A stretch of DNA of 64,000 bases from a virus, in the IMG/VR virus record IMGVR_UViG_3300033183_000299, positions 119,931 to 183,930 of that record; one strand, written 5' to 3'. The translations under genes were made by a program, and so were the position numbers. The notes below the pieces were generated by a model. It ran no database searches. It was given only the letters and a program-made list of their open reading frames with translations, and was not told the origin of the DNA. Below are positions 1 to 64,000 of this stretch, piece by piece (within the stretch, counting starts at the first letter, position 1; the number at the start of each line of letters is the position of its first letter).

Positions 1-693
1 TTCTTTTTCAAACCATGCTTGGTCTCTATCTGGATGTACATCCCAATTTAAAGTTGTAGGATAGAAATCATTCATTTCTGTTTCAGCTTCGGTAAACGTT
101 TTGTGAAACCAATTTCCAACCCCGTTAGGAGTGCTCAGAGCGATACAGCGGCCCCCTGTAGACAAAGTAGGGTAAAGACCCGTCCAAAGCTCTTCGAGGC
201 CGTCAACGAACGCTGCCTCGTCTATAATGAGCAAGGACAATGCTTCCGAACGACCAGCATCTCCAGATGTGGTTCCGGCTTTTACCTGAGATCCATTTGT
301 AAGCTCAAATGACTGTTTGTTGTCGGTTTGGATTTTCGCGATCATCATCCACGATGGGAGATTTCTGAAGATCATTTTTACCTTTTTTACAAGGTTTGTT
401 GCTGTGGAAAGTTTCGTTGCGATAACGAGAACATTCTTTTCTCGATGAAACAGCATGAACCAAGCAACATAGGCAGCTGAGATTGTCGAGATCCCAAGCT
501 GCCTTGCTTTTAAAATAACGTTGAAACGATAATCATTAAAGGACTTAAGCATGTCTCTCTGGTAGTCGTAAGTCTTAAATGGAATTTGACCTTTGAGAGG
601 ATGAGAGATCTTACAATAATTGTCGATGAAGTATTGAGGATCTTTTCCGCACCTTACAAGTTCTTTAACGATTTCATTTTTGGTGAGTTTCAT
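1..693 (-). CDS. terL: Terminase large subunit, partial (N-terminal ATPase part)
   Basis: This is the ATPase motor that packages DNA into proheads. Only the first 231 codons are present, because the gene runs off the left edge; the C-terminal nuclease domain is outside the window. From the ATG at 693, preceded by a GGAG ribosome site, the translation shows a TerL-type Walker A variant (ARQLGIST, residues 63-70), a Walker B LLIIDEA (about 154-160) and the coupling motif LSTPNG (186-191). It follows the 185-residue protein at 704 in what looks like a single operon. The N-terminus MKLTKNEIVKEL resembles that of two small proteins further right, which may be chance. Family assignment is firm. Confidence 0.93.
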   Translation of the reverse strand, partial: MKLTKNEIVKELVRCGKDPQYFIDNYCKISHPLKGQIPFKTYDYQRDMLKSFNDYRFNVILKARQLGISTISAAYVAWFMLFHREKNVLVIATKLSTATNLVKKVKMIFRNLPSWMMIAKIQTDNKQSFELTNGSQVKAGTTSGDAGRSEALSLLIIDEAAFVDGLEELWTGLYPTLSTGGRCIALSTPNGVGNWFHKTFTEAETEMNDFYPTTLNWDVHPDRDQAWFEKE

Positions 694-703
694 TTACTCT
701 CCA

Positions 704-1261
704 TTACTTCTTTTGATTATCGGAAGCCTTAATCTTTTCATTTTGAGGGCGCTTTGCTTTTGCGAACTCTAAAAACTTTTTAGTAATGTCGCGAGTTGTA
801 TCTTCCGAAGGAGATTGAATCTCATCCATTTGTAAGCCGCCAATCTTGTAATGTTGGTAAGCCTGAACAAATGTGCGAACGTTTGAGGTCGTTTGAACAA
901 TAACTTGCGGATCACCTTTCGCAGTTAAAGAAACAGAGTTTCCAGTGATTGCTTTATATTCTTTTTGTAAGAACTTTTTTACTTCATTGATTGTGCGAGT
1001 GATTTCATTCTCAAAACCATTCTCCTTAAGGTCTTTCATCATCACATCAGATTGATAATTGATGATCATGGAGTCGCCATAGAACTTAACCTTGAAGCCG
1101 TCGATACAACGCTTATCAAGAAGAGGAATGCCTTCCTCTCGCATTAGGCCAACTTTGCGTGCCTTGCCGTCGTGTGAATAGTTTTCCATGTGAGCGCCGT
1201 CATAAGCATTTGCTGCTGCTTGGGCGAGCCCTTGGACAATTTCTAAAATTTCTTTACTCAT
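704..1261 (-). CDS. Conserved-looking protein just upstream of terminase, possible packaging factor
   Basis: A 185-residue soluble, charged protein of unrecognised family. I chose the ATG at 1261 over an upstream in-frame codon at 1288 because it forms an ATGA overlap with the stop of the preceding gene. The C-terminal third is rich in Lys, Glu and Gln and probably flexible; no enzymatic motif is visible. Its position directly before the terminase large subunit is where small terminase subunits usually lie, and its length is close to T4 gp16, but this rests only on position and size. Confidence 0.7.
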   Translation of the reverse strand: MSKEILEIVQGLAQAAANAYDGAHMENYSHDGKARKVGLMREEGIPLLDKRCIDGFKVKFYGDSMIINYQSDVMMKDLKENGFENEITRTINEVKKFLQKEYKAITGNSVSLTAKGDPQVIVQTTSNVRTFVQAYQHYKIGGLQMDEIQSPSEDTTRDITKKFLEFAKAKRPQNEKIKASDNQKK

Positions 1262-1626
1262 TTGTTTGGCCTCCAACCTGATTTCCATCTTTCTTCACGC
1301 CCTTCAACCCATTGAATATAGCACTTAAGACAGCAATCAAATTTTGTCATGTAAAGGTCATCAACGGATTTGAAAGAATAAGTATTGCAAATTGGGCATG
1401 AACGCTTTGATTCTCTATTAAGTAGTTCTTTTGAGATTAAAACACCGTTCAAGTCTCTCATTGGAGACTCTTGTTTTTCTTGTCTGTAATTTGACTTAAG
1501 TTGTTCGAGATATTCTTTTTCCTTTTCATTATCCCATTGAGACTTTGGATTGACTATGGCTTCTTCGCCATATTTTTCAGCGATTGCTTTTTCAACTTTT
1601 GCAGCATAATTTGGATCTTTGCTCAT
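1258..1626 (-). CDS. Small zinc-ribbon protein
   Basis: A 122-residue protein with a basic and acidic helical N-terminal half and a C-terminal Cys4 zinc ribbon: CPIC near residue 77 and CCLKC about 20 residues later. The end is rich in Trp and Arg (RWKSGWRPNK), which suggests nucleic-acid or protein contacts. Its start overlaps the previous stop as TAATG, and its own stop overlaps the next start as ATGA, so it is translationally coupled to both neighbours. The function is unknown. A role in packaging or as a terminase accessory is possible from its position only. Confidence 0.7.
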   Translation of the reverse strand: MSKDPNYAAKVEKAIAEKYGEEAIVNPKSQWDNEKEKEYLEQLKSNYRQEKQESPMRDLNGVLISKELLNRESKRSCPICNTYSFKSVDDLYMTKFDCCLKCYIQWVEGREERWKSGWRPNK

Positions 1627-2030
1627 TAATTCTCCACGATTTGATTAACAGAATAGTAAGTCAATAGAGATGCTGCCGTACCAGTTAGAAATCCTCCAAA
1701 AAAGATCCATGATGCTCTTTTTGGGTTCACATGCTTTCTCAACATCTCGATTTCATTATCTTTGATCTCCATGAGAAGCTCATGTCTCTTTGTCAAAGTT
1801 TCCTTTTCAGCCTCTAAATAGTCAATGTGGAGGTCTTTTTCTGCTAACTTGAGAGAATAGTCGAGGGTCTTTTGGATGTCGCACTGTTCCTCGGTGAACT
1901 CCCTCATGGTCAAAATTGAGGCAACTGCTTCATCGTTGAACAATCTACCATTAAAAGGAGCCGTCTCGCCCTCGGAGAGTGGGGTCATCAACGGCTCTGC
2001 AAATGACAATGAAACTAATAGCCAAATCAT
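1626..2030 (-). CDS. Exported coiled-coil protein with C-terminal membrane segment (spanin-like candidate)
   Basis: The N-terminus (MIWLLVSLSFAEPL) looks like a short signal peptide. The middle, about residues 40-100, is strongly heptad-like and charged, and a membrane segment (WIFFGGFLTGTAASLLTYY) lies near the C-terminus. With the TM/coiled-coil protein and the holin immediately upstream it forms a cassette of three overlapping membrane genes next to terminase, which suggests lysis. A protein anchored at its C-terminus with a periplasmic coiled coil could act with the preceding gene in disrupting the outer membrane, but it is not a classical Rz1 lipoprotein because it has no lipobox. It overlaps the previous gene as ATGA. 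Confidence 0.65.
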   Translation of the reverse strand: MIWLLVSLSFAEPLMTPLSEGETAPFNGRLFNDEAVASILTMREFTEEQCDIQKTLDYSLKLAEKDLHIDYLEAEKETLTKRHELLMEIKDNEIEMLRKHVNPKRASWIFFGGFLTGTAASLLTYYSVNQIVEN

Positions 2031-2398
2031 TTTAATTTCGCAATATTAAATTCTTCCAACAACAATCGATCGATTGCTTCAGGGTCCTCTTTGGCAAGCT
2101 CAAGCAACTCAAGCTTTCTATTTAGAGTTTCTTTCTCGAGTTCCGTCTTCGCAACTCTTGCTTCTTTTCTAAGTTTGATCCGTGTATTCACATACTTCTG
2201 ATGTGCTTTTGCTATGGACAACTTTTCTTCAGCAGATAGTTCTTTCTCTATTTCAATTTCTTTTTCTTTGCTCTCGGTAACTTCGAGAACTAGTTTATCG
2301 GATGCTCGCTTTCCACTGCGTCCAATAGCAAAGGCCAATAGTGCAACACCAGCAGCAGCGAACCATTCCCACTTTTCTTTAATGTATTCCCAAATCAT
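2027..2398 (-). CDS. Membrane-anchored coiled-coil protein (i-spanin-like candidate)
   Basis: A 123-residue protein with one N-terminal transmembrane helix (WFAAAGVALLAFAIG) followed by a long, highly charged alpha-helical region. This is the layout of an inner-membrane Rz-type spanin. I chose the ATG at 2398 rather than the one at 2410, because it overlaps the holin stop as ATGA and has a GGAG site at good distance. No enzymatic motif is present. The lysis role is inferred from architecture and position after the holin. Confidence 0.65.
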   Translation of the reverse strand: MIWEYIKEKWEWFAAAGVALLAFAIGRSGKRASDKLVLEVTESKEKEIEIEKELSAEEKLSIAKAHQKYVNTRIKLRKEARVAKTELEKETLNRKLELLELAKEDPEAIDRLLLEEFNIAKLK

Positions 2399-2610
2399 CC
2401 GTGTCTCCAAGTTCTTGCGAAGTCAATCGCAGTTTGGCCACCGATGTAGGTCATGGCGATCATCCCCCATGTGTCGGCATCTAATCCAACGCCCAAATAC
2501 AAAAGGGCAGTAGCGACAGCGAATACAAGGAGCTTTCTTGAGATTGCTCTTTCCATTACGCTATCGATAATGCCCTTCTTTTCTTCTTTTGATTGTTTAG
2601 AGTCTTCCAT
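2395..2610 (-). CDS. Holin-like small membrane protein
   Basis: A 71-residue protein with a charged N-terminus (MEDSKQSKEEKKG), a hydrophobic helix LLVFAVATALLYLGVGL, a short linker containing DADTW and a second hydrophobic stretch WGMIAMTYIGGQTAI. Two membrane segments in this length fit a class II holin, which permeabilises the inner membrane at the end of infection. It is the first gene of the lysis-like cassette, with an AGGAG ribosome site, and a candidate late-promoter motif ACTACTTA lies 24 nt upstream. The spike/amidase genes that could supply muralytic activity are far away at 48-49 kb. Confidence 0.75.
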   Translation of the reverse strand: MEDSKQSKEEKKGIIDSVMERAISRKLLVFAVATALLYLGVGLDADTWGMIAMTYIGGQTAIDFARTWRHG

Positions 2611-2634
2611 AATAAGTTCTCCTATGGTTGACCC

Positions 2635-2642
2635 TAAGTAGT
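2635..2642 (-). promoter_or_regulatory. Candidate late-promoter motif ACTACTTA
   Basis: On the minus strand ACTACTTA lies 24 nt before the holin start, leaving room for a short leader with its AGGAG site. It matches the motif seen before virion genes in this window. No -35 element is visible. Confidence 0.45.
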
Positions 2643-2650
2643 TTCAGAGT

Positions 2651-5260
2651 TTACAATTTGACTTGTGCATACCCGTCAGTCTTATCGATCTCAATTGTTG
2701 TATCAACAATGTCCTTGAGACTTTCTAAATGAGTGATCAGCAATACTGTTTTGAATTGAGTTTTGATCATCTGAAGTAATTGAACAAAACCTTCCATATG
2801 CTCAGCATCTAATGCCGTTGCCGGTTCATCAAGAATGAATAGTTGGCTCTTTGGTAGAGACGATACTGAGATTAGGGCAAGTCGAACAGCCATAGAAGCA
2901 ATTGTCTTTTCAGCACCAGACCCCATGGACAATGGTCGAGCATCATATTTCGGATGCTTTAGGTAGACCTCCAACTTATCTCCATCCTCAGCAAAGAACA
3001 CTTGAAAATCAACGATGGAAGAAAGAACTTTTTGGATCTCATCGTTGATGATTGGAAGCATTGATTTGATAACTTCGTATGAAATTCCATTCGCATGAGT
3101 TGCTTTTACAAAGATGTCATAAGCAATGTAATCACGCTCAGCTTCTTTGATTTGTTCAATTCTCTCATTGGCTTCCTGAATCATACGTTCAGCAGAACCT
3201 TTTTCAGACATGTACCCAAGAACCTTTTCATCGCATCGTTTGATATCGGCAATCTTCAAATCAACAGTCTTATTGATTGCTAATAAGTCTCTCTTAAGGG
3301 AGGAAAGGTTTTCATACGCTTCAATGTTTTCGTTGTAGTATGCGATATCTGAATTGAGCTTCTCGATACGATGCTCAGCTAAAGATGCTTTACCTTCAAA
3401 GTTTTCCCACTGAATACTCATGTTTCTGATTTCATCAGTTAGTTTCTTATGAGATGTTTTGCTATCTGAATATCGATTGATAATGTTGTTCAGCGCTTCT
3501 TCATCAAACAAAGAACCTTTCATTTTAAGATCCAAAAGCTTTGACTTGATGTCTTCAATCTCAATATTCATTGGAGGTACTTTGCTTTTTGCTGCTTCCG
3601 CTTCCTTTACAAACTCATTATCGCAACAATATTTACAATCCGGATCGTACTCATGACCTTTGAGCATATCTATCTTTGATTGTAAGTTATCTCTCTTACG
3701 AGTTTTGCTTTGGAGGTCTTTGGTCAACTCTTTTAATTCTGACTTGATGGTCTCTAGGTCTTTGAGTTCAAGTTCAGCCTTATTGGAAGCTTCAAGCATG
3801 CTTGGAAGAGAAGAGGTCAAATCTTCAATCTGAGAGCGTTTTGACTTAATCTTGGTAGACAATGCCTCCATTTGATTGCGAGAACTTGAGAGTGTCTTTT
3901 CGGCCTCTTTAAGAAGTGATTTGACTGAATCAATATCTATCTCTTTTTGGGATGCTGCCTCTACTTGTTCTTTGATCATCGTTTGTTCTTGTTTAAGGGT
4001 ATCTAAACGGATATTGTGTCGATCGCATAAGTCTTTTTGAACCTCGATATCTTCAAGGATCTCGGACAACTCCTCTTTCGCTCGAGACAATTTCTTATCC
4101 CAATCAGCAGATTGAAGATGTTTGATTACGCCACGCATTTCGGCAGAGTCTTGCTTTGCTAGTTTGTGCATTTGATCAAATATTTGAAGATCCAAAAACT
4201 TAGCCAGAATTTCTTTGCGTTTCGTTGATCCTTCGCTGATAAATCCAAAAGAATCGTTCTGTGCTGCTAGAGAGGTCATCATAAAGTCCTCTAATGACCC
4301 AAAAGTATCCTTGATGTTATCATCAGTTTTGTTTCGGGTATCTCCATTTTTGGACTCCGGAGTTGTTCCAAAGTTATACTTTGTAAAGTCTAGCTCTGTT
4401 TTAGCCGAGATGACTTCTCGACCTTTAGACTTTCCGGTTGTTTTTTCGAGGCTTCGAGCAATTTTATAAACATCATCGCCGACAGCGATCTCGAGCTTAC
4501 AAGAAGCTCTTTCTTGGTTTTGATTGATGATATGGACATTCTTTCTTTCTCCCTTAGATGTAGTATTAAATAGGCCAAACAAAGCAGCGTCAATAATTGA
4601 AGACTTGCCTGAATAGTTTTTACCGAAGATGCCCACAAGCCCATTTAACTTGCTGAAATCTAGAGTATTGCCTTTTCCGTAATTAAATAGGTAGTCCCAC
4701 TTCATTTTCTTAATATCCCAAACAACATTTCGAGATACGCCGTTCGATGAATCAACTTTCTTTAAATACTCTTGCGAAAGCTCAACTACGCGATCTTTGA
4801 CTGAGTCTTCAACTTCATTTGTCTCCATAAATTCACGAAGAAACTTTTCTTGATTCTTTGGGTCTCGCATGTTGATTGCCTTACCGCCATTGGCTGAAGA
4901 CACCGAAGCTGATGACTGAGAATTGTTTACAAAAGAAACCGAATGAGTCGACCACTTAACTTGGGCGTAATCGCAGGCTCTCTTTAATTTTGCTGTGGGT
5001 AAGTTATAATTACAAACCAATCGTAAACGAGCATTCTTGGGTACATCTACATTGGGTAGTGTACCATCTTGATTTAGATGCACTGTAATAAATGGTCGAG
5101 GAGATTGGAATAATCTTTTCTCGATTGAATGCTTGTCTTTGGAGTGAATATTCCAAATCAAATAACCTTTTAGGCGAGACTCTCCAAAGTTCTGTTGCAC
5201 AGTGCTGCCTGCATAAATGCAGATGCACTTCTTTTTTCTTAATTTAATTTTTTTAGCCAT
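2651..5260 (-). CDS. 46: Rad50/SbcC-like recombination ATPase (gp46-like) carrying the C-terminal part of Mre11 at its N-terminus
   Basis: This is the SMC-type ATPase subunit of the phage recombination nuclease, which processes DNA ends for recombination-dependent replication. It shows Walker A GKNYSGKS (213-220), long coiled coils (about 370-540 and 550-720), a zinc-hook motif CKYC (542-545) at their apex, an ABC signature LSMGSGAEKT near 777, Walker B LFILDEPATALD (807-818) and an H-loop LLITH near 840. Residues 12-95 do not belong to Rad50: IYAGSTVQQNFGE followed by KGYLIW is the segment that normally follows the last catalytic motif of Mre11/SbcD. The missing front of that Mre11 is the gene at 6101-6787, beyond an HNH gene. 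The start at 5260 has a GGAGGAC site lying inside the end of the HNH gene. Confidence 0.93.
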   Translation of the reverse strand: MAKKIKLRKKKCICIYAGSTVQQNFGESRLKGYLIWNIHSKDKHSIEKRLFQSPRPFITVHLNQDGTLPNVDVPKNARLRLVCNYNLPTAKLKRACDYAQVKWSTHSVSFVNNSQSSASVSSANGGKAINMRDPKNQEKFLREFMETNEVEDSVKDRVVELSQEYLKKVDSSNGVSRNVVWDIKKMKWDYLFNYGKGNTLDFSKLNGLVGIFGKNYSGKSSIIDAALFGLFNTTSKGERKNVHIINQNQERASCKLEIAVGDDVYKIARSLEKTTGKSKGREVISAKTELDFTKYNFGTTPESKNGDTRNKTDDNIKDTFGSLEDFMMTSLAAQNDSFGFISEGSTKRKEILAKFLDLQIFDQMHKLAKQDSAEMRGVIKHLQSADWDKKLSRAKEELSEILEDIEVQKDLCDRHNIRLDTLKQEQTMIKEQVEAASQKEIDIDSVKSLLKEAEKTLSSSRNQMEALSTKIKSKRSQIEDLTSSLPSMLEASNKAELELKDLETIKSELKELTKDLQSKTRKRDNLQSKIDMLKGHEYDPDCKYCCDNEFVKEAEAAKSKVPPMNIEIEDIKSKLLDLKMKGSLFDEEALNNIINRYSDSKTSHKKLTDEIRNMSIQWENFEGKASLAEHRIEKLNSDIAYYNENIEAYENLSSLKRDLLAINKTVDLKIADIKRCDEKVLGYMSEKGSAERMIQEANERIEQIKEAERDYIAYDIFVKATHANGISYEVIKSMLPIINDEIQKVLSSIVDFQVFFAEDGDKLEVYLKHPKYDARPLSMGSGAEKTIASMAVRLALISVSSLPKSQLFILDEPATALDAEHMEGFVQLLQMIKTQFKTVLLITHLESLKDIVDTTIEIDKTDGYAQVKL

Positions 5261-6048
5261 TTGTCCTCCATTTTATTTGACTTTTTTAAATTTTCTTTCC
5301 ATGGAATGAATTGCAAGTTTGATATATCACCTATGATATCTGGGGATATATCGTTTAACCATCCATAGGAAATTGGTATGATATGGTCCAAATGATAACA
5401 ATCTTCATTCAAATCAGATCTCCCCCTTTTATCATAATGAGGCAAGGTAGATAAATCTTGAGATTCTGTTATTCTCTTTACTTGTTTATAATATCTTTCT
5501 TTATTGCTCAATTTGGCCTCATATTCTTCAAATGGAATTCCAACCATCGTCTCTATTAATGTTTTGCGTCGGCGCTCTATGACATCTGCATCAATCATAG
5601 AGGCTGCGAGTTCAAGCGAGCCGGAGCCATACATCTCTATGCATGTTTGTTCACATTTTTCTCGGCATTCTTTATTGGACCAATTGTGTCGAGAGCCATA
5701 TTTTTCTAAATAAGTCTGTTTTCTCCTTTGAATAGATTCTGGTGACCATCCAAAATTATAGCCTGTTTCTTCAAAAAATTTTTCTCTTGCTTCTTCTCGA
5801 GAAGACAAAACTTTGTCGACATAGTCTTCGTCTTTCCAAAATTCAATCATTGCTTTAGATTTCAAGAGTTTTGATTTCTCAGACTGCTCTTTCCCATACA
5901 TATGGTTTCCTTCACCTTTCATTATTTTCTTTTTATGTTCATCGACGCAGTTTCTAGAGCAATAGTGTCTTTTCGATCTCTTGAGTCTAGATGTTGCTTT
6001 TTCAAATTCAACACAGCAATTATCGCACTTTATTTTAGTCATTTTCAT
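5239..6048 (-). CDS. HNH homing endonuclease with zinc finger and NUMOD3-like motif, inserted in the Mre11-Rad50 locus
   Basis: A 269-residue mobile endonuclease. A zinc finger (CDNC near residue 8 and CSRNC near 30) leads into a NUMOD3-like DNA-binding segment (GEGNHMYGKEQSEKSK). The HNH catalytic motif is at the C-terminus: HLDHIIPISYG around 220, then NLQFIPWKENLKKSNK. Such enzymes cut a conserved site in alleles lacking the insertion, and repair copies them in. It separates the two halves of what looks like a single Mre11-Rad50 reading frame, and its 3' end overlaps the start of the second half by 22 nt. The start at 6048 has a GGAGG site, and a candidate late-promoter motif lies 35 nt upstream. 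Confidence 0.88.
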   Translation of the reverse strand: MKMTKIKCDNCCVEFEKATSRLKRSKRHYCSRNCVDEHKKKIMKGEGNHMYGKEQSEKSKLLKSKAMIEFWKDEDYVDKVLSSREEAREKFFEETGYNFGWSPESIQRRKQTYLEKYGSRHNWSNKECREKCEQTCIEMYGSGSLELAASMIDADVIERRRKTLIETMVGIPFEEYEAKLSNKERYYKQVKRITESQDLSTLPHYDKRGRSDLNEDCYHLDHIIPISYGWLNDISPDIIGDISNLQFIPWKENLKKSNKMEDKWLKKLN

Positions 6049-6083
6049 TTTTTACTCCTCCCTTATGTTTTGTTGGATAGTAG

Positions 6084-6091
6084 TAAATAGT
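6084..6091 (-). promoter_or_regulatory. Candidate late-promoter motif ACTATTTA
   Basis: A perfect ACTATTTA on the minus strand, 35 nt before the HNH gene start and just after the end of the Mre11 N-terminal piece. It would let the inserted endonuclease be expressed separately from the nuclease genes. Confidence 0.45.
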
Positions 6092-6100
6092 TTTGCTGAA

Positions 6101-6787
6101 CTATTCTTCTACAATTTCCCAACCATTCTTGAGAAATTTATCTAATTCAGATTCATCAATCTCTATTTCTTCATATTCATTTTTATTGAAATCTGAAGTT
6201 CCGAGTCTTTGAGTCTTGTGAATATCTCCAAGCATGGCGTAATCAAAGTCTTCGAAAATTGAAACATCGTCTTCTCCATGGTCCAATGAGAACCCACTTC
6301 CAACCATTGAGCCACGAACAGCTCCATGATACAAGGCTATGTTGATAGCGTTTTCATTAGATGGGGCTTGCCAATTATCTCTATCGAACACAGAGAGAAC
6401 ATTGAAAGTCAGACCTGGCTCTGGAGAGTATTCGCCTGAGTTTTTCAGCAAAGTGAAATTTGGATGATTCATTGCCTCAACAATTGGAGTCACCGCATCT
6501 TGACGATCTCCATTTTTAAGATTTCCATCATGATTTCCAAGAATCATAATTGTTGGTGCGATATCTGCGAGAGACTTCAAAAAGTTAGAAGCCATCTCAA
6601 AATATTCTGGTGATAATTGTGTTTTTGTGTGAGCAAGGTCACCAGTATGTACAATGTAGTCTGGTTGCTCTTGCTTTAATGAGTCATATATTTGATTAAA
6701 CACGTGACGATATTCGTCATGATATTTAAGGTTTCGGATGTGTGTGTCACTAATGTGGCTAATTCTAAACATTTTTTTCTTAGTCAT
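6101..6787 (-). CDS. 47: Mre11/SbcD-like nuclease (gp47-like), N-terminal catalytic piece only
   Basis: This is the metallophosphoesterase nuclease partner of Rad50. Metal-binding motifs appear in order: D14 and H16 (SDTH), D50 (TGDLAH), N85-H86 (GNHD), H154 (YHGAV) and H190 (GDIHK, with Asp in place of the usual first His). The fold then stops: residues 196-228 are a highly acidic tail ending KNGWEIVEE, where other family members continue with the YPGS-like segment and capping domain. That continuation is found at the N-terminus of the protein at 2651-5260, on the other side of an HNH gene. At 228 residues it is much shorter than T4 gp47 (about 340). The start overlaps the previous stop as ATGA, with a GGAGG site. 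Confidence 0.9.
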   Translation of the reverse strand: MTKKKMFRISHISDTHIRNLKYHDEYRHVFNQIYDSLKQEQPDYIVHTGDLAHTKTQLSPEYFEMASNFLKSLADIAPTIMILGNHDGNLKNGDRQDAVTPIVEAMNHPNFTLLKNSGEYSPEPGLTFNVLSVFDRDNWQAPSNENAINIALYHGAVRGSMVGSGFSLDHGEDDVSIFEDFDYAMLGDIHKTQRLGTSDFNKNEYEEIEIDESELDKFLKNGWEIVEE

Positions 6788-7104
6788 TTGTCCTCCATGA
6801 TCTTGTTGCGTATTTCTAATGTAACACGATTTGATTGATGTGTCAAGTAAAAATCTTCACTTTCTTCAAAAAAAAGTGGACCACCCTTCATATGCGTTAG
6901 GTCCAAGGTGTTATATTCAAAAAATGTTATGGCCGTTCCATATTCCCAATGATTATACTTCCTCATACAATCCATGAGCATTTCTGTGTGATACACAAGT
7001 CTACCCCTATCAAAAGCTACAATTGCCTCATTGTAATGCTCTTGTGGCTCAATAATAATGAACTCGTGCCCTAACTCTAATCCTTCTTGGATAAATTTAT
7101 TCAT
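6784..7104 (-). CDS. Hypothetical protein
   Basis: A 106-residue protein of unrecognised family, mixed hydrophobic and acidic, without membrane segments or catalytic signatures. I chose the ATG at 7104 because an AGGAGG site precedes it and a strong promoter lies 24 nt upstream; the longer frame would begin upstream of the probable transcript start. Its stop overlaps the start of the Mre11 piece (ATGA). The promoter for that downstream gene lies inside its last codons. Position suggests an early gene. Confidence 0.7.
   Translation of the reverse strand: MNKFIQEGLELGHEFIIIEPQEHYNEAIVAFDRGRLVYHTEMLMDCMRKYNHWEYGTAITFFEYNTLDLTHMKGGPLFFEESEDFYLTHQSNRVTLEIRNKIMEDK
6818..6846 (-). promoter_or_regulatory. 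Sigma70-type early promoter for the Mre11 piece
   Basis: On the minus strand, TTGACA at 6846-6841, 17 bp, then TACATT at 6823-6818, with the block CGTGT directly before the -10. It lies inside the 3' coding part of the preceding gene and points at the Mre11-like start at 6787. Confidence 0.75.
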
Positions 7105-7127
7105 GATAACCTCCTGTGGTGTTAGAT

Positions 7128-7156
7128 AATGTAACACGTTCAAAAGAAGTTGTCAA
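7128..7156 (-). promoter_or_regulatory. Sigma70-type early promoter
   Basis: On the minus strand, TTGACA, 17 bp ending ACGTGT, then TACATT. It drives the 106-residue hypothetical gene and probably the recombination nuclease genes behind it. The -35 lies immediately after the stop of the gene at 7158-7364. Confidence 0.78.
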
Positions 7157-7157
7157 G

Positions 7158-7364
7158 TTAATTAAGTAAAATAATCATCTCTGATGAGACCACCATATCT
7201 ACATCTCCAAATAAAACCGAATACCATGTGATGCCTCGTCCAAATTCTTCGCCAAGAAGCTCATCAAAAGAGATGACTTCCAAGACAACCCCTACGTTTG
7301 GTATAGTCTGACTTTGATATTCTTCTAGAAACTCTACTAAGCTGCCTATTTCGATTTGTCCCAC
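7158..7364 (-). CDS. Small beta-barrel-like (SH3/KOW-type) protein
   Basis: A 68-residue protein with the pattern IGSLVEF, NVGVVLEV, TWYSVLFGD, VVSSEMI. This is typical of a small SH3- or KOW-like beta barrel, and the same pattern appears in the 99-residue protein at 59070. No catalytic residues are seen and the function is unknown. Its start at 7364 has a GAGGG site, and a candidate late-promoter motif embedded in a 15-nt palindrome lies 17 nt upstream. Confidence 0.65.
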   Translation of the reverse strand: MGQIEIGSLVEFLEEYQSQTIPNVGVVLEVISFDELLGEEFGRGITWYSVLFGDVDMVVSSEMIILLN

Positions 7365-7375
7365 ATAAGACCCTC

Positions 7376-7390
7376 CACTATTAAATAGTG
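7376..7390 (-). promoter_or_regulatory. Candidate late-promoter motif inside a perfect palindrome
   Basis: CACTAT-TAA-ATAGTG is a 6+3+6 perfect inverted repeat. Its minus strand contains ACTATTTA (7382-7389), 17 nt before the start at 7364. The symmetry means the motif could also be a protein-binding operator. Confidence 0.4.
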
Positions 7391-7407
7391 TCGGAACTGC
7401 GGGAGTC

Positions 7408-8316
7408 CTACTCGATGTGACCTGTTCCTACTACCGACCATTCAAGTTGGGCATCCACATAGCCATTGAGGCCTTCATACGGAACTCTTTGGCGAGAAAA
7501 TCTTGTCATGTGGATTGCGGTCAACGCCCACGTTGGATAGCTTTGAAAATAAGATCCGTCAAAAAAATAAAATCCATCATCCGTAGTTGAACATGATACT
7601 ACGCCAAGCAACTGACTCCCGTCTGGTGAGTATGTGGCGATTGTAATGTTAAATAAATCTGGTCCTCCGGATGGTCCCCAGGAGAACTGCGTTCCAAACT
7701 TGGATACTACAGCTGCGAAAGCATATGAGATGTCTACATAACGCATCTCATAAGGTTCAACAAAGTCAAATCCGTGGATAGAGCGAAACTGAAATGAAGT
7801 TCCATCTTGTGCCTGAACATTAAGCATGGTGTCTCGATCATATTGGCTCTCGGAGATAAAGCCGCTGTATACGTTTGTTCCATTGTTATAGGCCGTGAAT
7901 GAGTTGGGATTACCGTAGATGTTAAGTGACTGTCCGATATTGATCGGAGAAACTCCAATGGCCACAGGATTGACCGAGTTGACGCATTGACCAGCAGGAG
8001 GGAACCATGTTGGATGTGTCTCATTGATCTTGTTGTGGAACTTTGCTGAGAAGTTAATTGTGATTTCTTGATAAACTCCCATGCAGGCTTGGCAAGCCAC
8101 TTGTTCGAGAGTGTAGTTTACAAGCCCTACGGTGCCCTCTAATGGCTCCGATGAAGGCTCTCCACTTGGCTCACTAGTGGGAGACGAAGATGGCTCAGAA
8201 GAAGGCTGAGAGACTGCTGTGTCGACAATTGAGATTGATGTATCTTGTGATTTAATTTCTGTGTATCCATAAATTCCAACGTCCATACCGCAAGCTAGCA
8301 AAAAACCTAATAACAT
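7408..8316 (-). CDS. Secreted lipoprotein with Pro-Ser-Glu repeat linker
   Basis: A 302-residue protein with a very short hydrophobic leader ending in a lipobox (MLLGFLLAC), so Cys9 would be lipidated and the protein held on a membrane of the infected cell. Residues about 36-58 are a low-complexity linker of PSSEPSS/PTSEPSGEP units that would hold the C-terminal domain away from the membrane. The C-terminal region is rich in Gly, Tyr and Thr and probably beta-structured; I do not recognise it. The leader lacks the usual positive charge. An AGGAG site supports the start. Possible roles are superinfection exclusion or surface modification; virion attachment is an alternative given the structural neighbours. 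Confidence 0.65.
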   Translation of the reverse strand: MLLGFLLACGMDVGIYGYTEIKSQDTSISIVDTAVSQPSSEPSSSPTSEPSGEPSSEPLEGTVGLVNYTLEQVACQACMGVYQEITINFSAKFHNKINETHPTWFPPAGQCVNSVNPVAIGVSPINIGQSLNIYGNPNSFTAYNNGTNVYSGFISESQYDRDTMLNVQAQDGTSFQFRSIHGFDFVEPYEMRYVDISYAFAAVVSKFGTQFSWGPSGGPDLFNITIATYSPDGSQLLGVVSCSTTDDGFYFFDGSYFQSYPTWALTAIHMTRFSRQRVPYEGLNGYVDAQLEWSVVGTGHIE

Positions 8317-8325
8317 ATCAATCTC

Positions 8326-8535
8326 CTAATGTTCTTTAATGATTATGTAACCCCACAAATCACTTCTAATATAATCCAGATTGTATTCTCGAATTACTTC
8401 GCAAGCAATATTTTTCATGGCCTCTGAGTTGCCTGTTATAATTTTTATACAGTCGCCCCAGTTATCATTAATAAATAGTTCGACTTGACCTTTGGCTTCC
8501 TCATGCCTAAATCCATGAAGATCGATGACTTTCAT
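8326..8535 (-). CDS. Minimal Smr-domain protein
   Basis: A 69-residue protein that is essentially one Smr domain. It starts with the signature VIDLHGFRHEEAKGQVELF and continues with IKIITGNS and a C-terminal YIIIKEH strand. Smr domains, known from MutS2 and stand-alone bacterial proteins, bind or nick branched nucleic acids or cleave RNA. The DLHG motif is intact. The last position of the usual LDxHG pattern is met, but the protein is shorter than most Smr domains. It sits between a structural gene and the lipoprotein gene with little spacing and a weak ribosome site. Confidence 0.72.
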   Translation of the reverse strand: MKVIDLHGFRHEEAKGQVELFINDNWGDCIKIITGNSEAMKNIACEVIREYNLDYIRSDLWGYIIIKEH

Positions 8536-8536
8536 T

Positions 8537-10066
8537 TTATTGTTGTTCGAACCAATTTATTGAGACGGTTCCATCCATCGCGGCCGTTGATTTTATTCCT
8601 ATTACTACTTGCGTCCCAGGTCCAAAAACAAAATCCATTAACGTTAAATCGATTGTTTTTGAAGAAGCCGATCCTACCACCAGCTCATAAAATGGCTGTC
8701 TGAGTGGTACTTTGAATGTTTGCGTTGACGGCGCCAAATTAGCATATGATACAATGCTGCTTTGCTCGTTTACATATTGGAAATTAACATCACCAGTAAC
8801 TTCACTATTCAAGAATAGTCCAATAGTCAAAGTCTTATTATTCACCTCATTTGAGGCTCCCAATTGTAATAAATCAAACTCCCCAAAAGATGATTGCCCA
8901 TTATACACCCTGTTTGCCTTAAGTATAGCTAGTGGCTTATATGTTGATGAGTTAAAACTAGAGAATGAAAAAGATAGGGCAAACTTTGGATCAAGCTTAG
9001 TCACCTTGCCTTCTGTGAACGCTGCCATTGAAACTGTTCTCAAGTCAACATTTGTTGTTCCTCCAATGTTTGCCGATGTTGCTAAAATTGATGCATTAGG
9101 ATTCTTCAAAACGGGAGTTGTTCTATTGTTGGCATTTTTAATTTGATGAAACTCGGTCATCAATCCCGTCTCCGGATTCTCAACGGCAAACTTCGCATTC
9201 CCAAAGCCCAAATATTGAAACCCAATTTGGTAGATGTTTCCAAGTTGTGGATTTAAAACCATCTCAGATGGTCCTGATCCGTCCAATCTATCCACATTAA
9301 AAGAAGCAGAAGGAATAAAAGTATTAAATTGTGCAACACCCTCTCTTGTTCTACTAAATGTTCCTGAGATTCCAGATCCAGCTACTGAATATGAACCAGT
9401 TAGTGGCCCTGATCTTGCCGACAAGAAGTATACAGAATCACCCACAGCATCAGCCAGCCATCCTCCATCAGAAAGGTTTGAATAGTCCCCTAGGGATAAT
9501 TGATAGGCCGTCTGTGTTACATCTGTTGCGCCGGTTACCGGTATTAAGATTGAATTTCCATTTAGAGTAACAGTAACGTTTCCGGTACCAGCACCGGTTA
9601 TAACTTGAAGCTTTCTTATTTCTCTCGAACCATCTTCAGAATGTAACACGCCAAAGAAGCCGCCAAAATATCCAACAAAGTAGCCACATTCAGAATTACC
9701 AAGTCCAATAAATTGTGCATTTCCAACATCAGGGGTTCCGAATAGCGCAGTTGCTCTCATCATTGATCCTTGACCAGACTTGTACTTAAGCCCTCTTCTG
9801 AGTTGGATAACAGCAGATCCAGTTGGTGATGTACCAGAAGATAAAACAGCCATTCCATCTTCTGCGGTGACAGTAGCGCCAGCATATTCACCTAAATTGA
9901 ATATTTGATCATTAACAATGTTATAAACAAAATCACCTTGAGCAACAGGTGTTAGTTGAGATACGGAAACTTCCCCAAATGTCGTTAAAGGCCCATCAAA
10001 GGATCCTGGGTTACCAGTTCCAGATGAAGGAAAGGACTTCTTTTTTCTTAAATCATTAAATCCCAT
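8537..10066 (-). CDS. Virion structural protein, probably fibre or adhesin type
   Basis: A 509-residue protein rich in Gly, Ser, Thr and Asn, with many short beta-strand-like stretches and no catalytic motif. Segments such as AQFIGLGN, GYFVGYFGGFFGVLH and a TGAGTGNVTVTLNG stretch are typical of phage appendage or surface proteins. I placed the start at 10066, where the ATG overlaps the stop of the preceding gene (TAATG), rather than at the upstream in-frame codon at 10093. It is paired with the 137-residue protein before it, and the two are probably made together late in infection. The exact location in the virion cannot be read from the sequence. Confidence 0.65.
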   Translation of the reverse strand: MGFNDLRKKKSFPSSGTGNPGSFDGPLTTFGEVSVSQLTPVAQGDFVYNIVNDQIFNLGEYAGATVTAEDGMAVLSSGTSPTGSAVIQLRRGLKYKSGQGSMMRATALFGTPDVGNAQFIGLGNSECGYFVGYFGGFFGVLHSEDGSREIRKLQVITGAGTGNVTVTLNGNSILIPVTGATDVTQTAYQLSLGDYSNLSDGGWLADAVGDSVYFLSARSGPLTGSYSVAGSGISGTFSRTREGVAQFNTFIPSASFNVDRLDGSGPSEMVLNPQLGNIYQIGFQYLGFGNAKFAVENPETGLMTEFHQIKNANNRTTPVLKNPNASILATSANIGGTTNVDLRTVSMAAFTEGKVTKLDPKFALSFSFSSFNSSTYKPLAILKANRVYNGQSSFGEFDLLQLGASNEVNNKTLTIGLFLNSEVTGDVNFQYVNEQSSIVSYANLAPSTQTFKVPLRQPFYELVVGSASSKTIDLTLMDFVFGPGTQVVIGIKSTAAMDGTVSINWFEQQ

Positions 10067-10479
10067 TAGCCAACTCCTGCCGATCCTGACCAATTATTAA
10101 CAAGATGCCCAGAGCTAATCCCTGTAAGTCCAGCAACAACAGATCCTGATGTTTCATATTCCGTGTCTGAGATTAAAAACACTTTAGATACTTTAAATTC
10201 TGCTTCGAACGTTTCTCCATTTTCTAAAACAACATAATTGTTGTCTTGAACCCCTTGGACCCCATTTGCAGAAAACCCAAAACGCAATGGCCTATCTGGA
10301 TCTGATGGTAACATTGAATTTGTTACGATAATAAATCTAGTAACCGTATCGAATGAAATCTCCAAAGGCTCAGAAGAATTATCTGGGATGTTCAGAGAAG
10401 AAGACAAAAAAGGTTTTGCCGAGGTTTGGAAAGATGGAACGTGTCCCAATCCATAATGATATTTAAAATCTTGACTCAT
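10066..10479 (-). CDS. Small virion-type protein
   Basis: A 137-residue beta-rich protein beginning MSQDFKYHYGLGHVPSFQTS and ending NWSGSAGVG. The overall composition and the Gly/Ser-rich end fit a decoration or fibre-associated component; I cannot name the exact role. Its stop overlaps the start of the 509-residue structural gene. The start has almost no Shine-Dalgarno sequence, and the motif ACTATTTA ends only 7 nt upstream, so if that motif is a -10 element the mRNA would be nearly leaderless. Confidence 0.65.
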   Translation of the reverse strand: MSQDFKYHYGLGHVPSFQTSAKPFLSSSLNIPDNSSEPLEISFDTVTRFIIVTNSMLPSDPDRPLRFGFSANGVQGVQDNNYVVLENGETFEAEFKVSKVFLISDTEYETSGSVVAGLTGISSGHLVNNWSGSAGVG

Positions 10480-10486
10480 AGTATCT

Positions 10487-10494
10487 TAAATAGT
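10487..10494 (-). promoter_or_regulatory. Candidate late-promoter motif ACTATTTA
   Basis: A perfect copy, only 7 nt before the ATG at 10479 and just downstream of a terminator that ends the HNH transcript. Transcription would begin at or within a few bases of the start codon. Confidence 0.45.
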
Positions 10495-10514
10495 CTAGGT
10501 TTAAGTAAAGAAAT

Positions 10515-10538
10515 AAAAAAGCCTCTCCGAAGAAAGGC
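10515..10538 (-). terminator. Rho-independent terminator with UUCG tetraloop
   Basis: On the minus strand a 7-bp stem, GCCTTTC with GAGAGGC (one T-G pair), closes a TTCG tetraloop and is followed by a run of T (A tract at 10515-10520 on the plus strand). Two further A-T pairs extend the stem into the T run. It lies after the HNH gene and before the structural pair. Confidence 0.85.
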
Positions 10539-10579
10539 TTGAGGAAACGTGAGAGCTCCAAAAGAACCAAGGTTCAAAG

Positions 10580-11113
10580 TTAAGTAGTTTCTCCCCATTT
10601 CTTCTTTAGGTATTCCTCTATCTTTTCTTCAACCAAATATTTGTAAGAGCTATGGACGTACAAATGATGAGTCGGACACAATGGTACAAGATTCTTAGGA
10701 TCATCATTATCGTGATTTTCATCATAATGATGGACGGCGACAATCTTATCTTCTCCGCACACTACGCACACTTTTTCGTGATGAGCCCAGCAGATGCTTC
10801 TGTAAGAATTGCCGGTGCCATAATGGTTTGGCATTATCTCTTTTATTCCCCCAATTTTTTGAGCAGCGTCTTTGCATGATCTAGAACAGAAAAACAAGCC
10901 AGATTTCGATTGTTTCTTTTTGCTGTTGTTTTTGTAAAATTCCTTCCCGCATTTTGCGCACTCAACATTTGGTTTCTTAGGCTTTATTTTTGATACCCTA
11001 TGTGCTGCTGAACATTTTCTTGTACAAAATTTTCCATTTCCCCTCTTCACTTCTCTCAATAATGCTTCAAACTCTTTGCCGCATTGTAGACATGGTTTTT
11101 TAATTGTAGTCAT
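10580..11113 (-). CDS. HNH endonuclease with two zinc fingers
   Basis: A 177-residue protein with two treble-clef-like zinc fingers, CLQCGKEF...FCTRKC (about residues 8-35) and CAKCGKEF...FCSRSC (about 52-80). The HNH nuclease core near 125-155 reads CVVCGEDK...VHHYDENHDNDDPKNLVPLCPTHH. This fits a free-standing homing endonuclease of the kind common in large phages. It has an AGGAGG site, its own upstream ACTACTTA motif and a strong terminator after it, and therefore forms a self-contained unit between the tRNA gene and the structural pair. The target cannot be deduced. Confidence 0.85.
   Translation of the reverse strand: MTTIKKPCLQCGKEFEALLREVKRGNGKFCTRKCSAAHRVSKIKPKKPNVECAKCGKEFYKNNSKKKQSKSGLFFCSRSCKDAAQKIGGIKEIMPNHYGTGNSYRSICWAHHEKVCVVCGEDKIVAVHHYDENHDNDDPKNLVPLCPTHHLYVHSSYKYLVEEKIEEYLKKKWGETT
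10581..10588 (-). promoter_or_regulatory. Motif ACTACTTA overlapping the HNH stop codon
   Basis: The last codons of the HNH gene (Thr-Thr-stop) spell ACTACTTAA. A transcript starting here would reach the UUCG terminator after roughly 60 nt. It may equally be a chance match within coding sequence. Confidence 0.3.
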
Positions 11114-11134
11114 TTCTACCTCCTATTTTATTAA

Positions 11135-11142
11135 TAAGTAGT
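11135..11142 (-). promoter_or_regulatory. Candidate late-promoter motif ACTACTTA
   Basis: It lies 21 nt before the HNH start at 11113, with the AGGAGG ribosome site between them. It has the same sequence as the motif before the holin. Confidence 0.42.
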
Positions 11143-11194
11143 GTTGTGTAGTAAAAAAGCTTTGCGCAAAAAGATAGTTCTCCACGATTGATGC

Positions 11195-11226
11195 AAAAAA
11201 AACCTTCCATCAATTATAACGGAAGG
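11195..11226 (-). terminator. Rho-independent terminator after tRNA-Ala
   Basis: On the minus strand CCTTCC, a 12-nt loop and GGAAGG are followed by eight T. It begins 4 nt after the 3' end of the tRNA. Confidence 0.85.
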
Positions 11227-11229
11227 ATA

Positions 11230-11301
11230 TGGAGGTGGGGAGGCTCGAACTCCCAAGAAGGCCTTGCAAGGGCCCCAGTTTCCCAGTTAGCTTACACCCC
11301 C
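11230..11301 (-). tRNA. tRNA-Ala (anticodon TGC)
   Basis: A 72-nt sequence folds as a tRNA. It has a 7-bp acceptor (GGGGGTG with CACCTCC), a D arm with one C-A mismatch, an anticodon stem GGGCC/GGCCT with loop CTTGCAA, a 4-nt variable region and a T arm GGGAG-TTCGAGC-CTCCC. The anticodon TGC reads alanine GCN codons. The acceptor carries the G3-U70 pair that is the main alanyl-tRNA synthetase identity element, which supports the assignment independently. The 3' CCA is not encoded, so the host enzyme would add it. The gene is flanked by its own ACTATTTA motif and its own terminator. Confidence 0.92.
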
Positions 11302-11311
11302 ACATGTAACC

Positions 11312-12145
11312 TTAAATAGTGTGCGTCAATACATTTGGTATTTCTTGCTTTTGATTTCTCAAGATTTCTCGATAACGCGAGATGACCTTAAAATAAAGCC
11401 CTGAATTCGTCTGAAGAAGCCAAGAATGGAGCTGGGCGAACGTTTGAGTTTGGCTATATGTTACCATTCCGTAGTGCTCAGAAAGCAGCTGTAGGGCATC
11501 CTCGGGGCTCGTTATTGTCCATTCTGATGTATTTTTCTCTTTGATACCCGAGAAATGATTAAATGTGTAGCCAATCTCCGAGAATAAAGCCACAAGAAAC
11601 TGTGTTCTGTGGAGTCCTTTTAGGCCATGTTCGCCATGAGAATAGTAGGACCAAGTAAGCCAATCGATGTCTCCAACCATCCAATCGATCTGTACATGAT
11701 CCCCTGTTGGGCCATTCTCGTCATGTTGCGGAAAGCATGTAAAGATGTTTCCAGCAGTTACTTGACCTCCGACATCAATGTTATTCTCTGCAATTTTTTC
11801 TGAGATTAGAGTTAGTAAAGCACGCATCTTGCTCATTTGGTAAGTTGCTGTTCGTGCTCTCTTGTGGATTTTTGTGTAAAGATTATTCCAATCGTCATAG
11901 TCAACACCCCACTTCTCCAATTCATCCCCAGTAAATGAGCGAACGATGTGAGTCCAGTCGATTGCTAGATCCAAGTCTCCCGATGTTTCTTTCTTGCCCG
12001 CTGATCCAACTGGCTTGAAGAAAGTTAAAGAGTGAGCCTTCATCGGGAAGATTTCTCCGAGAGCTTTTTTGTAAGCCTCGATTGTTGGTCTCACTCTGTC
12101 TTTTGAAATTGTTGTTGCTTTGTCTTTAAAGATGTTACCACCCAT
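11312..12145 (-). CDS. Nucleotidyltransferase-fold protein
   Basis: A 277-residue protein with the polymerase-beta-type nucleotidyltransferase signature. A glycine-rich GSAGKKETSG is followed by DLDLAID (about residues 48-64), giving the paired catalytic aspartates. A possible further carboxylate is in QIDWMVGDIDW. I chose the ATG at 12145, which has a GGAGGAC site; an upstream frame would start inside the promoter. The family adds nucleotides to RNA, proteins or small molecules, and the substrate here is unknown. The gene ends 10 nt before a tRNA lacking an encoded CCA, but it does not look like a canonical CCA-adding enzyme. Confidence 0.72.
   Translation of the reverse strand: MGGNIFKDKATTISKDRVRPTIEAYKKALGEIFPMKAHSLTFFKPVGSAGKKETSGDLDLAIDWTHIVRSFTGDELEKWGVDYDDWNNLYTKIHKRARTATYQMSKMRALLTLISEKIAENNIDVGGQVTAGNIFTCFPQHDENGPTGDHVQIDWMVGDIDWLTWSYYSHGEHGLKGLHRTQFLVALFSEIGYTFNHFSGIKEKNTSEWTITSPEDALQLLSEHYGMVTYSQTQTFAQLHSWLLQTNSGLYFKVISRYREILRNQKQEIPNVLTHTI
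11313..11320 (-). promoter_or_regulatory. Candidate late-promoter motif ACTATTTA before the tRNA
   Basis: It overlaps the Thr-Ile-stop codons of the nucleotidyltransferase gene and ends 11 nt before the tRNA 5' end. That is the spacing expected if transcription starts about 7 nt downstream. Confidence 0.5.
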
Positions 12146-12167
12146 AGTGTCCTCCATTGTTTTAAAC

Positions 12168-12196
12168 AATATAACACGTTTGGATTGACTTGTCAA
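12168..12196 (-). promoter_or_regulatory. Sigma70-type early promoter for the nucleotidyltransferase
   Basis: TTGACA at the end of the primase gene, a 17-bp spacer ending ACGTGT, then TATATT on the minus strand. The predicted start lies about 15 nt before the gene's ribosome site. Confidence 0.78.
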
Positions 12197-13128
12197 ATAT
12201 TTTCTAAAAGTTTTTCAAAGAAATACATTTCATTCTTAATTGGTCTGGCTTCTTCAAGTCTTTCCTTAAACTCTTCGCTACCCATTTCTCCAACATCTGC
12301 GTCATCAATTGGGATCTTGAAAACTTCGAGATCGTATTTTAAAAGCGACTTGATGATCCATTCGGCTTTCTTCTCGGCATCTTTGTCGAGAGCCATGTAG
12401 ACCGGTGTGTCGTGGATCGCGATTGCTTGGAACAAACGTGACTTTTCTCGAAGCGTTGAGCCAAGGATTGGGATTGCGTTCTCTCCAGCTGCGATTGCGT
12501 CAAAGACACCTTCGACAAGAATGATTGGTTCGTCCCAATCAATGTTTAGTTCGTTAAAAACGATATCACGATCTGTTGGAGGGTTGAGGTACCTACGCTG
12601 ATGCCCAACATAGCTGCGAGCAATGAAATAGTTACAGTCTCCATCAGAGTCAATGGACGGGATAATGATTCGTCCTCCATAGCGGCCCTCCTTGCAATAG
12701 CCAATTTTCCATTTTAAAATCTCTCGACGACCAATACCACGAGACGATAGATAACGGAAAGCGTCCGTTGAGTCCATCGGCAGGTCTTTGTTGCATAAAG
12801 AGATAAATTCGTCGGGAAGATCGATCTTTTGTTTCTCTTCCACATTGTTTAGTTCTTTAAAAAGATCCTCGAACTCATTAAGGTCAAGGCGACCTTGTAG
12901 TTCAAGATACTTTTGTCGTTGCTGGTATGTTCCGAACTTTCTTACAATTCGGTAAATGTTTTTATGTCGTGAATCGCAGTGCCAGCAATGTGCGCCTTTC
13001 TTAAAGTTTACTGCGAATTTTTTATTTCTGTGATTGCAATAAGGGCAAGTGAAATAATATTCATCTTGCCCTTGTCTTTTTGGATAACCCAAAATTTGAG
13101 TTAGAATTTTTAATTTATCTGCTTCCAT
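12193..13128 (-). CDS. DNA primase with N-terminal zinc ribbon and TOPRIM domain
   Basis: A 311-residue primase that makes RNA primers at the replication fork. The N-terminal zinc ribbon shows CPYC (about residues 29-32) and CWHC (about 52-55). The TOPRIM core follows with IILVEGVFDAIA (the catalytic Glu, about 207) and ALDKDAEKK (the Asp pair, about 252). Between them is RIIIPSIDSDGDCNYFIARSY, typical of DnaG-like catalytic domains. No helicase domain is fused, and no helicase gene is visible in the window. The start at 13128 has an AGGAGGACAAC site, and a strong early promoter lies just upstream. A truncated copy of its N-terminus lies 0.8 kb upstream. Confidence 0.9.
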   Translation of the reverse strand: MEADKLKILTQILGYPKRQGQDEYYFTCPYCNHRNKKFAVNFKKGAHCWHCDSRHKNIYRIVRKFGTYQQRQKYLELQGRLDLNEFEDLFKELNNVEEKQKIDLPDEFISLCNKDLPMDSTDAFRYLSSRGIGRREILKWKIGYCKEGRYGGRIIIPSIDSDGDCNYFIARSYVGHQRRYLNPPTDRDIVFNELNIDWDEPIILVEGVFDAIAAGENAIPILGSTLREKSRLFQAIAIHDTPVYMALDKDAEKKAEWIIKSLLKYDLEVFKIPIDDADVGEMGSEEFKERLEEARPIKNEMYFFEKLLENI

Positions 13129-13146
13129 AGTTGTCCTCCTTTAAAT

Positions 13147-13175
13147 AACTTAACACGAAAAGAAAGACTTGTCAA
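13147..13175 (-). promoter_or_regulatory. Sigma70-type early promoter for the primase
   Basis: TTGACA, 17 bp ending TCGTGT, then TAAGTT on the minus strand. Its -10 is the weakest of the set, but the spacing and the CGTGT block are kept. Confidence 0.7.
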
Positions 13176-13182
13176 GAAGAAA

Positions 13183-13746
13183 TTAATAATTAAATCTTTC
13201 CGCTCTTTCAATCGCCCTTGTAATCGTTGTTGTGTGAACTCCAATTTCTTTCGCAATTGATCCTTTTGTTTCTCCGGAAAGCCATCTTTCTCTGAACGAT
13301 GCTTCTTGTTCGTCCGTAAATCTTTTATTTGATTTACTTATCTTTCTTCGCCACTCTTCACTCACAGGCTTTCCGTAATGTGGGTGGTTTTCATCGGATA
13401 GTTTTTCAGATAGAAGTTGCTTTACTTCTTCTGTGTGGTTCAGTCCAGCCATAGGAGAGCCGGCTACCCTGCTAATGTTGTAGATTTCTTGACCGCCGCC
13501 AAAGGCTTCGTCAAGATATTCTTGCTCTTTCGCAAGCAAATTTGCTCTTCTTACTTCTTCAATCAATACGAACTCAAATTGATCTTCGCCGTGCTTGTCG
13601 TAAGAATTTTGAAGGTGGAAGTTGGTGTGAGTTCCGCTTCTCAAGTTTGACTTGTGATGTCTCCACCTTCTCTTGATATTGTTTGAAGATCCAATGTAAA
13701 ATTTTCCATTGACCTTATTTGTTATTTTGTAAATTCCCGAGTTCAT
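13183..13746 (-). CDS. GIY-YIG homing endonuclease
   Basis: A 187-residue endonuclease. The GIY-YIG catalytic domain spans residues 1-95, with SGIYKITN...GKFYIGSS and the Arg of IKRRWRHH. It is followed by a NUMOD3-like segment (SDENHPHYGKPVSEEWRRK, about 127-145) and a C-terminal helix-turn-helix (KGSIAKEIGVHTTTITRAI). This is the layout of free-standing Seg-type or intron-type homing enzymes. It lies between an intact primase gene downstream and a truncated primase N-terminus upstream, which points to the primase as its target. Its start lies inside the end of the 55-residue gene before it (32-nt overlap). Confidence 0.9.
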   Translation of the reverse strand: MNSGIYKITNKVNGKFYIGSSNNIKRRWRHHKSNLRSGTHTNFHLQNSYDKHGEDQFEFVLIEEVRRANLLAKEQEYLDEAFGGGQEIYNISRVAGSPMAGLNHTEEVKQLLSEKLSDENHPHYGKPVSEEWRRKISKSNKRFTDEQEASFRERWLSGETKGSIAKEIGVHTTTITRAIERAERFNY

Positions 13747-13882
13747 TTTGACTATCCTCCGCTAACTTGGAGTTAATCAAATTCTCAACAAACTTTCCAA
13801 CCTTCAAACCCTTTTCTTTACAATAGTTCTTTAACTTCTCGTGGGTCTCTTCGTTGATTTTGAGATTTTTTAAATTAGACAT
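13715..13882 (-). CDS. Small ribbon-helix-helix-like protein
   Basis: A 55-residue protein, too short for usual gene callers, with a GGAG site before the ATG at 13882. The first 40 residues (MSNLKNLKINEETHEKLKNY, then CKEKGLKVGKFVENLINSKL) show one strand followed by two helices, the pattern of small ribbon-helix-helix DNA-binding proteins. It overlaps the start of the GIY-YIG gene by 32 nt and shares its upstream ACTATTTA motif, so it may be an autoregulator carried with the endonuclease. The DNA-binding role is an inference from secondary-structure pattern only. Confidence 0.6.
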   Translation of the reverse strand: MSNLKNLKINEETHEKLKNYCKEKGLKVGKFVENLINSKLAEDSQNELGNLQNNK

Positions 13883-13898
13883 GATAACTCCTTTTACT

Positions 13899-14060
13899 CT
13901 AAATAGTCTCTAAAAGATAAAAAAGGATAAAAAAAGATAAGTTCACCGACATCTTCTTTTTGTGGTGATTGCAATAAGGGCAATGATACAAATGCTCATC
14001 GCCCTTTTGATAATAAGACCCAAGTATTTGGGTTACAATTTTTCTTTTGTCCTCGATCAT
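13899..14060 (-). pseudogene. Truncated primase N-terminus (zinc-ribbon remnant)
   Basis: A 53-codon frame starting at 14060 with an AGGAGGACATT site. Its first 43 residues match the primase start: KIVTQILG and HCPYCNHHKKKMSVNL against KILTQILG and TCPYCNHRNKKFAVNF. After this point the match ends and the frame closes with a hydrophobic, unrelated tail. It keeps the first Cys pair but lacks the second, so it cannot form the full zinc ribbon and has no TOPRIM domain. Its promoter, ribosome site and start region also resemble those of the primase. It is probably a remnant left when the homing-endonuclease block entered, though it may still be translated. Confidence 0.78.
13900..13907 (-). promoter_or_regulatory. 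Candidate late-promoter motif ACTATTTA
   Basis: It overlaps the Thr-Ile-stop end of the primase remnant and lies 17 nt before the 55-residue gene, so it may drive that gene together with the GIY-YIG endonuclease. Confidence 0.45.
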
Positions 14061-14077
14061 AATGTCCTCCTGTTTAT

Positions 14078-14106
14078 AAGATAACACGTCACAGAAGGTT
14101 TGTCAA
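14078..14106 (-). promoter_or_regulatory. Sigma70-type early promoter before the primase remnant
   Basis: TTGACA, 17 bp ending ACGTGT, then TATCTT on the minus strand. It resembles the promoter of the intact primase and is probably the other copy of the same duplicated region. Confidence 0.72.
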
Positions 14107-14116
14107 GTAAAAAGTT

Positions 14117-14500
14117 TTATTTGTTTATCTCCATCATAATCTTCTCGGCTATATCTGAGACCTGAGCAGCTGGGATTCCGAGTGTGTTAGTTAAATAACC
14201 TGTAAGATCGAATCCTTCATCTTGTAGATTTTTAGCGATCTCCTTTGCTGCGAATCCGGCCCGTGAAATGGACGATATCCCAGCGTCATCTCTTAAAATT
14301 TTGGCAATTTCCATTTTCATTTGCATGTCTGGAGTGGAAAAATCTGGTGTTTCTCGTCTATCGGATGGGTGAAGATTCGGAGAGGTGTAGTCCCTTGGGT
14401 TTATATCATATTTACTTCTAAAGCGACGGTCGCCTTCGTTTATTACAGCTTCAAGCTCTTCTTTGATAATTCTTTTTAGGGCTTCTTTTGTGAGCTTCAT
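14117..14500 (-). CDS. Protein with MKLTK...IIKEEL N-terminal peptide, candidate internal head protein
   Basis: A 127-residue protein. Its first 19 residues (MKLTKEALKRIIKEELEAV) are nearly identical to those of the otherwise different protein at 15107, after which both become hydrophilic and unrelated. A shared amphipathic leader on unrelated small proteins resembles the capsid-targeting sequences of T4 internal proteins, which the prohead protease removes after I-x-E or L-x-E. IKE and INE occur here. Unlike the early genes around it, it has a candidate late-promoter motif 33 nt upstream, in line with a virion role. The function is inferred. Confidence 0.62.
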   Translation of the reverse strand: MKLTKEALKRIIKEELEAVINEGDRRFRSKYDINPRDYTSPNLHPSDRRETPDFSTPDMQMKMEIAKILRDDAGISSISRAGFAAKEIAKNLQDEGFDLTGYLTNTLGIPAAQVSDIAEKIMMEINK

Positions 14501-14525
14501 TTTGATGTCTCCGCTAAATGAATGA

Positions 14526-15044
14526 TTATGCTTTAAATAGTTGCATAAATTGTTCTTCGCTTACACCATCTGGGAGAAACTTAGCGATCGACTCTCCGTT
14601 TCGTAATGCTTCTCGGAACTGCGTGGCGGATAGTTCATCCTTCATTTCAAACATCGGAACTTCGATTGTGTTGAAGCGAGTTGTCTTAAAGTATTTCATG
14701 AAACGCTCTTGATAGACGGCATCCTTTGAAGAGCACCCAAGACCCATCGGCTCATTCACTCTTGTCTCGGCATAGTCATAGCAATCGCTCAAAGGATTGG
14801 TGTAAGGGCCTTTCTTGCCTTCTCTAAGGGTTGCCCTGCGGTATGTTAGTTTTGGGTGCTCAAGCAAGCCGTAGAGGTCAAGGATCGCCTCCGTTGTCTC
14901 GAGACAGAATTCGTCTCGCTCTTTTGATCCAATGTAAAGACGAACTTCTTTAACGTCGGGATTGTCGAGATAAAACTTAATGTAGTCATAGTGACCTTTG
15001 TGAGGTGGCTTAAAGCCGCCTGGGATTAAAACTGTGTATTGCAT
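14526..15044 (-). CDS. Nucleotidylyl (NMN adenylyl / cytidylyl) transferase
   Basis: A 172-residue enzyme of the HxGH nucleotidyltransferase superfamily. PGGFKPPHKGHYDYI (about residues 8-22) carries the HKGH motif, and LSATQFREAL near 143 is the ISxTxxR-like second motif. These residues transfer a nucleoside monophosphate to a phosphate acceptor, as in NMN adenylyltransferase (NAD salvage) or CTP-dependent cytidylyltransferases. The substrate cannot be fixed from sequence, but NadM/NadR-type NAD synthesis is a common phage role. It is driven by its own early promoter, with a GGAGGAC site before the ATG at 15044. Confidence 0.8.
   Translation of the reverse strand: MQYTVLIPGGFKPPHKGHYDYIKFYLDNPDVKEVRLYIGSKERDEFCLETTEAILDLYGLLEHPKLTYRRATLREGKKGPYTNPLSDCYDYAETRVNEPMGLGCSSKDAVYQERFMKYFKTTRFNTIEVPMFEMKDELSATQFREALRNGESIAKFLPDGVSEEQFMQLFKA
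14534..14541 (-). promoter_or_regulatory. Candidate late-promoter motif ACTATTTA
   Basis: It lies within the last codons of the nucleotidyltransferase gene (Gln-Leu-Phe frame), 33 nt before the MKLTK-type gene at 14500. Confidence 0.42.
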
Positions 15045-15063
15045 ATGTCCTCCGTGTTTTAGT

Positions 15064-15092
15064 AATGTAACACGTTTGGATCATCTTGTCAA
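15064..15092 (-). promoter_or_regulatory. Sigma70-type early promoter for the NMN adenylyltransferase-like gene
   Basis: TTGACA, 17 bp ending AACGTGT, then TACATT on the minus strand, 19 nt before the start at 15044. Confidence 0.8.
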
Positions 15093-15106
15093 GTAAAAAG
15101 TTTAAA

Positions 15107-15364
15107 TTAATAATCACCTAAGGCATCAGCCAGGGCTTCTGCTTGGTTATAATCTCTGACTTCTTGTTCGCGAGTCTTCGGTGTTCCATCGGGTTTAGTT
15201 CTAGATGCAAGTTCTCTAATTTTAGGATGTGGATGATCGAGTAGTCGCTTTCTCTTTTCTAATGCCGCTTGTATGTCTGGGCTGATATAAGTTTTAGAGC
15301 CTTCTAAGACAGCTTCAAGCTCTTCTTTAATGATTCTTTTCAAAGATTGTTTTGTAAGTTTCAT
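15107..15364 (-). CDS. Second protein with MKLTK...IIKEEL leader, candidate internal head protein
   Basis: An 85-residue protein whose leader MKLTKQSLKRIIKEELEAV differs at only two positions from that of the 127-residue protein at 14117. The rest (HPHPKIRELASRTKPDGTPK and a C-terminal acidic helix) is unrelated to it. I recognise no enzyme motif. An AGGAG site precedes the ATG, and the motif ACTAGTTA lies 22 nt upstream. A leader peptide kept while the body differs suggests targeting or processing rather than a shared catalytic role. Confidence 0.6.
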   Translation of the reverse strand: MKLTKQSLKRIIKEELEAVLEGSKTYISPDIQAALEKRKRLLDHPHPKIRELASRTKPDGTPKTREQEVRDYNQAEALADALGDY

Positions 15365-15386
15365 GATTTAATCTCCTGTGTATTCT

Positions 15387-15394
15387 TAACTAGT
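15387..15394 (-). promoter_or_regulatory. Candidate late-promoter motif ACTAGTTA (variant)
   Basis: It overlaps the stop codon of the RuvC-like gene and lies 22 nt before the 85-residue gene. One base differs from the consensus. Confidence 0.35.
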
Positions 15395-15905
15395 CTCGAA
15401 CATCAAAATGAGACATCGCAACAACAATAGCATCAGCTTCGTCATCGAGTCCTGGTTTTGGATTTCCATGATTGGTATATTCCATAATGAAGCCGTCAAT
15501 GTTTTCATTTACCCATTCCAATACGACAACCTTTGCCTTTGTTCCTCTTGGGACTTTAATGCCGCATCTGGATCGTGCTGTGGTGGCTCCAACGAGCGTT
15601 GGTGGTTTACCTAGGTGTTGATAGGCTAAGAGGCTTACCATGCCGTTAAACCGCTGTAGAGAGCTCATAGTCTTTGCTGTGGTCTTACCTCCGGAGAACA
15701 TTGAGAATGGCTCTTCAATTCTAACCTCGGAGATCTGATACTTGGCGAACAGAGGTTCGAGAACCTTTTGCTCTAGAGCCTCTGCTCTTTCTTCTAAAGG
15801 TGTCTTTGGTTTGGTCTTGAAGAAGTCTGAGTCAACATACTTTCCATCTTCGTCAATAATAGCCCAACCAATCCTTGAGGTTGAGACGTCAAGTCCCATA
15901 ATCAT
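15390..15905 (-). CDS. RuvC-like Holliday-junction resolvase
   Basis: A 171-residue resolvase of the RuvC/RNase H fold. Acidic catalytic residues are visible in GLDVSTSRIGWAI (first Asp, about residue 5), RIEEPFSMFSGG (Glu, about 64) and GLDDEADAIVVAMSHFD near the C-terminus. Such enzymes resolve branched replication or recombination intermediates before packaging. I chose the ATG at 15905 because GGAG stands 5 nt before it; a longer frame to 15944 would need a TTG start without a ribosome site. A sigma70-type promoter about 110 nt upstream drives it. Confidence 0.85.
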   Translation of the reverse strand: MIMGLDVSTSRIGWAIIDEDGKYVDSDFFKTKPKTPLEERAEALEQKVLEPLFAKYQISEVRIEEPFSMFSGGKTTAKTMSSLQRFNGMVSLLAYQHLGKPPTLVGATTARSRCGIKVPRGTKAKVVVLEWVNENIDGFIMEYTNHGNPKPGLDDEADAIVVAMSHFDVRD

Positions 15906-15960
15906 TTTAGCTCCAAATGCTTTGTTTCTAAACTTTTTAGTCAAAAAGTAATAGTTTTTG

Positions 15961-15989
15961 TTGACATATTTAAAATAATATGTTATAAT
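15961..15989 (+). promoter_or_regulatory. Plus-strand consensus sigma70 promoter facing the tail genes
   Basis: TTGACA, exactly 17 bp, then TATAAT on the plus strand, a full consensus match with an upstream TG before the -10. It is the only such plus-strand element I found, and no gene lies downstream on this strand. A transcript would run antisense to the structural gene at 16050-17312. Confidence 0.6.
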
Positions 15990-16015
15990 ACATTAATAAT
16001 AAGAAGTATAATAAT

Positions 16016-16044
16016 AGTATAACATATAGAAGGGAGTATGTCAA
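16016..16044 (-). promoter_or_regulatory. Sigma70-type early promoter for the RuvC-like gene
   Basis: TTGACA, 17 bp ending ATATGT, then TATACT on the minus strand. The first bases after the -35 and the TATGTTATA block are shared with the opposing plus-strand promoter. Confidence 0.75.
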
Positions 16045-16049
16045 GTAAA

Positions 16050-17312
16050 TTATAAATCTATTTTCATTTTAAATGTAAACTCATCATTAATAGTTTTCTT
16101 AACTGGTTTCGCCATTGATGTTATAGCGATCAAATTACCATCTTCATCATAGATGTTTACTTTAGATATATATGTTGTCTTCTCAAATGAAGCAGATGCG
16201 TAAGATGCAGAAACTACATTTGCTATATTTGTTGAGCCTTCTACAAATCTATAACCAGAACCTGTTACATTAACCTTATCTTCTTCTAAGTTTCTATAGG
16301 TTGGATTGTTTGAATGATTAAGGTGTCCCTTTTTAGCATGGGCAAACATAGTCATTGTGTTAACATAGTTTGTCCCCTCGAAGTTAAGATCAAACGAGGC
16401 AGACGCTAGAGAGTTTGACGACCCAGTTGTATCATTTAAGGTTGTAGCAAAGTTGGTCCATCTTAAACTGTCTTGACCAAACGGAGGAAAGAATATTAAT
16501 TCCTCTGTTGGATTTAAAGCTGCCGAACTAGTAAGCATGACTATGCCTTCATCATACATCACAAGCCCAACTACAGATCCAGAGGTTGAACCATATGTGC
16601 CTATCAACTCTCCATTGTGATTAACATCCGCACAGGTAGCAGCTTTAGAACCAGTGAGATAATATGAAAGCTCAACCGAGCCTTTTTTGATGGATGATCC
16701 ATAATACATGCTAGGGATATTTATCAAATTTACAGTTGACTCTAGCAAGTTTCTTTGAAGAATAGATGAAGAAAATTCAAAGTGATTAGAAAGTGTTGTA
16801 TACTTCTTCGCAACGTTTTGTAGAGCCGATGCTGTTAAATTTATTGGGTTGTCAAAATTAACTACTTGAGAGTAGGTTCTTTGTCTGGATGCATCCCAAT
16901 AGTCAACCGTAGTTGATGAAACTGCGTAAGTCAAGTTCCTGGTTATTGGAGACTCAAAAGAGTACTCACTCTCCAATTCTTGAAATGGGGGATAGACGCG
17001 CATCTTATCTGTTGCTGCATACTTCCTCTTATAGAAGTGAGCACCTGGTCCTGCATCTACTGTCTTGACTAATGGTTGAAAAACTTTTGATTTAAAAACT
17101 GGCTTCTCGGAACTAGTTTCAACAAATGGAGTTGCTGCATTTGAACCAGTCAAGTTTCTGTTTATGTCGTAGACTGGTAAACCACCGGAGCCACTTATTC
17201 TAGACTCCGAGTTGATATAGACTTGCCCCTGATAGATTAAGACATTGTATTTCGGATAAGTCTTTAGTCTGTTGATAAAGAGGTCGTCTGGTTCGAATTT
17301 AAATCTATGCAT
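16050..17312 (-). CDS. Tail or baseplate-associated structural protein (paralogue A)
   Basis: A 420-residue, Ser/Thr/Asn-rich, beta-structured protein. Its C-terminal 90 residues match those of the next gene upstream: HSNNPTYRN, TTYISKVNIYDEDGNLIAI and KPVKKTINDEFTFKMKIDL against HSANPTYLS-like, VSYITSIGLYSADNQLLAV and EPIRKDSNIELTFRARLDY. The two are therefore tandem paralogues. No enzyme motif is visible. Its position at the end of the baseplate and tail-tip gene run suggests a virion component. The ATG has an AGGA site just after the preceding stop. Confidence 0.7.
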   Translation of the reverse strand: MHRFKFEPDDLFINRLKTYPKYNVLIYQGQVYINSESRISGSGGLPVYDINRNLTGSNAATPFVETSSEKPVFKSKVFQPLVKTVDAGPGAHFYKRKYAATDKMRVYPPFQELESEYSFESPITRNLTYAVSSTTVDYWDASRQRTYSQVVNFDNPINLTASALQNVAKKYTTLSNHFEFSSSILQRNLLESTVNLINIPSMYYGSSIKKGSVELSYYLTGSKAATCADVNHNGELIGTYGSTSGSVVGLVMYDEGIVMLTSSAALNPTEELIFFPPFGQDSLRWTNFATTLNDTTGSSNSLASASFDLNFEGTNYVNTMTMFAHAKKGHLNHSNNPTYRNLEEDKVNVTGSGYRFVEGSTNIANVVSASYASASFEKTTYISKVNIYDEDGNLIAITSMAKPVKKTINDEFTFKMKIDL

Positions 17313-17318
17313 AGCATC

Positions 17319-18452
17319 CTAGTAGTCCAAACGTGCTCTAAATGTTAATTCAATATTTGAATCTTTACGGATTGGCTCAGAAAATTTACCAACAGCTAAC
17401 AACTGATTATCTGCCGAGTATAATCCGATCGACGTGATATAAGAAACTGGTGTGTCGGTTCCTTGATTCTTAACTCTAATTTGAGATCCACTAAGGTATG
17501 TTGGGTTTGCACTGTAATTAAATTCGTTATGTTTCGCACGACAGAAATAAACAGTTGAATTCAGCTCGATTGTGTTGTTGAACTGGACATTGTACATTCT
17601 AGTTCTAAATCCATTTGCTGAGCCTGAGATTTCTTCATTTACAACAGATCCTGTAAATGAGTTAGATCCTGCATCCCAAATTGCGTTACCGTTGAGCAAG
17701 AAGCCACCATCGGCATCGCCCATAAATACAGATGAAGTTAAGACTGCTACACCTGCTTGATAGTAAATCAATCCAGCTTTCCAGTAGGTGTTTCCATCTG
17801 AAAGTGTTGCTGTGTGAGTGCTGGATGTATCAAGGATACCAGTTCCTGCGGAAGCTGTGGCGTAAAGTATTCCATATTCTCCAGCTGGAGAGTTGACTTT
17901 AAATGAGTTTTCTGCTCCAAAATCTAAGATCTTAATTCTTTCACTGAAGACACTACCGTCTGTAGCGTAGGAAGCATTGGTCCCCACTTCTAATTCAAAT
18001 GACCCCTTTTTGATTTCATCTTTCGTAAGTAAGCGAGAAAATGAGACAAATGCTGCTTCATTGATCTTATCTGCTGTTGTGGAGAGGTTTCCATCTTCAT
18101 CAAACTTTTGAATATTACCATCTTGATCATAGCCCATTAAAACTTGAGCCATTTGATTATAGATGTTGTTCTTCTTTGCTGCTTGCACATCTGCAGATAC
18201 AATATCTGGGTATAATGCGGAGTCTTCACTAGCTCCAAAAGTTAGATCAAAAATATGGTTAGCTGAGGAGCTCAAATACGGATAGTCATAGACTGACTGA
18301 AACATTCCGTGAGTAAAGTCCTGAACATTTGAGGGTTCACCGGCATCAACATATGTTCCACTAACAATCGTACCAGTGATGGGGATCGCTTCGTGTAATA
18401 AAGTTTTAGTTGAAATTCTGTCGTCTGCTGCTAATGGTTTGAAGATAGTCAT
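17319..18452 (-). CDS. Tail or baseplate-associated structural protein (paralogue B)
   Basis: A 377-residue paralogue of the downstream 420-residue protein. It shares the C-terminal fold (HNEFNYSANPTYLSGS, then SIGLYSADNQLLAVGKFSEP) and the overall order of segments, including a GLIYYQAGVAVLTSS stretch that matches GLVMYDEGIVMLTSS in the other. The N-terminal halves differ. It has an AAGGAA ribosome site and follows the 311-residue structural gene by 10 nt. The function is structural by composition and neighbourhood. Confidence 0.7.
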   Translation of the reverse strand: MTIFKPLAADDRISTKTLLHEAIPITGTIVSGTYVDAGEPSNVQDFTHGMFQSVYDYPYLSSSANHIFDLTFGASEDSALYPDIVSADVQAAKKNNIYNQMAQVLMGYDQDGNIQKFDEDGNLSTTADKINEAAFVSFSRLLTKDEIKKGSFELEVGTNASYATDGSVFSERIKILDFGAENSFKVNSPAGEYGILYATASAGTGILDTSSTHTATLSDGNTYWKAGLIYYQAGVAVLTSSVFMGDADGGFLLNGNAIWDAGSNSFTGSVVNEEISGSANGFRTRMYNVQFNNTIELNSTVYFCRAKHNEFNYSANPTYLSGSQIRVKNQGTDTPVSYITSIGLYSADNQLLAVGKFSEPIRKDSNIELTFRARLDY

Positions 18453-18462
18453 TTTTTATTCC

Positions 18463-19398
18463 TTATACTTTTGCGAATCTTACTGGGATATCTAAAGAGT
18501 AGCCAGTTGTCATTCCCGTAACTCTTACGATTGAGTCAATATAGCTTACTTCCTGAGGGTCTCCACCGATATCAGTAAAAGTTGTGGAGTCAGTTGATCC
18601 AATTCTATTAAACAAAAAGTCTGATACTCGTAAGTCTTGCGAAGATCTGATTTTAAATTCTAAAGTAGATGCAATTGGTCCGTCGATAGGAGTTGATGAG
18701 TCATTTGGATTTTCTTGGCTTGGAGTTCGAACAAACGCATCACCTGGCTGCTTTGTAAAGATATAGGTAGCAATGTAGTCATCATCTCTTGAAGCAAAGC
18801 CTGGGAAACTCTTTCCGTCTTTAGAGACAATTTGACCAAGACGATCATCAATCTCTACCATGAATTGTGTTTCAATTAAAGATTCGTCAATCTCAGTAAC
18901 ATCTGTTGAGTCAATACCTGCGTCGACACGAATGTATCCACCAAGAGTATCAGTATCTCTACCATACAAAAATCCGTCTCTAACTCCATTAGAGTCATAT
19001 CCAATTGCTGTGGTGGTTCCAAGTTCTCTATCGTCGAACGTTCTCTTATCAACACACACAACGTAATTGTTGTCTGTGGTTTGACGAGCTTGTGGAGGAA
19101 CGGTGTTTAGCCTCAATACTGGTAAGTAAAGGAGGTTTTGATTCGCTAGAGAAAGCAGCTTAGATTTCATCATGGAACCATTGTTTGTGAATGCTTCTAA
19201 AATTGGTGTTTGAAGAATTGATAGATCCTGCAAAGCGGTCGTTTGATTTAAATCAAATAAGCCGTAGTTAATCTCATCGTCTCCAAGAGCGAATTTTACA
19301 ATTGAAAAGCTATTGTTGCCTTGGGCCAATCTTCGTCGCCCTTCATCGGTTAAGACGACATCTAAAATGATATCGCCACTATTATTTTGAAAAGCCAT
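18463..19398 (-). CDS. Structural protein of the baseplate/tail module
   Basis: A 311-residue protein beginning MAFQNNSGDIILDVVLTDEG followed by RRRLAQGNNSFSIVKFALGDDEINY. The pattern resembles the opening of other phage tail-module proteins, including the 317-residue protein at 24858 (YLYSIGKFKPHSYEFVDDDI), where a short K-F segment precedes an acidic D-D turn. The remainder is acidic and beta-rich with no catalytic motif. An AGGAG site and a GCTATTTA motif lie upstream. It is probably a virion component; the location is not determinable. Confidence 0.68.
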   Translation of the reverse strand: MAFQNNSGDIILDVVLTDEGRRRLAQGNNSFSIVKFALGDDEINYGLFDLNQTTALQDLSILQTPILEAFTNNGSMMKSKLLSLANQNLLYLPVLRLNTVPPQARQTTDNNYVVCVDKRTFDDRELGTTTAIGYDSNGVRDGFLYGRDTDTLGGYIRVDAGIDSTDVTEIDESLIETQFMVEIDDRLGQIVSKDGKSFPGFASRDDDYIATYIFTKQPGDAFVRTPSQENPNDSSTPIDGPIASTLEFKIRSSQDLRVSDFLFNRIGSTDSTTFTDIGGDPQEVSYIDSIVRVTGMTTGYSLDIPVRFAKV

Positions 19399-19421
19399 GT
19401 GTTCTTTCTCCTATTCTCCAA

Positions 19422-19429
19422 TAAATAGC
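19422..19429 (-). promoter_or_regulatory. Candidate late-promoter motif GCTATTTA
   Basis: It lies 23 nt before the 311-residue structural gene, in the 55-nt gap after the 749-residue gene. It differs from the consensus only at the first base. Confidence 0.42.
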
Positions 19430-19453
19430 TTATTTTAAAGTTTATTTCTTTTT

Positions 19454-21703
19454 CTACTCAAAACTATCGTCTTTTGATAGCTTGAAACGGATGTTCAAGT
19501 CTACCTTCTTCCCTGTGTGTTTCGAGGTCACTCTTATTTTAAACAGTCTCTCTGATTCTAAAGAGAGAAGACTGCCTTCATCAAGGGTGAAACTATTTTT
19601 GTCTTCTTCGCTAAATATGAGCCTGTTGAAATTAGGAGTGATTTTCATTATCCTCTTCATCATTTTTTGATAATTATAGTTCTTATCTTTGGGGTACCTA
19701 TATTGCTTAACGTTTATTTTATACTCATCCGAGTCTCTCAAGAGTTCAACTTCATAGGGAATAGTCAAGTTTGATGGCGTACCGTGATAGGTTAAGGCTC
19801 GAAAAGCATAATAGTACTTTTCATTCACCATAATGTTGTCTGAAAAGAAACCATTCATATTATCTAATTCTGAGATTGGGAAACTTGTATTGTTGCCTAG
19901 GAAAACGAGAGAGGATTTATCATCAACTGTTGTCAAAAAAGCATCTTCAAAATCAACCTCCGAAGCTGGCGGTTGTCGGGTCCTATAAACTTCATAAATA
20001 CCTGTGAAGTAATCTGGGCTCACCTTGTTACCTTTTGATATAGACAGTAGGTCGACAAGTCTCCTATCCCTTTCAGTTAGAGGCAAAAGGTCTCTCATGA
20101 CTTCTTCATTGCCCATTGAAGATACGCTTTCTACAGTAAAGAAGTTTGGACTAAATGTAAAATTTATAGACGGCTCTGTTTTTGAGTTATAAAAATTAAC
20201 TTGAGGAGGTAACGTTGGAGAGTCTACAAAAGCAACCTCATCGTAGTCCACTTCGTACTCTAAAACTTGAAAAGATGGCGAGATGTCAACGTCAACATAG
20301 GCTCTATATTCCTCATCTATAATTGAAGAGTATTCCGATGGAGAAAACGATGGGCTTTCACCTTCTGGAGATTGAAGTGTTATATCGTCAATATTGTAGA
20401 AGAGGTTTGAATAGCTATACGAACTACCCAGTATTCCAAGTAAAACCTTTGTCTTGTAGATATATCTTCGTCCATACTTTAGTTGAGTATCGATGAAGTC
20501 CTTGTCGTTTGTATAGTATGTTTGGATTGGTCCAGTTGCATCATTGTCTAGGTACTTCTCTATCTTATATCCCAAAAAGAATGTTTTCGATGAACTAGAG
20601 TTAAGTATGTTTCTTAGGTCTCTAGATTCCGAGTTTATAAATTGTCTCATCTCGGATAGAAATCTAACAGCAGATACTTGGTTAGCAAAACGCATTGAAT
20701 CGTGAGAGTGGCGAATTTGATCCTCAGGCAAAAGAAAGACTTCGTCCGACATTTCTGTCATATTAATTATTCTTGTAGAGGTCATCATTTGTATTAAATC
20801 ATAAAGCCTGACTGTTTGGGACTCTCCCATTATTCTAAAGCTAAGCTGTTGAAAGGTCAAATTTTGCTTAATTGATTGAAACAAGTTCTTGGTCTTTCCG
20901 TGCTTGTCTAAAATATCTTTAAATTGCGAGTACCTCACATTTGATCCCAACAAGGGCAATGTCTTCTTATAATGAAATGGGAAAGCCGTTGGGCCCATTA
21001 GCGGTTGGGTCCCTAAAACAACTGTCGATACGGCGAGAGGGTGATCTGCTCGCTGAGTTGTTTGAAGGTCAAAAATGTTTCTCTGCTTTGTAGATATTTC
21101 ATTAACAATTCCATCATATGAGGATACTCTATTCGGAAATTGATTCATGGCGGTCATAAGTGTTGACTTGTTCGTAATCATGAAACCAGATGCGTCATCA
21201 AATGTAGTCTTGATGTCTGCTAGTTTCCGAACTGCTTCTGACTTTTCTTTATAAGGATAAGATACAAGATTCCAATTAAGAAGGGAATTGGAGTTATATC
21301 TTTTCGTAGAATCCTCATATGATGCGTTGTGATAGTTCTTGTGAAAAGAGTTTTCGATGTCTGGTGTGTAGAAGTCGAATTGATGATCAACAAAAGATGA
21401 TCCATTCGATACAATAGAATTAACATACTCTTCCCATTGAAGATAGTCTCTGAAGGTTCGAGGCTCTCCGGTGAAATAAATTCTAGCCTTCTTTGTTGGA
21501 ATAAGAGTTTGAGTATTCGTCTCTAGTGTCTCAATGTGATGCTTCTTTATTCGTGTCTTAAAATTTACAAATTGAGTTGGCATGCTAGTTGTGGAGGGTC
21601 TCTCCTGCTCCGGAGAGAAGTATGATCCTATCTCGGCTCTAAGCTTGTCTGGGGCATCTTCTAGAGATGTGACTACATTCTGCGTGTCTACTATAATAGG
21701 CAT
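19454..21703 (-). CDS. Large structural protein of the baseplate/tail module
   Basis: A 749-residue protein, rich in Phe, Tyr, Asn and Ser, without recognisable enzymatic motifs. I set the start at the ATG at 21703, which overlaps the previous stop as TGATG, rather than at the TTG codon before it. The composition, the size and its place between other large virion genes suggest a baseplate or tail-tip component. I do not recognise the family. The C-terminus is a charged, beta-rich domain (SLESERLFKIRVTSKHTG). Confidence 0.65.
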   Translation of the reverse strand: MPIIVDTQNVVTSLEDAPDKLRAEIGSYFSPEQERPSTTSMPTQFVNFKTRIKKHHIETLETNTQTLIPTKKARIYFTGEPRTFRDYLQWEEYVNSIVSNGSSFVDHQFDFYTPDIENSFHKNYHNASYEDSTKRYNSNSLLNWNLVSYPYKEKSEAVRKLADIKTTFDDASGFMITNKSTLMTAMNQFPNRVSSYDGIVNEISTKQRNIFDLQTTQRADHPLAVSTVVLGTQPLMGPTAFPFHYKKTLPLLGSNVRYSQFKDILDKHGKTKNLFQSIKQNLTFQQLSFRIMGESQTVRLYDLIQMMTSTRIINMTEMSDEVFLLPEDQIRHSHDSMRFANQVSAVRFLSEMRQFINSESRDLRNILNSSSSKTFFLGYKIEKYLDNDATGPIQTYYTNDKDFIDTQLKYGRRYIYKTKVLLGILGSSYSYSNLFYNIDDITLQSPEGESPSFSPSEYSSIIDEEYRAYVDVDISPSFQVLEYEVDYDEVAFVDSPTLPPQVNFYNSKTEPSINFTFSPNFFTVESVSSMGNEEVMRDLLPLTERDRRLVDLLSISKGNKVSPDYFTGIYEVYRTRQPPASEVDFEDAFLTTVDDKSSLVFLGNNTSFPISELDNMNGFFSDNIMVNEKYYYAFRALTYHGTPSNLTIPYEVELLRDSDEYKINVKQYRYPKDKNYNYQKMMKRIMKITPNFNRLIFSEEDKNSFTLDEGSLLSLESERLFKIRVTSKHTGKKVDLNIRFKLSKDDSFE

Positions 21704-21918
21704 CAATATCCACCTTGTCTTCTTGGTCTCATGGTTTTAGGAGCCTTCCTAACTGGAGGTTGTGGCTCTCCTTCTTCAACTTTTTCCAAGAGAGATAGTA
21801 TCCCGGATTTGTTTGGGTCTTGTTTCACTATGATTGAAGTTTGAAATTTTCTAGTTGAAGCTGAAACATCGAGTTGCTCATCAAAGCCCTCGGTTTCAAA
21901 AAAGTCTTGCGCTGCCAT
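21703..21918 (-). CDS. Small basic/acidic protein coupled to a large structural gene
   Basis: A 71-residue protein with an acidic N-terminal half (AAQDFFETEGFDEQLDVSAS) and a Pro/Arg-rich basic C-terminus (PPVRKAPKTMRPRRQGGY). It has no domain I recognise. It starts after CGAGG at 21918, and its stop overlaps the next gene (TGATG), so it is translated together with the 749-residue protein. It may be an assembly chaperone or linker for that protein, by position only. Confidence 0.6.
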   Translation of the reverse strand: MAAQDFFETEGFDEQLDVSASTRKFQTSIIVKQDPNKSGILSLLEKVEEGEPQPPVRKAPKTMRPRRQGGY

Positions 21919-21920
21919 AT

Positions 21921-24020
21921 CTAACCTCGTATATAAATAAGATTACTATAAATAGTAGCAGCGAATTTATCTTTTACAATTCCCAATTCTGGTATCTCAT
22001 AGTCATAAGCCTTCGCCAAGATTGGCCTTCCTGAGTTTAGCACATCTCCCCTTAAGTCTTTATAGATAGGCTTATAAACGTCTAGGAAACCTTCTGCGTC
22101 CTTTTCAAAGCCAACAAGGGCTCTTATAAGGAAGATGTTTTTCTGTGTCTCCTCAATGATCTCACGAGACTCTGCGTTCTTGAGAGGATCGGATTGCGGG
22201 TTTGGACTAAACTCCGGAGTCATCATATATTTAATTTGTGGAGGAATATCTTCTAGTTGTATTTCCTTTTTCATTATCATAGCTCTAGAGTTTGATTTTG
22301 GATTCGTTAATTGTATCTCTCTTATGGATCCGATGGCCTTTTCTTTTCTTAAGAACCTTCTTGGTACAATATCCGATACAATAGATAGGATCCTCTTATC
22401 TTCACGCTTCATAACTCTTCTAAGGCTTGAAATCAAACTGGTCGTACTAATTGTTGAAAATTGTGACGCATCTCCAAGCAATTCTTTTGCATCAACGTAG
22501 GGGTCGATCTCTTGTTCTGTCGCTCTACCCAAGAGAGTCTTCTTTGGTGGCCCAACCTGTATGTTAAAGCTAGACATGATATCTCCAGACATCCTACCTT
22601 TAGACAGACTATTTGGAAACACTTGAGAGTTCATTTGTTGCGCTCTTGCTGATTTTGCTAGCCTAAACTGCCTAACTTCATTAATGGGCATATTAAACAT
22701 CCCACGATTTGTCGAGATGCTTTTATCTCCGAGAACCAGTTTGGATGGCGTAAGACACGATGGCGCGTTGTCTAATCTAGAGAAAGAGCTTTTCTCTTGA
22801 CCGGTCAAAAACTTATTATCTATACTTAGGGAAGGGTAATACTTAGCTTTCTCTTCCATGTATCTACCTGTGTAGTCTCCGACTGTAAATTTGTTTAATC
22901 CCTTTTGGTCATTTGAGAAGACGGAATATCCAAGCTTCTCTTTCTCTATGTCTAGCGACTCTAGAGCATAGACTTCTAACTTATTAGATTGTGTTTGTGA
23001 AGAGTTGATTCTTGAATATTTATTATCTGTTTTAGAGTTCTTATCTTCCGATAGGTACTCTTGTCTTATCCTGTTTGATAAAAGTGCTATCTTGTTCAAG
23101 CTAGATAATATTGATGATGGGCTGCTTTTTGGAGTTGGAAGAAGAGACTTTAGTATTTCGCCATAGACACCTTTATCTACATTTTGACTGATTAGCAAAG
23201 AGGCGTTGTAGTAATTAAGAGCAGCTTTTCCAAAATCGGAATCTTTAATTCTCTGAGATCCTAGGTTTGTCGAGACACTTTCTGAATCAATACCTAATTG
23301 ACCGAGCACCGACTTTGAGTATTCTTCTTTGAATTTTAAATTTTCGTTATCGTAGTACATTCCTGTTTCGATATTGTTAAGGTATTTAGTTATAAATTTG
23401 GATGACTCGTCCAGTCTTTCGAGTATCAGATTTATATATTCCATAAAATTTGTATCTACTTGCAACTCAATTCGATAGGAAACTTTGATTAGAGACTTTC
23501 TTTCTTTCAAATCATCCGTGATCATGAGCGTCTTAACTCCCATATCTTGAAATAGGGATATCTCTTCAATCGAACAGATGATCTTCATATCGTTCAAGTC
23601 ATCTACGGTTATATTGTTGGCATCAAAAAATGAGTTTTGAGATGAGTCCTTGAGCATTTCCGGATCAAAATCTACTTTTACTCCGTTTTTTGTCTCGCCT
23701 CTTTGTTGCTTCTTTAGAATATTGTTTTCGAAAAACAATTGCGATATTTCCTTTTCGTTTGTTTCAAACTTATCATCAACCCTAACCATTAAGCTATTCA
23801 TGTTTGCTTTTTGCTTTATGATCTCTTGGCGATATAGAGATCCGCCAAGCATTTTTGTTGAGCCGTTTATTCTATCAAATAAAGGCCTATTGAGCTTGAA
23901 CATTCTTCTGGCTACTTCCGATGTTTCTAGGGCTAATGTGTTCTCGTTGATGTGACATAAGGAGATTATTTGGCCATCTTCTGTCTGTGTTTCTATGTTG
24001 AACAAAATTGATTTAGGCAT
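21921..24020 (-). CDS. Large structural protein of the baseplate/tail module
   Basis: A 699-residue protein with long helical, charged stretches, more helical than its beta-rich neighbours. It starts PKSILFNIETQTEDGQIISL, has a region of basic and hydrophobic helices at about 480-570 and a C-terminal segment on which no family signature is evident. A GGAG site lies before the ATG at 24020, two bases after the previous stop. It is part of the continuous run from 39.9 to 21.9 kb that is probably transcribed as one late message. No function can be named beyond virion component. Confidence 0.65.
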   Translation of the reverse strand: MPKSILFNIETQTEDGQIISLCHINENTLALETSEVARRMFKLNRPLFDRINGSTKMLGGSLYRQEIIKQKANMNSLMVRVDDKFETNEKEISQLFFENNILKKQQRGETKNGVKVDFDPEMLKDSSQNSFFDANNITVDDLNDMKIICSIEEISLFQDMGVKTLMITDDLKERKSLIKVSYRIELQVDTNFMEYINLILERLDESSKFITKYLNNIETGMYYDNENLKFKEEYSKSVLGQLGIDSESVSTNLGSQRIKDSDFGKAALNYYNASLLISQNVDKGVYGEILKSLLPTPKSSPSSILSSLNKIALLSNRIRQEYLSEDKNSKTDNKYSRINSSQTQSNKLEVYALESLDIEKEKLGYSVFSNDQKGLNKFTVGDYTGRYMEEKAKYYPSLSIDNKFLTGQEKSSFSRLDNAPSCLTPSKLVLGDKSISTNRGMFNMPINEVRQFRLAKSARAQQMNSQVFPNSLSKGRMSGDIMSSFNIQVGPPKKTLLGRATEQEIDPYVDAKELLGDASQFSTISTTSLISSLRRVMKREDKRILSIVSDIVPRRFLRKEKAIGSIREIQLTNPKSNSRAMIMKKEIQLEDIPPQIKYMMTPEFSPNPQSDPLKNAESREIIEETQKNIFLIRALVGFEKDAEGFLDVYKPIYKDLRGDVLNSGRPILAKAYDYEIPELGIVKDKFAATIYSNLIYIRG
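21949..21956 (-). promoter_or_regulatory. Candidate late-promoter motif ACTATTTA
   Basis: It lies within the 3' coding end of the 699-residue gene and 30 nt before the 71-residue gene. The longer sequence ACTATTTATAGT is nearly palindromic. Confidence 0.42.
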
Positions 24021-24021
24021 A

Positions 24022-24858
24022 TTAGTAAATCTCCGTTAGTGGGTCGTTTGGAATATTTGGATCCTCAATGGTTACCACTGGCTCTCCTTCTCTGCGTGGA
24101 CCACCGGGAGTCATTTCCCTGTTTCCAAGTAAGTCTTGCTCTATTATTGGCCCTTCATATGTTGCATAAACATCATCAGATAAGCCAACCGAGAGACCTA
24201 CATCTGAAGCTTGAACTATTTTAAAATTTTCTTCCGCCACATACCTAAGGTCCTTGTGGGGGTCGTCAGAGTGTTCCGAACCCTCCATGTAAGTGCCGTT
24301 TTGCACATGGACTGGTCCACCATATTCCTCATTTGTATCTGGATAATAAAAATACCCAGACTCCGTATTCAACTGTCCTCCGACAAATATCTTTTCTGCA
24401 GACATAGGTCCATAGAATTTGTTAAAGACATCTGATGAAAAGTTTAAATCATCAATAAAACAGGCAACATAAACATTTAAATTTCCTGGAGGTTGCAAAG
24501 TATTTAGATTAAAGACTGTTGTATATGACTTGTATTCTCCCTCAGATTTGTACATATTGAATGTATCGCAAGATTTAGCAGTAGCTCGATGTATTGCCCC
24601 CATCGGTATATCGTAAAGACTGATTAATCCATTGTCCAGCTGTGTGGCTCTATCATCCGATATAAATGCGCATTTAACTTTTAGACCAGGTATTACATTT
24701 CTCCACGAATGCATGTCTTTGTGTTCGTACATCTTTACCAATACTTTAATTTGATATTGGATTTTCAAAGGTGTTCGAGATATAACTTTCGGATCTACCG
24801 TTATTCTCTCAATATAGACATTTGGGAGATTCTCCATTCCTACAAGTTCTTTAGTCAT
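24022..24858 (-). CDS. Structural protein of the baseplate/tail module
   Basis: A 278-residue beta-rich protein. I set the start at 24858, where the ATG overlaps the previous stop as TAATG; a slightly longer frame begins at 24867. A recognisable segment is GGPVHVQNGTYMEGSEHSDD followed by PHKDL, a His-rich turn around residues 185-207 that could bind a metal. No enzyme signature is seen. It is coupled to the 317-residue gene before it, and the two probably function in the same tail substructure. Confidence 0.65.
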   Translation of the reverse strand: MTKELVGMENLPNVYIERITVDPKVISRTPLKIQYQIKVLVKMYEHKDMHSWRNVIPGLKVKCAFISDDRATQLDNGLISLYDIPMGAIHRATAKSCDTFNMYKSEGEYKSYTTVFNLNTLQPPGNLNVYVACFIDDLNFSSDVFNKFYGPMSAEKIFVGGQLNTESGYFYYPDTNEEYGGPVHVQNGTYMEGSEHSDDPHKDLRYVAEENFKIVQASDVGLSVGLSDDVYATYEGPIIEQDLLGNREMTPGGPRREGEPVVTIEDPNIPNDPLTEIY

Positions 24859-25811
24859 TAGTCGCAATCCTCTAAGTCTTCTGGTCCTACCCTTGTAGCA
24901 TAAATATCAAACCTATCAGTTCTTACATCTGGACATATCAATTCTTCATCCAAAAACTGACTGTTTATTTCTAGTTTCTCGACAGCTTCACACAAGACTT
25001 CTGGTTCTATTTCATTATCCACTTCAATTGAAAAGTAGTATTCAACAAAATCAGGTCGCTCTCTTTCTTCTTCGAATAAGTCACCAACAGTTGGTTGAGC
25101 GTTTATATAATCTTCTTCATCCATCAATAACCCGTTCACGATAGCAGAAAACTTCTTGGAGAACTTCAAGGGCTTCATTTGTCCACTATCAGTCATCTCG
25201 AACACTTCTAATTCAAAATTTTCTTTTTCATAGAATGAGTTGAACTCTTTCATATGGACGATGGGATCGGTCTTATTGATTTGTACAAACGTTCCATCCT
25301 CAAATGTCTCTGTTCTTATGTCTTCGGGATCACTTAAGAATGTTGTAAGTTCATTTTTCAAAGATGCTATGAAATTGAAATCAATATCAACTTGTGGTAT
25401 ATTGACTTGATCATCAAACATTTGCGATCCACTTATTTCTCCTTGAAGCATGGTTGCTTGAAAAGATGGGGTTCTATCGCTTGAATACGATGACTTACCT
25501 AAGACATAAATGTCTGACTGACGAAGATCATTTTTCTTCGTCATAATTCTTTTCTTATCCATTACCGGTGGAGACTCTACTTGTGGAGCTTCATCTTGGA
25601 AAGCACGATTGATTTTTAATTTTGGAGTTTCGGAAATGATTCTGGTGTGGGAATCTTCTTGCGCTTCATCCGTGTTTGGCAAGCGGTATATAATATCATC
25701 GTCAACAAACTCGTATGAGTGTGGTTTAAATTTACCAATAGAATAAAGGTAGCGACCGTAAGGAGTCATTTCGATTTGCATTACTTCTGTTTTTTTGTTA
25801 AAGAAAGTCAT
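24858..25811 (-). CDS. Structural protein of the baseplate/tail module
   Basis: A 317-residue acidic protein. The N-terminus reads FFNKKTEVMQIEMTPYGRYL and then SIGKFKPHSYEFVDDDIIY. The rest is rich in Asp and Glu, ending EDLEDCD, with no catalytic motif. It overlaps both neighbours (ATGA with the 1414-residue gene, TAATG with the 278-residue gene). A short adaptor or linker in the tail tip is a reasonable guess from size and coupling. Confidence 0.65.
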   Translation of the reverse strand: MTFFNKKTEVMQIEMTPYGRYLYSIGKFKPHSYEFVDDDIIYRLPNTDEAQEDSHTRIISETPKLKINRAFQDEAPQVESPPVMDKKRIMTKKNDLRQSDIYVLGKSSYSSDRTPSFQATMLQGEISGSQMFDDQVNIPQVDIDFNFIASLKNELTTFLSDPEDIRTETFEDGTFVQINKTDPIVHMKEFNSFYEKENFELEVFEMTDSGQMKPLKFSKKFSAIVNGLLMDEEDYINAQPTVGDLFEEERERPDFVEYYFSIEVDNEIEPEVLCEAVEKLEINSQFLDEELICPDVRTDRFDIYATRVGPEDLEDCD

Positions 25812-28800
25812 AATAGCTGAACTCCTCCAGTTAAGTCCGCAGCGTCTGAATTATCAAAAGATTGAATATAAGGAAATAGTGAATCATAATCCGGATTTGA
25901 GAAGTATCCTAGTGAGTCAAAGTATCTTATAGTTCTTCTGTTAGCTCTACGCTTTATTCTTTTTTGGCGACCACTGCTTAAGTCCTTAAGTTTTTTCCCA
26001 TTAGGCAACTGATCTTGCACCCTATTTCTCCAATAATCTCTTGCTCTCTTTCTAACCTCTTCTTCACTGTCTGGTTCATTTATTTGAGCCGCGATTGTTG
26101 AGGCCATACCTAGACCAGAGGGGGCATTAGTTGATTGATTTAAGGTTAAGGTTGGTTCATCAATATCTTGTCCTGCGAATACGGAGGTAGACACCTCTAT
26201 TCCTTCTCGGACATTTCTTGTTGTGGTATCTTCCGGAACTTGAACCTCAGGGATCGGTTCGTCTTCAAGTCCACCAACAATATGCTCGATCTTATCTCTA
26301 TCTGCTGAGACCCCAGCCCAAGATGGGAGATTGTCCGTGTAGTTATTAATAGCATCGTCATCAAAATTACCCATCTCAACCTCGGCATCAATCTTTACAA
26401 GTTCAACGAGTGAAAAGAAGTCGTAGGGCCAGTTATATTGAATAGCGCTAGTCTCTCCAAATTCGTCTTTGGTGACGTTTGAACTTGCTACCGCGGTATT
26501 GACCTCGGGGTTTCTTAAAACGGTCTTCTTGAAGTAATTAGAGGCCGCTCTTTGCTTAACCTTGAATACCATCCACTTCAATTTTTCAGGCATATCAATT
26601 CTTTGATTTCCTTCCTCTCCGCCTTGACCAAGAAGTTCTTTCTGAAGAAGAGGGTGAGTAATCGCAACTTCTGAGACTTCCATTTCTGTTCCGATGTCCG
26701 GTGGTAAGTTTTGCCAAATGTCCGAAAGGTCTTGTTGACTCAACGTGTGCGAGAACTCGAAAACATACATCGCAACTCTTTTAGCATTTTCAAAATTCAA
26801 GAAGTCAAATGATGGAGGGAAAATAAATTTGCTCATTTTATCCATTTGAAGCAAAACTGAGCGTCCAATCTGCGATTGTGCTGGTCCTGTTACTAGAGCT
26901 TCGCGATCTCCGTCTTTATAAGATTGTAGTTGAGCATCGGTGAGTGGAAGCCTAAAGAACTTCTGTCTTCCTTCGGTCTCAATGAATGGAACCGCGACAA
27001 CTGCTTCTGATATTATTTTGCTTTCAGCAATTCTCCCAATCTTTGTTGGTGCACCATTAAAGCCCAATACTTCAGATAGATCTTCCAACTCAACTGTTTC
27101 ACCTCTTGCTTGAGTCCAATAGTTTCTTTCGATTGGTCCAACTTCCAAGAATACTCCTTCGTTTTCTTCAGGAATTCTTCCGTGTTGATGCCACATTCCT
27201 CGAGGAACAGATCCGGATCCATAAGCAGGAAGAGTTAGGTGATCGCTTCCCGAGACATGCGAGAAGTTCAACATTGGAGTTTCAAATTTTGTTTGAATAA
27301 TCCAACGATTATCTTCATCAAGTCCGCTGTCAACAACGAGACGTTGGTCTTGAGATCTTCGAATTGCATCTTTTGCTCGGCCGATTCCTTTAATGTTTAA
27401 AGAAGCAGATAGTTGAACGGCATTTTTATTGATACGATCTTCAAATAAAGACTGAGCACCCGGAGCCAATACAGCATCTGATATCGTGTAATCAATGGAG
27501 CCACTTTGAACTCTATAGAAGGAACTATCGAATCTCGTATAATTATATATAGCAGATTCTTGAATCTCCTCGATAGTCATTTTGTTTGAAGATGCAGTTA
27601 AAATAATGTCGCACCAAGCCTCACCATGGTAATAGGGCGGCGTGAATGGAAAATTAAACCCATTATTTGAATCCTTATAGATCCATGCCGATGTTGAATC
27701 TGCCCCTGTTGTCTCATGCTCTAGATCAAACGAGAAAACTGTTGATGAGATTCCTTCTTGATTTATATCCCCCCAACCTTGAACTCCTATGGTTGGCGGT
27801 CCAAATGCTGACGGTCTAGAGTACATCGTAAAGCTTTCTCTATTGTCTCCAACATCTTGTGGCGGATAATAGGGCAAACTACTCGACCCAGAATGATAAA
27901 CAGAGCCTCTGGTTTCTCGCATGCTTCTTTTCATTTTAATTCGCATACCGTATATGCTACCAGATTTTAAAGTTATGTCCGCTTGTCTTTTTGATGTTAC
28001 AGATGTAAATTCTCCATTCGGCAAGAAGAACTCCGGTACTTCTGCTAAAAAGTTATTAGTCATTAAGCCATAAAGTTCGTCTCCGTTACCATCCCAGTTT
28101 GCAGAAGCACTTAGATTCCCGCTTGGGTGAGGCTCGTTTGATGTTAAGTTGTATCCAGCCAAATATCTATGAGGCTCAACTAATGATTCAAATGGGATTC
28201 GTTTATCAAAATAATTATTATAAATAAAATATTGCCCGCCATCGCCAAGTGGTTGAGAATCCAAAATAGAAGTTATAATCGGATAATCAACGGCAACTCC
28301 GGATTTAATTGTGTTAAATAGAACCCCCGGAGCAAACAAAGGGGACATCACCGTTTGTCTTCCGTAGTTGAAGTTGTTTAATTCAACATTGTTTCCGTCA
28401 TAAAGCTTAATATTATCTTTAAACGAATCGTAAAATCTTTTAGCTAGATCAACCGTTCTTTGTGCCGGATAGAATCCTTCGTAAGGCAAGAACTTCTTAA
28501 CAGCTTTGCATCGAAGAGACAAAACCTTTCCATTTGTAAAATCCTTGTGGTCTTCATCTAAAACCTCGAAACTTTTCATGAAATCAGAGTTTGAGTAGAT
28601 GGTATAAAAGTTTTCTTTTGAAGAGTTTTCGGAACCAAAAATTCCACCGGTTACCTCGAACATATCTAACTCAATTCCGCCATCCGTTCTTTTGTAATCT
28701 TCGAGCTGCTCGCTCATTCTGAATTCAGGAACAATAGCATAGTTTTTGCCATGTTTTTTCGCCTCTTCGATGTAATGCTCGTATGTATCATAGAATGGAG

Positions 28801-30052
28801 TTTTCGGAGCATGAACATAATTTCCGCTTTCATCTTTTGCATAGCGATTTGCTCCGGCTTCCCAAAGAGCCCCTCCTTGAAATAGTGACTCGGTGCTTGA
28901 TGTTCCATAGATCTCCATTCCAAATGGATTGGAAACAGAGGTGGAACTTGAAAGAGAAATCCTTCTAGAGTAAAGCGGCCCAGGAGACATAGACCATTCC
29001 ATTTGAGCCCTATTGCTGATGGATGTGCCGGCATTCTCCATCCTGTCGGAAAATTGACTCGTTGTTTGCATTAATGCGCCTTCTCCGTATCTTAAAATAT
29101 TTGACGAACTAAAGAGTGGAACAGATTCATTAGGGTGATACCATTTAACACTAACTGCTTCGGCAGTATTAGATGTATCAGCATAGTATGCTCTTGTTAA
29201 GAAATTCTGATGTTCATCAAGAGGCCAGCTACTTTGAGAAAGAAGGTCAAACTCTTCATTGGTGTTATCGTATGGACTGAATCCAAATGAACTTGTCGCT
29301 AAAAGCTTTGTTCTGTCCTCTCGATTATGCCTAAAGAATGATTCAAATTGTGGACGACCTCTTGTTTCTCCCCTGAATTGATTTGATGGGATTGGAAAAA
29401 CTGTTTCTCTGTATTGCAAGAATTCCCAATAAGTTAAAGGCGAGTCTTGTTTATTCAAGCCGTTCTCAAGATACATTGATGAAATCGCACCATATTCTGT
29501 TTCGTCATCATCAATTCTGAATTGCAATAGTTTGTTGACTTCTTCGTTTGCGAATCCAAGAAGTTGGTTTCCATAAGAAGATATGATTGAAAACTTTTGA
29601 GGTTCGGGTGCTAAGTTACCGTCCTCGTCTTTAAAGTGCCTCCCAACATTCCAAACTAAAGGATAAGTCTTTTGAGTGATGGCAGGCTCTTTATAGCTGT
29701 AAATGGAAGAATATCTGCTTCTGACTCTCAATTCTCCATTCTGTCCGAGATTTAAGATTGGGCCCGGCTGAGTCACGAATGTAAGCGTGCTGTTTTTGTT
29801 GTGATATCTCGTAAGAGGATTTTCCGACACTCGGAGTTGCTTCCATGATGAATATCCATAAGGTCCATTAGAATGAGTGTTTAAAGCGGCCAAAAACTCT
29901 CTAGCCACAAGAGGTCTAAAATTCGGGTCGGTGTTGGCGCTAGGTAATAGCGCTATCTCTCTGTTTTCTCCATAGGTTATAGTACTGCTTGTTAAGTCTA
30001 AAGAGCTTGAAACAATTGTGTTTAAGCCTACTGAGTCTACAAAAATTGACAT
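25808..30052 (-). CDS. Very large structural protein (1414 residues)
   Basis: A 1414-residue protein rich in Ser, Asn, Tyr and Pro, with many short beta-strand segments over about residues 1-1050 and a more helical, charged C-terminal region. The C-terminus is basic (about 1355-1385, with RQKRIKRRANRR). I recognise no enzyme or binding domain. It follows the LamG protein by 14 nt with an AGAGG site, so the two are probably made together and may form one appendage. Confidence 0.7.
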   Translation of the reverse strand: MSIFVDSVGLNTIVSSSLDLTSSTITYGENREIALLPSANTDPNFRPLVAREFLAALNTHSNGPYGYSSWKQLRVSENPLTRYHNKNSTLTFVTQPGPILNLGQNGELRVRSRYSSIYSYKEPAITQKTYPLVWNVGRHFKDEDGNLAPEPQKFSIISSYGNQLLGFANEEVNKLLQFRIDDDETEYGAISSMYLENGLNKQDSPLTYWEFLQYRETVFPIPSNQFRGETRGRPQFESFFRHNREDRTKLLATSSFGFSPYDNTNEEFDLLSQSSWPLDEHQNFLTRAYYADTSNTAEAVSVKWYHPNESVPLFSSSNILRYGEGALMQTTSQFSDRMENAGTSISNRAQMEWSMSPGPLYSRRISLSSSTSVSNPFGMEIYGTSSTESLFQGGALWEAGANRYAKDESGNYVHAPKTPFYDTYEHYIEEAKKHGKNYAIVPEFRMSEQLEDYKRTDGGIELDMFEVTGGIFGSENSSKENFYTIYSNSDFMKSFEVLDEDHKDFTNGKVLSLRCKAVKKFLPYEGFYPAQRTVDLAKRFYDSFKDNIKLYDGNNVELNNFNYGRQTVMSPLFAPGVLFNTIKSGVAVDYPIITSILDSQPLGDGGQYFIYNNYFDKRIPFESLVEPHRYLAGYNLTSNEPHPSGNLSASANWDGNGDELYGLMTNNFLAEVPEFFLPNGEFTSVTSKRQADITLKSGSIYGMRIKMKRSMRETRGSVYHSGSSSLPYYPPQDVGDNRESFTMYSRPSAFGPPTIGVQGWGDINQEGISSTVFSFDLEHETTGADSTSAWIYKDSNNGFNFPFTPPYYHGEAWCDIILTASSNKMTIEEIQESAIYNYTRFDSSFYRVQSGSIDYTISDAVLAPGAQSLFEDRINKNAVQLSASLNIKGIGRAKDAIRRSQDQRLVVDSGLDEDNRWIIQTKFETPMLNFSHVSGSDHLTLPAYGSGSVPRGMWHQHGRIPEENEGVFLEVGPIERNYWTQARGETVELEDLSEVLGFNGAPTKIGRIAESKIISEAVVAVPFIETEGRQKFFRLPLTDAQLQSYKDGDREALVTGPAQSQIGRSVLLQMDKMSKFIFPPSFDFLNFENAKRVAMYVFEFSHTLSQQDLSDIWQNLPPDIGTEMEVSEVAITHPLLQKELLGQGGEEGNQRIDMPEKLKWMVFKVKQRAASNYFKKTVLRNPEVNTAVASSNVTKDEFGETSAIQYNWPYDFFSLVELVKIDAEVEMGNFDDDAINNYTDNLPSWAGVSADRDKIEHIVGGLEDEPIPEVQVPEDTTTRNVREGIEVSTSVFAGQDIDEPTLTLNQSTNAPSGLGMASTIAAQINEPDSEEEVRKRARDYWRNRVQDQLPNGKKLKDLSSGRQKRIKRRANRRTIRYFDSLGYFSNPDYDSLFPYIQSFDNSDAADLTGGVQLL

Positions 30053-30066
30053 TAAGAACCTCTATA

Positions 30067-33000
30067 TTACGGTGGTGGGACATAGACGTCCGCTGTTATA
30101 CTTGATGCGCTTGGAAAGACAATTGCATCAACAAATCCAACCGAAGAAGATACGATCCCATCTCTTGGGGCATACCCAAGAATGTTTTGCTCTGGAGCGT
30201 CCGAACCTGATATTGCAGAGTTGATCCATGAGTATTGCAATTCACTTCTTGGGATTGTGGTATTGATAAATGCATTGTCATAAGCACTACCAGTAATTAG
30301 TTCTATTCCTGATAATCCTACATCAGGTGAGCCGTTCCATTCCATTCTATGACTTGTATTGCGATGTTGCTTGTTAAAGGAGCCGCTTGATGGATAATTA
30401 TTTGAAGTGATCTCGCCATAATCAGAGTCGATTCCAAACTTGCCCATATGAAGGCCTCTAAGGGTCTTTAAACCCCTTCTAAGTCCAAGGTGGTCTTCTA
30501 CCCTTATTGTTCCTTCTTCGCCGCTTCCAGACCCCAATACGGAGCTGTTACGCCACGGCAAAGCATTGTGAACAGAGTATGTTTGAGAATATGCGTCAAG
30601 ATAGCTTGTTGTTTGAACCTCAATACCGCCGGGTGCCGAGAACCTTGTGTTGATATTTCTTTGAGAAACATATTGTGAGCTGGTCGATGGTGTCTCGATG
30701 ACATTATTTAAATCGGGATTTAATATTATTGGATCTTTCTTTCGAGTCTCAGTATCTGTACCGGCAGAGAAAACTAGGGAGGATTTAGCACTTAGGTGAT
30801 TAGAGGCTGAACCGTACTCTGAGTTAAATTGTAAACCATCTGGAGTGACGTTATCTCCAATAGAAAATCCAGTTTTATCATTCCCCAACTTCCAATAATC
30901 GATTAAGCTCGTTGTATAGCCAGGAGCATTGTCAAACGCGACGCCACCATTATATAATATTCCTACTTGTGATGAATTTAAGGCGACTGACCATATACCA
31001 AAGTTCATCAAAGACCCTTGCAGTTCATATGCGTTGCTATTTTGTTTACTATCGAACAAATACAGTTCTGCGAGAGTAGAAACAGAAGTTCCGCTAGCTG
31101 TCCCTGCTGCATATGACATGAGGCTACCACTGCCCCCATTGATATGGATTTTAGGCTGCTTCGTGAAATCTATCGGCCATATAATTGTAAAGTTAGTCCA
31201 GGTGTTCACGTAATCAGATAAAGTTAAAATATAACTCCAATACTTAATAGCACTTCCGGAACCTGCTTGAAAATATATATCTCCTCCGGTGAAATATATT
31301 TTATATGTGGTATTGTTACTGGAATCTACTGAGTCGAGTACGTATCTCGTAGTAGTAGAATCATTGTCTAAGTTTACCCAGAAATTAAAGGATACCTCTC
31401 CTGTTGTATTATATCCGGAAGCAGAAGAATCACTAGCATACATGTATGCCTCAGATGATTCAGTGGCTCTAAGTGCAAGAGATTGAATTTCGCTTTCTGA
31501 GGAATCAAATTGTCTATTATTGTTAAATTGTCCAAAAACATTTCCAATATCTAGAGCAGCTCTACTAATCAAGGTTTGATAATGTGTAGAGTCAGGTAAA
31601 GCATCGGCTACATACGGAGGTAGGATATCAATAGTTTCATCGCTATAGGCTTCAATTGCCCATGTTTTTTGATGCTCTGGGGCGACAGAAAATATCTCAA
31701 TCTCTGATTTGTAGTTCCCAACCTTCTGAGTGTCCGAGTCTGTCTTGATATTTTTTACATTGATAGGTCTTTTTGCATACTCTTCACGATACCTTGTTGC
31801 CTTTGCATAATAAGGATAGGGGTAGGGAGTACCATAATCGGCACCAACGAAACCAAAGGCTCCATCTTCATCATCAATTCTAGGGTGAGTTTTAAATAGG
31901 AGACCCCAACCTTCTGGTCTCAAGCCTCGATGGTCTAAGTTTCTTTCTACCGGTATTAGCGTCCTTGCTACACCACCAGAGAACCCAGAAGCTGTTATGA
32001 AGTTGTTAGAGTCTGTTATTATTGTGTTGTTATAGAAAGAACCTGATGAGCTCTGCGTAAGTTCAAGGATTGATTCGCTTTGCTTGTTAGCATAGACATC
32101 TAACTTATGATTAAGCAAATAAGATAACTCATCAATCGATGACCATTGATTATCAACAAAGTCAAAATATGGAGCATAGTAAGCCGTAATCCTTGTACCA
32201 TCAGCATCTCTAACTCTGACCCAAGAGCCCGTGCCTTCGTTGTACTTCTCTTCTAATACAGATACATCAAACTCCAAAAGCCCTGTAGGTAGCTGACTTA
32301 TTGCTTCTACATTTACTGTGAAGGATTTGCTTTCATCGAACTTATTGATGTCTACATGTCTATATTGTAGACCTCCGATATGAGCGTTAGTAAATGGACC
32401 TTGCATAGAGATGTCGTTTGTTAGGCCAACTGAATCATGGTGAAGGTTTGAGAAGATAACATCAGATTGAAACATCTCTTTGATCTTCTTGTTATATCCT
32501 GTATGTACAGTGCCGGACATTAAATTCATTGGGAGGACAAAGTTTGACTTTAGGTTCTCCGCATATTCACTTCCCATGAACTTTTGAACATTTGCGATTG
32601 CTTCAAACTTCTTCTTTCTTGGCGGATTGTCTTCATTTCTAGTTTCTGAGATGATTCCGACACCGTCTTCCAAGCCAACCGTGATGATGTTCATCGGCTC
32701 TCCAAACGGCTGATTTTCTGCACCTGCTGGTGAAACAGCTTCGTGGAATAAGTGGAGATTCTTGTTCCTGGAGAAGTTGACTCCTCCATGAATTGTTTGT
32801 TGCGTTTGCATACCCAATTCGTGAGTTTTGGAAAATCTTCTAACAGAGTAAGCGTCACTAATGTAGGTTGAACCACCGATATCAACTCTAGATAGTCCCG
32901 AAGACTGCAAAGAGTGATTGTTCCGGCTTTGTCTCAAGATTTCTCTCAAGCCATCCTTCTCCTTTCTTTCTCTTTGCCACAAAACATTGTTCTGTTCTTC

Positions 33001-36000
33001 CTCTGGATTTTCAGGTGCATGACCGTGCTTCCAGTCATATCTCATCTCCGAAATGCCCTTAATGGACCCCTCTGTTGATTCAAAGGTTGTTAAGATTGGT
33101 AGCTGGTGTACATATTTGCTTCTCTCGAGAACGTGAGATTCAACTATGTTATTGATTTTGCTTGAGAACCTAGCAGAAGCTGGTACTAATTGCTGCAAGG
33201 CTATCGAGATGGAATCATCAATCCATTTATAGAATGATGTAAACTTCTCAAGATCAGGTTCATTCTCGACATCATCAAAAAACCTATCTCTTAAAAAATC
33301 AGCCATATTGTATCTGTGGTGATACTTTTGGTTTGGTTGGCCGATTAGGTTATTCATATCCAAAGCTGTTGCGAACATGTTTAACATTTCATCCGATACA
33401 GCGCCCCACATTGATTTCTCAAAAGAGTAGAAGTTATCGGAAACATCGTCATCAACAAAAAATTGCTCAGTTTCTTCAGTCTTTATGATGGTTAAATCTG
33501 AGGACATCAAGTCATCAGGTCTTCTCTTTCTAGCCACGTGAAGAAAGTCTTTATCTAAGGCTTTGGAGTCGCTTGCATTAAATCCAATACCTTTAGCTTC
33601 ATTCGTCTGTCCTATTGTACTTGCTAAAGATCCGTAGGAAGTTGGAGCTACCGATCCAGACGATAAATCGGGAATAATCATTTCTCCAGAAGAATCAGAG
33701 CCAGTTAAGGAGCTAAATCCCCAGTGTAGGGCGAGCGTCTTTTCTCTTGGTATCTCGACTGGATATGTGTCCACTAGGTCGCTTTGGAATGGCTTATCGG
33801 CTCCAAATGTCTCAGGATCAAACGCATGCTGCTTAATGGCTTCATTTGATAAGTAACTGTGCCAATAGCGAATTGAGCCCAAGCGTACATCTGTGTTGTT
33901 GAGGATTGATCCTGAATAGTTTGTTCTTTCGGCACCACCGAAGAATATCTTGTCGGACCTAAAGTAATCTGATGTTATGGAGGTTGATGTAATGAATGAG
34001 TTTCTCTCGGTATTACCGTCAGCCTCTACTCCGTAAAATTCTAAAACATAGTCATCTGCGACATTTCCGGTAACATTAGCATACGGATAATTCGCATGTC
34101 TCATTCGAACTGCGAGGTTCCACTTATTATTATCGTATTGATAAGATATGTTTGATGAAGTGAGCTCGCCGAAGGCACCAGTCAACATAAACTTGATTGT
34201 TTGCGTATCTTCGGTTATGTTTCTTTCATAATCATCTTTGATGACTTGAATTTGCATACCAAAGTCAGTTGTCGGATAGTCAAAGGCAGAGCCTGTGGAG
34301 TGGAATCCTCCAACTGAAGATATTAGATAAGGGAACTCGAGATATCCAACATCTCCCCTTTTAGGTTTTCTTGGGAGAACCAATTCTGATTCGAAAGTAA
34401 ATGAGCCAAGATAGTCTTTGTCGCCTGGGATATAGTAATCTCCATTTGATGATGACTGGTAAATTGTAGCTCCAAAGTGACCTTCCCTATTGAAGTTCAA
34501 AAAATTCTTTTCCAAAGATTTGAATTCGTAATTGTCTCTCAAGACAAATGTAGAATCATCAGCATAAAGATTTAACTTTACAAGGTCTTGTCCGATACCA
34601 ACGGATCTGAAGAAGTTGCGGAACGACTTCTCAGTACCCTTTGACTTATATATTGTCTCAAGGTTGTTATAAATGTTATGGTAGATTGTATTGCGTACTT
34701 CGCTAACTTGTTTTTCATAAACTTCGTTGTCGTCTTTGGCTAGCAAGTTTTCGGTTATCGTAGCATCAACGAACAAATCAGGTATCACAAATCCTCGATC
34801 ATACAGGAGCTTCTTGGAGAATGGGAGCGCCTTTCTTGAGTCATCAATGTAGTGACTATCATGAATTTTATCAACAAAGTTGATCTGATGCCATAGTGTA
34901 TCAAAGTAAGATCCAAGAACTTGAGATAGGTACTTTAATTGCTGACCTTGTTGTTCGTCCTCTTCTTGCATCCAGCCTGGGAAGTAACTAATAAATTGAG
35001 ATGTGCTACTAAGGTCAGCCAAAGACCCAGTTTGCTTATATTCTGCTTTGGTGGAGATTACATCTGGGTGGGATGAATATATGATTGGATCTAAAAATTC
35101 TGGTTCTCCAAGTGCTTCCGTGATAGCAGAACCAGTGCTTCTAAAGGCCGTATTATAGCCTGTGACGCGTCCATTTGTTATGCGGCCGGAATAGTCCAAG
35201 ATGATTGAATCAAGAGCAGCATTCCCTGTTATACCCTCGTTAAACTTATAATATAGTCCGAGGTCAAGATTCGCGTCGTGCTTATTTGTACCTCCACCGA
35301 CTTGAGTAAACCAAGAGTTAAAAATTTGCTCCGGAGATCTTTCGGTCTTCCAAAAACGAAACTCATCTATGGAGCCTACAAATGGAAAATCGTGCTTAGA
35401 AGCGAAAAAGGACGGAGCCATTTGACCACCGATGGTTGCATTTAAACCAAATCCGTTATCAGAGATTTCTTCTACGTATTCTGGGATTTCTCTTTGCTCT
35501 ACCAATTGCGCGTTCTTATAGCATTTTAAGGTTGATCCATTTGCTTGAGAGCTTCTTATGCTTAAGGCATAGTGGTTCCAACCATCTCCAACGCTAGTTC
35601 CTACCGCTCCAGTAAACTCTATGTAGTCCCCTGTTGCACCTGCGAAATCCAATGATATTTCTTGAGCATCATTGAGGTATAAATAAATAATTCCGTAAGA
35701 CGCGGTTGGGATCACGTCTCTTTGTCTATTGCTGACTTCAAATAAGACCTCTTGCTCTGTTGCTGGTACAGGGTCATCCTTCTTCATCCAAAATTCAATA
35801 GTGAATCCTTCTTCTGAGTCAAAGCTGAAAGCAGACTCTCTTACATTCTCTTCATAAACCATCGAGTCATCAAAGGTTGAATCCAAAGGTTTTCCATCCA
35901 TCCCTAGCGAGGCTGTGTGTGGACCTCCGTCGATGTCTATAAATGTTGTTCCATCGAAATTTACATAGCCATTAGTTCGAGGGTATAAGTTATCGAATAC

Positions 36001-36297
36001 ATACTTGTCAAGATAAGAGGAGGAGTTTTCAAATTCTACTTTCTCAGCCAACGTACCATCGTATGGATACTCGTTGTGAATTCTCTCAAATGCCTTTTCG
36101 TAGTAAAGCTCGGCAGATCCAAACTTTGCAAAGTTCGCAGGATCAGAAAAATCAATGGGAGGTATAAATTGATCAAACTCTTTTCGTTTAGCCTCGACAA
36201 ACTCAGAAGACTCTACTGTCTCAACCAATTCATCTGATGTGACCGTCTTCTGTATTTTTGGTGTTCCAGGATTGTTAAATAAATCTTTGATGCTCAT
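30067..36297 (-). CDS. Giant structural protein with two LamG/concanavalin-like domains (2076 residues)
   Basis: The first LamG-type beta sandwich lies at about residues 155-330: FTIEFWMKKDD, then WNHYALSIR and FVGSIDEFRFW. A second lies near 1615-1805, with VSFNFWVNLDN, WTNFTIIWP and LQGSLMNFGIW. These folds commonly bind carbohydrate, so the protein may carry sugar-binding surfaces at the baseplate or a side fibre. The remainder is beta-rich with no catalytic motif. Its start overlaps the preceding stop (TAATG). It lies directly downstream of the gp6 and beta-sandwich genes in the baseplate run. The structural role is firm; the binding target is inferred. Confidence 0.82.
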   Translation of the reverse strand: MSIKDLFNNPGTPKIQKTVTSDELVETVESSEFVEAKRKEFDQFIPPIDFSDPANFAKFGSAELYYEKAFERIHNEYPYDGTLAEKVEFENSSSYLDKYVFDNLYPRTNGYVNFDGTTFIDIDGGPHTASLGMDGKPLDSTFDDSMVYEENVRESAFSFDSEEGFTIEFWMKKDDPVPATEQEVLFEVSNRQRDVIPTASYGIIYLYLNDAQEISLDFAGATGDYIEFTGAVGTSVGDGWNHYALSIRSSQANGSTLKCYKNAQLVEQREIPEYVEEISDNGFGLNATIGGQMAPSFFASKHDFPFVGSIDEFRFWKTERSPEQIFNSWFTQVGGGTNKHDANLDLGLYYKFNEGITGNAALDSIILDYSGRITNGRVTGYNTAFRSTGSAITEALGEPEFLDPIIYSSHPDVISTKAEYKQTGSLADLSSTSQFISYFPGWMQEEDEQQGQQLKYLSQVLGSYFDTLWHQINFVDKIHDSHYIDDSRKALPFSKKLLYDRGFVIPDLFVDATITENLLAKDDNEVYEKQVSEVRNTIYHNIYNNLETIYKSKGTEKSFRNFFRSVGIGQDLVKLNLYADDSTFVLRDNYEFKSLEKNFLNFNREGHFGATIYQSSSNGDYYIPGDKDYLGSFTFESELVLPRKPKRGDVGYLEFPYLISSVGGFHSTGSAFDYPTTDFGMQIQVIKDDYERNITEDTQTIKFMLTGAFGELTSSNISYQYDNNKWNLAVRMRHANYPYANVTGNVADDYVLEFYGVEADGNTERNSFITSTSITSDYFRSDKIFFGGAERTNYSGSILNNTDVRLGSIRYWHSYLSNEAIKQHAFDPETFGADKPFQSDLVDTYPVEIPREKTLALHWGFSSLTGSDSSGEMIIPDLSSGSVAPTSYGSLASTIGQTNEAKGIGFNASDSKALDKDFLHVARKRRPDDLMSSDLTIIKTEETEQFFVDDDVSDNFYSFEKSMWGAVSDEMLNMFATALDMNNLIGQPNQKYHHRYNMADFLRDRFFDDVENEPDLEKFTSFYKWIDDSISIALQQLVPASARFSSKINNIVESHVLERSKYVHQLPILTTFESTEGSIKGISEMRYDWKHGHAPENPEEEQNNVLWQRERKEKDGLREILRQSRNNHSLQSSGLSRVDIGGSTYISDAYSVRRFSKTHELGMQTQQTIHGGVNFSRNKNLHLFHEAVSPAGAENQPFGEPMNIITVGLEDGVGIISETRNEDNPPRKKKFEAIANVQKFMGSEYAENLKSNFVLPMNLMSGTVHTGYNKKIKEMFQSDVIFSNLHHDSVGLTNDISMQGPFTNAHIGGLQYRHVDINKFDESKSFTVNVEAISQLPTGLLEFDVSVLEEKYNEGTGSWVRVRDADGTRITAYYAPYFDFVDNQWSSIDELSYLLNHKLDVYANKQSESILELTQSSSGSFYNNTIITDSNNFITASGFSGGVARTLIPVERNLDHRGLRPEGWGLLFKTHPRIDDEDGAFGFVGADYGTPYPYPYYAKATRYREEYAKRPINVKNIKTDSDTQKVGNYKSEIEIFSVAPEHQKTWAIEAYSDETIDILPPYVADALPDSTHYQTLISRAALDIGNVFGQFNNNRQFDSSESEIQSLALRATESSEAYMYASDSSASGYNTTGEVSFNFWVNLDNDSTTTRYVLDSVDSSNNTTYKIYFTGGDIYFQAGSGSAIKYWSYILTLSDYVNTWTNFTIIWPIDFTKQPKIHINGGSGSLMSYAAGTASGTSVSTLAELYLFDSKQNSNAYELQGSLMNFGIWSVALNSSQVGILYNGGVAFDNAPGYTTSLIDYWKLGNDKTGFSIGDNVTPDGLQFNSEYGSASNHLSAKSSLVFSAGTDTETRKKDPIILNPDLNNVIETPSTSSQYVSQRNINTRFSAPGGIEVQTTSYLDAYSQTYSVHNALPWRNSSVLGSGSGEEGTIRVEDHLGLRRGLKTLRGLHMGKFGIDSDYGEITSNNYPSSGSFNKQHRNTSHRMEWNGSPDVGLSGIELITGSAYDNAFINTTIPRSELQYSWINSAISGSDAPEQNILGYAPRDGIVSSSVGFVDAIVFPSASSITADVYVPPP

Positions 36298-37694
36298 TAA
36301 TCTACCACTCTAAACTTAAATCTATAAGGTTGCTCTTCCCATCCATTTTCTTCATCGTAAAAGCAATATTGTACGTCATATAAATATCCTGATTCTAGAT
36401 AACTTGTATCTAAGTTAAAGTAGTTCCCAGAAACATCATAAGACAACCCAGTGTGCATTGTAGAGCCTGTTCCGTAAGGAACAACGATATGGTCATCTAT
36501 TGATCTTCTGATCTGATAAGATGAGCTTTCGAAGACTAACGATGGAATATTCTTTTGAGTAGCAACCGTGTAAATGTTTGGAGACCAGTTTTTTTCTCGT
36601 ACATATAGATTAAGTCTGTGTGTTTGATTTTTCTTATATTCTTTTTTGAGTCTCGGCATAGAGAGGACGTATGATCCTTCATTACTATATCCTTGCGAGG
36701 AAAAGCTTTTCACTTCAATTGTACCTGTGTGAAACTGCGTTGAGCCTGAGAACCACACATCGTAAACTGTCGAACCTGTTGTGTCTACTTCAACATCACA
36801 TTTGTAGATTCCTGTACCGACAGCTGAGCCAGTAAACGAGCCAGTCAATTTTGTTCCACCGATTGAATCATATATATCAACATATATATCGTTTGAACCA
36901 AGCGCAGGGATGTCCCTCAGGCGGCCTCTGATGCTGTTGTAGAGGTATAAAGTGTTTAGGTTATCCGATGGTGGTGCAAGGGGTGAAGATGCGTAGAAAT
37001 TGCCCCTATCGTCCTTTCTGGAGCTATCCCAACGAGCTTCCAATACTGGTCTCGCAAAAAAGAACTCAGAGTCTCTGCCGAAGAATTTCTTTCTGAAGAA
37101 AGATCGTGCTTCACTCTCGAGGGCATCAGGAAGCTTAATTCCGAATCCATAATTATCCTTTGATGAATTAAGCCACTCTTCAACAAGCAAAGACACATCA
37201 ACTTCCAAGTCTTCAAGACCAGTTTCAAATTCAGCCACGAAAGATGGAGAAACATGATAGTCCCCACCGGGGGTTGTCCATGCTGAAGCTGAAGCATTGT
37301 TGATCCAGTTTGAACCAATACCATCTCTCGTTTCATCTTCATAAAAATCCATGTCTAAACCATAGCCCTCCTCCCAAGATGAAGATACGGCAAGAACATC
37401 TAAGTTAAAATTAGAAGGTGTTGTTTGTGAATGTGGTGCATTGTACATCTTGAGGTACCAAGAAACGCCTGATGATGGGATGGTGTTTCCAATTTCGCTA
37501 GATATCTCATTCATATCAAATTGGATTAAGATCCTCGCAGACTCGGTTGATGCCGATGAAGCTTGTCCGTAAATGGTAAAGACCTCCAATATATCTGAGG
37601 CTCCCATGTTGGAGCCGGTACCTCGAGTAACCAAGTTTTCTTCAAATGCATTTGTGATTGTATTATCTTTTGTCGCATAAAATCTTTTGATCAT
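36297..37694 (-). CDS. Beta-sandwich structural protein of the baseplate region
   Basis: A 465-residue protein. The N-terminal domain (KDNTITNAFEENLVTRGTGS, then GASDILEVFTIYG and ARILIQFDM) resembles DNRLRE-type jelly-roll modules, in which a chain of strands ends in a hydrophobic ILIQFD-like strand. The C-terminal half is again beta-rich. No catalytic residues are evident. It overlaps gp6 (ATGA) and the LamG protein (TAATG), so it is probably stoichiometrically matched to them in the baseplate. Confidence 0.68.
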   Translation of the reverse strand: MIKRFYATKDNTITNAFEENLVTRGTGSNMGASDILEVFTIYGQASSASTESARILIQFDMNEISSEIGNTIPSSGVSWYLKMYNAPHSQTTPSNFNLDVLAVSSSWEEGYGLDMDFYEDETRDGIGSNWINNASASAWTTPGGDYHVSPSFVAEFETGLEDLEVDVSLLVEEWLNSSKDNYGFGIKLPDALESEARSFFRKKFFGRDSEFFFARPVLEARWDSSRKDDRGNFYASSPLAPPSDNLNTLYLYNSIRGRLRDIPALGSNDIYVDIYDSIGGTKLTGSFTGSAVGTGIYKCDVEVDTTGSTVYDVWFSGSTQFHTGTIEVKSFSSQGYSNEGSYVLSMPRLKKEYKKNQTHRLNLYVREKNWSPNIYTVATQKNIPSLVFESSSYQIRRSIDDHIVVPYGTGSTMHTGLSYDVSGNYFNLDTSYLESGYLYDVQYCFYDEENGWEEQPYRFKFRVVD

Positions 37695-39487
37695 ACCGCA
37701 GCTCCTCTGATGTCTGTTCTAAAGTTTTTGATTTCAAAAATAACATTCCTAGGGGTCATCAGGTATGTTCCATCTTTTGACTTCATCTCATCGATTGATA
37801 CTGGTGCTGAACTATACCCCAAACCAGTTTTTAATACTGGTGTGACCTTTGAAGTGTCCACTACGCCATCAACCTTATTGATGATGTTATATATGTTGGT
37901 TAAATAGAAAGGTTCGCCAATGTACATCTTGTTGGACATCTCTTCTCTAAGCCTTCTATTAACTGAATTCAACACTTCTGCCTTGTCTCTTGTTGGGTGA
38001 ACAATAATTTCATAATCAAATCCGATATTTAAAACTTTAGCATCGTAGATGTCGATGTTGTCGTTCAGCATCTTGTTTTTGTTTAACCATGTCTTGACAT
38101 TCTCTTTTAATGTAGAGTTGGCTGCGGTTAAGTTGCCAGAAGAATTTTCTGATATCACATAAACGGACAACCTTCTGTTTGAAGAAGAAGGATCGTTTAT
38201 AACAGATGCTCTCTTAATTGATCCAAAAGCAGGCGGCATCATATAGATATAGGCCTCATAGTCATTGCGGGTCACAGAGCGTTGCTGAGCAGCTTTTGCT
38301 GCGTATGAGCGGTAACGTATCTCTTCTGATGTTGGAAGGCTTGTATTGCCCACTATGGCTTCGTCATTGGACACTTCCAGAGAACTTCTGACCGATGATT
38401 GCAAAGCGTCTCTGGTGCCATCTGCGTTTGGAAAGGTCATCGATGAGATTGAAATTTGATTTAAGTTTCCTTGTGCAACATTGACTGAGTCTGAGTCGTT
38501 CTGATAGAACAATACAGTCAATGTCGTATTTGATGGAGATACTCCAAGTGTATTTGAATCCAAAAGTCTCGTTGGATCAAACGCAGTATCCGTGATGTAA
38601 GGTTTGCCGGTCATCTTCAAGGCAATTTGTGAAGGGTCTGCGATATCTGTTGTACTATTTTCTTCATCTGTGCCATATCCAAATTGTAAATATGTCCCAG
38701 TACTATCTTGTTCGACAACAAATCTTCTTGGTACAACTTTCGGCTTTATTATCTGCGGGACCCCATCAGCTGCAGCATTAGGATTTGTAGTGTTGATATA
38801 AACTACATCTTGAGACAAGTGTTCTACTTGGTAATACTCGTGCCCTTCGCTATCGACAACAGATTTAATTTCTGCTATTGACTGCGATCCTACTCTAACC
38901 CTTTGGAATCTTTGAAACTCTCCAATTTCAACAGATGTTCTGAATAGGACAGTTGATTTAACTTGGCCATGTGCTCTAATTGCATAGGATGTTGGCTTCC
39001 CAGTTGCATCGCTAAATCTCGCAGCAACCACTTCGTTTTTTGGATTATTGAAGTCTACATCTTCAGTCAAAACAAAGGTTGTCCCAGTTGTCGCTCTAAC
39101 TTCTGATCCCGTTTTCAAGATTGGAATTAACGTTCTATCCGGCCCGAGACCACTCATAGCAGCTGGGACAACAATGTAGAATGTGGCCATTCCGAAGGCT
39201 GCCGGTCTCCCGGTGAATCTATAGCCAGTGTTTTTCGCTAACCTTCTCACATTGTCGTATTCAATAGCTGTTTCTAAAAACGATTCATTGACTTGATAGT
39301 CGAGATAGAAAGACAGCATGTCCCCAACATAAGCAACTGTATCAAGAACATAGGATCCAAAAGAGTTCTCCGAGAAGTCCTTATATGTATCCGGATAATA
39401 TCTCTTTGCGTGTTCCTCCAGGTCCCTCTTGATTGATTCGAAGTCGCGGTTAGTGTAATTCACTAATATTTTTTTATTATTAGACAT
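37691..39487 (-). CDS. 6: Baseplate wedge protein, gp6-like (Baseplate_J family)
   Basis: A 598-residue protein. The N-terminal segment YTNRDFESIKRDLEEHAKRY with FGSYVLDTVAYVGDMLSFYL and ETAIEYDNVRRLAKNTGY is characteristic of T4 gp6/Baseplate_J wedge proteins, which form the inner ring around the hub. It is usual to find it next to gp25, as here, and it starts at an ATG overlapping the gp25 stop (TAATG). The length is close to T4 gp6 (about 660). Confidence 0.88.
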   Translation of the reverse strand: MSNNKKILVNYTNRDFESIKRDLEEHAKRYYPDTYKDFSENSFGSYVLDTVAYVGDMLSFYLDYQVNESFLETAIEYDNVRRLAKNTGYRFTGRPAAFGMATFYIVVPAAMSGLGPDRTLIPILKTGSEVRATTGTTFVLTEDVDFNNPKNEVVAARFSDATGKPTSYAIRAHGQVKSTVLFRTSVEIGEFQRFQRVRVGSQSIAEIKSVVDSEGHEYYQVEHLSQDVVYINTTNPNAAADGVPQIIKPKVVPRRFVVEQDSTGTYLQFGYGTDEENSTTDIADPSQIALKMTGKPYITDTAFDPTRLLDSNTLGVSPSNTTLTVLFYQNDSDSVNVAQGNLNQISISSMTFPNADGTRDALQSSVRSSLEVSNDEAIVGNTSLPTSEEIRYRSYAAKAAQQRSVTRNDYEAYIYMMPPAFGSIKRASVINDPSSSNRRLSVYVISENSSGNLTAANSTLKENVKTWLNKNKMLNDNIDIYDAKVLNIGFDYEIIVHPTRDKAEVLNSVNRRLREEMSNKMYIGEPFYLTNIYNIINKVDGVVDTSKVTPVLKTGLGYSSAPVSIDEMKSKDGTYLMTPRNVIFEIKNFRTDIRGAAV

Positions 39488-39888
39488 TAATAGAACCCTA
39501 TGTTGTTTTCTGGTTTGGCATCCAGCTCAAATAATTGTTGAGTTGCATCCCCAGGTATCGTATATGTAATTTGCACTCTCATAAGTCCCATGTCCACATC
39601 GTCTGGGTCTGCGTTAATTTGAATATCTTGCACAGTTAAGTATGGAAGATATATTGAAATTTGAGAGGAGATTCTGCTTGCAATAGAGGATCTAACCGAT
39701 GGGACGTTTTGCTCAAAAATAAACCTTCTGATTCCAACACCATAATCCATATCGCTCAAGTTTTCACCCGGAGATGTTAGCAATAGGTTCTTTAGGTAGA
39801 ATGATATCTGTTGATTGATATCATCGTAAAGTTCAAACGTATCGTGATTACCCGACTTAAGTGGGAATTTAGGTCCATAGAGAGGCAT
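39487..39888 (-). CDS. 25: Baseplate wedge protein, gp25-like
   Basis: A 133-residue protein of the gpW/gp25 baseplate family. The segment DMDYGVGIRRFIFEQNVPSV around residue 46 and the following SRISSQISIYLPYLTVQDIQ match the conserved core that joins the wedge to the tail tube and sheath. T4 gp25 is 132 residues. An AAGGAA site and the motif ACTAATTA lie upstream of the ATG at 39888. Confidence 0.9.
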   Translation of the reverse strand: MPLYGPKFPLKSGNHDTFELYDDINQQISFYLKNLLLTSPGENLSDMDYGVGIRRFIFEQNVPSVRSSIASRISSQISIYLPYLTVQDIQINADPDDVDMGLMRVQITYTIPGDATQQLFELDAKPENNIGFY

Positions 39889-39910
39889 AGTCAGTTTCCT
39901 TTTTATACCT

Positions 39911-39918
39911 TAATTAGT
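39911..39918 (-). promoter_or_regulatory. Candidate late-promoter motif ACTAATTA
   Basis: It lies 22 nt before the gp25-like gene, in the 32-nt gap after the giant baseplate gene. It would start the run of baseplate genes towards 21.9 kb. Confidence 0.42.
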
Positions 39919-39920
39919 TA

Positions 39921-42900
39921 TTATTGCAAATCTTTCTCAGGGTCTGCGCACTCTTGTCCATTAGCATCATATATCTTTGTTTGCATCCTTCGCTTCATCC
40001 ACCAAGGCAACTTAACTGCCGGTAGAGCAAAAGAATCAAATGGATTATTTAGCTTTATAAGGCTCATGAAATCAGAATCATCATCATCCTCATCTGGGCT
40101 TAGGCCATCAGCGGTATTAGAAAGATATAGGGATTTAAATTCTCGCCTTAAAAAGTTCTTTCCAAACTTGTTAATTGTTCCGTCAAACTCTGGGATATCT
40201 GGGTCCTCTTCGACTCTTTCACCTTCACCTCTACCGAATGAAGCAGGCAGTGTTTCCATGCAATATATGGCCAACATTGATGATGCCTGTCTGAAGTTTA
40301 AGATCTTATCAAACATCACGGTGAATCCTGGTTGGTCCACGATTTTATTTATCAAGCACTCTAAATCATATCTCTCAATTCCACTATATGGATCAAATTG
40401 CTCAAATGTGCTATCAACCACATCTATCTCTGCTGAGGATAGTGGTATCATGATTCCGCCGTCATCAAATAAAAACGATTTTTCTCTTTTAGAAAGTTGC
40501 ATAAAAGCACTATCGGATCTAAGCTGCTCCATCTCCTCTTCGCTAAAGTAATCTTCCGGCACAACAATGGACAGCCTTAAGCCGTATTTAACCCCAGTAG
40601 ATCCAATCACTCCAGTAGGTTGCGGGGTCTCCCCATCAAGAAGAAAAGACTCATCATATGAAACTTGAAAATCTTCAAAATCACGAGAGGCCAAATAGGA
40701 GCTCAGCCCTCCAGCAAAAACACCATATTCGATTTCTGAGTTTAATTCAGATAGCCTCAATATACTATTGTTAGTTGCAAAACCTTTGTCCATTAGTTTC
40801 TTGAAAGATCCAGTGTATGTAAATGATAAATCACCGAAGCAATCAGAAAGCATTACGTCGTCTAAATCATTTAAGTTCAGACTTACAAACTCAGACATGT
40901 TCTTGAGGGATATGGCTCCTCTATATTTGTTATCTCGAAATGATATAGCATCGGGAACATCTCCAGACTCCTTATCCTCAAGTCTAACATAGCTTTGGAG
41001 TATAAATTGAATCTCATCAGATTTCTCTATTGGGAGATTGATGTTGTTATCACTAAGTTCTGGGATCTTACCAACTTTTACATTTCCAGTTTGCTTACCA
41101 AGATAGTAAGAATTCAATCCAACCTTGGAGGTTGAATCTGGGAAGAACGACTTCATTCCAAAAAATGATTTATACAAATCAAAATAGTAAGGCTTGTCTG
41201 TCGGACCATCGATAACATTTTGGGATAACCTATCTAGTTCGCTTCGTATCAACTCTTTCATTACATTTATCGCTTCTCTCTCGAACAATTTAATGAAATA
41301 GATTTTTTGAAAGAACTGCAGCTTCTTTACATTTGCATACCTTATTGTACTTGCTTTCACTTTGACATTAGCTGAGGATCCGTCGAAAAATGTTTCTCTC
41401 TCATCTTCCTTGGCTAGTCTAAAATCCACAGCCATTGCAACATGATATAGCATACCCTTATTGATTTCCTCAATCGGATCGTAAGATGATGGAGGTCTAG
41501 CAAGATTTATATTCTCTATTTCTTTTCTCAACCTCTTCTTCATTTCTTTATCTACGACCCTGTACTTATCGAGACCAAGTTGTATTCTATTAAGGGAATT
41601 CATTACGCTCTCTGGTGCTTCAATCCCGTCAACATCAATCATTCTCTGGTATGCCTCGACGCATTGCTCCAAAAATGTATACCAGTATCTTTCTCGAACA
41701 ATTCTCACTTTCTTATTTGAAGTGCGAACTCCCAAATCACTCATCTCAGTTTGCATCTTTTTTACAATATAGAACATCATTGAGTCATCAAAATTTTCTC
41801 CCCTTATTTGCAAATTTGAGAATAGACCATAGCCCTTCATAAAGAACTCTGCTAAGTAAGTTCTTATGGTTGTTCGTATAACCCCATCTAACTTAGCTTT
41901 ATTTTTTGCATCCAAAAGTAGGTGGAATGGCTTAACGGATACGCAATCTGGTGATTTTGATAACCTGGGATCATTTCTTAGAGATGCATCAAGATTTTTA
42001 ACCCTGTCTTTGATGTCTTTGAAAGATAGCATTGGAGGAGTCTTTGGCTCACAACCTTCTTGAGAATCAAAGGCGTTTGTGGCTAACTCAAGCCAACCAA
42101 AAAACTTTCTTGGCTCAACGTAATATGGAGGATTGTTATAGTTCCCTCCGTAAATTGCTGGGTCTAGAGGAATTATTCTCTCGCTTGCGAAGGTTCCAAG
42201 TTCACCTTCGTTTTCCGATGGAGTATATTCAAATGAATCTCTCGTTAGATCATCGGTAACATATCCAAACTTGTATCCTGTTGGTAGTCCATCCTCAGAC
42301 TCATAGTTGGTCAGTAGGGCTTCAATCATTTTTTTATTTGAGGTCTCGAACAAGTCTTCATAAATCTCTGAGAAGTCTTTGTTCAGAGGGATTTTGTTTT
42401 TCATAATCCTATTGAAGGCTGCTTTTCGTATATCTTGCTTTTGATTACCCCTATACATGAAGCCATTATCTTGGAGATACTTTTCTTCCCCCTCAAGTAT
42501 GTCAACTGGGGTGTTTATATTTACTTCTAGTACATCCTCAGTGTCGTTGATGTTTTCTAATACTTGCAAGTTATAGCCAAATGTTTTCTTCGGCGCTCTG
42601 AGATTTGAAACAGAGACGATCTGCTTATACGAGAAGCCGTCTTGTTCATCAACGTATCGATAAACTATATTCTTTGAAGTTTTTCTCCCTCTCTTTACTC
42701 TAGAGAAATTATACACTGTACCAGAGTCGCTCAGAATCTCTTCTCTCTGCTTTAATCCAACAGTTTCTGGATATAAGCCTGGTGCACCATCGGCATCGTC
42801 ATAGCCAATATTCATCAATATCTGTTTGAACTTACCTGAGGTATTGAATTTCAAATCTCGCTCTTCTTGAGTGTTTGAATAATTTATTCTAAATATTTTT

Positions 42901-45900
42901 TGAAAAGATCTTGCGAACTCTCGTCTACCAGTGGTGTCCCTCATGGCCTCAGCTAAAAGACCCCCTCGGGTAAAAAACCCAATAGTTAAAGATCTAGATA
43001 TGTTGTCAAAAAATCCTTCAACCAACTCATCACTTTGATCCCTGTCGACTTGCGAGGTTGAGACATCATTGAATAAATTATTTGGATTACAAACATCTTT
43101 CAACACCTCATTGGTGGCCGATCCATAAAAAGGGCCATCAGTTTGCAAGTTTCCAACATCATCCATCAGTGTCTCTAGAGCATCCAAGGTGGCATCGTTT
43201 AGTTTCTTAACGTAATCTTCAGCTGGTCTGAATCCCATATCACCTAACAGACCTTCTCTTAAGTTATTCCACTCGTTTAACTGATCACTCGTTAAGCAGA
43301 TGGCTTGGGATATGGGCAGGTTTGGAACACCCGCATCCAACATATCCCTAATTCTATTTCTTTCTTCTGAGGGCAGAAATGACCCAAGACTCTTGAAAAA
43401 GAAAGCTACTTGATTTGGGTCTCCGAGTAATACGTTCATTTCTGGGGCTAGAGCGTTGACGGCATTAGAAATCCTCTTATTAAATTGAGAATTTTCCTCG
43501 CCATCTCTTGCGACCATAGCTTCCAAAAACTCCTCAGTCGAAGCAACAGATGAGATAATATTTGCAACTTTCGAACCAGCATTTTCATAATCAGCTCCCT
43601 CATCAAAAGAAAGCGGTGCAAAGAGTGCCTCAGCTAACTGTTCAGCCTTAGACCTACTGGTGGCTAGGTCTTCACCATCGTTGCAGAACGCCTCATTCAA
43701 TGCCCTATAAAAGCTGCCTTTCAAATTTCCACGAAGTCCGTCAGCAACGATACCCCCCGCTGCCTCTACTAAATTACAAAGAGAGCTTTCCAAAGTAAAC
43801 ATTAGCCTCTTCAATAAAGATATCGCTAATTCCGATACCAGCTTTATTATTGCTTCTCTGAATATTTCGTTGAATTGGTATTCAATTTTAAATCTAAAAT
43901 TTATGTTTGGAACAATTAGTTTTGGAAACGCCAAAGACACTGTCGGGTCACACACATCAACAGATAGGGACTTCATAAAATCACCTGCTGGTGGGTAAAT
44001 GACTGGTGCGATAGGACAAGGACTTAGGAGTAGCTGCTCAACCTTATCTAAGGCGAAGTCTACTGCTGGATATGACCTAAGTCTCTCAAAAAGATCATCT
44101 ATTGAAAAGTAATCCAAGATTGACTCAATTGCAAAATCAAAAATAACATCAAATACTGCATCAACCTTTACGCCCAATGCCGTTTCCTTAAATGATTCAG
44201 CTACTCTCTCAAAGTCATTAAGTTCTTCTCCTGTTATTACAGAAGAGTCCAGAGCTTGGGAGAAATTTTCAGTAGTTGTTTCGGCTAAGTCCCTAGAGAA
44301 CTCTCCGATGGGCTCCAAGGCTTGCACTACTGATTGTAGGGAAGTCTCTAGGGACTTTTGATATAATTCATCTATTGATCTCAAAATCTCAGATGCTGAT
44401 TGTGTGACTTCTTGTTTTCCTTGCTCTATCAATGACTTGAATCTTTCTTCTAGTTCGGCAATTTCCCTATCTACACCTTTTTCGATGTATCCGTCTAATT
44501 GAGATTCCAAATCTTCCTTCAGCCTTTTGTAATCTACAATTCTTTCAGCTGACTTTCTTGTTAGTTCAAGCTTCTCTCTCTTGTTTAATGCAAAATCAGA
44601 TATTGTACCATCTTCATTGAACGTTGTATCTCTAAAGACATCATCTAGCAGCTTCCGCTCAGCTTCAATCAATGCATTGAGGTTATCTACTTGGTCTTGT
44701 ATCTCTCTCTTCTCTTCAAATACACCTCTAACTCCCGATATGGTCTCCGTTATTATCGAACTCGTAACTCTATCTAAGGCTTGGCGAAATGAACTTTGAG
44801 ACTTTTTGTACTCTCTAGCATAATATTTTATACTTTGCAACATGTATTTTTTAGGCTTAATCTTTTTAAGCTCAGCATCTTTGGAGCCTATTTTTTTACG
44901 ATAAACATTTCCCTCTCCATCATCGTCAAGCAAGAAGGTCGCTGTTTGCTTATCCCAACCTAAAGAAGTCATTAGTTTATATATCTTTGCCCAAGCACTT
45001 TCAGTCAAGGCTCCCGAAGAGTGAGGTCCAATCACTCCTGCTACATATTGCTCCTCCTCTTCCGTTAGTGAATCGATGAAACTCTCCAAACCAAAGTCAG
45101 TCCATTTTTGAGTAAAGATGTCCAGTACTCTATAGGCTTTGCTTTTTGATTTGACGAAATCTTTCATCGTTTGGCCGCTACCTTCAGCCAACTTAATCCC
45201 TATCAGGGATGTTATATCGACACCATTCCCAAACTGCTCTTCGATTGTCTTGTTTAGTTCCTCTCTAAATGATGCTGGTAGACCATTTAAAAATAGTCCG
45301 AAAGTATTAACCTCCATAAAATCAAAAGTCTTCTCAATTAAAATGTCTAAAAAATCATCAAACGATACTCCGTTCGCAATGCAATTCAGGGCCTTTCCTG
45401 CGATCTTAGACATACCGCAAATTCCAATTGCTGGTATAACATCAATTATATCAAGCTCTGATCTGTTTTCGATAGCATCTTTGACCACTTTGACGTATGT
45501 ATCTTCAAAGTTTTCAATGACCTCATTCGCAGCGTCCATTGCTTCTTGAAAGTGCGGAGAGTTTTGAATTTGATTAGAGAAAGACCCGCCCTCCAATAAG
45601 CCAAATTTGTCTACGGCAAATTGTGTTTTATTTCTCTCTATGTCTTCATTTGACTCTAAAGGGTCGGATTTTATATATGTCTTCTTTTCACCTTCAATAT
45701 TGGTATAATCAAACTTTATAAGAAAGACATTATCGACATAAACTTCTTCCAAGTACTTGAAAACATTATCTCTATTGACTTTTTTTATGCCTTCATTGGG
45801 GGCGTATTCTTCATAATATCTGGTTACACTATCTATCAAATAATTGTAAGCCTTGTTCTCATATTCTTTTTTGTATCTCGAGATCATCGCCTCTCGCCTT

Positions 45901-47129
45901 TCTTCTGCAGGAGACTTCTCTCGAGACTTCTGATCAGCTAGGGCAGTTGCGCCAAAAGTAGACTGTTGAGCCAAGGACCTACAGGCCTGTTCTGAGATTT
46001 GCTTCTCGATTGAATCAAAGGCAGACATTATCTCGCTTGCTAGAGAATCAATAACTTGACTGTTCCCTGACCCTAATTGCGACTCCAATAGGCACTCAAG
46101 ACCAGCTTTCGTCTCATCAAAGTCACCAAGATCTCCATAATCTACAATATATTTTGGATAAAACCTCTCTAGTGTAAAGTCTAGCCAAGGCTTGGTTTCT
46201 TTGGCTGTAATGTCATTGATGACTAAATCTAGATTTTTCATGAAGTTGTACACAACTCTCATGGATGGCTTGCGTAAAATACTTCCCCTAGGGACAGGTA
46301 GCTTTACATACTTATCGCAACCATCATCGGAAAGTACCATGATTTTTTTTAAATCAAAATCTCTTCCACTTGACTTAAAAATGAACTTTAGCTTCACAGC
46401 GCGCTTAGCCTTGAATACGCCTGTGTTTCCAATTTTCTGATATCCTTTATTTTTCAACAAGTCAGATAGTTCGTCCTGAAATTGCTTGATCTTCTTCTTT
46501 GCTGACTTGTAGTTGATTCTAAGTGTCTCATTATTTTGCTGTCGTATCACAAAACCAGCGCCCGTCTTGACTGCGGATGAGTAGTATAAGCCATAAGTCC
46601 CCAAGGCCACTCTTAATTGCCTTAGCTTTCTTTTCAGACCTTGGACTTCTAATAATATTTCTCCACCAGAATCAAATGTTTCTGAATCGTCATTGGATGC
46701 ATCTTCACTATCGTTTCCTGGGATTTGATCAAAATTGAACGCTGGTACTCCCACAAGGTATGCTGGTCCCAATACCCTAGACTCAAGATTAACGTATTTA
46801 TCGACAACAAAAGCAGCATTTAAAAGTTGTTGACGAGTTCCATTATTCAAAGGCTTATCTAAGTCGACCAAGATTCTCTCGACAGCCAAATTTAGAATAT
46901 CAACTTCCTCACCTGTGTCAACTTCACTTTCATAAACTCTAACGTGATATTCGCAAACACTCTTGTTTAAGTAGGCCTCTTCGATGTCCGACCAATGTGG
47001 AGCAGGTAGTTTCCAATTTGGATCAACCTGGCATGTCGGGCATAACCTCTCGTCTATCGGCTTGATGACCTCTTGAGTATCACACTCGCTATTTTGAAAG
47101 TCTGAATATTTCTTTTCTATCTCAGCCAT
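39921..47129 (-). CDS. Giant baseplate-region protein (2402 residues)
   Basis: At 2402 residues this is the largest gene in the window. It opens with a short Cys pair (CPTCQVDPN, about residues 30-38). A long helical, coiled-coil-rich region spans about 730-950 (for example EEKREIQDQVDNLNALIEAE), and a C-terminal half of mixed type follows. No enzyme motif is visible. It lies between the spike gene and gp25, where T4-like phages encode hub and wedge proteins, so it may replace several smaller T4 proteins. It is too far from a visible tube or sheath gene to call it a tape measure. The start at 47129 has an AGAGGT site. Confidence 0.78.
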   Translation of the reverse strand: MAEIEKKYSDFQNSECDTQEVIKPIDERLCPTCQVDPNWKLPAPHWSDIEEAYLNKSVCEYHVRVYESEVDTGEEVDILNLAVERILVDLDKPLNNGTRQQLLNAAFVVDKYVNLESRVLGPAYLVGVPAFNFDQIPGNDSEDASNDDSETFDSGGEILLEVQGLKRKLRQLRVALGTYGLYYSSAVKTGAGFVIRQQNNETLRINYKSAKKKIKQFQDELSDLLKNKGYQKIGNTGVFKAKRAVKLKFIFKSSGRDFDLKKIMVLSDDGCDKYVKLPVPRGSILRKPSMRVVYNFMKNLDLVINDITAKETKPWLDFTLERFYPKYIVDYGDLGDFDETKAGLECLLESQLGSGNSQVIDSLASEIMSAFDSIEKQISEQACRSLAQQSTFGATALADQKSREKSPAEERREAMISRYKKEYENKAYNYLIDSVTRYYEEYAPNEGIKKVNRDNVFKYLEEVYVDNVFLIKFDYTNIEGEKKTYIKSDPLESNEDIERNKTQFAVDKFGLLEGGSFSNQIQNSPHFQEAMDAANEVIENFEDTYVKVVKDAIENRSELDIIDVIPAIGICGMSKIAGKALNCIANGVSFDDFLDILIEKTFDFMEVNTFGLFLNGLPASFREELNKTIEEQFGNGVDITSLIGIKLAEGSGQTMKDFVKSKSKAYRVLDIFTQKWTDFGLESFIDSLTEEEEQYVAGVIGPHSSGALTESAWAKIYKLMTSLGWDKQTATFLLDDDGEGNVYRKKIGSKDAELKKIKPKKYMLQSIKYYAREYKKSQSSFRQALDRVTSSIITETISGVRGVFEEKREIQDQVDNLNALIEAERKLLDDVFRDTTFNEDGTISDFALNKREKLELTRKSAERIVDYKRLKEDLESQLDGYIEKGVDREIAELEERFKSLIEQGKQEVTQSASEILRSIDELYQKSLETSLQSVVQALEPIGEFSRDLAETTTENFSQALDSSVITGEELNDFERVAESFKETALGVKVDAVFDVIFDFAIESILDYFSIDDLFERLRSYPAVDFALDKVEQLLLSPCPIAPVIYPPAGDFMKSLSVDVCDPTVSLAFPKLIVPNINFRFKIEYQFNEIFREAIIKLVSELAISLLKRLMFTLESSLCNLVEAAGGIVADGLRGNLKGSFYRALNEAFCNDGEDLATSRSKAEQLAEALFAPLSFDEGADYENAGSKVANIISSVASTEEFLEAMVARDGEENSQFNKRISNAVNALAPEMNVLLGDPNQVAFFFKSLGSFLPSEERNRIRDMLDAGVPNLPISQAICLTSDQLNEWNNLREGLLGDMGFRPAEDYVKKLNDATLDALETLMDDVGNLQTDGPFYGSATNEVLKDVCNPNNLFNDVSTSQVDRDQSDELVEGFFDNISRSLTIGFFTRGGLLAEAMRDTTGRREFARSFQKIFRINYSNTQEERDLKFNTSGKFKQILMNIGYDDADGAPGLYPETVGLKQREEILSDSGTVYNFSRVKRGRKTSKNIVYRYVDEQDGFSYKQIVSVSNLRAPKKTFGYNLQVLENINDTEDVLEVNINTPVDILEGEEKYLQDNGFMYRGNQKQDIRKAAFNRIMKNKIPLNKDFSEIYEDLFETSNKKMIEALLTNYESEDGLPTGYKFGYVTDDLTRDSFEYTPSENEGELGTFASERIIPLDPAIYGGNYNNPPYYVEPRKFFGWLELATNAFDSQEGCEPKTPPMLSFKDIKDRVKNLDASLRNDPRLSKSPDCVSVKPFHLLLDAKNKAKLDGVIRTTIRTYLAEFFMKGYGLFSNLQIRGENFDDSMMFYIVKKMQTEMSDLGVRTSNKKVRIVRERYWYTFLEQCVEAYQRMIDVDGIEAPESVMNSLNRIQLGLDKYRVVDKEMKKRLRKEIENINLARPPSSYDPIEEINKGMLYHVAMAVDFRLAKEDERETFFDGSSANVKVKASTIRYANVKKLQFFQKIYFIKLFEREAINVMKELIRSELDRLSQNVIDGPTDKPYYFDLYKSFFGMKSFFPDSTSKVGLNSYYLGKQTGNVKVGKIPELSDNNINLPIEKSDEIQFILQSYVRLEDKESGDVPDAISFRDNKYRGAISLKNMSEFVSLNLNDLDDVMLSDCFGDLSFTYTGSFKKLMDKGFATNNSILRLSELNSEIEYGVFAGGLSSYLASRDFEDFQVSYDESFLLDGETPQPTGVIGSTGVKYGLRLSIVVPEDYFSEEEMEQLRSDSAFMQLSKREKSFLFDDGGIMIPLSSAEIDVVDSTFEQFDPYSGIERYDLECLINKIVDQPGFTVMFDKILNFRQASSMLAIYCMETLPASFGRGEGERVEEDPDIPEFDGTINKFGKNFLRREFKSLYLSNTADGLSPDEDDDDSDFMSLIKLNNPFDSFALPAVKLPWWMKRRMQTKIYDANGQECADPEKDLQ

Positions 47130-47138
47130 TGCGTACCT

Positions 47139-48170
47139 CTATGTTGTGAAAACGTATTTACTGTTTATGTAGTCTGATCCAAAGTTCTCGTTTAGATAGT
47201 TTATCTTGATTGATTCAAGATTCTTATTGAAAAGTTGTCGTGAAGCTATTGATAGCCCAGTTTTTGTCTGAATGAAGCCAGTGGTTGGAGTATATGTGGA
47301 AGGTGCCGCAGCGACTGGAATATGTGGAGGCACTGGTAGTGGAGCTACCAGGTGAGTGTGAGCAGCCAAAGCTAAATCCATCTTTTGTATCATGGAGGTA
47401 TTATCTCCAACTAGTGCTGAGAGCTCCTGTATGGCTCTTACAATGTCTCCAAGACATTCCGATAGGTTATCCCCCTTTGGAATTGGTTGAAGCTTTCTAC
47501 GGGTATTTTTGGCCTTATTAAAGGGGTTTAAAATATTGAATGAAAGCCTCTGTTCTTCTTCCGTATAATTTCCTGCGATTAAAGAGATTGTTCCGACCGT
47601 CTCATTACGACCTCCGTTGGAAAGCTTTTCCCCATCTTTCCCAACACCTTCAAATCTTGCGCGACCTGTAACAATCTTGATGTCGTTTCTTGAGTGTATA
47701 CGGATAGTATCAGCCTTTAAGCCAATGGCTGATCTTCCGGGTGATGCTTGATTTGGAACCTCTGCTAGTCCCATATATTTATCAATATCTGCTTTTTGAG
47801 AAATGTACACTCTTGCAGCATCCATAGCAAAATTTGGGTTAACAATCGTTTCTTCATTGGGCGGGCCGTAAGAGCCATCCTTGTGTCTGTAGGATGATCC
47901 GGCACCGACTATTAAATCGATACGACCAGCTTGAGTCGCTCCTCTCCCGCCATATCCAGAATATAGGTTTCCAGGGCGGTCACGACCTAAAATAATAAAG
48001 GAATTGTTATCTCCAGATATTGTCTTTTCAGTTGACCCTCTTTCCAATGTTGGAATTGCTTCATCAATTGGCTTTTGAGCTATACCTTGGCGTTTACCAG
48101 CTTTTTTATTTTTGGCTACCTGTGCTTTATTTAAAACCTTTGTCTGGTCTTGTATTGGTTTTGAGGTCAT
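47139..48170 (-). CDS. Baseplate spike/hub protein, gp5-like
   Basis: A 343-residue protein with an early stretch (NNSFIILGRDRPGNLYSGYG) and a middle beta-rich segment (KADTIRIHSRNDIKIVTGRA) that looks like the repeat region of a central spike. A helical stretch with the His-containing AAHTHLV lies near 270. Neighbouring amidase and wedge genes place it in the hub. It carries no lysozyme domain; that activity appears to be supplied by the next gene upstream. The spike role is inferred from segment type and context. Confidence 0.6.
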   Translation of the reverse strand: MTSKPIQDQTKVLNKAQVAKNKKAGKRQGIAQKPIDEAIPTLERGSTEKTISGDNNSFIILGRDRPGNLYSGYGGRGATQAGRIDLIVGAGSSYRHKDGSYGPPNEETIVNPNFAMDAARVYISQKADIDKYMGLAEVPNQASPGRSAIGLKADTIRIHSRNDIKIVTGRARFEGVGKDGEKLSNGGRNETVGTISLIAGNYTEEEQRLSFNILNPFNKAKNTRRKLQPIPKGDNLSECLGDIVRAIQELSALVGDNTSMIQKMDLALAAHTHLVAPLPVPPHIPVAAAPSTYTPTTGFIQTKTGLSIASRQLFNKNLESIKINYLNENFGSDYINSKYVFTT

Positions 48171-48179
48171 GGCTATCTC

Positions 48180-49301
48180 TTAAAGTTTTTTTGCTACTCT
48201 TTCTCTAAAGGCTTTCATATCAAAAGCAGGTCCAGGATCACTTTTATCGGACTGGATGTCGCTATGTCCTACGATTGCATTTTGATCTAGACTATATTTT
48301 TTTAATAATTCAGCGCATATGTCGGCACATTTAGACAATGAAGTTTCCTCGTAAGGTTCCCACTTCTTGGTGCTAGATCCATTAGGTGTTTTTCCAGATA
48401 TCCAATTTGACTTTGCTGTGACTCCATCTCGCTCAAAGCCCGCGTTCATAATACATATCCCAATGCTATTTGAATTATTCACTTTTGAATTTCCTTTAGC
48501 ATGCCACACTATTTTTTCAGGATCTGCACTATTGAAGAAGGTCCCATTTCTACCTATCATATAGTGGTATCCATAATCTGTATTTCTATTTTCATATTTC
48601 AATACAGATTCTTTGCCTCCAAATGCTGCGCTGTAGTGTATAACTATGTACTTCACATCTTTTGATCGATCACCCTTTATGTTTGAAGATTTTCCATTAG
48701 CTGTTGCAGCATCTGCAGCGGTGTTGTCCCCTAGCAATGTTGCATTTGCCCAATCAGCAGACAATATGGTTTCAACTCCGTCTATTGTGGCTAAATCAAG
48801 AAAGCTAATCTCTATCTGTGTTCCTTGAGGTTTCATGAATCTGAGGCCTTTGAAGTCTGAATTCTGTATAGATCCCTGTTCAAAGTAGCAGTCCAAAATT
48901 TGACCAAATTGAATGGGGTCCGTATCTTTGAATTCAAAATCTGATCTCGCCATAAACGTTGAGGCATGAAGAGATATTATTTTATTTATTGTGTCTGGGT
49001 CATTGGATGCTCTAGGGTCTGGTAGAATATTTCCAAAATCAGCGAGGGGCCTAACGACAACGCTCAAGAATTGATTTGAATTAATAGCATCCTCAGAATC
49101 TGTACCGGCTCCGGAGCCATCTTCTGTTCTAATTCCGGATAGACAAACAGCTTTGAAAATACCGTCAGTTGCGGTACTCATAGCGTTATCATAAAAGCTA
49201 TCCATTATATTCGACATTGTATAGTCGAACATTTCGGACGAATTATTAACCATTTGCTTGTATAGATATGGGTTGTTGAATGACTTCTTAAACTTAGCCA
49301 C
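48180..49301 (-). CDS. Baseplate hub protein with C-terminal N-acetylmuramoyl-L-alanine amidase domain
   Basis: A 373-residue protein. Residues about 215-373 form an amidase_2/PGRP-like domain, with zinc-ligand candidates in YIVIHYS (first His), WHAKG (second His-containing motif) and IVGHSDIQSDKSDPGPAFD. It would cleave peptidoglycan during tail penetration. The N-terminal ~210 residues, including FGQILDCYFEQGS and a strand-rich segment, are typical of a spike or OB-fold hub domain. It therefore resembles T4 gp5 in joining hub and muralytic activity, but with an amidase instead of a lysozyme. The start is a GTG at 49301 overlapping the previous stop (TAGTG), with a GGAGG site. Confidence 0.85.
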   Translation of the reverse strand: MAKFKKSFNNPYLYKQMVNNSSEMFDYTMSNIMDSFYDNAMSTATDGIFKAVCLSGIRTEDGSGAGTDSEDAINSNQFLSVVVRPLADFGNILPDPRASNDPDTINKIISLHASTFMARSDFEFKDTDPIQFGQILDCYFEQGSIQNSDFKGLRFMKPQGTQIEISFLDLATIDGVETILSADWANATLLGDNTAADAATANGKSSNIKGDRSKDVKYIVIHYSAAFGGKESVLKYENRNTDYGYHYMIGRNGTFFNSADPEKIVWHAKGNSKVNNSNSIGICIMNAGFERDGVTAKSNWISGKTPNGSSTKKWEPYEETSLSKCADICAELLKKYSLDQNAIVGHSDIQSDKSDPGPAFDMKAFRERVAKKL

Positions 49302-49585
49302 TATTTGTCCTCCGAATCTTGGATTTGATCAAAGATTTGAGCAAAGTCCGCGTCGGTCAACTCCTCTGTCTTTTCATTCTTGGATAACAATCCGCAAAGC
49401 TTGACAAGCTGTTCATTTGATCGCTGCAAGGTTTCAACGTACTTCGCAAGTGTTTGACCTATGTCTCTATGTCGAGATTGATCGACAGCCAAATAGCGCA
49501 TAGCATCATCGAGAAGTTCACGAGTTGTTTCGCGATCTTCTCGAATGTTCTCTATTGCTTCATCTATAATTTTCTTACTGCTCAT
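49301..49585 (-). CDS. Small coiled-coil protein
   Basis: A 94-residue, almost fully helical, charged protein (SSKKIIDEAIENIREDRETT, then KYVETLQRSNEQLVKLCGLL) with an acidic C-terminus. No known domain is recognised. Its stop overlaps the amidase start. It may be an assembly factor for the hub. The start at 49585 lies only 5 nt after the motif ACTAATTA, and no ribosome site is obvious. Confidence 0.65.
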   Translation of the reverse strand: MSSKKIIDEAIENIREDRETTRELLDDAMRYLAVDQSRHRDIGQTLAKYVETLQRSNEQLVKLCGLLSKNEKTEELTDADFAQIFDQIQDSEDK

Positions 49586-49590
49586 GCTAA

Positions 49591-49598
49591 TAATTAGT
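49591..49598 (-). promoter_or_regulatory. Candidate late-promoter motif ACTAATTA
   Basis: It lies between the sigma-factor gene and the coiled-coil gene. The spacing to the ATG is only 5 nt, so either the transcript is leaderless or the match is fortuitous. Confidence 0.32.
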
Positions 49599-49602
49599 TA
49601 AA

Positions 49603-50295
49603 TTAAATATTTCCATTGTCCCAATCTTTTCTAAAGTCTCTATATCGGGATCTCATTTTATTAAGCTGAACGACGATTTGTTTTGTATTCATTCCTGTTA
49701 ATTCTCGAAGATAGAGGTAGATGGCTTTCTTGTTAAATATTTCAATTTGATCTGCTGATTCGAACAGGACCATGACTGCATCGTATACTTTCTTTTCAGA
49801 CTCTTTTGAAAAGTCGGGCTCCCAAGATTCCATTTCCTTTTTTAGGTTGGCCATCAGTTCTTTCCGAACAGTTTGATCTTGAAAGCTTTCCGCTTTGTCG
49901 AGAAGGTCTCTTTCAAGATCATAATCGACGGCCTCAAAAGATACTTCTCTCTCAAGACGCTTTTTGTTCTTCTTGACTTTGTGAATAAACCAGTTCTTTG
50001 TGACGACTGAGAAGTAAGAAAAAGCCTTGTGTCCCTTGTTGGGGTCAAACTTCGCCAAAATAGTAACGAGCCAACCTTTACACTCTTCTCTCAGATCATC
50101 AATATCAGGTAAGGTTGTAAAGCGATAAGTGAACACAATTTTGTCCACCATTTGTGAAAATGCTGGTTGAATGAGTGTTTCATAAAGCTCTTCCTTTTTC
50201 CTGAAATTATCTGTGTTGCAATATTCAATTATTGCGTTTTCGTGTACCTGCGTAAAGTACATGTTTTTCTTTTTCGCTTTCCTCTTCCTCGGCAT
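49603..50295 (-). CDS. 55: Late-transcription sigma factor, gp55-like
   Basis: A 230-residue sigma-70-like factor. A region-2-like segment reads DIDDLREECKGWLVTILAKF followed by DPNKGHKAFSYFSVVTKNWF, in which FDPNKG and the aromatic residues match the core-binding and -10 melting part of sigma-2. A C-terminal helix-turn-helix-like end (LTGMNTKQIVVQLNKMRSRY) follows. This is the role of T4 gp55, which redirects host polymerase to late promoters. Its start overlaps the preceding gene by 71 nt. An alternative start at 50262 (MYFTQ) is possible, but the basic MPRKRKAKKKN extension fits the frame. The gene is in an operon with a sigma70-type promoter, not the ACTATTTA motif. Confidence 0.82.
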   Translation of the reverse strand: MPRKRKAKKKNMYFTQVHENAIIEYCNTDNFRKKEELYETLIQPAFSQMVDKIVFTYRFTTLPDIDDLREECKGWLVTILAKFDPNKGHKAFSYFSVVTKNWFIHKVKKNKKRLEREVSFEAVDYDLERDLLDKAESFQDQTVRKELMANLKKEMESWEPDFSKESEKKVYDAVMVLFESADQIEIFNKKAIYLYLRELTGMNTKQIVVQLNKMRSRYRDFRKDWDNGNI

Positions 50296-50608
50296 CTTCT
50301 TCCTCTGCTATTTCATATTCGATAGGTTCTGTTATTGAAGAGACGCTTCCGTATTGCTCTTCAAGCATTACACTTAATGCATTCGTATGATCCATTAAGA
50401 ACTTTAAAGTCTCGTCTCCATAGAATGTATCAAGCTCATAAACCTTCTTTAAGTGCTTTTTATAGTTATCGATAATCTCGACCAAGTCACCAATGTTGTC
50501 TGAGACAACCGCCAAGTCTTTCGACTGCCATGAGGCAAGTCTAAATAAGACGACGTTTGCTACAACAGAAGTCGCAAGTCCGAGACCCAATAAAATATTA
50601 ATCTCCAT
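50225..50608 (-). CDS. Membrane-anchored protein of unknown function
   Basis: A 127-residue protein with one N-terminal transmembrane helix (ILLGLGLATSVVANVVLF), then a helical cytoplasmic or periplasmic region and a long acidic stretch (EEEDAEEEESEKEKH). No family is recognised. It overlaps FmdB-like by 11 nt and the sigma gene by 71 nt, so it belongs to the same operon. The ATG has GGAG at good distance. Confidence 0.65.
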   Translation of the reverse strand: MEINILLGLGLATSVVANVVLFRLASWQSKDLAVVSDNIGDLVEIIDNYKKHLKKVYELDTFYGDETLKFLMDHTNALSVMLEEQYGSVSSITEPIEYEIAEEEDAEEEESEKEKHVLYAGTRKRNN

Positions 50609-50855
50609 CGGGCAACTCCACTCTCTTTTTTCGTTCTTCCTTTAGGAGGGCTCTATTTTCCTCTATGGCGCGTTTTACTTCGTCACCTACCTTACCACCC
50701 TTTGAAGTTCTTTCACGGTGTATGTGAGGCATTTGAGGCACTCTATGGATAGAAGTGGAACAACAGAAGTTACACATTCCATACTCTTCCGTCATTCCAT
50801 GAACTACCTCAAAATACTCGAGACACTCTTTGCACTTGTATGCATATTTAGGCAT
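50598..50855 (-). CDS. FmdB-like zinc-ribbon protein
   Basis: An 85-residue protein with a Cys4 ribbon typical of the FmdB regulatory family: YAYKCKECLEYFEVVHGMTE followed by MCNFC. The C-terminal half is a charged helix. I chose the ATG at 50855, which lies within the last codons of the preceding gene, in preference to a TTG at 50864. FmdB-like ribbons in phages are usually of unknown role; regulation or polymerase binding is possible given the sigma gene two frames downstream. Confidence 0.72.
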   Translation of the reverse strand: MPKYAYKCKECLEYFEVVHGMTEEYGMCNFCCSTSIHRVPQMPHIHRERTSKGGKVGDEVKRAIEENRALLKEERKKRVELPDGD

Positions 50856-51042
50856 CTTTATCAACCTTTACGCTTTCAGGTACTTCGAATGTTGGTGGGT
50901 TCATGACGACTAGTTGACCCGAGTCATCAACTTGAATTTTAAAGTCCTTAAGAACAGGGACAATATCTGTTTGTTCCAAGAGGGACTTTTGAAGCGCCAT
51001 CATAACAGCGCCAATTGCTTGATCTGATAAATTGTGATCCAT
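50848..51042 (-). CDS. Small conserved-looking protein, first gene of the sigma operon
   Basis: A 64-residue protein (MDHNLSDQAIGAVMMALQKS, then TDIVPVLKDFKIQVDDSGQL), with a helical start and a beta strand pair. No family is recognised. It has an AGGAG site and begins about 25-30 nt after the predicted start of the sigma70-type promoter, and is the first of four overlapping genes ending in the sigma factor. Confidence 0.62.
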   Translation of the reverse strand: MDHNLSDQAIGAVMMALQKSLLEQTDIVPVLKDFKIQVDDSGQLVVMNPPTFEVPESVKVDKDA

Positions 51043-51075
51043 AATAAACTCCTATTAAAAAATATCAATAACTTT

Positions 51076-51104
51076 ATTATAGCACCCAGTTTTACTGTTG
51101 TCAA
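51076..51104 (-). promoter_or_regulatory. Sigma70-type promoter for the sigma-factor operon
   Basis: TTGACA, 17 bp, then TATAAT with TG one base before (extended -10) on the minus strand, a full consensus match. It lies at the end of the glycan island and starts the four-gene operon ending in the gp55-like gene. Confidence 0.82.
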
Positions 51105-51943
51105 GTATTTTTTAAATTATTTTTCGAAAAACATCTCTCGAGACCTTCCTCAATTGAAACTTGAGGTTGAAAGCCTAAATCTTTTTCGATCTCACTGATG
51201 TCTGCGAGAGTATGTTTCACATCACCTTTTCGTTCTGGGGCGTTGTTCCATTCGACCTCATGACGTTCATTGATAAAGTTTCTAACATGGTTCATCGAGA
51301 CTGATGTTCCAGAACCTACGTTGTAAGCTTTTCCTCCAAACCATTTGTTTGACTGCATTGCTAGAATATTTGCAAGAACAATGTCATCAACATGAACGAG
51401 GTCTCGAGTTTGTTCTCCATCTCCATCCATTCTCAATGGTTTTCCTTGTCGAATCATTTCCATCCATGCACAGATTGCGGTTGAGTACGAGCCCCCGAAG
51501 GCTTGGTCCTCGGAGTAAGCATTGAAGTATCTAAGGCACACCGTATCAAGCCCATAGAGCTCCGAGAATAGCCTACACTCCATTTCGGACATTAACTTAT
51601 GCAATCCATAGGGCGACTTCGGAACACCATCTCCATCGCCATTTACGGCGCTTGAGGAGCTAAAGATTACACGCTTGACGTTGTGATTCTTTGCCCACTC
51701 TAAAAGTGTCGAGGTTACAAGAACATTTTGCTTCATGGTGTATGATGGGTGATGCACGGAAAACTCAACTCTTGGTTGTGCTGCGAGGTGGAAGACATAG
51801 TCAAAGTCTTCGTTTGGAAGACAGTGGAGAATGTCTTCCCCATCTTTAATGTCAATTCCTAGGACGTTATGTCCGAGACGTTGCAATTCAGAGAACAAAT
51901 GACTTCCAATGTAGCCTTTATGGCCGGTTACTAAAATTTTCAT
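51101..51943 (-). CDS. NAD-dependent nucleotide-sugar epimerase (UDP-glucose 4-epimerase family)
   Basis: A 280-residue short-chain dehydrogenase of the extended epimerase class. [11 protein letters not shown] near residue 8 is the NAD-binding turn, [11 protein letters not shown] holds the catalytic Ser, and YGLHKLMSE is the YxxxK pair. Likely reactions are 4-epimerisation of a UDP-sugar; the exact substrate is not visible. It overlaps the GDP-mannose dehydratase gene (ATGA) and is the last gene of the island, ending just before the sigma-operon promoter. Confidence 0.8.
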
Positions 51944-52902
51944 TTTAATTTCTCCAAGTCTGCTTCATACATCATTTTAACAAGTTGCTTGAATGAAGTT
52001 TTAGGCTGCCATCCAAGTTTCTCTTTTGCCTTAGAGTAGTCCCCAAGCAATAGTGGGACTTCATGTGGACGAAAAAGCCTGTCATCAATCTCGACATGTT
52101 CTTCTATTTTTAAGCCGGCTATTCTAAATGTTTCTTCTAAAAATTCTCTAACAGAATATGTTTCACCTGTGGCGATAACATAGTCGTCTCCTTTGTCTTG
52201 CTGCAGCATAAGCCACATTAATTCAACATAATCTCCAGCAAAACCCCAATCTCTCTTTGCATCTAAATTCCCTAAATATAACTTTTCTTGAAGGCCCATT
52301 TTTATCTTAGCTGCAGCCATTGTAATCTTTCTTGTTACAAACGTTTCTCCTCGCCTAGGAGATTCGTGATTAAATAAAATGCCGCTTGAAATATGCATGT
52401 CATAAGACTCTCTGTAGTTTCTGCAAATGTTGTGGGCAAAAACTTTTGCACATGCATAAGGGGATGCTGGCATAAAAGTGGTTAGTTCAGATTGTGGAGC
52501 TTCTGGATTATCTCCGAACATTTCAGAAGAAGATGCTTGATAGAATCTTGCAAGAGGACAAACATTCCTTATTGCTTCCAGAATTCTAAGTGTACCCATT
52601 GCGACAAAATCAGCTGTCTCATGAGGAGTTTCAAACGATACTTTAACATGGGACTGGGCAGCAAGATTGTATATTTCATTTGGTTTATGAGACATGAGAA
52701 GTCTGTGTAAGCACCCTGAGTCGTTCATGTTTCCATATTCTAGTGTGAAATTCTTGTTAGCAAATAAGTGGTCTATCCTACTAGTAGAAATAATGGAAGT
52801 TCTTCTTTTCACTCCGACTACTTCATATCCTTTATCCAATAAGAGTTCAGCCAAATAAGATCCATCTTGGCCAGTTATGCCAGTTATTAGTGCTTTTTTC
52901 AT
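51940..52902 (-). CDS. gmd: GDP-mannose 4,6-dehydratase
   Basis: A 320-residue enzyme that converts GDP-D-mannose to GDP-4-keto-6-deoxymannose, the first step to GDP-L-fucose. The NADP-binding start reads [16 protein letters not shown] and then GVKRRTS. The catalytic region shows [20 protein letters not shown] and [12 protein letters not shown], giving the Ser/Thr-Glu and YxxxK residues of the family. [20 protein letters not shown] is also characteristic of Gmd. It is slightly shorter than bacterial Gmd (about 325-370). It overlaps the fucose synthase gene (ATGA), so the two consecutive pathway enzymes are coupled. Confidence 0.93.
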
Positions 52903-53813
52903 TTTATTCCTCGTATATTTGGGTAATTATTTTTAAACCAGTTGATCGTTCTTTCCAAACCAATGTCCATCTCAGTATAGCAAAAATTTGGAAATAAGTC
53001 AATAAATTTTTTATTAGAGCTTGGCTTTTTGAATTGCCCTTCAGGCTTTGAAGTGTCCCATATTATATTTTCTACATTATTAAAATGTTGACTTATTGAT
53101 TCTGCTACTTCTTTTATAGAATATTGATTTGTGTTACCTATGTTGATAGGGAGCTCTTCATCATAGTTTTCCACCAAAAGCAATAGTGCCCTAGCAACAT
53201 CTTCGGAATAAGTAAATTCACGCAATGGGGCTCCGGTGCCCCATAGAATTGGATACTTATTTTCATGCATCTTTCTAATTATTGCCGGAACAACGTGTCC
53301 ATTTTCTAGATCGAAATTATCGTTGGGTCCATATATATTATTTGGAATGGCGGTGATATACTTTAGTCCATACTGTTGCCTTATTGCCCTAGAGTGGACC
53401 TCCAACATTCTCTTTGCATACGCATAGCCAAAGTTGCTAAAGTGCGGCTCTCCACAATGAACCTGCTCTTCTGAGAGGGGATATGTGGGATTGTTGGGAT
53501 ATATACAGGTAGATAACAAAGATAGTACTTTGGGTACCCGCTGCTTTCTAGATTCTTCCAGGATGTTTGTATTGATGACTATGTTGTCATAGAAAAAGTC
53601 AGCTATGTAATCAGAGTTACCCTTTACTCCGCCAACTTTTGCCGCCAAATGAATGACGGCATCTGGCTTATGTTTCACTATTATGTCTCTAGTGGCTTTG
53701 GGGTCTCGTAGATCACAATCTGACGACCCTAGCAAGATCAGACTGTGGTTAGTTTCAACTCTTGAGAAGGACTGACCCACCAAACCAGTTCCTCCGGAAA
53801 TTAGAATTTTCAT
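52899..53813 (-). CDS. fcl: GDP-L-fucose synthase
   Basis: A 304-residue epimerase/reductase that completes GDP-L-fucose from the Gmd product. It has an N-terminal nucleotide-binding turn [11 protein letters not shown], the typical segment [20 protein letters not shown] with [24 protein letters not shown] with the catalytic Ser/Cys region, and the YxxxK pair in YAYAKRM. The order Fcl-Gmd on one message means phage supplies both steps. It overlaps the FkbM-type gene (ATGA). Confidence 0.92.
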
Positions 53814-54472
53814 ATTACTTTACCTTTGTTTCTAAAGATTTCGTCCGTCTTTATATTCGCAACCTTTTCATACCCAACAGTAGAGAGAAATCTTTCTATT
53901 GTATTTTTTTTATAATTGTTCTCAACCATTATGAATCCAAATGAAAATTTATTATAATCAATCGATTTTATAATTTTCTCTTCCATTCCTTCGATGTCCA
54001 AAGACATTATGTCAAAATGATTTGATCCATTTAGTAGACTATAGTTCTCCAAGAGGTCATAAATCTTTACCACTTCACAAGAAACCTCTTTGGGACTAGT
54101 AGAAATTAGGCCTTTGGATATTTCACGCTCAATCCTACTCAAATGATCTTCCTCATATTCCCCTACAATTCCAGATAGGCCGTCTCCGTATCCAGGTTCA
54201 AAAGAAAGAAACTTGATTGTGTCTTCTAGATAATCGTTTGGGACAACAGCTTTTAAAGTTATCTCCTTGCTGTTGGGTCTATTTTCAACAATGGATTCAT
54301 AATTATTTGGATTTGCTTCACACAGGAACGTACTCCATCCAGAATTTTCGAAAAACAAAGAGTTGCTAAATTTGACTCCGTCCAAAGCTCCTATTTCAAT
54401 AAATGAGCCATCACTCTTACCTTCAAAAAAACTACTCAGGTATCTATCTTGTCCAAATTGACTATAATACAT
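53810..54472 (-). CDS. FkbM-type methyltransferase
   Basis: A 220-residue SAM-dependent methyltransferase. The opening segment YSQFGQDRYLSSFFEGKSDG, then SFIEIGALDGVKFSNSLFFE and GWSTFLCEANPNNYE is typical of FkbM proteins, which methylate sugar hydroxyls in polysaccharides and glycolipids. IMSLDIEGMEEKII is the conserved downstream motif. The island context indicates a glycan substrate. A GGAG site lies before the ATG at 54472. Confidence 0.85.
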   Translation of the reverse strand: MYYSQFGQDRYLSSFFEGKSDGSFIEIGALDGVKFSNSLFFENSGWSTFLCEANPNNYESIVENRPNSKEITLKAVVPNDYLEDTIKFLSFEPGYGDGLSGIVGEYEEDHLSRIEREISKGLISTSPKEVSCEVVKIYDLLENYSLLNGSNHFDIMSLDIEGMEEKIIKSIDYNKFSFGFIMVENNYKKNTIERFLSTVGYEKVANIKTDEIFRNKGKVI

Positions 54473-54475
54473 TTT

Positions 54476-55336
54476 TTATTCTCCATTAATATATTTTTCT
54501 ATGGTAGCCCAAACACTAAACCTATCTAACACTAGCATCTTCGATTCTTCCAAGGCGCTAGATTCTCTTTCTGATATTGGGCGAAAAATCACTTCTAGAA
54601 GGTATTGATCATCCTCAATATGTTGTGGTTCTATAATTCTCATTGAATCTTCTGGAAAGAAATTTTTTATATTTGGACAACCATAATAAATCGGCATAGT
54701 ATCCATCAAGAAACAATCTGTTAGCTTTTCGGAAAAATAATTATTCTCTCTTGAGTTTTCTATGGCCATGGAAAAAAGAAAGTCCTCAAGGGCAGATGCT
54801 CTACAGATCCAATTATCTCTCAAAGCTCCCTTATATGCCGCGCCAAACTTGCTGGTCAGATTATCTTTTCCAAAGATTTCTGCTTCTGTTTTTTGCAAGA
54901 AGCCAGTCTTTAAATTGATTTTTGATATCAAGTCTATCCTGTGTCTCCACTTATTGCTTGTTACTATGCTCATTTTCTTCGTTTTTGTTTTTCTTACAAA
55001 CAATTGCTCTCTAGTTTTTAGCACCCAAGGTGTTGAGACATGATAATACCTATCGTATGAAAACACCTCGCTTATAAAGTTCATTTCGCTGGGGAGTGCA
55101 AAATCTTTAACAAACTTTGGTTCCCTCTGTATTAGAAAAACTGGCTTGTTGAAACTATTTGGATATTTACATAAAGATTGTGTGCCTAATACAATTGCGA
55201 AATCGGCTGATTTTTCATCTAGGGTGGAGGAGACGTTTTTATATGATCCACCAGCATTCGTTGTATACAGGTCTAGCCATTTTTTTAACCTATCTTTAGG
55301 TACGTGGCAAGAGTAGAAAAAGACCTTATATATCAT
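54476..55336 (-). CDS. Fucosyltransferase-like glycosyltransferase (GT10 family-like)
   Basis: A 286-residue protein. The C-terminal half carries the GT10 signature: FLFSMAIENSRENNYFSEKL followed by TDCFLMDTMPIYYG and PNIKNFFPEDS (about residues 188-235). This matches the donor-binding motif of alpha-1,3-fucosyltransferases that use GDP-L-fucose. It is encoded directly beside genes that make this donor, which strengthens the assignment. The N-terminal half is less conserved, as in the family. Its start overlaps the acyltransferase stop (ATGA). Sugar acceptor unknown. Confidence 0.8.
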   Translation of the reverse strand: MIYKVFFYSCHVPKDRLKKWLDLYTTNAGGSYKNVSSTLDEKSADFAIVLGTQSLCKYPNSFNKPVFLIQREPKFVKDFALPSEMNFISEVFSYDRYYHVSTPWVLKTREQLFVRKTKTKKMSIVTSNKWRHRIDLISKINLKTGFLQKTEAEIFGKDNLTSKFGAAYKGALRDNWICRASALEDFLFSMAIENSRENNYFSEKLTDCFLMDTMPIYYGCPNIKNFFPEDSMRIIEPQHIEDDQYLLEVIFRPISERESSALEESKMLVLDRFSVWATIEKYINGE

Positions 55337-55842
55337 ACAACTCCAAGGCTGCTGAGTGCTTCTGACACTGTCATATTATCCAGGTCCAAACTTTCATCAT
55401 AAGGCTCTTCCGTGTTATGCCCTAAAGCATGCTTTATATGTTCCATCTTCAGCAAGCTCCAGTTTGGCTCGACTGTCCCCAAAACCTTTCTCATCAAAAA
55501 TCTTACCACATAAAATCTTAAGATTTCGGCGGCAGACCTTCTAGATACGACTCTAGCTGGATTTCCAGCTATCACCGAATATGCTGGGAAGTTTCCTCTG
55601 ACGATTGCTCCCGTTCCAACTAGGGAGCACCTCCCTATTGTAGTACCCATCAGAATAGTTGATCGGAATCCAACCCACACCATGTCCTTGAAAACAATCT
55701 TGTTGTCTTTCTTGTATGGAAGAATGGGTCCATGAAGTACTATTTTAGATTCGGTCCCAAGTAAACAATTGTCTCCAATTTCTAGCAAGTGAGGATTCCA
55801 CCTTTCTATTTGCCCTAAATTTTCAAAGTTTTTTCCTATCAT
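55333..55842 (-). CDS. Hexapeptide-repeat acyltransferase (left-handed beta helix)
   Basis: A 169-residue acyltransferase of the LbH family. Hexapeptide turns are seen in LEIGDNCLLGTESKIVLHGP, then MVWVGFRSTILMGTTIGRC and LVGTGAIVRGNFPAYSVIAG with NPARVV, the last being the typical end of CysE/NodL-like acetyltransferases. I took the ATG at 55842, which overlaps the previous stop as ATGA with a GGTGA site, rather than the upstream one at 55863. It probably O- or N-acetylates a sugar. Confidence 0.82.
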   Translation of the reverse strand: MIGKNFENLGQIERWNPHLLEIGDNCLLGTESKIVLHGPILPYKKDNKIVFKDMVWVGFRSTILMGTTIGRCSLVGTGAIVRGNFPAYSVIAGNPARVVSRRSAAEILRFYVVRFLMRKVLGTVEPNWSLLKMEHIKHALGHNTEEPYDESLDLDNMTVSEALSSLGVV

Positions 55843-56414
55843 TTGTTTTTCACCATATTCCAAATATTAAAATCAATTTCATAAATTTTTTTTACTTTAT
55901 CAACCGATTCATCAGATAGTCTCAAATCTTCTTTTGGGCTGCTGTTAAAGTGTTGAAGCGTATCTTCTCCGTAAATCTCTTCGAAGAAGTTCTTTACGTT
56001 AGAAAAATTTACGAACTCAACTCCATCGATGCCGTTTATCCAACTAAATTGAGTTTTCCAACCTAGATGCTTAAGAGCTGTTGAGTTGTTGAACAAAATA
56101 TCAACAATTTCATCGATAGAATTGTTTAAACAAACATTGTAGTCCGGATGTTTTCCATCTAGTGATTTTCCATCAATAGAATGCCAGAATGACTTTTTCA
56201 TTCTGGCATATCTATAGCAGGATTCAAGCCTATCGACTGGATCTCTAAATATGCAGATTTTTCTGTATGATTTCCATTCATTGCCGACCATTCTCTTATA
56301 ATAAGACCAATTGTGGTGTCCAGTGTGAGACATGTTATAGCATTTCTCAACAGAAGTTCCAGCATTCTTTGGGATGTGAATGAATATTATTTTATTTTCA
56401 AAATCTATTGGCAC
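55839..56414 (-). CDS. Sulfotransferase (PAPS-dependent)
   Basis: A 191-residue protein. The 5'-phosphosulfate-binding loop reads FIHIPKNAGTSVEKCY (about residues 10-26) and the 3'-phosphate-binding segment CIFRDPVDRLESCYRYARM (about 54-72). These are the two conserved sites of Sulfotransfer_2-like enzymes that move sulfate from PAPS to sugars or lipids. The start is a GTG at 56414 overlapping the GT2 stop (TAGTG), preceded by GGAGG. A carbohydrate acceptor is likely from the neighbours. Confidence 0.82.
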   Translation of the reverse strand: MPIDFENKIIFIHIPKNAGTSVEKCYNMSHTGHHNWSYYKRMVGNEWKSYRKICIFRDPVDRLESCYRYARMKKSFWHSIDGKSLDGKHPDYNVCLNNSIDEIVDILFNNSTALKHLGWKTQFSWINGIDGVEFVNFSNVKNFFEEIYGEDTLQHFNSSPKEDLRLSDESVDKVKKIYEIDFNIWNMVKNK

Positions 56415-57145
56415 TATTCCTCCAGCCTATCATACTTCTTCTTTTTTCTTATTTCCATATCTAGCCTTATTTGTTTTGCACGATCTTTTTTGTGATCATT
56501 TATTGGATTCGTCAAGTTATAATAGTATAAAACTTCCTCGATACACTTCCATCTGTTGTCCGCCATTTCCAACATTGGAAACATGATCGCCAGATCCCAA
56601 GCCATTTCATAAAAATTACCATCAACATCTTTTAAATCTTCTTTGTTAATATTTTTCCACAACTTATACTTGAAAGTCCTAAGTGCAGAGGCTCTCCATC
56701 TTGCTTCCCTATATGACTTATTCTCTATAACCTGCTTAGAGTATGGCACTACATTTCCTGGAATTATACCATCTGGGTAGTGAATATAGGTTCCATAAGT
56801 CATCAGAGTATCGTCTTGATAATTTTTGTCTAAAATTTCGAAAACCTCTTTTTTTGCAAGCCAATCATCACCGTCTAGTGTAACGATTATGTCTTCGTCA
56901 TTTGGGTTTGCGAATTCTATCGCTTCCACTATATTTCTTAATGCAAACTTTTTTTCTTTATTTTTTATGAGCTTTATTTTTTCACATTCAAACTCTTGAA
57001 TTATTTTTGCACTATTATCCGTTGACATGTCGTCAATATAATAGCACTCATAATTCTTATAAGTCTGTGACAAAACGCTTCTTATATTTGTTTTTATCCA
57101 TTTCTCAACATTGTACAGAGGTACGATAACTATGAACTTATTCAT
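56414..57145 (-). CDS. Family-2 glycosyltransferase
   Basis: A 243-residue GT-A enzyme. The N-terminal FIVIVPLYNVEKWIKTNIRS and QTYKNYECYYIDDMSTDNSA match GT2, and VTLDGDDWLAKKE carries the metal-binding D-x-D type motif near residue 92. The C-terminal region has aromatic and charged stretches without a membrane anchor, so it is probably cytoplasmic. Its start overlaps the preceding gene by 8 nt. Confidence 0.85.
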   Translation of the reverse strand: MNKFIVIVPLYNVEKWIKTNIRSVLSQTYKNYECYYIDDMSTDNSAKIIQEFECEKIKLIKNKEKKFALRNIVEAIEFANPNDEDIIVTLDGDDWLAKKEVFEILDKNYQDDTLMTYGTYIHYPDGIIPGNVVPYSKQVIENKSYREARWRASALRTFKYKLWKNINKEDLKDVDGNFYEMAWDLAIMFPMLEMADNRWKCIEEVLYYYNLTNPINDHKKDRAKQIRLDMEIRKKKKYDRLEE

Positions 57146-59069
57146 TTAATAGCTCCTCAAATTCTTTTGAGTTTTCTGGGAAGAAATTTAGTCCAAACTT
57201 CTCTTCGATCAAACTCTTTAACAGTGTTTGTCCACCAAATTGAGTATATGAATCGTCGTTATGCCAAACCTTAGAGGTTTCGTTGAATCCCAGACTGTAC
57301 CCTGCTTTGGACAAATCTAAGCTAAATTTTACATCTTCGGACACTCCACCTACTTGATCTTCGCGAATAAAACAATTGTCATCCCAACGAATAAAGTTGA
57401 ATATTTCACGTCGCACCATTATAAATCCTGAGGTTTGATAAAGGCTTTTGTCATACTGTGGATGGTCATAATCTACTATTTTGTGCGGGTTCAATGTTGC
57501 CCTGTCCCAATGACGCGTCCCATCCGGATTTAACAATTTATTGCCTAAAACATTCCAACCGGCTTGCCTAGAAAATGATAGTGTGTTGGTTAACCAATCT
57601 TTTCCTAACAAAATGTCATCATCCAGCCAAGCAATTGTATCGTATTTAGAAGCATCTCCTCCGGCATTACGAAGAGTTGCAACTTTACGAGAATGTGCTT
57701 CTTCAGCTTTGTCTACCAAAGTTACACCATCAATGTCTCTAAAGTTCTCAACGTCTCCAGCAATGATAATTTCATGAGGAAAATCGCCAAGCTCTCTCTT
57801 AATCGATTTAATGGTTAACCTTGTTTTCTCAGGCTTAGCTCCATTTGTGGGGATACAAAATGAAATCGCATCAATTTCAACTGGTTTTAAATTTGATTTT
57901 CCCAAGATAGAATTACAAAATCTTTCATAAAGCCTCTCTGTTCTAAATTGACTCTGAACTAACTCTTGCAATTCAAGCGCTTGGCTTTTATAATCATCCC
58001 ACCGCTCATAAACCATTTGAAGAGCCATCTTATATGAGCCCTCTTCGGCGTATGCCCATTGAGCATTTTCTTCAATCACCCCTTTCCAGACAGCATTTTG
58101 ACCAACGGTATCTAAAACATAGCTAACAGCAGCAAAATAATTTTTGTTGTTGTGTCTCAAGAAGTCCATTTGACCAGACCATGGAATTGTAACGATCGGC
58201 AATGCAGCTCGAGCAGCTTCGAACAATGGAAGGCCAAAACCTTCTCCATGAGCAATGTTAACCAAAGCCTTCACCTTATCATGTTCATAAAGGGCTCTCA
58301 TTTGCCCCTCAGAGAGATCTCCATGAAGAAGTGATACAGAACACTTGCGATTAGGATACTTGCTTAGAATGTTCCCTAAGCGGCTCTCAGTGGCCTCTAA
58401 ATCAATGCGAGAACTACCCTTGATGCAAGTCTTAACGATCATCCCAACTTCTTTGTCTTCAAACTTCTCAACAAACCAACGAACGGTGTTCTCGAAGTTC
58501 TTTCGTGGGCCGAATTGTGACACAACCAAAAAGTTGAAATCATGTCGAGGATTGAATCCTGGTATTTCTTCAACTTCGGAAGCTAGTGGGGTTGTTTCAT
58601 GAACGACTTCAATTGGAGTCTGCAATCGATATTGCTCTCCACTTTGTAGGGTAACGTGAGTTTTCTCGTAGGTTGACTTTGCATGATCTGATACGACAAG
58701 AATCTTGTCCATCTCGTTGCCTTTCTCAAGCCAGATGGGAGATACTCGATCTGTTTCAATCCCTGCTGTAAATGCAACATTAATTGGGCACATCTTTTTG
58801 AATTCATTTGGAATCGTAATTTGCAAAGAGATATCTGGTTGCAATTTCTTCTGCTGCAATAAAACTTGTGTTTCTCCGATACGAGCATCTAGCCAATCTC
58901 GTTCCTCATCAGTTTTCCAGATCCATCCAGATTTCCCCCAAGGAATTGGTTGAACATAGATGTCGAACAGATCTTCGCGAGACCTCAATGCTCGGAGAGC
59001 AAAGCGAGACTGTTCTCCATAGCCAGTAGCACTCAACACAGGTGCTCTTACAAAAATTTTCTTTTTCAT
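57138..59069 (-). CDS. Two-domain glycosyltransferase (GT4-like + GT2-like fusion)
   Basis: A 643-residue protein with two catalytic halves. Residues 1-400 resemble GT-B enzymes: an N-terminal substrate segment, VVSQFGPRKNFENTVRWFVE and then NIAHGEGFGLPLFEAARAAL with PIVTIPW. Residues about 415-640 are GT-A/GT2-like: SFCIPTNGAKPEKTRLTI and IAWLDDDILLGKDWL. The fusion could add two sugars in sequence. Such large multidomain glycosyltransferases are often found in capsule or teichoic-type polysaccharide pathways. It begins right after the preceding stop with a GGAG site. Confidence 0.8.
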   Translation of the reverse strand: MKKKIFVRAPVLSATGYGEQSRFALRALRSREDLFDIYVQPIPWGKSGWIWKTDEERDWLDARIGETQVLLQQKKLQPDISLQITIPNEFKKMCPINVAFTAGIETDRVSPIWLEKGNEMDKILVVSDHAKSTYEKTHVTLQSGEQYRLQTPIEVVHETTPLASEVEEIPGFNPRHDFNFLVVSQFGPRKNFENTVRWFVEKFEDKEVGMIVKTCIKGSSRIDLEATESRLGNILSKYPNRKCSVSLLHGDLSEGQMRALYEHDKVKALVNIAHGEGFGLPLFEAARAALPIVTIPWSGQMDFLRHNNKNYFAAVSYVLDTVGQNAVWKGVIEENAQWAYAEEGSYKMALQMVYERWDDYKSQALELQELVQSQFRTERLYERFCNSILGKSNLKPVEIDAISFCIPTNGAKPEKTRLTIKSIKRELGDFPHEIIIAGDVENFRDIDGVTLVDKAEEAHSRKVATLRNAGGDASKYDTIAWLDDDILLGKDWLTNTLSFSRQAGWNVLGNKLLNPDGTRHWDRATLNPHKIVDYDHPQYDKSLYQTSGFIMVRREIFNFIRWDDNCFIREDQVGGVSEDVKFSLDLSKAGYSLGFNETSKVWHNDDSYTQFGGQTLLKSLIEEKFGLNFFPENSKEFEELLNE

Positions 59070-59369
59070 TTATTCTCCGATTAGTGCTAATTCTAATGAT
59101 GAGAAGATTTGCTCCTCTCCTTTAATCAAGACCTTATACATCGTAAAGCCTTGGAGGTCCCTATCGACCTCCTCAACAATCAAGCCAATATCTCTTTGAG
59201 ATGTTTCAGCTAAATCCCCAACTCGTACTTGCTCTATCATTTGTAAGTGCCTAGGATGTACGTTATATGTTATTGGAGATTTAAGCTCGTCTTTAACAAT
59301 CATATTGAGATAGCCTGAGTCTGCATAAACAGACATCTTTCCATTAGGAAGGTAGAGATCTTGACTCAT
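59070..59369 (-). CDS. Small beta-barrel-like protein in the glycan island
   Basis: A 99-residue protein. The second half (VRVGDLAETSQRDIGLIVEE, then FTMYKVLIKGEEQIFSSLEL and ALIGE) has the same strand pattern as the 68-residue protein at 7158 and resembles small SH3/KOW barrels. I set the start at 59369, overlapping the previous stop as ATGA; a longer frame to 59417 lacks a ribosome site. The role is unknown and it has no transferase motif. Confidence 0.62.
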   Translation of the reverse strand: MSQDLYLPNGKMSVYADSGYLNMIVKDELKSPITYNVHPRHLQMIEQVRVGDLAETSQRDIGLIVEEVDRDLQGFTMYKVLIKGEEQIFSSLELALIGE

Positions 59370-60631
59370 GCGACTTCCTTGAAAGTGATGCTGCTGTAAC
59401 CTTTCCTTGTCTCCCAAGAACCATGCTCTTCATGAACCTTAAGCATAAGATTGACCCATCTTTTGGAAAAACTTTCAAAGTTGTAGTTTTGCTTGACATG
59501 TTGTGCTCCTTTTAATCCTAAGTCATGGCGATCCTCTCGAGACAATGCATACATTTTGTCGAGAGCGTTAAATAATTGTTCTTTTGAAATTCTATCTTCG
59601 TAGATATATGGGACCTGTTGTGATCCAATAATTGCTTTTGATGTGGGGTAAATGGGGATACCAAACGGGCCATCAATTCCCATGATTTGCTCTTGCAAAC
59701 CACCAGTCATATTGACGATGATTGGTGTTGCACAAGACAAAGATTCCAATGTCGCCAAGCCAAAACCCTCAGCGTCAGCAATATTAATTGTACAGTCTGC
59801 AGATGTATAAAGCAATGGTAGTGTATTCAGGGACAGTTTCTTTGTCGAGAACACAATTTCACGATTCGTCATGTCTAAGTGAGATGCAATCTTATTAAGG
59901 TCTTGACCATGTGGGTCAAATGGGTTAGTGTGCATAATCAACTGTGCTTTGTCGTTTAGACCTCTTTTGTCCAACCATTCTTTCCACCACCACAATAAAG
60001 ATCCAGATTGCTTTCGTCGTGCATTTCTATTGTTCCAAAATACAATGAACTTATCTTGATCGATCTCTGGGATGATACGGCTTCTAATTTCTAACTTTTC
60101 TTCTAGGGTCACTGGTTTGAACATTGTTGCATCTACAGCATGGGGAAGATATGTTGCCGGGACATCCGGTGCAACACCTTTTACACATTCGTGGGTAATT
60201 TTTGAAATTGTAGCAATATGATCATTTGATTCATAAAACTTCTTATTGAACATTGGAAGTGGCTTGTTATCCCAAACATGATAATAGACCATTGGAAGAA
60301 GTGGTCGAATTTCATTCTCCATTTCCCACAACCATTCATAGAAACGAGGATCAGTCATGAACCATAAAATATCTGGTTTCTCATTTCTGATTACTGAACG
60401 GATCATCTCTTGAGTACCATAGCCATCAACTGGGATTACTTTCCAGTCTTCGCCATATGGGTCAATGAGGCGAGGAGTGTAATCTTGGTGTTTCACAGCT
60501 CCACCTAAAGATAAGACTTGGAATTTTCCACTTTTTAATAGAGCTTCCATAACATACTTTGTTTGAGTACCAACTCCAGATGGAGACAAGGGATGGTCGC
60601 TCAAAGTTAAAACTTTAATTTTCTTAGACAT
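59366..60631 (-). CDS. Family-4 glycosyltransferase (GT-B)
   Basis: A 421-residue GT4-type enzyme. The N-terminal LTLSDHPLSPSGVGTQTKYV is the glycine-rich acceptor segment, and the C-terminal LYTSADCTINIADAEGFGLA with TLESLSCATPIIVNMTGG holds the E-x7-E-like donor motif. I set the start at 60631, which has an AAAGGAT site; a longer frame to 60715 would begin within the promoter/terminator region. It is the first gene of the island and the nearest to its promoter. Confidence 0.85.
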   Translation of the reverse strand: MSKKIKVLTLSDHPLSPSGVGTQTKYVMEALLKSGKFQVLSLGGAVKHQDYTPRLIDPYGEDWKVIPVDGYGTQEMIRSVIRNEKPDILWFMTDPRFYEWLWEMENEIRPLLPMVYYHVWDNKPLPMFNKKFYESNDHIATISKITHECVKGVAPDVPATYLPHAVDATMFKPVTLEEKLEIRSRIIPEIDQDKFIVFWNNRNARRKQSGSLLWWWKEWLDKRGLNDKAQLIMHTNPFDPHGQDLNKIASHLDMTNREIVFSTKKLSLNTLPLLYTSADCTINIADAEGFGLATLESLSCATPIIVNMTGGLQEQIMGIDGPFGIPIYPTSKAIIGSQQVPYIYEDRISKEQLFNALDKMYALSREDRHDLGLKGAQHVKQNYNFESFSKRWVNLMLKVHEEHGSWETRKGYSSITFKEVA

Positions 60632-60658
60632 TGCGTATCCTTTTGAATTTTTCGAGGC

Positions 60659-60711
60659 AAAAAAAAACAACCTCATCATTAAACCTATTATATCACAGGT
60701 TGATGAGGTTG
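60659..60711 (-). terminator. Rho-independent terminator after the NADAR gene, with a promoter in its loop
   Basis: On the minus strand an 11-bp perfect stem (CAACCTCATCA with TGATGAGGTTG) encloses a 22-nt loop and is followed by nine T. It closes transcription of the NADAR gene and its upstream partners. The -35 and -10 of the next promoter overlap the first arm and the loop. Confidence 0.82.
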
Positions 60712-60715
60712 TCAA
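60687..60715 (-). promoter_or_regulatory. Consensus sigma70 promoter for the glycan island
   Basis: TTGACA, 17 bp, then TATAAT on the minus strand, with TG one base before the -10. A start near 60680 leaves a 50-nt leader to the GT4 gene. The new transcript contains only the second arm of the surrounding terminator, so it would not be stopped by it. Confidence 0.82.
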
Positions 60716-60733
60716 GTAATTTTTATAAAAAAA

Positions 60734-61333
60734 TTAATTTTTTTGATTTCTTATTTCTTCGCGAAGATTTTGAAGCAAAACTCCGAGAGCATTTTTGCCC
60801 TTTCCGCTTCTACCAGATCCCCAATAGTTGCAGTACTTAATCTGTACGAGAGGCAAATCTCCGGTTGATAGAAGCATCTTTTTAAGCGTTGGATCTTTAA
60901 ACTTCTCTCTAAGTCCAGTCATCATAATTTCATCTTTTACTTCTTCCCAGTCAGGTCTTAGCTTACATCTTTGACCCACGCTCCAAGAATCAATTGGCGA
61001 ACATTCTTTGATTTCCTTCTTCACTCTTTCCCAGTCATCAGTCCCGTAGGCTTTCATCGCTTGGAAGTAACCTTCTGTGTGAGGCCACCATTCACCGTCA
61101 ATTTCAAAACCTTTTTCATCATATTGGAATGTTGCATGGACATTTGCAAACTCAGGAGCCCAAGCAAAGACCCCATAGTTCCTTTCGCTAGCCTCAATCA
61201 TCTCCAAAGAGTACCCCAGCTTTCTTGAGATGTCTTTGTAAGAGTGCCATCCCTTCTCTATTTTCATAATTTTATCTTGCCACAAGAACTCATGGTCTTT
61301 TCGTAAGTATAATTTTGTTTCATTGATTTTCAT
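60734..61333 (-). CDS. NADAR (YbiA-like) ADP-ribose-handling protein
   Basis: A 199-residue protein of the NADAR (DUF1768/YbiA) family. After an N-terminal helical extension of about 60 residues, the core reads ANVHATFQY, then WWPHTEGYFQAMKAY, then KLRPDWEEVKDEIMMTGLRE with KFKDPTLKKMLLSTGDLPLV, and YWGSGRSGKGKNALGVLLQN near the C-terminus. NADAR proteins cleave N-glycosidic bonds, and some reverse ADP-ribosylation of guanine in nucleic acid placed by toxins. In a phage this suggests a counter-defence or metabolite-repair role, which is inferred. It is followed by a strong terminator. Confidence 0.82.
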   Translation of the reverse strand: MKINETKLYLRKDHEFLWQDKIMKIEKGWHSYKDISRKLGYSLEMIEASERNYGVFAWAPEFANVHATFQYDEKGFEIDGEWWPHTEGYFQAMKAYGTDDWERVKKEIKECSPIDSWSVGQRCKLRPDWEEVKDEIMMTGLREKFKDPTLKKMLLSTGDLPLVQIKYCNYWGSGRSGKGKNALGVLLQNLREEIRNQKN

Positions 61334-61341
61334 AATTTCTC

Positions 61342-62118
61342 CTATCGTTTACAATGTTCTGTGTTATTAAATGGGCAATTCGCACACGAATTGCGATTCT
61401 TAACTGTTATGCCCTTGTTTATTAAGTTACATGCGTCAGTTAAGACTTTGGTCGCATTAGCAACTTTACGAGCGCCCGATGTGACTCGAAAGATTTCAAC
61501 GTTATCTTTCTTTGCTGTTCTCTTTAGTAATCCAAAATATGTCTCAACCATTTTAGGATCAATGTTGTGTTTCTCACAGAAAAACTTTTTATAAAGAGTT
61601 AGTTGGTAAGTCGTCATCTTATCTGATTTTCGTTGAACGTCCCAGCCCCAAGAACAGGACTTCCAGTCAATGATGTGATACTTACCATCAGGTGTCTTCA
61701 CAACAAGGTCAATGAAGCCTTTGAGATTCCAATCAAAGTCAAGCTCCGTAATAAGCTCGTAGAGGTCTTCTTCCGAAGAGTATACCTCATACCCTGGGAA
61801 TAGCTCTTGGAGGGCAGGAAAGACCTTGTGGATGATCTCTCGGCTTTGTTTGCGCATCTCCACGATCAATTTGTTCTCAGGCTTCTCGTCAAGTTGCTTA
61901 AGCTCTTCAAGAAATACCAAGTCAAAGTGCTCAGCAAAATCTTCGTCTGGAAGATTGCCGAGAGCAGATTGTTCACATACGCTGTGAATAGCTGTTCCGA
62001 ATGCTGTGTAAATGTTTCCGGTAAAACCTTTGAGACCGTCAAGGTATTGGAGCTTCCACTTGTATGGGCACTCAGTAAAGATTTTTAATTCCGAATAAGA
62101 AATGTGTTGTTTTGTCAT
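61342..62118 (-). CDS. PD-(D/E)XK nuclease, RecB/Cas4-like with probable iron-sulfur cysteines
   Basis: A 258-residue exonuclease-type protein. It starts HISYSELKIFTECPYKWKLQ with an early Cys. The catalytic core appears as KGFIDLVVKTPDGKYHIIDW followed by KSC, giving the D-x(n)-DWK pattern, with QLTLYKKFF after it. The C-terminus has C-x2-C-x7-C (SCANCPFNNTEHCKR), so with the first Cys four ligands could hold a 4Fe-4S cluster as in Cas4 and AddB. It may act in DNA end processing. It is driven by its own early promoter with a GGAGGAC site. Confidence 0.85.
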   Translation of the reverse strand: MTKQHISYSELKIFTECPYKWKLQYLDGLKGFTGNIYTAFGTAIHSVCEQSALGNLPDEDFAEHFDLVFLEELKQLDEKPENKLIVEMRKQSREIIHKVFPALQELFPGYEVYSSEEDLYELITELDFDWNLKGFIDLVVKTPDGKYHIIDWKSCSWGWDVQRKSDKMTTYQLTLYKKFFCEKHNIDPKMVETYFGLLKRTAKKDNVEIFRVTSGARKVANATKVLTDACNLINKGITVKNRNSCANCPFNNTEHCKR

Positions 62119-62136
62119 ATGTCCTCCGTTTTACTT

Positions 62137-62165
62137 AATGTAACACGTTGAGAACAGTTTGTCAA
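62137..62165 (-). promoter_or_regulatory. Sigma70-type early promoter for the RecB/Cas4-like nuclease
   Basis: TTGACA, 17 bp ending AACGTGT, then TACATT on the minus strand. The -35 overlaps the stop codon of the zincin gene. Confidence 0.8.
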
Positions 62166-62836
62166 GTATTTTCTTTAAGTTCTTTCACTAGCATCGCCAT
62201 AGTCTTGTAAAGTACGGGACACATTTGCTTTAAGTCATCTCGATTTCCAATAAACAACTCTTCAAATCCCTTTGCCCAATACTCACTTATCGAAGTAGCA
62301 GCATACCCAGAAGGAAAGATGTTAACGCAAATCTGATTAAGTGCGTCATATCCGACGTCACGGAAAAGGAAGTCATCAATGGCCCGATCATACTCGAAGT
62401 CAATATTAAAAGTATCAGGTACTTTATATTTCTGCGAAAGCAAATCGGACAGACGCTTTCGCTTTGCGATGAACTCTCTTTGCAATGCTCCCGATCCATA
62501 GATAAACTCCTGATTGTAGTGTTCAACCGCATGTGATATTTCATGGACAATGTCTTCAATCATATCCATCTCATCATCTTGTTCGTTTGTAATGTAGATG
62601 GCATCATTTTCATAATAGGCATTGATGTCTCTTTCCTTCATCTCGGGAAATTGACCGACATATATCATCTCAACATTTCTTGTTAAGTGAAATGGTATCC
62701 TTGCATTGATGTAGTTAAAGACAAACTCAACATCGACGTTTTCAGGTAAAGCATCCTTGATTACGACGGACACATTATTTAACCTAAATTCATCTTTCAT
62801 TTTTTTAGATCTTCGTATAGATTCGTGGATCCACAT
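62162..62836 (-). CDS. Zincin-like metallopeptidase fold protein
   Basis: A 224-residue protein. EDIVHEISHAVEH carries a perfect zinc-binding HExxH (H98-E99, H102), and a possible third ligand is in ISEYWAKGFEELF about 90 residues later. This arrangement resembles zinc metallopeptidases, although the rest is unlike a known protease to me. No signal peptide is seen, so it would act in the cytoplasm. It begins 7 nt after PhoH with GAGG and may be coupled to it. Substrate unknown: host protein cleavage, prohead processing or defence interference are all open. Confidence 0.68.
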   Translation of the reverse strand: MWIHESIRRSKKMKDEFRLNNVSVVIKDALPENVDVEFVFNYINARIPFHLTRNVEMIYVGQFPEMKERDINAYYENDAIYITNEQDDEMDMIEDIVHEISHAVEHYNQEFIYGSGALQREFIAKRKRLSDLLSQKYKVPDTFNIDFEYDRAIDDFLFRDVGYDALNQICVNIFPSGYAATSISEYWAKGFEELFIGNRDDLKQMCPVLYKTMAMLVKELKENT

Positions 62837-62842
62837 ATTACC

Positions 62843-64000
62843 TCACAATAACTTTGATGCTTCAGTTGCTAATTTTGATCTCTCACCTTTTTTGAAGGTG
62901 ATGTGACCAGAGAGGGCTGACTCTTTAAATTTCTCAACCGCATACGTCAAACCATTTGATGTCTCGTTTGTGTATACATTATCGATCTGTTCAATGTCTC
63001 CTGTAAGAACGATCTTTGTGTTCTCACCAACGCGAGTAAGGATTGTCTTCACCTCATGTGCTGTAAGGTTTTGAGCTTCGTCAATGATAACATAAGCATT
63101 TGAAATTGAGCGGCCACGGATGTAAGTGATTGCGTCGATCTCAATAACGCCTTTCTCGAGATAAACATCAAGCATTGTGCGATCAGATCCCATAATGAAC
63201 TGCATGTTGTCGAAGATAGGCTTCATCCAAGGAGCCATCTTTTCTTCCATTGTTCCGGGAAGGAAGCCGATGTCCTTACCCAATGGTTGTACGGGTCTCG
63301 AAACAATGATGCGATTGTAACGTCCATTCTCAAGCCCTAGAACTTGTTCTAAGCCAGCCGCCATGGCCATAAGGGTCTTACCACTCCCAGCACGTCCAAT
63401 AAGGCTTACAAAGGGGATGTCGTCGTCCATGAGCAAGTCAAAGCCGCACTTCTGCTCCTTGTTTCTCGGAGAAACTCCCCATGAGAATGTATCGTCACGA
63501 TACACAAGAGGTTTGACTGGGGCATTCCAATTTACAAAGCGTCCGATTGCCGTCTTCTTTTCATTCTCAACTGAGACAAGCATCACGTATTGGTTTGGAT
63601 ACAAGATGATGTCTTGCTCTGCTGCATCTTCTTCATAAAGCCATACAGGTTGCTTGTCGTAGAACTCGTCAATCATTGCGTCATCGATCAAGAACTTCGA
63701 GAACCCTTCAAAGATAACATCTCGAGAAGATACAACTTGAGAAGAGACATAGTCTTCCGTGAGTAGTCCGAGAGCGTCAGCAATAACTCTCATGTTAACA
63801 TCTTGAGACACAACGATGGTCTTGCGTTTTGGATGCTCTTCGGCAATCGCGAGAGCAGCGGCAAGAATGAGGTTATCCGATGACTTATGAGAAAGACCTT
63901 GAGGAAGGGCCTCAACGGCTCCCTCGGCGGCTTTTACAAATCGAAGCACTCCTAACCCTTTGCCTAAGCGAACGCCCTTTGAGAGGCTTCCAGAGGCTCG
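62843..64000 (-). CDS. phoH: PhoH family ATPase with N-terminal PIN-like domain, partial (5' end off window)
   Basis: The frame runs without a stop to the right edge, so the start is outside the window. The visible part is about 385 residues. The first ~110 show PIN-type RNase features: SSDNLILAAALAIAEEH, TIVVSQDVNMRVIADALGLL. After a linker the PhoH ATPase follows, with Walker A GRAGSGKTLMA, RPVQPLGKDIGFLPGTMEEK, Walker B YVIIDEAQNLT and TRVGENTKIVLTGDIEQID. PIN-PhoH fusions are thought to unwind and cut RNA. The gene is common in marine phages. Confidence 0.92.
   Translation of the reverse strand, partial: RASGSLSKGVRLGKGLGVLRFVKAAEGAVEALPQGLSHKSSDNLILAAALAIAEEHPKRKTIVVSQDVNMRVIADALGLLTEDYVSSQVVSSRDVIFEGFSKFLIDDAMIDEFYDKQPVWLYEEDAAEQDIILYPNQYVMLVSVENEKKTAIGRFVNWNAPVKPLVYRDDTFSWGVSPRNKEQKCGFDLLMDDDIPFVSLIGRAGSGKTLMAMAAGLEQVLGLENGRYNRIIVSRPVQPLGKDIGFLPGTMEEKMAPWMKPIFDNMQFIMGSDRTMLDVYLEKGVIEIDAITYIRGRSISNAYVIIDEAQNLTAHEVKTILTRVGENTKIVLTGDIEQIDNVYTNETSNGLTYAVEKFKESALSGHITFKKGERSKLATEASKLL

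Follow-up and report, generated by a model that had tools for sequence, protein, structure and literature searches.

A probable recurrent homing cassette in split phage Mre11 genes, with a putative two-part protein clamp

We find that a phage gene for an Mre11-Rad50 fusion is split by an HNH homing-endonuclease-like gene, and that the same split, with the same new protein ends, recurs in other phages. The reading that we favor, with a probability of about 0.8, is that a recurrent, splicing-free homing cassette inserts after the GDIH codons of mre11 and carries its own two-part protein clamp, the function of which we infer. The window, i.e., the whole 64,000-nucleotide stretch analyzed here, belongs to a 183,930-base virus record, and all of its features described below lie on the minus strand in the order Mre11 N-terminal piece, HNH open reading frame (ORF), and a piece combining the Mre11 C-terminal part with Rad50.

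The first piece (ORF 6787-6101, 228 aa) is a calcineurin-like phosphoesterase resembling SbcD up to GDIHKTQ (residues 1-195 at 6203..6787; PF00149 E=8e-15, phrog_100 E=4e-20), beyond which it continues into an acidic tail, so that its C-terminal end reads GDIHKTQRLG followed by TSDFNKNEYEEIEIDESELDKFLKNGWEIVEE. The tail and its stop are cassette-encoded (6101..6199, with the motif EYEEIEIDESELDKFLKNGWE at about 6116-6178); the tail has a net charge of -8 and lacks a counterpart in intact relatives. The HNH homing-endonuclease-like gene (ORF 6048-5239, 269 aa), which has a Shine-Dalgarno-like GAGGAG at 6055..6060, consists of a zinc-finger/NUMOD3/DUF7487 recognition half and an HNH catalytic end (phrog_5104 E=4e-19; phrog_3339, homing endonuclease, E=2e-8; DUF7487 E=5e-9). 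Its 3' end is overlapped by the start codon of the second piece (ORF 5260-2651, 869 aa), whose Shine-Dalgarno sequence GGAGG (5265..5269) lies within the HNH reading frame. This 869-aa protein, with the N-terminus MAKKIKLRKKKCICIYAGSTVQQNFGE running on into SbcC/Rad50, opens with a cassette-encoded basic head (MAKKIKLRKKKC, 5225..5260, aligned with 14 other heads; net charge of head and junction, +7). The Mre11 C-terminal part (YAGSTVQQNFGE ... KGYLIW ...) and a linker follow at 4721..5224, as delimited by alignment with intact fusions, and a Rad50/SbcC-like ATPase with coiled coil and Walker A/B motifs occupies 2651..4720 (PF13476, PF02463; AAA_23 E=6e-12; phrog_77 E=6e-60). The window also holds a second HNH-type ORF with zinc-finger motifs at 10580-11113 (phrog_1271 E=6e-22).

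The preliminary description of this DNA had proposed that an ancestral Mre11-Rad50 fusion was split by the HNH gene, and this is correct, since close relatives carry one uninterrupted Mre11-Rad50 ORF in addition to the ORFs and domain matches found in the window. Specifically, the Mre11 gene is uninterrupted, and often fused to Rad50, in at least about 200 related phage loci. The closest of these reach 92% identity in the first piece and 75% in the second, and the Mre11 N-terminal piece is 88-92% identical to intact fused relatives. In the intact IMG/VR relatives, a single ORF of about 1,035-1,062 aa carries the Mre11 phosphoesterase motifs and then the Rad50 ATPase in one chain; an intact fusion is also present in Microcystis phage Mel-JY01 and in a 735-kb phage. 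The opening of the second piece (KKIKLRKKKCICIYAGSTVQQNFGE...KGYLIW) aligns with the Mre11 continuation of intact relatives, exactly across the break, as expected if the Rad50-like frame begins with the missing part of Mre11. Across at least 81 distinct intact junctions, a loop of 13-15 residues separates GDIH from the (G/S)S motif, and none of these junctions contains the tail or the head. Fusions of Mre11 and Rad50 are known from Mimivirus, a phage, and plasmids (Yoshida et al. 2011, PMC3175470); like those found here, they join the two proteins, and they are common in aquatic viral metagenomes, whereas neither a split nor a homing insertion is reported for them there.

Split phage Mre11 genes were found in at least 19 contigs including the window, nearly all of the relatives being metagenome contigs, and every one of the genes is cut just after GDIH. 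Because the same split and the same tail recur in at least 18 other contigs, a chance origin is excluded. For example, in the 484-kb phage LR756508 the break falls at the same position and the tail (SEYEVEEMVVEEDELEKYLNSGWKLDENLDDY) shares the motif of the window tail, but the nuclease is TnsA-like instead of HNH. Searches that made no use of the tail gave at least L151, L252, L256, L265, L268, L278, and L311, and the tail is present in nine splits reached by scans independent of it. Conversely, a gene-blind DNA pattern for the tail matched 40 contigs, of which eight hold tails of Mre11 genes cut after GDIH and many others hold homing endonuclease repeats; no other recognizable split gene was seen among the 40. 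Four more contigs, L207, L211, L212, and L214, came from a pattern in which GDIH is followed by the tail. No split Mre11 without the tail was present among the matches listed for 225 loci, and the search for an Mre11 that naturally ends at GDIHK, which would have contradicted the earlier proposal, returned none, all of the at least 19 such pieces carrying the tail. The cassette also splits unfused Mre11 genes (L176, L182, L186, L256, L265, and L268), and the Rad50 fusion is therefore incidental: the joining of the second chain to Rad50, emphasized in the preliminary description, holds for the window but is no general property of the split. No close relative of the window HNH gene or of the LR756508 piece appeared in the IMG/VR scan, and a pattern scan of 84,980 bacterial and archaeal genomes gave chance matches only and none in Mre11. 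One further candidate for a broken allele, L275, was rejected as a mere frameshift.

The two new ends recur across these genes. All of the at least 19 upstream pieces end in an acidic tail of the form ExE(I/L)DExELDKYLKxGWE; the alignment reduces to (E/D)(I/V)x(E/D)xxLxxYxxxGW, with GW invariant in 16/16 pieces and the E/E/L/Y positions nearly so. The readable downstream pieces open with a basic head, M(x)KKIKIKK..P.I.Y.GS. Net charge is negative in 16/16 tails (-3 to -9, mean -6.4) and positive in 15/15 heads (+1 to +7, mean +5.2), the distant L003 head being weakly basic at +1. Substitutions in the tails amount to pN 0.27 vs pS 0.60 per site, and to pN 0.19 vs pS 0.55 in their helix part. 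Judging from these alignments, both ends are conserved at the protein level, even between divergent phages. The new tails at both break points in the preliminary description are thus present, but, far from being ad hoc additions, they belong to a recurrent cassette, in which they are conserved and with which they are transferred.

Evidence that the cassette moves comes from the unfused pair L176 and L186. Their Mre11 N-terminal pieces are 67% identical in DNA, and identity becomes complete from within the GDIH codons, stays at 97.8% over the tail, the nuclease, and the first head codons, and falls to about 60% right after KKKIKIKK, so that the edges of the block coincide with the borders of the cassette. 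Such a block within otherwise divergent Mre11 genes argues that the cassette is mobile. In addition, split alleles are scattered on a tree of the Mre11 core, built without the tail: the 19 split rows of 88 need 14 changes, at least nine of them forced by strongly supported branches, and the nearest neighbor of the window is an intact gene with 93% identity. Altogether, one very clean pair and the scattered phylogeny indicate that the insert is transferred between alleles.

What lies between tail and head varies, being an HNH, Vsr-like, or TnsA-like nuclease, a remnant, or nothing. The L198 HNH protein at the same site is 44% identical to that of the window. The recognition half of the window HNH protein is homologous to that of the L256 Vsr-like nuclease (shuffle z=24) and their catalytic halves are not (z=1.4); therefore, target recognition and clamp appear to stay while the cutting domain changes. 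Decay is also apparent: L211 has an HNH end reduced to 36 matching residues, in L184 and L268 about 100 aa of a Vsr-like nuclease are left, and L151, L265, and L311 have none, yet tail and head are retained in all six. The existence of such nuclease-free inserts means that some copies are immobile today. Only 109 nt separate both Mre11 pieces in L151, and about 4 nt lie between stop and start in L265. Finally, L264 encodes in a single ORF (GDIHKRQIFIHKQTMEVDKENLERYIKIGWVVDDDKNSAKINIKKVIPICYSGSLIQQ) a chain in which a short linker connects the tail to the head, and the tail profile finds this insert at E=1.5e-4 with L264 outside its training set. Its reading frame shows that the nuclease was lost from this allele and that tail and head were joined again. 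Other inserts have contents of their own. The L214 insert (minus strand, about 4,549-4,845) contains a 98-aa ORF without nuclease or Pfam resemblance, which may be foreign cargo carried by a cassette whose nuclease was lost, and a T4 late promoter-like sequence (TATAAATA) stands between tail stop and nuclease start in L178 (about 1,913-1,972), with a partial match in L182.

This series bears on whether the tails are functionless scars, i.e., fragments of a homing endonuclease repeat left in frame by the insertion, with the halves reassembling unaided. Homing endonuclease C-termini in L166-L205 do contain repeats (...WIxN...KxIxxxELDxYLxxGWKxGR) that resemble the Mre11 tail, and since ELDxYLxxGW occurs in them, the tail may be derived from such a repeat. 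However, tail and head outlast the nuclease, and the re-fused allele retains them as well; the two ends carry complementary charges throughout and adopt a defined structure in the AlphaFold model (see below). We consider functionless scars improbable. A likeness of the tail to DUF4177 (E=0.02-0.15, under the Pfam cut-off) was set aside.

A nuclease gene within a conserved gene is also the classical arrangement of a self-splicing intron, and the tail lies where readthrough into an intron would fall; RNA splicing would then restore one Mre11-Rad50 message. No catalytic RNA core was recognized, however: the inserts of the window, L003, and L151 lack any Rfam group I/II match, even at E<=5. The L265 insert spans only those few nucleotides from stop to start and that of L264 has no stop at all, the window's second piece has a good start codon and Shine-Dalgarno sequence, and the ends are conserved as protein (pN 0.19-0.27 vs pS 0.55-0.60 per site), which together make an intron very improbable. 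The alternative of a split intein, with tail and head as intein halves that splice both pieces in trans, brings to mind the fractured genes that Dassa et al. reportedly described in 2009, in which a gene lies in two parts with a free-standing nuclease between the halves and split inteins at the ends. In those genes, the halves are ligated by their intein ends; in the Mre11 cassette, a tail of about 30 aa and a head of about 12 aa fall well short of intein halves, and nothing suggests ligation. Hint-fold halves and splicing residues were not found: the tails do not start with a conserved Cys/Ser, His-Asn does not precede the junction, no intein domain emerged from the Pfam scan, and the healed L264 retains tail and head in one chain. 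We regard a split intein as exceedingly improbable, and both splicing-based readings were rejected on sequence evidence. Intein-like sequence does seem to occur in the neighboring Rad50 genes. In L265 (6461-8281), an insert with a Pfam Intein_splicing match of E=4e-5, under its cut-off, apparently breaks into Rad50 at Walker A (GGK|C ... HN|T), and the Rad50 ORFs of L256 and L268 seem interrupted there too; the Mre11-Rad50 pair would therefore have been struck by two kinds of selfish insert.

How a splicing-free cassette could be tolerated is suggested by structure prediction. AlphaFold2 modeled L264 with a pLDDT of 86.6 and a pTM of 0.86, and Foldseek matched the model to SbcD/Mre11 structures. 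In this model, the tail extends the strand of the GDIH hairpin (200-211) and forms a helix (212-220), and the head forms a strand (233-244). A second AlphaFold2 run, on an alignment of split pieces, returned the same elements with lower confidence. From secondary structure, chain position, and charges in this single-chain healed allele, the tail strand is predicted to pair with the head strand. The part corresponding to the second piece provides the core strand that follows, along with the remainder of the domain, in agreement with the earlier expectation that the N-terminal part of this piece completes the Mre11 fold. The accompanying claim that the active site is completed across two chains needs restating: the metal-binding motifs DTH, GD, NHD, H, and GDIH all lie within the first piece, and what the second contributes is the adjoining core strand.

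We propose that the cassette comprises three elements: the codons of the acidic tail (a strand and a helix ending in GW), closed by a stop; a gene for a homing nuclease, preceded by a ribosome-binding site of its own; and a start with the codons of the basic head (a strand, KKIKIKK). The nuclease would cleave intact mre11 alleles, and repair would copy the cassette in, after which Mre11 would be made as two chains. Tail and head would lengthen both strands of the cut hairpin and pair through their opposite charges, with the tail helix capping the paired strands. Structure prediction, charge pattern, and conservation suggest that the halves, probably clipped together by these acidic and basic ends, would reassemble non-covalently with Mre11 activity retained. 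A broken protein clipped together in this way would allow the selfish gene to survive without RNA or protein splicing. Where the nuclease has decayed, the split and the clamp sequences persist, and the re-fused allele retains both ends in the form of a small inserted domain.

Usually, introns or inteins keep homing endonucleases from harming the coding genes in which they reside. It is reasonably likely that the Mre11 cassette represents a third route, in which a mobile, nuclease-independent two-part clamp re-joins the broken protein non-covalently and travels with the nuclease. Our literature search found no account of a split phage Mre11 or of a shared tail module. The locus resembles genes in pieces in having intact single-ORF alleles, a homing nuclease between the halves, and transfer of the insert between alleles. 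The closest known case is Aeh1 nrdA, in which insertion of mobE left a functional two-chain RNR, termed "genes-in-pieces" (Friedrich et al. 2007, as described in PMC2988022). As in the window, an HNH gene splits an essential phage gene there, and the two chains have an extra tail and head. The Aeh1 NrdA halves (L329/L330) show oppositely charged, strand-like ends, basic ...KMLFKVKKSEVDKFK... and acidic ...YEVYEDEEYTTVEIEVD..., in reversed order: a basic tail and acidic head, compared with an acidic tail and basic head in Mre11. Aeh1 nrdA is a single case, and nothing in our analysis indicates that its tails move together with the nuclease or are found with nucleases of other families. Since a profile search of the Mre11 tail against the Aeh1 NrdA tails gave no match, the likeness is an analogy only; given the oppositely charged NrdA ends, the charge-clamp idea may nevertheless be general. 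T4 gene 60 (mobA) and Aeromonas phage 25 gene 43 likewise underwent homing-endonuclease-associated fission with functional reassembly, and for these PMC2988022 describes no shared mobile tail/head module.

The alleles with a full nuclease, a remnant, none, or a re-fused chain provide a natural series for protein fission and healing, and the tail and head may serve as a small natural split tag for joining two protein halves at a hairpin. A central phage recombination enzyme can also be tested in the form of a three-gene split. Aeh1 nrdA and similar split genes previously looked like rare accidents; because about 20 phages have the Mre11 split at one and the same site, with a conserved tail and head and interchangeable nucleases, it looks like a strategy.

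Follow-up and report, generated by a model that had tools for sequence, protein, structure and literature searches.

The stretch analysed here (the window) covers the terminal 64 kb of a virus record 184 kb long and carries, all on the minus strand and in this order of transcription, a 53-codon frame (13899-14060), a gene for a 55-residue Arc-like ribbon-helix-helix protein (13715-13882), a GIY-YIG/NUMOD3 homing endonuclease gene (13183-13746) and an intact DnaG-type primase gene (12193-13128). The Arc-like and GIY-YIG genes overlap by 32 nt and, in agreement with the initial annotation, they alone occupy the space between the frame and the intact primase. DNA comparison of the frame with the 5' end of the window's primase gave 71% identity over 155 nt (E=1e-12), with no second comparable match to this region elsewhere in the window, which bears out the earlier proposal that the frame is a truncated primase start; it is termed the remnant hereafter. 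It consists of a displaced primase 5' end (codons 1-40 plus 2 nt; 13939..14060) and a tail outside the homology, SFFILFYLLETI (13899..13938), which reads through the T-rich left end of the insert.

Upstream of the remnant lies an early-type promoter, TTGACA...TATCTT (14076..14106, minus strand), which would be that of the former primase gene. The resemblance of promoter and ribosome site between the two copies, to which the initial annotation had drawn attention, proved to be generic and was rejected as evidence of duplication, since TTGACA-N-GTGTTA, a strong promoter of sigma70-like type with a GGAGG-type ribosome site downstream of it, precedes six window genes (at 62165, 15092, 14106, 13175, 12196 and 7156), always on the minus strand. 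Another motif, ACTATTTAAAG, has one exact copy in the window, and it or close variants occur at 14541 (minus strand), upstream of an MKLT-type gene, and near 13900, upstream of the Arc-like gene; it is possibly a second promoter class. A start of ~22 residues, MKLTKEALKRIIKEELEAVL, is joined to unrelated C-terminal parts at 14117-14500 and 15107-15364 (both minus strand), and starts of this type are repeated across these phages, being found also in L006 (IMGVR_UViG_3300007541_000031; at 2929 and 4936) and L003 (3300000101_000006; at 3596 and 6633). Our guess is that it is perhaps a targeting or cleaved leader.

With regard to the proteins encoded, the endonuclease combines the catalytic domain (PF01541, 50.3 bits, E=2.9e-13, cut-off 22.6) and the DNA-binding module NUMOD3 (PF07460, 40 bits, E=3.7e-10, cut-off 20.4) of GIY-YIG homing endonucleases, matches the homing endonuclease family phrog_314 (E=2.3e-34) and shows a weak C-terminal HTH match (E~0.02). 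It is the only GIY-YIG gene in the whole 184-kb record. The 55-residue protein matches the Arc-like repressors of phrog_582 (E=7.6e-6). The primase belongs to phrog_47 (E=2.8e-41); its Pfam matches to Zn_ribbon_DnaG and Toprim were weak and below cut-off, and its predicted structure (AlphaFold mean pLDDT 82) has a DnaG-like fold with an N-terminal zinc-ribbon region, for which the best solved Foldseek matches were Aquifex DnaG (E=1e-12) and T4 primase in the primosome (E=2e-10). The zinc-ribbon N-terminus and the Toprim core are those of a DnaG-type phage primase, and the predicted fold is DnaG/T4 gp61-like.

No match to the region was found by megablast among cultured phages, whose nearest primases are 33% identical, and the GTDB genomes gave no more than weak partial matches to the GIY-YIG protein. 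Among 109 distant GIY-YIG loci scanned, a primase start directly adjoins the endonuclease only in the carriers described below and in L167, in which a 48%-identical endonuclease lies directly upstream of a B-like primase (see below for types), with no remnant and with a RuvC-like upstream neighbour; this may be a donor-type arrangement. Other candidate homing genes were also noted. In L159 (5329) and L161 (5260), GIY-YIG-like genes that share 40% identity with the window's (residues 3-90) lie ~0.3-0.4 kb downstream of the primase gene, a second endonuclease position, and the window itself contains an HNH endonuclease-like gene with a Cys-rich N-terminal region (10580-11113, minus strand; phrog_1271, E=5.8e-22), possibly another homing gene.

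The initial annotation had proposed a search for relatives with an uninterrupted primase gene, and IMG/VR holds many such phages. We call a start as in intact primases without the endonuclease A-type, and the start of the window's intact primase B-type. In ~17 close uninserted relatives, primase residues 1-42 were 86-93% identical to the remnant, versus 50-56% (amino acids) between the same stretch and the window's intact primase, whose B-type start shares 67-81% of its amino acids with those of other hybrids. At the DNA level, the remnant is 95.8% identical to uninserted relatives (L007, L013 and L021) over nt 1-118, and it is placed among A-type N-termini in the tree of this part. Since the N-termini of the uninserted relatives match the remnant and not the window's intact primase, the remnant represents the original start of the resident gene, as had been suggested. 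By contrast, residues 44-311 of the window's primase are 84-92% identical in amino acids to those of uninserted A-type relatives. This split in identity indicates a hybrid: the comparison argues strongly that a foreign B-type start of ~47 codons, including the first Cys pair, C28/C31 (12988..13128), was fused to the resident body, which comprises the second Cys pair at the junction, the DnaG-type core and Toprim (12193..12976). The incoming block would then have consisted of the Arc-like gene, the GIY-YIG gene, the promoter and ~47 B-type codons, very probably without a complete primase. The search for uninterrupted relatives was thus successful, but it spoke for a hybrid instead of the import of the donor's own complete primase that the initial annotation had envisaged.

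Gene order is in line with this. In uninserted L010 the primase begins ~50 nt past its upstream neighbour gene, and this synteny is general in uninserted relatives; in the window, the primase's former place is filled by the homologue of that neighbour (14526-15044), by another gene and, after these, by the remnant. As an additional observation, residues R34, N35, H50, S53 and H55 of the window's primase (12960-13030; codons 33-56) depart from conserved positions within the predicted target site, near the join, possibly as extra resistance changes or through another donor.

The position of the break was examined by aligning the remnants with uninserted relatives and by an informative-site recombination scan with A- and B-type parents (Fisher test). 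In the window, DNA-level homology of the remnant to uninserted relatives, the alignment by which the break was to be defined, is lost after ...GTGAACTT at nt 122 (13939), within AACTT (nt 118-122), and the same five bases are present at the insert's left end in two further carriers, L020 (3300020185_000092) and L099 (3300025674_000062). Remnant homology ends at nt ~127 in L099 and at nt ~138-140 in L006 and L020. As for the hybrid genes, L003 switches from B- to A-type at nt 141-148, with 60 B and 0 A informative sites on the left and 24 B and 159 A on the right (p=1e-37), and switches at nt 153-158 were found in L099 (p=2e-21), L006 (p=5e-13) and L020 (p=4e-4). In the window the switch falls at nt 139-153 with L020 or L099 as the B-type parent (p~1e-10) and at nt 78-89 with L006, so that two of the three B-type parents agree. 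No switch was observed in three A-type controls. Taken together, switch points and remnant ends cluster at nt ~122-158, which would place the break between, and up to, the two zinc-binding Cys pairs, with C28/C31 from the donor and C48/C51 at or just before the junction. The earlier prediction of a cut site in the zinc-ribbon coding region of the primase is thereby favoured and narrowed. Within the inferred site, B-type DNA departs from A-type at numerous positions. A 17/20 match of the A-type site to the Arc leader was set aside, as the stretch taken for the leader contained the remnant itself.

The arrangement is not confined to the window. A remnant, the Arc-like and GIY-YIG genes and a hybrid primase are present in L006, in L020 and in L099/L100 (L100, 3300007539_000042), and in each of these, as in the window, the gene pair has a displaced A-type N-terminus on the side away from the hybrid primase; such recurrence in DNA from several metagenomes makes an assembly artefact unlikely. 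L006 and L099 have additional genes between the remnant and the Arc-like gene, and left junctions differ between carriers. L003 has a hybrid primase with neither remnant nor endonuclease. In the body tree, the five distinct hybrids occupy four places, L003 with L010/L022, L099 with L107/L114, L006 with L020, and the window as sister to A-type L004 (support 92/81), and a single clade of hybrid bodies was rejected (AU p=1.6e-51). In the N-terminal tree, which has weak support and 45 columns, the hybrid N-termini group together and the remnants fall among A-type starts from the lineage of their respective hosts, so the two parts of one full-length gene have discordant trees. In particular, the L003 body is 99% identical (amino acids) to that of L010, and its N-terminal ~140 nt are identical to those of L006; the L099 body is 97% identical to that of uninserted L107, to whose start the L099 remnant is ~90% identical in nucleotides. 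From these phylogenies, the swap appears to have taken place in no fewer than three or four related phage lineages, independently of one another. Arc-like proteins are 93-100% identical (amino acids) among all carriers, and between the window and L006 dS is 0.16 for the GIY-YIG gene and 0.12 for the Arc-like gene versus 1.44 for the primase body, which indicates that the element is younger than the split of its hosts. The homing footprint recognised in the initial annotation is accordingly supported by relatives with and without the element.

Based on these results, the alternatives were weighed against the replacement of the gene's 5' end by the element. A donor could have supplied a complete primase, the resident gene surviving as an N-terminus only. 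In line with this, the window and L006 remnants differ from L007/L013 by dS of 0.05-0.23, and the primase bodies by 1.2-2.1, as if the body were foreign. However, dS is lowered towards the 5' end in intact A-type pairs as well (0.23-1.16 vs 0.67-2.96), the window body is sister to that of an A-type phage, and in L003 and L099 the switch falls within the gene, at codons 48-53, and the bodies share 97-99% identity with those of uninserted relatives. Judged from these alignments, import of a whole primase is already refuted for L003 and L099; the case against it is decisive there, strong as regards the window, and not as firm in L006 and L020, which have bodies lacking a close uninserted relative. 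Overall, we regard it as unlikely.

Somewhat less likely still is that ordinary phage recombination exchanged primase 5' ends and that the endonuclease is merely nearby. The B-type start without an endonuclease in L003, as well as the history of B-type codons 11-46, which is partly separate from that of the endonuclease, could be understood in this way. Nevertheless, the endonuclease lies exactly between remnant and hybrid in every contig that has both, and the switch points coincide with the remnant ends.

The remnant might instead be a functional small zinc-knuckle protein kept by selection, for instance a primase regulator or decoy, as the few amino acid changes in codons 1-40 and the retained promoter and ribosome site could suggest. 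In comparison with intact relatives, these codons have dN of 0.010-0.065 and dS of 0.19-0.97, but such low dN is also expected under a recent insertion. Furthermore, the remnant holds a single Cys pair of the zinc site, and its tails are unrelated and differ by carrier (LFSDIHLTEMIN in L006, KRLLFTFRHFIYQETQK in L099, and an end after NGFV in L020). No second primase N-terminus without this endonuclease was found among the loci scanned. The outcome that had been named as contradicting a remnant, an independent conserved short gene, left no sign, the tails being unrelated and the occurrence restricted to the neighbourhood of the endonuclease. We consider a zinc-knuckle function very improbable, although the remnant may be under selection or serve as a homology arm. 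Finally, the phage could have duplicated its own primase start locally in tandem, with later decay of one copy and no part played by the endonuclease, as two copies of the gene start within 1 kb might suggest; this can be dismissed, as the remnant is 95.8% identical in nucleotides to other phages' primases vs 71% to the window's own.

We infer that a free-standing GIY-YIG element homes into the primase by replacing the 5' end of the gene, a reading to which we assign a probability of roughly 80% on comparative sequence evidence. When an occupied phage and a relative with an A-type primase infect the same cell, the endonuclease of the former would cut the primase gene of the latter at nt ~122-158. 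At the right end, repair would proceed through homology in the primase body, and the B-type start, the promoter, the endonuclease and the Arc-like gene would be copied; the left end would be closed by microhomology (AACTT in the window) or, alternatively, an A-type fragment already beside the element could act as the homology arm. One-sided T4 intron homing with microhomology junctions is documented (PMC2988022). The predicted product is a complete hybrid primase, by which an essential gene would be kept whole under its own promoter, with the two halves of the inferred site separated, and the supplied 5' end, which would lack the intact A-type site sequence, is expected to withstand renewed cutting. 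If endonuclease and remnant were lost later, the hybrid could be left alone, as in L003. At 3936-4150 of L003, the left part of the promoter looks A-type and the rest, starting at the ribosome site, looks B-type, as would follow from a deletion of remnant and endonuclease between repeated promoters.

The element and the B-type start have not always behaved as one unit. The window and L006 are 92-100% identical over the part running from the Arc-like gene to about primase codon 10 and 65-77% identical thereafter, and dS for B-type codons 1-46 is 0.97 vs 0.16 for the GIY-YIG gene. Because B-type starts diverge more between carriers than the endonuclease, the two were not always moved together, and further recombination has to be invoked. 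In L006 and L020, the co-converted tract may be longer.

Comparable processes are known from other systems. In Torulaspora and Lachancea yeasts, each homing of a WHO element into FBA1 exchanges the target's 3' end for a divergent, resistant one, so that the gene stays full-length but becomes a chimera whose parts have discordant trees, and the old end is turned into a far-side fragment; these nuclear elements encode an intein-derived LAGLIDADG-zinc finger enzyme whose cleavage has been shown (PMC7282813, Coughlan et al. 2020). The window similarly has a homing gene beside its target, a chimera, discordant trees and an old end displaced to the far side. It differs in being a phage, in its GIY-YIG enzyme, for which cleavage is predicted, and in the use of the 5' end with promoter and start codon; it does not belong to the WHO family proper (LAGLIDADG-zinc finger beside FBA1), but would work like a WHO element. 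In fungal mitochondria, mORFs supply a foreign gene end with an endonuclease ORF that replaces the resident end, and the native end persists beyond the insert; the hybrids, with incongruent trees, include Allomyces atp6 and Glomus atp6, atp9, cox2 and nad3, concern 3' ends and mostly LAGLIDADG enzymes, and have a GIY-YIG case in Glomus atp9 (PMC3630166). The window likewise combines an endonuclease that carries a foreign gene end, a native end beyond the insert and incongruent trees, but at the 5' end of a phage gene and not at a C-terminal end in an organelle genome.

In the T-even phages, free-standing endonucleases of the seg and mob genes cut a conserved neighbouring gene of relatives with co-conversion of flanks, and the cases described in the available text of PMC2988022 are intergenic insertions with co-conversion or split genes (mobE in nrdA, mobA in gene 60). 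The window's GIY-YIG gene is likewise free-standing and adjoins a conserved gene, its predicted target. The displaced duplicate gene end distinguishes it from the T-even cases as described there. Accordingly, the WHO elements and mORFs appear closest in process, and phage intronless homing in organism and enzyme. No published phage case of gene-end-replacing (WHO-type) homing was found in the open-access literature searched.

On balance, we lean towards the view that phages have a class of gene-end-replacing homing elements of their own, acting at the 5' end and convergent with WHO elements and mORFs. Such an element would carry the promoter, the start codon and a resistant zinc-ribbon half of an essential replication gene, and each invasion would make a chimera and leave the old start as a fossil or as the next homology arm. 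If true, a homing strategy of yeast nuclei and fungal mitochondria would extend to phages, with another enzyme family and at the opposite gene end. It would explain mosaic primases, whose N-termini and bodies can differ in history, and a precise predicted cut site follows from it. Several natural replicate invasions, together with one apparent endonuclease-free survivor, would furthermore provide material on how an essential gene can be invaded without killing its host.
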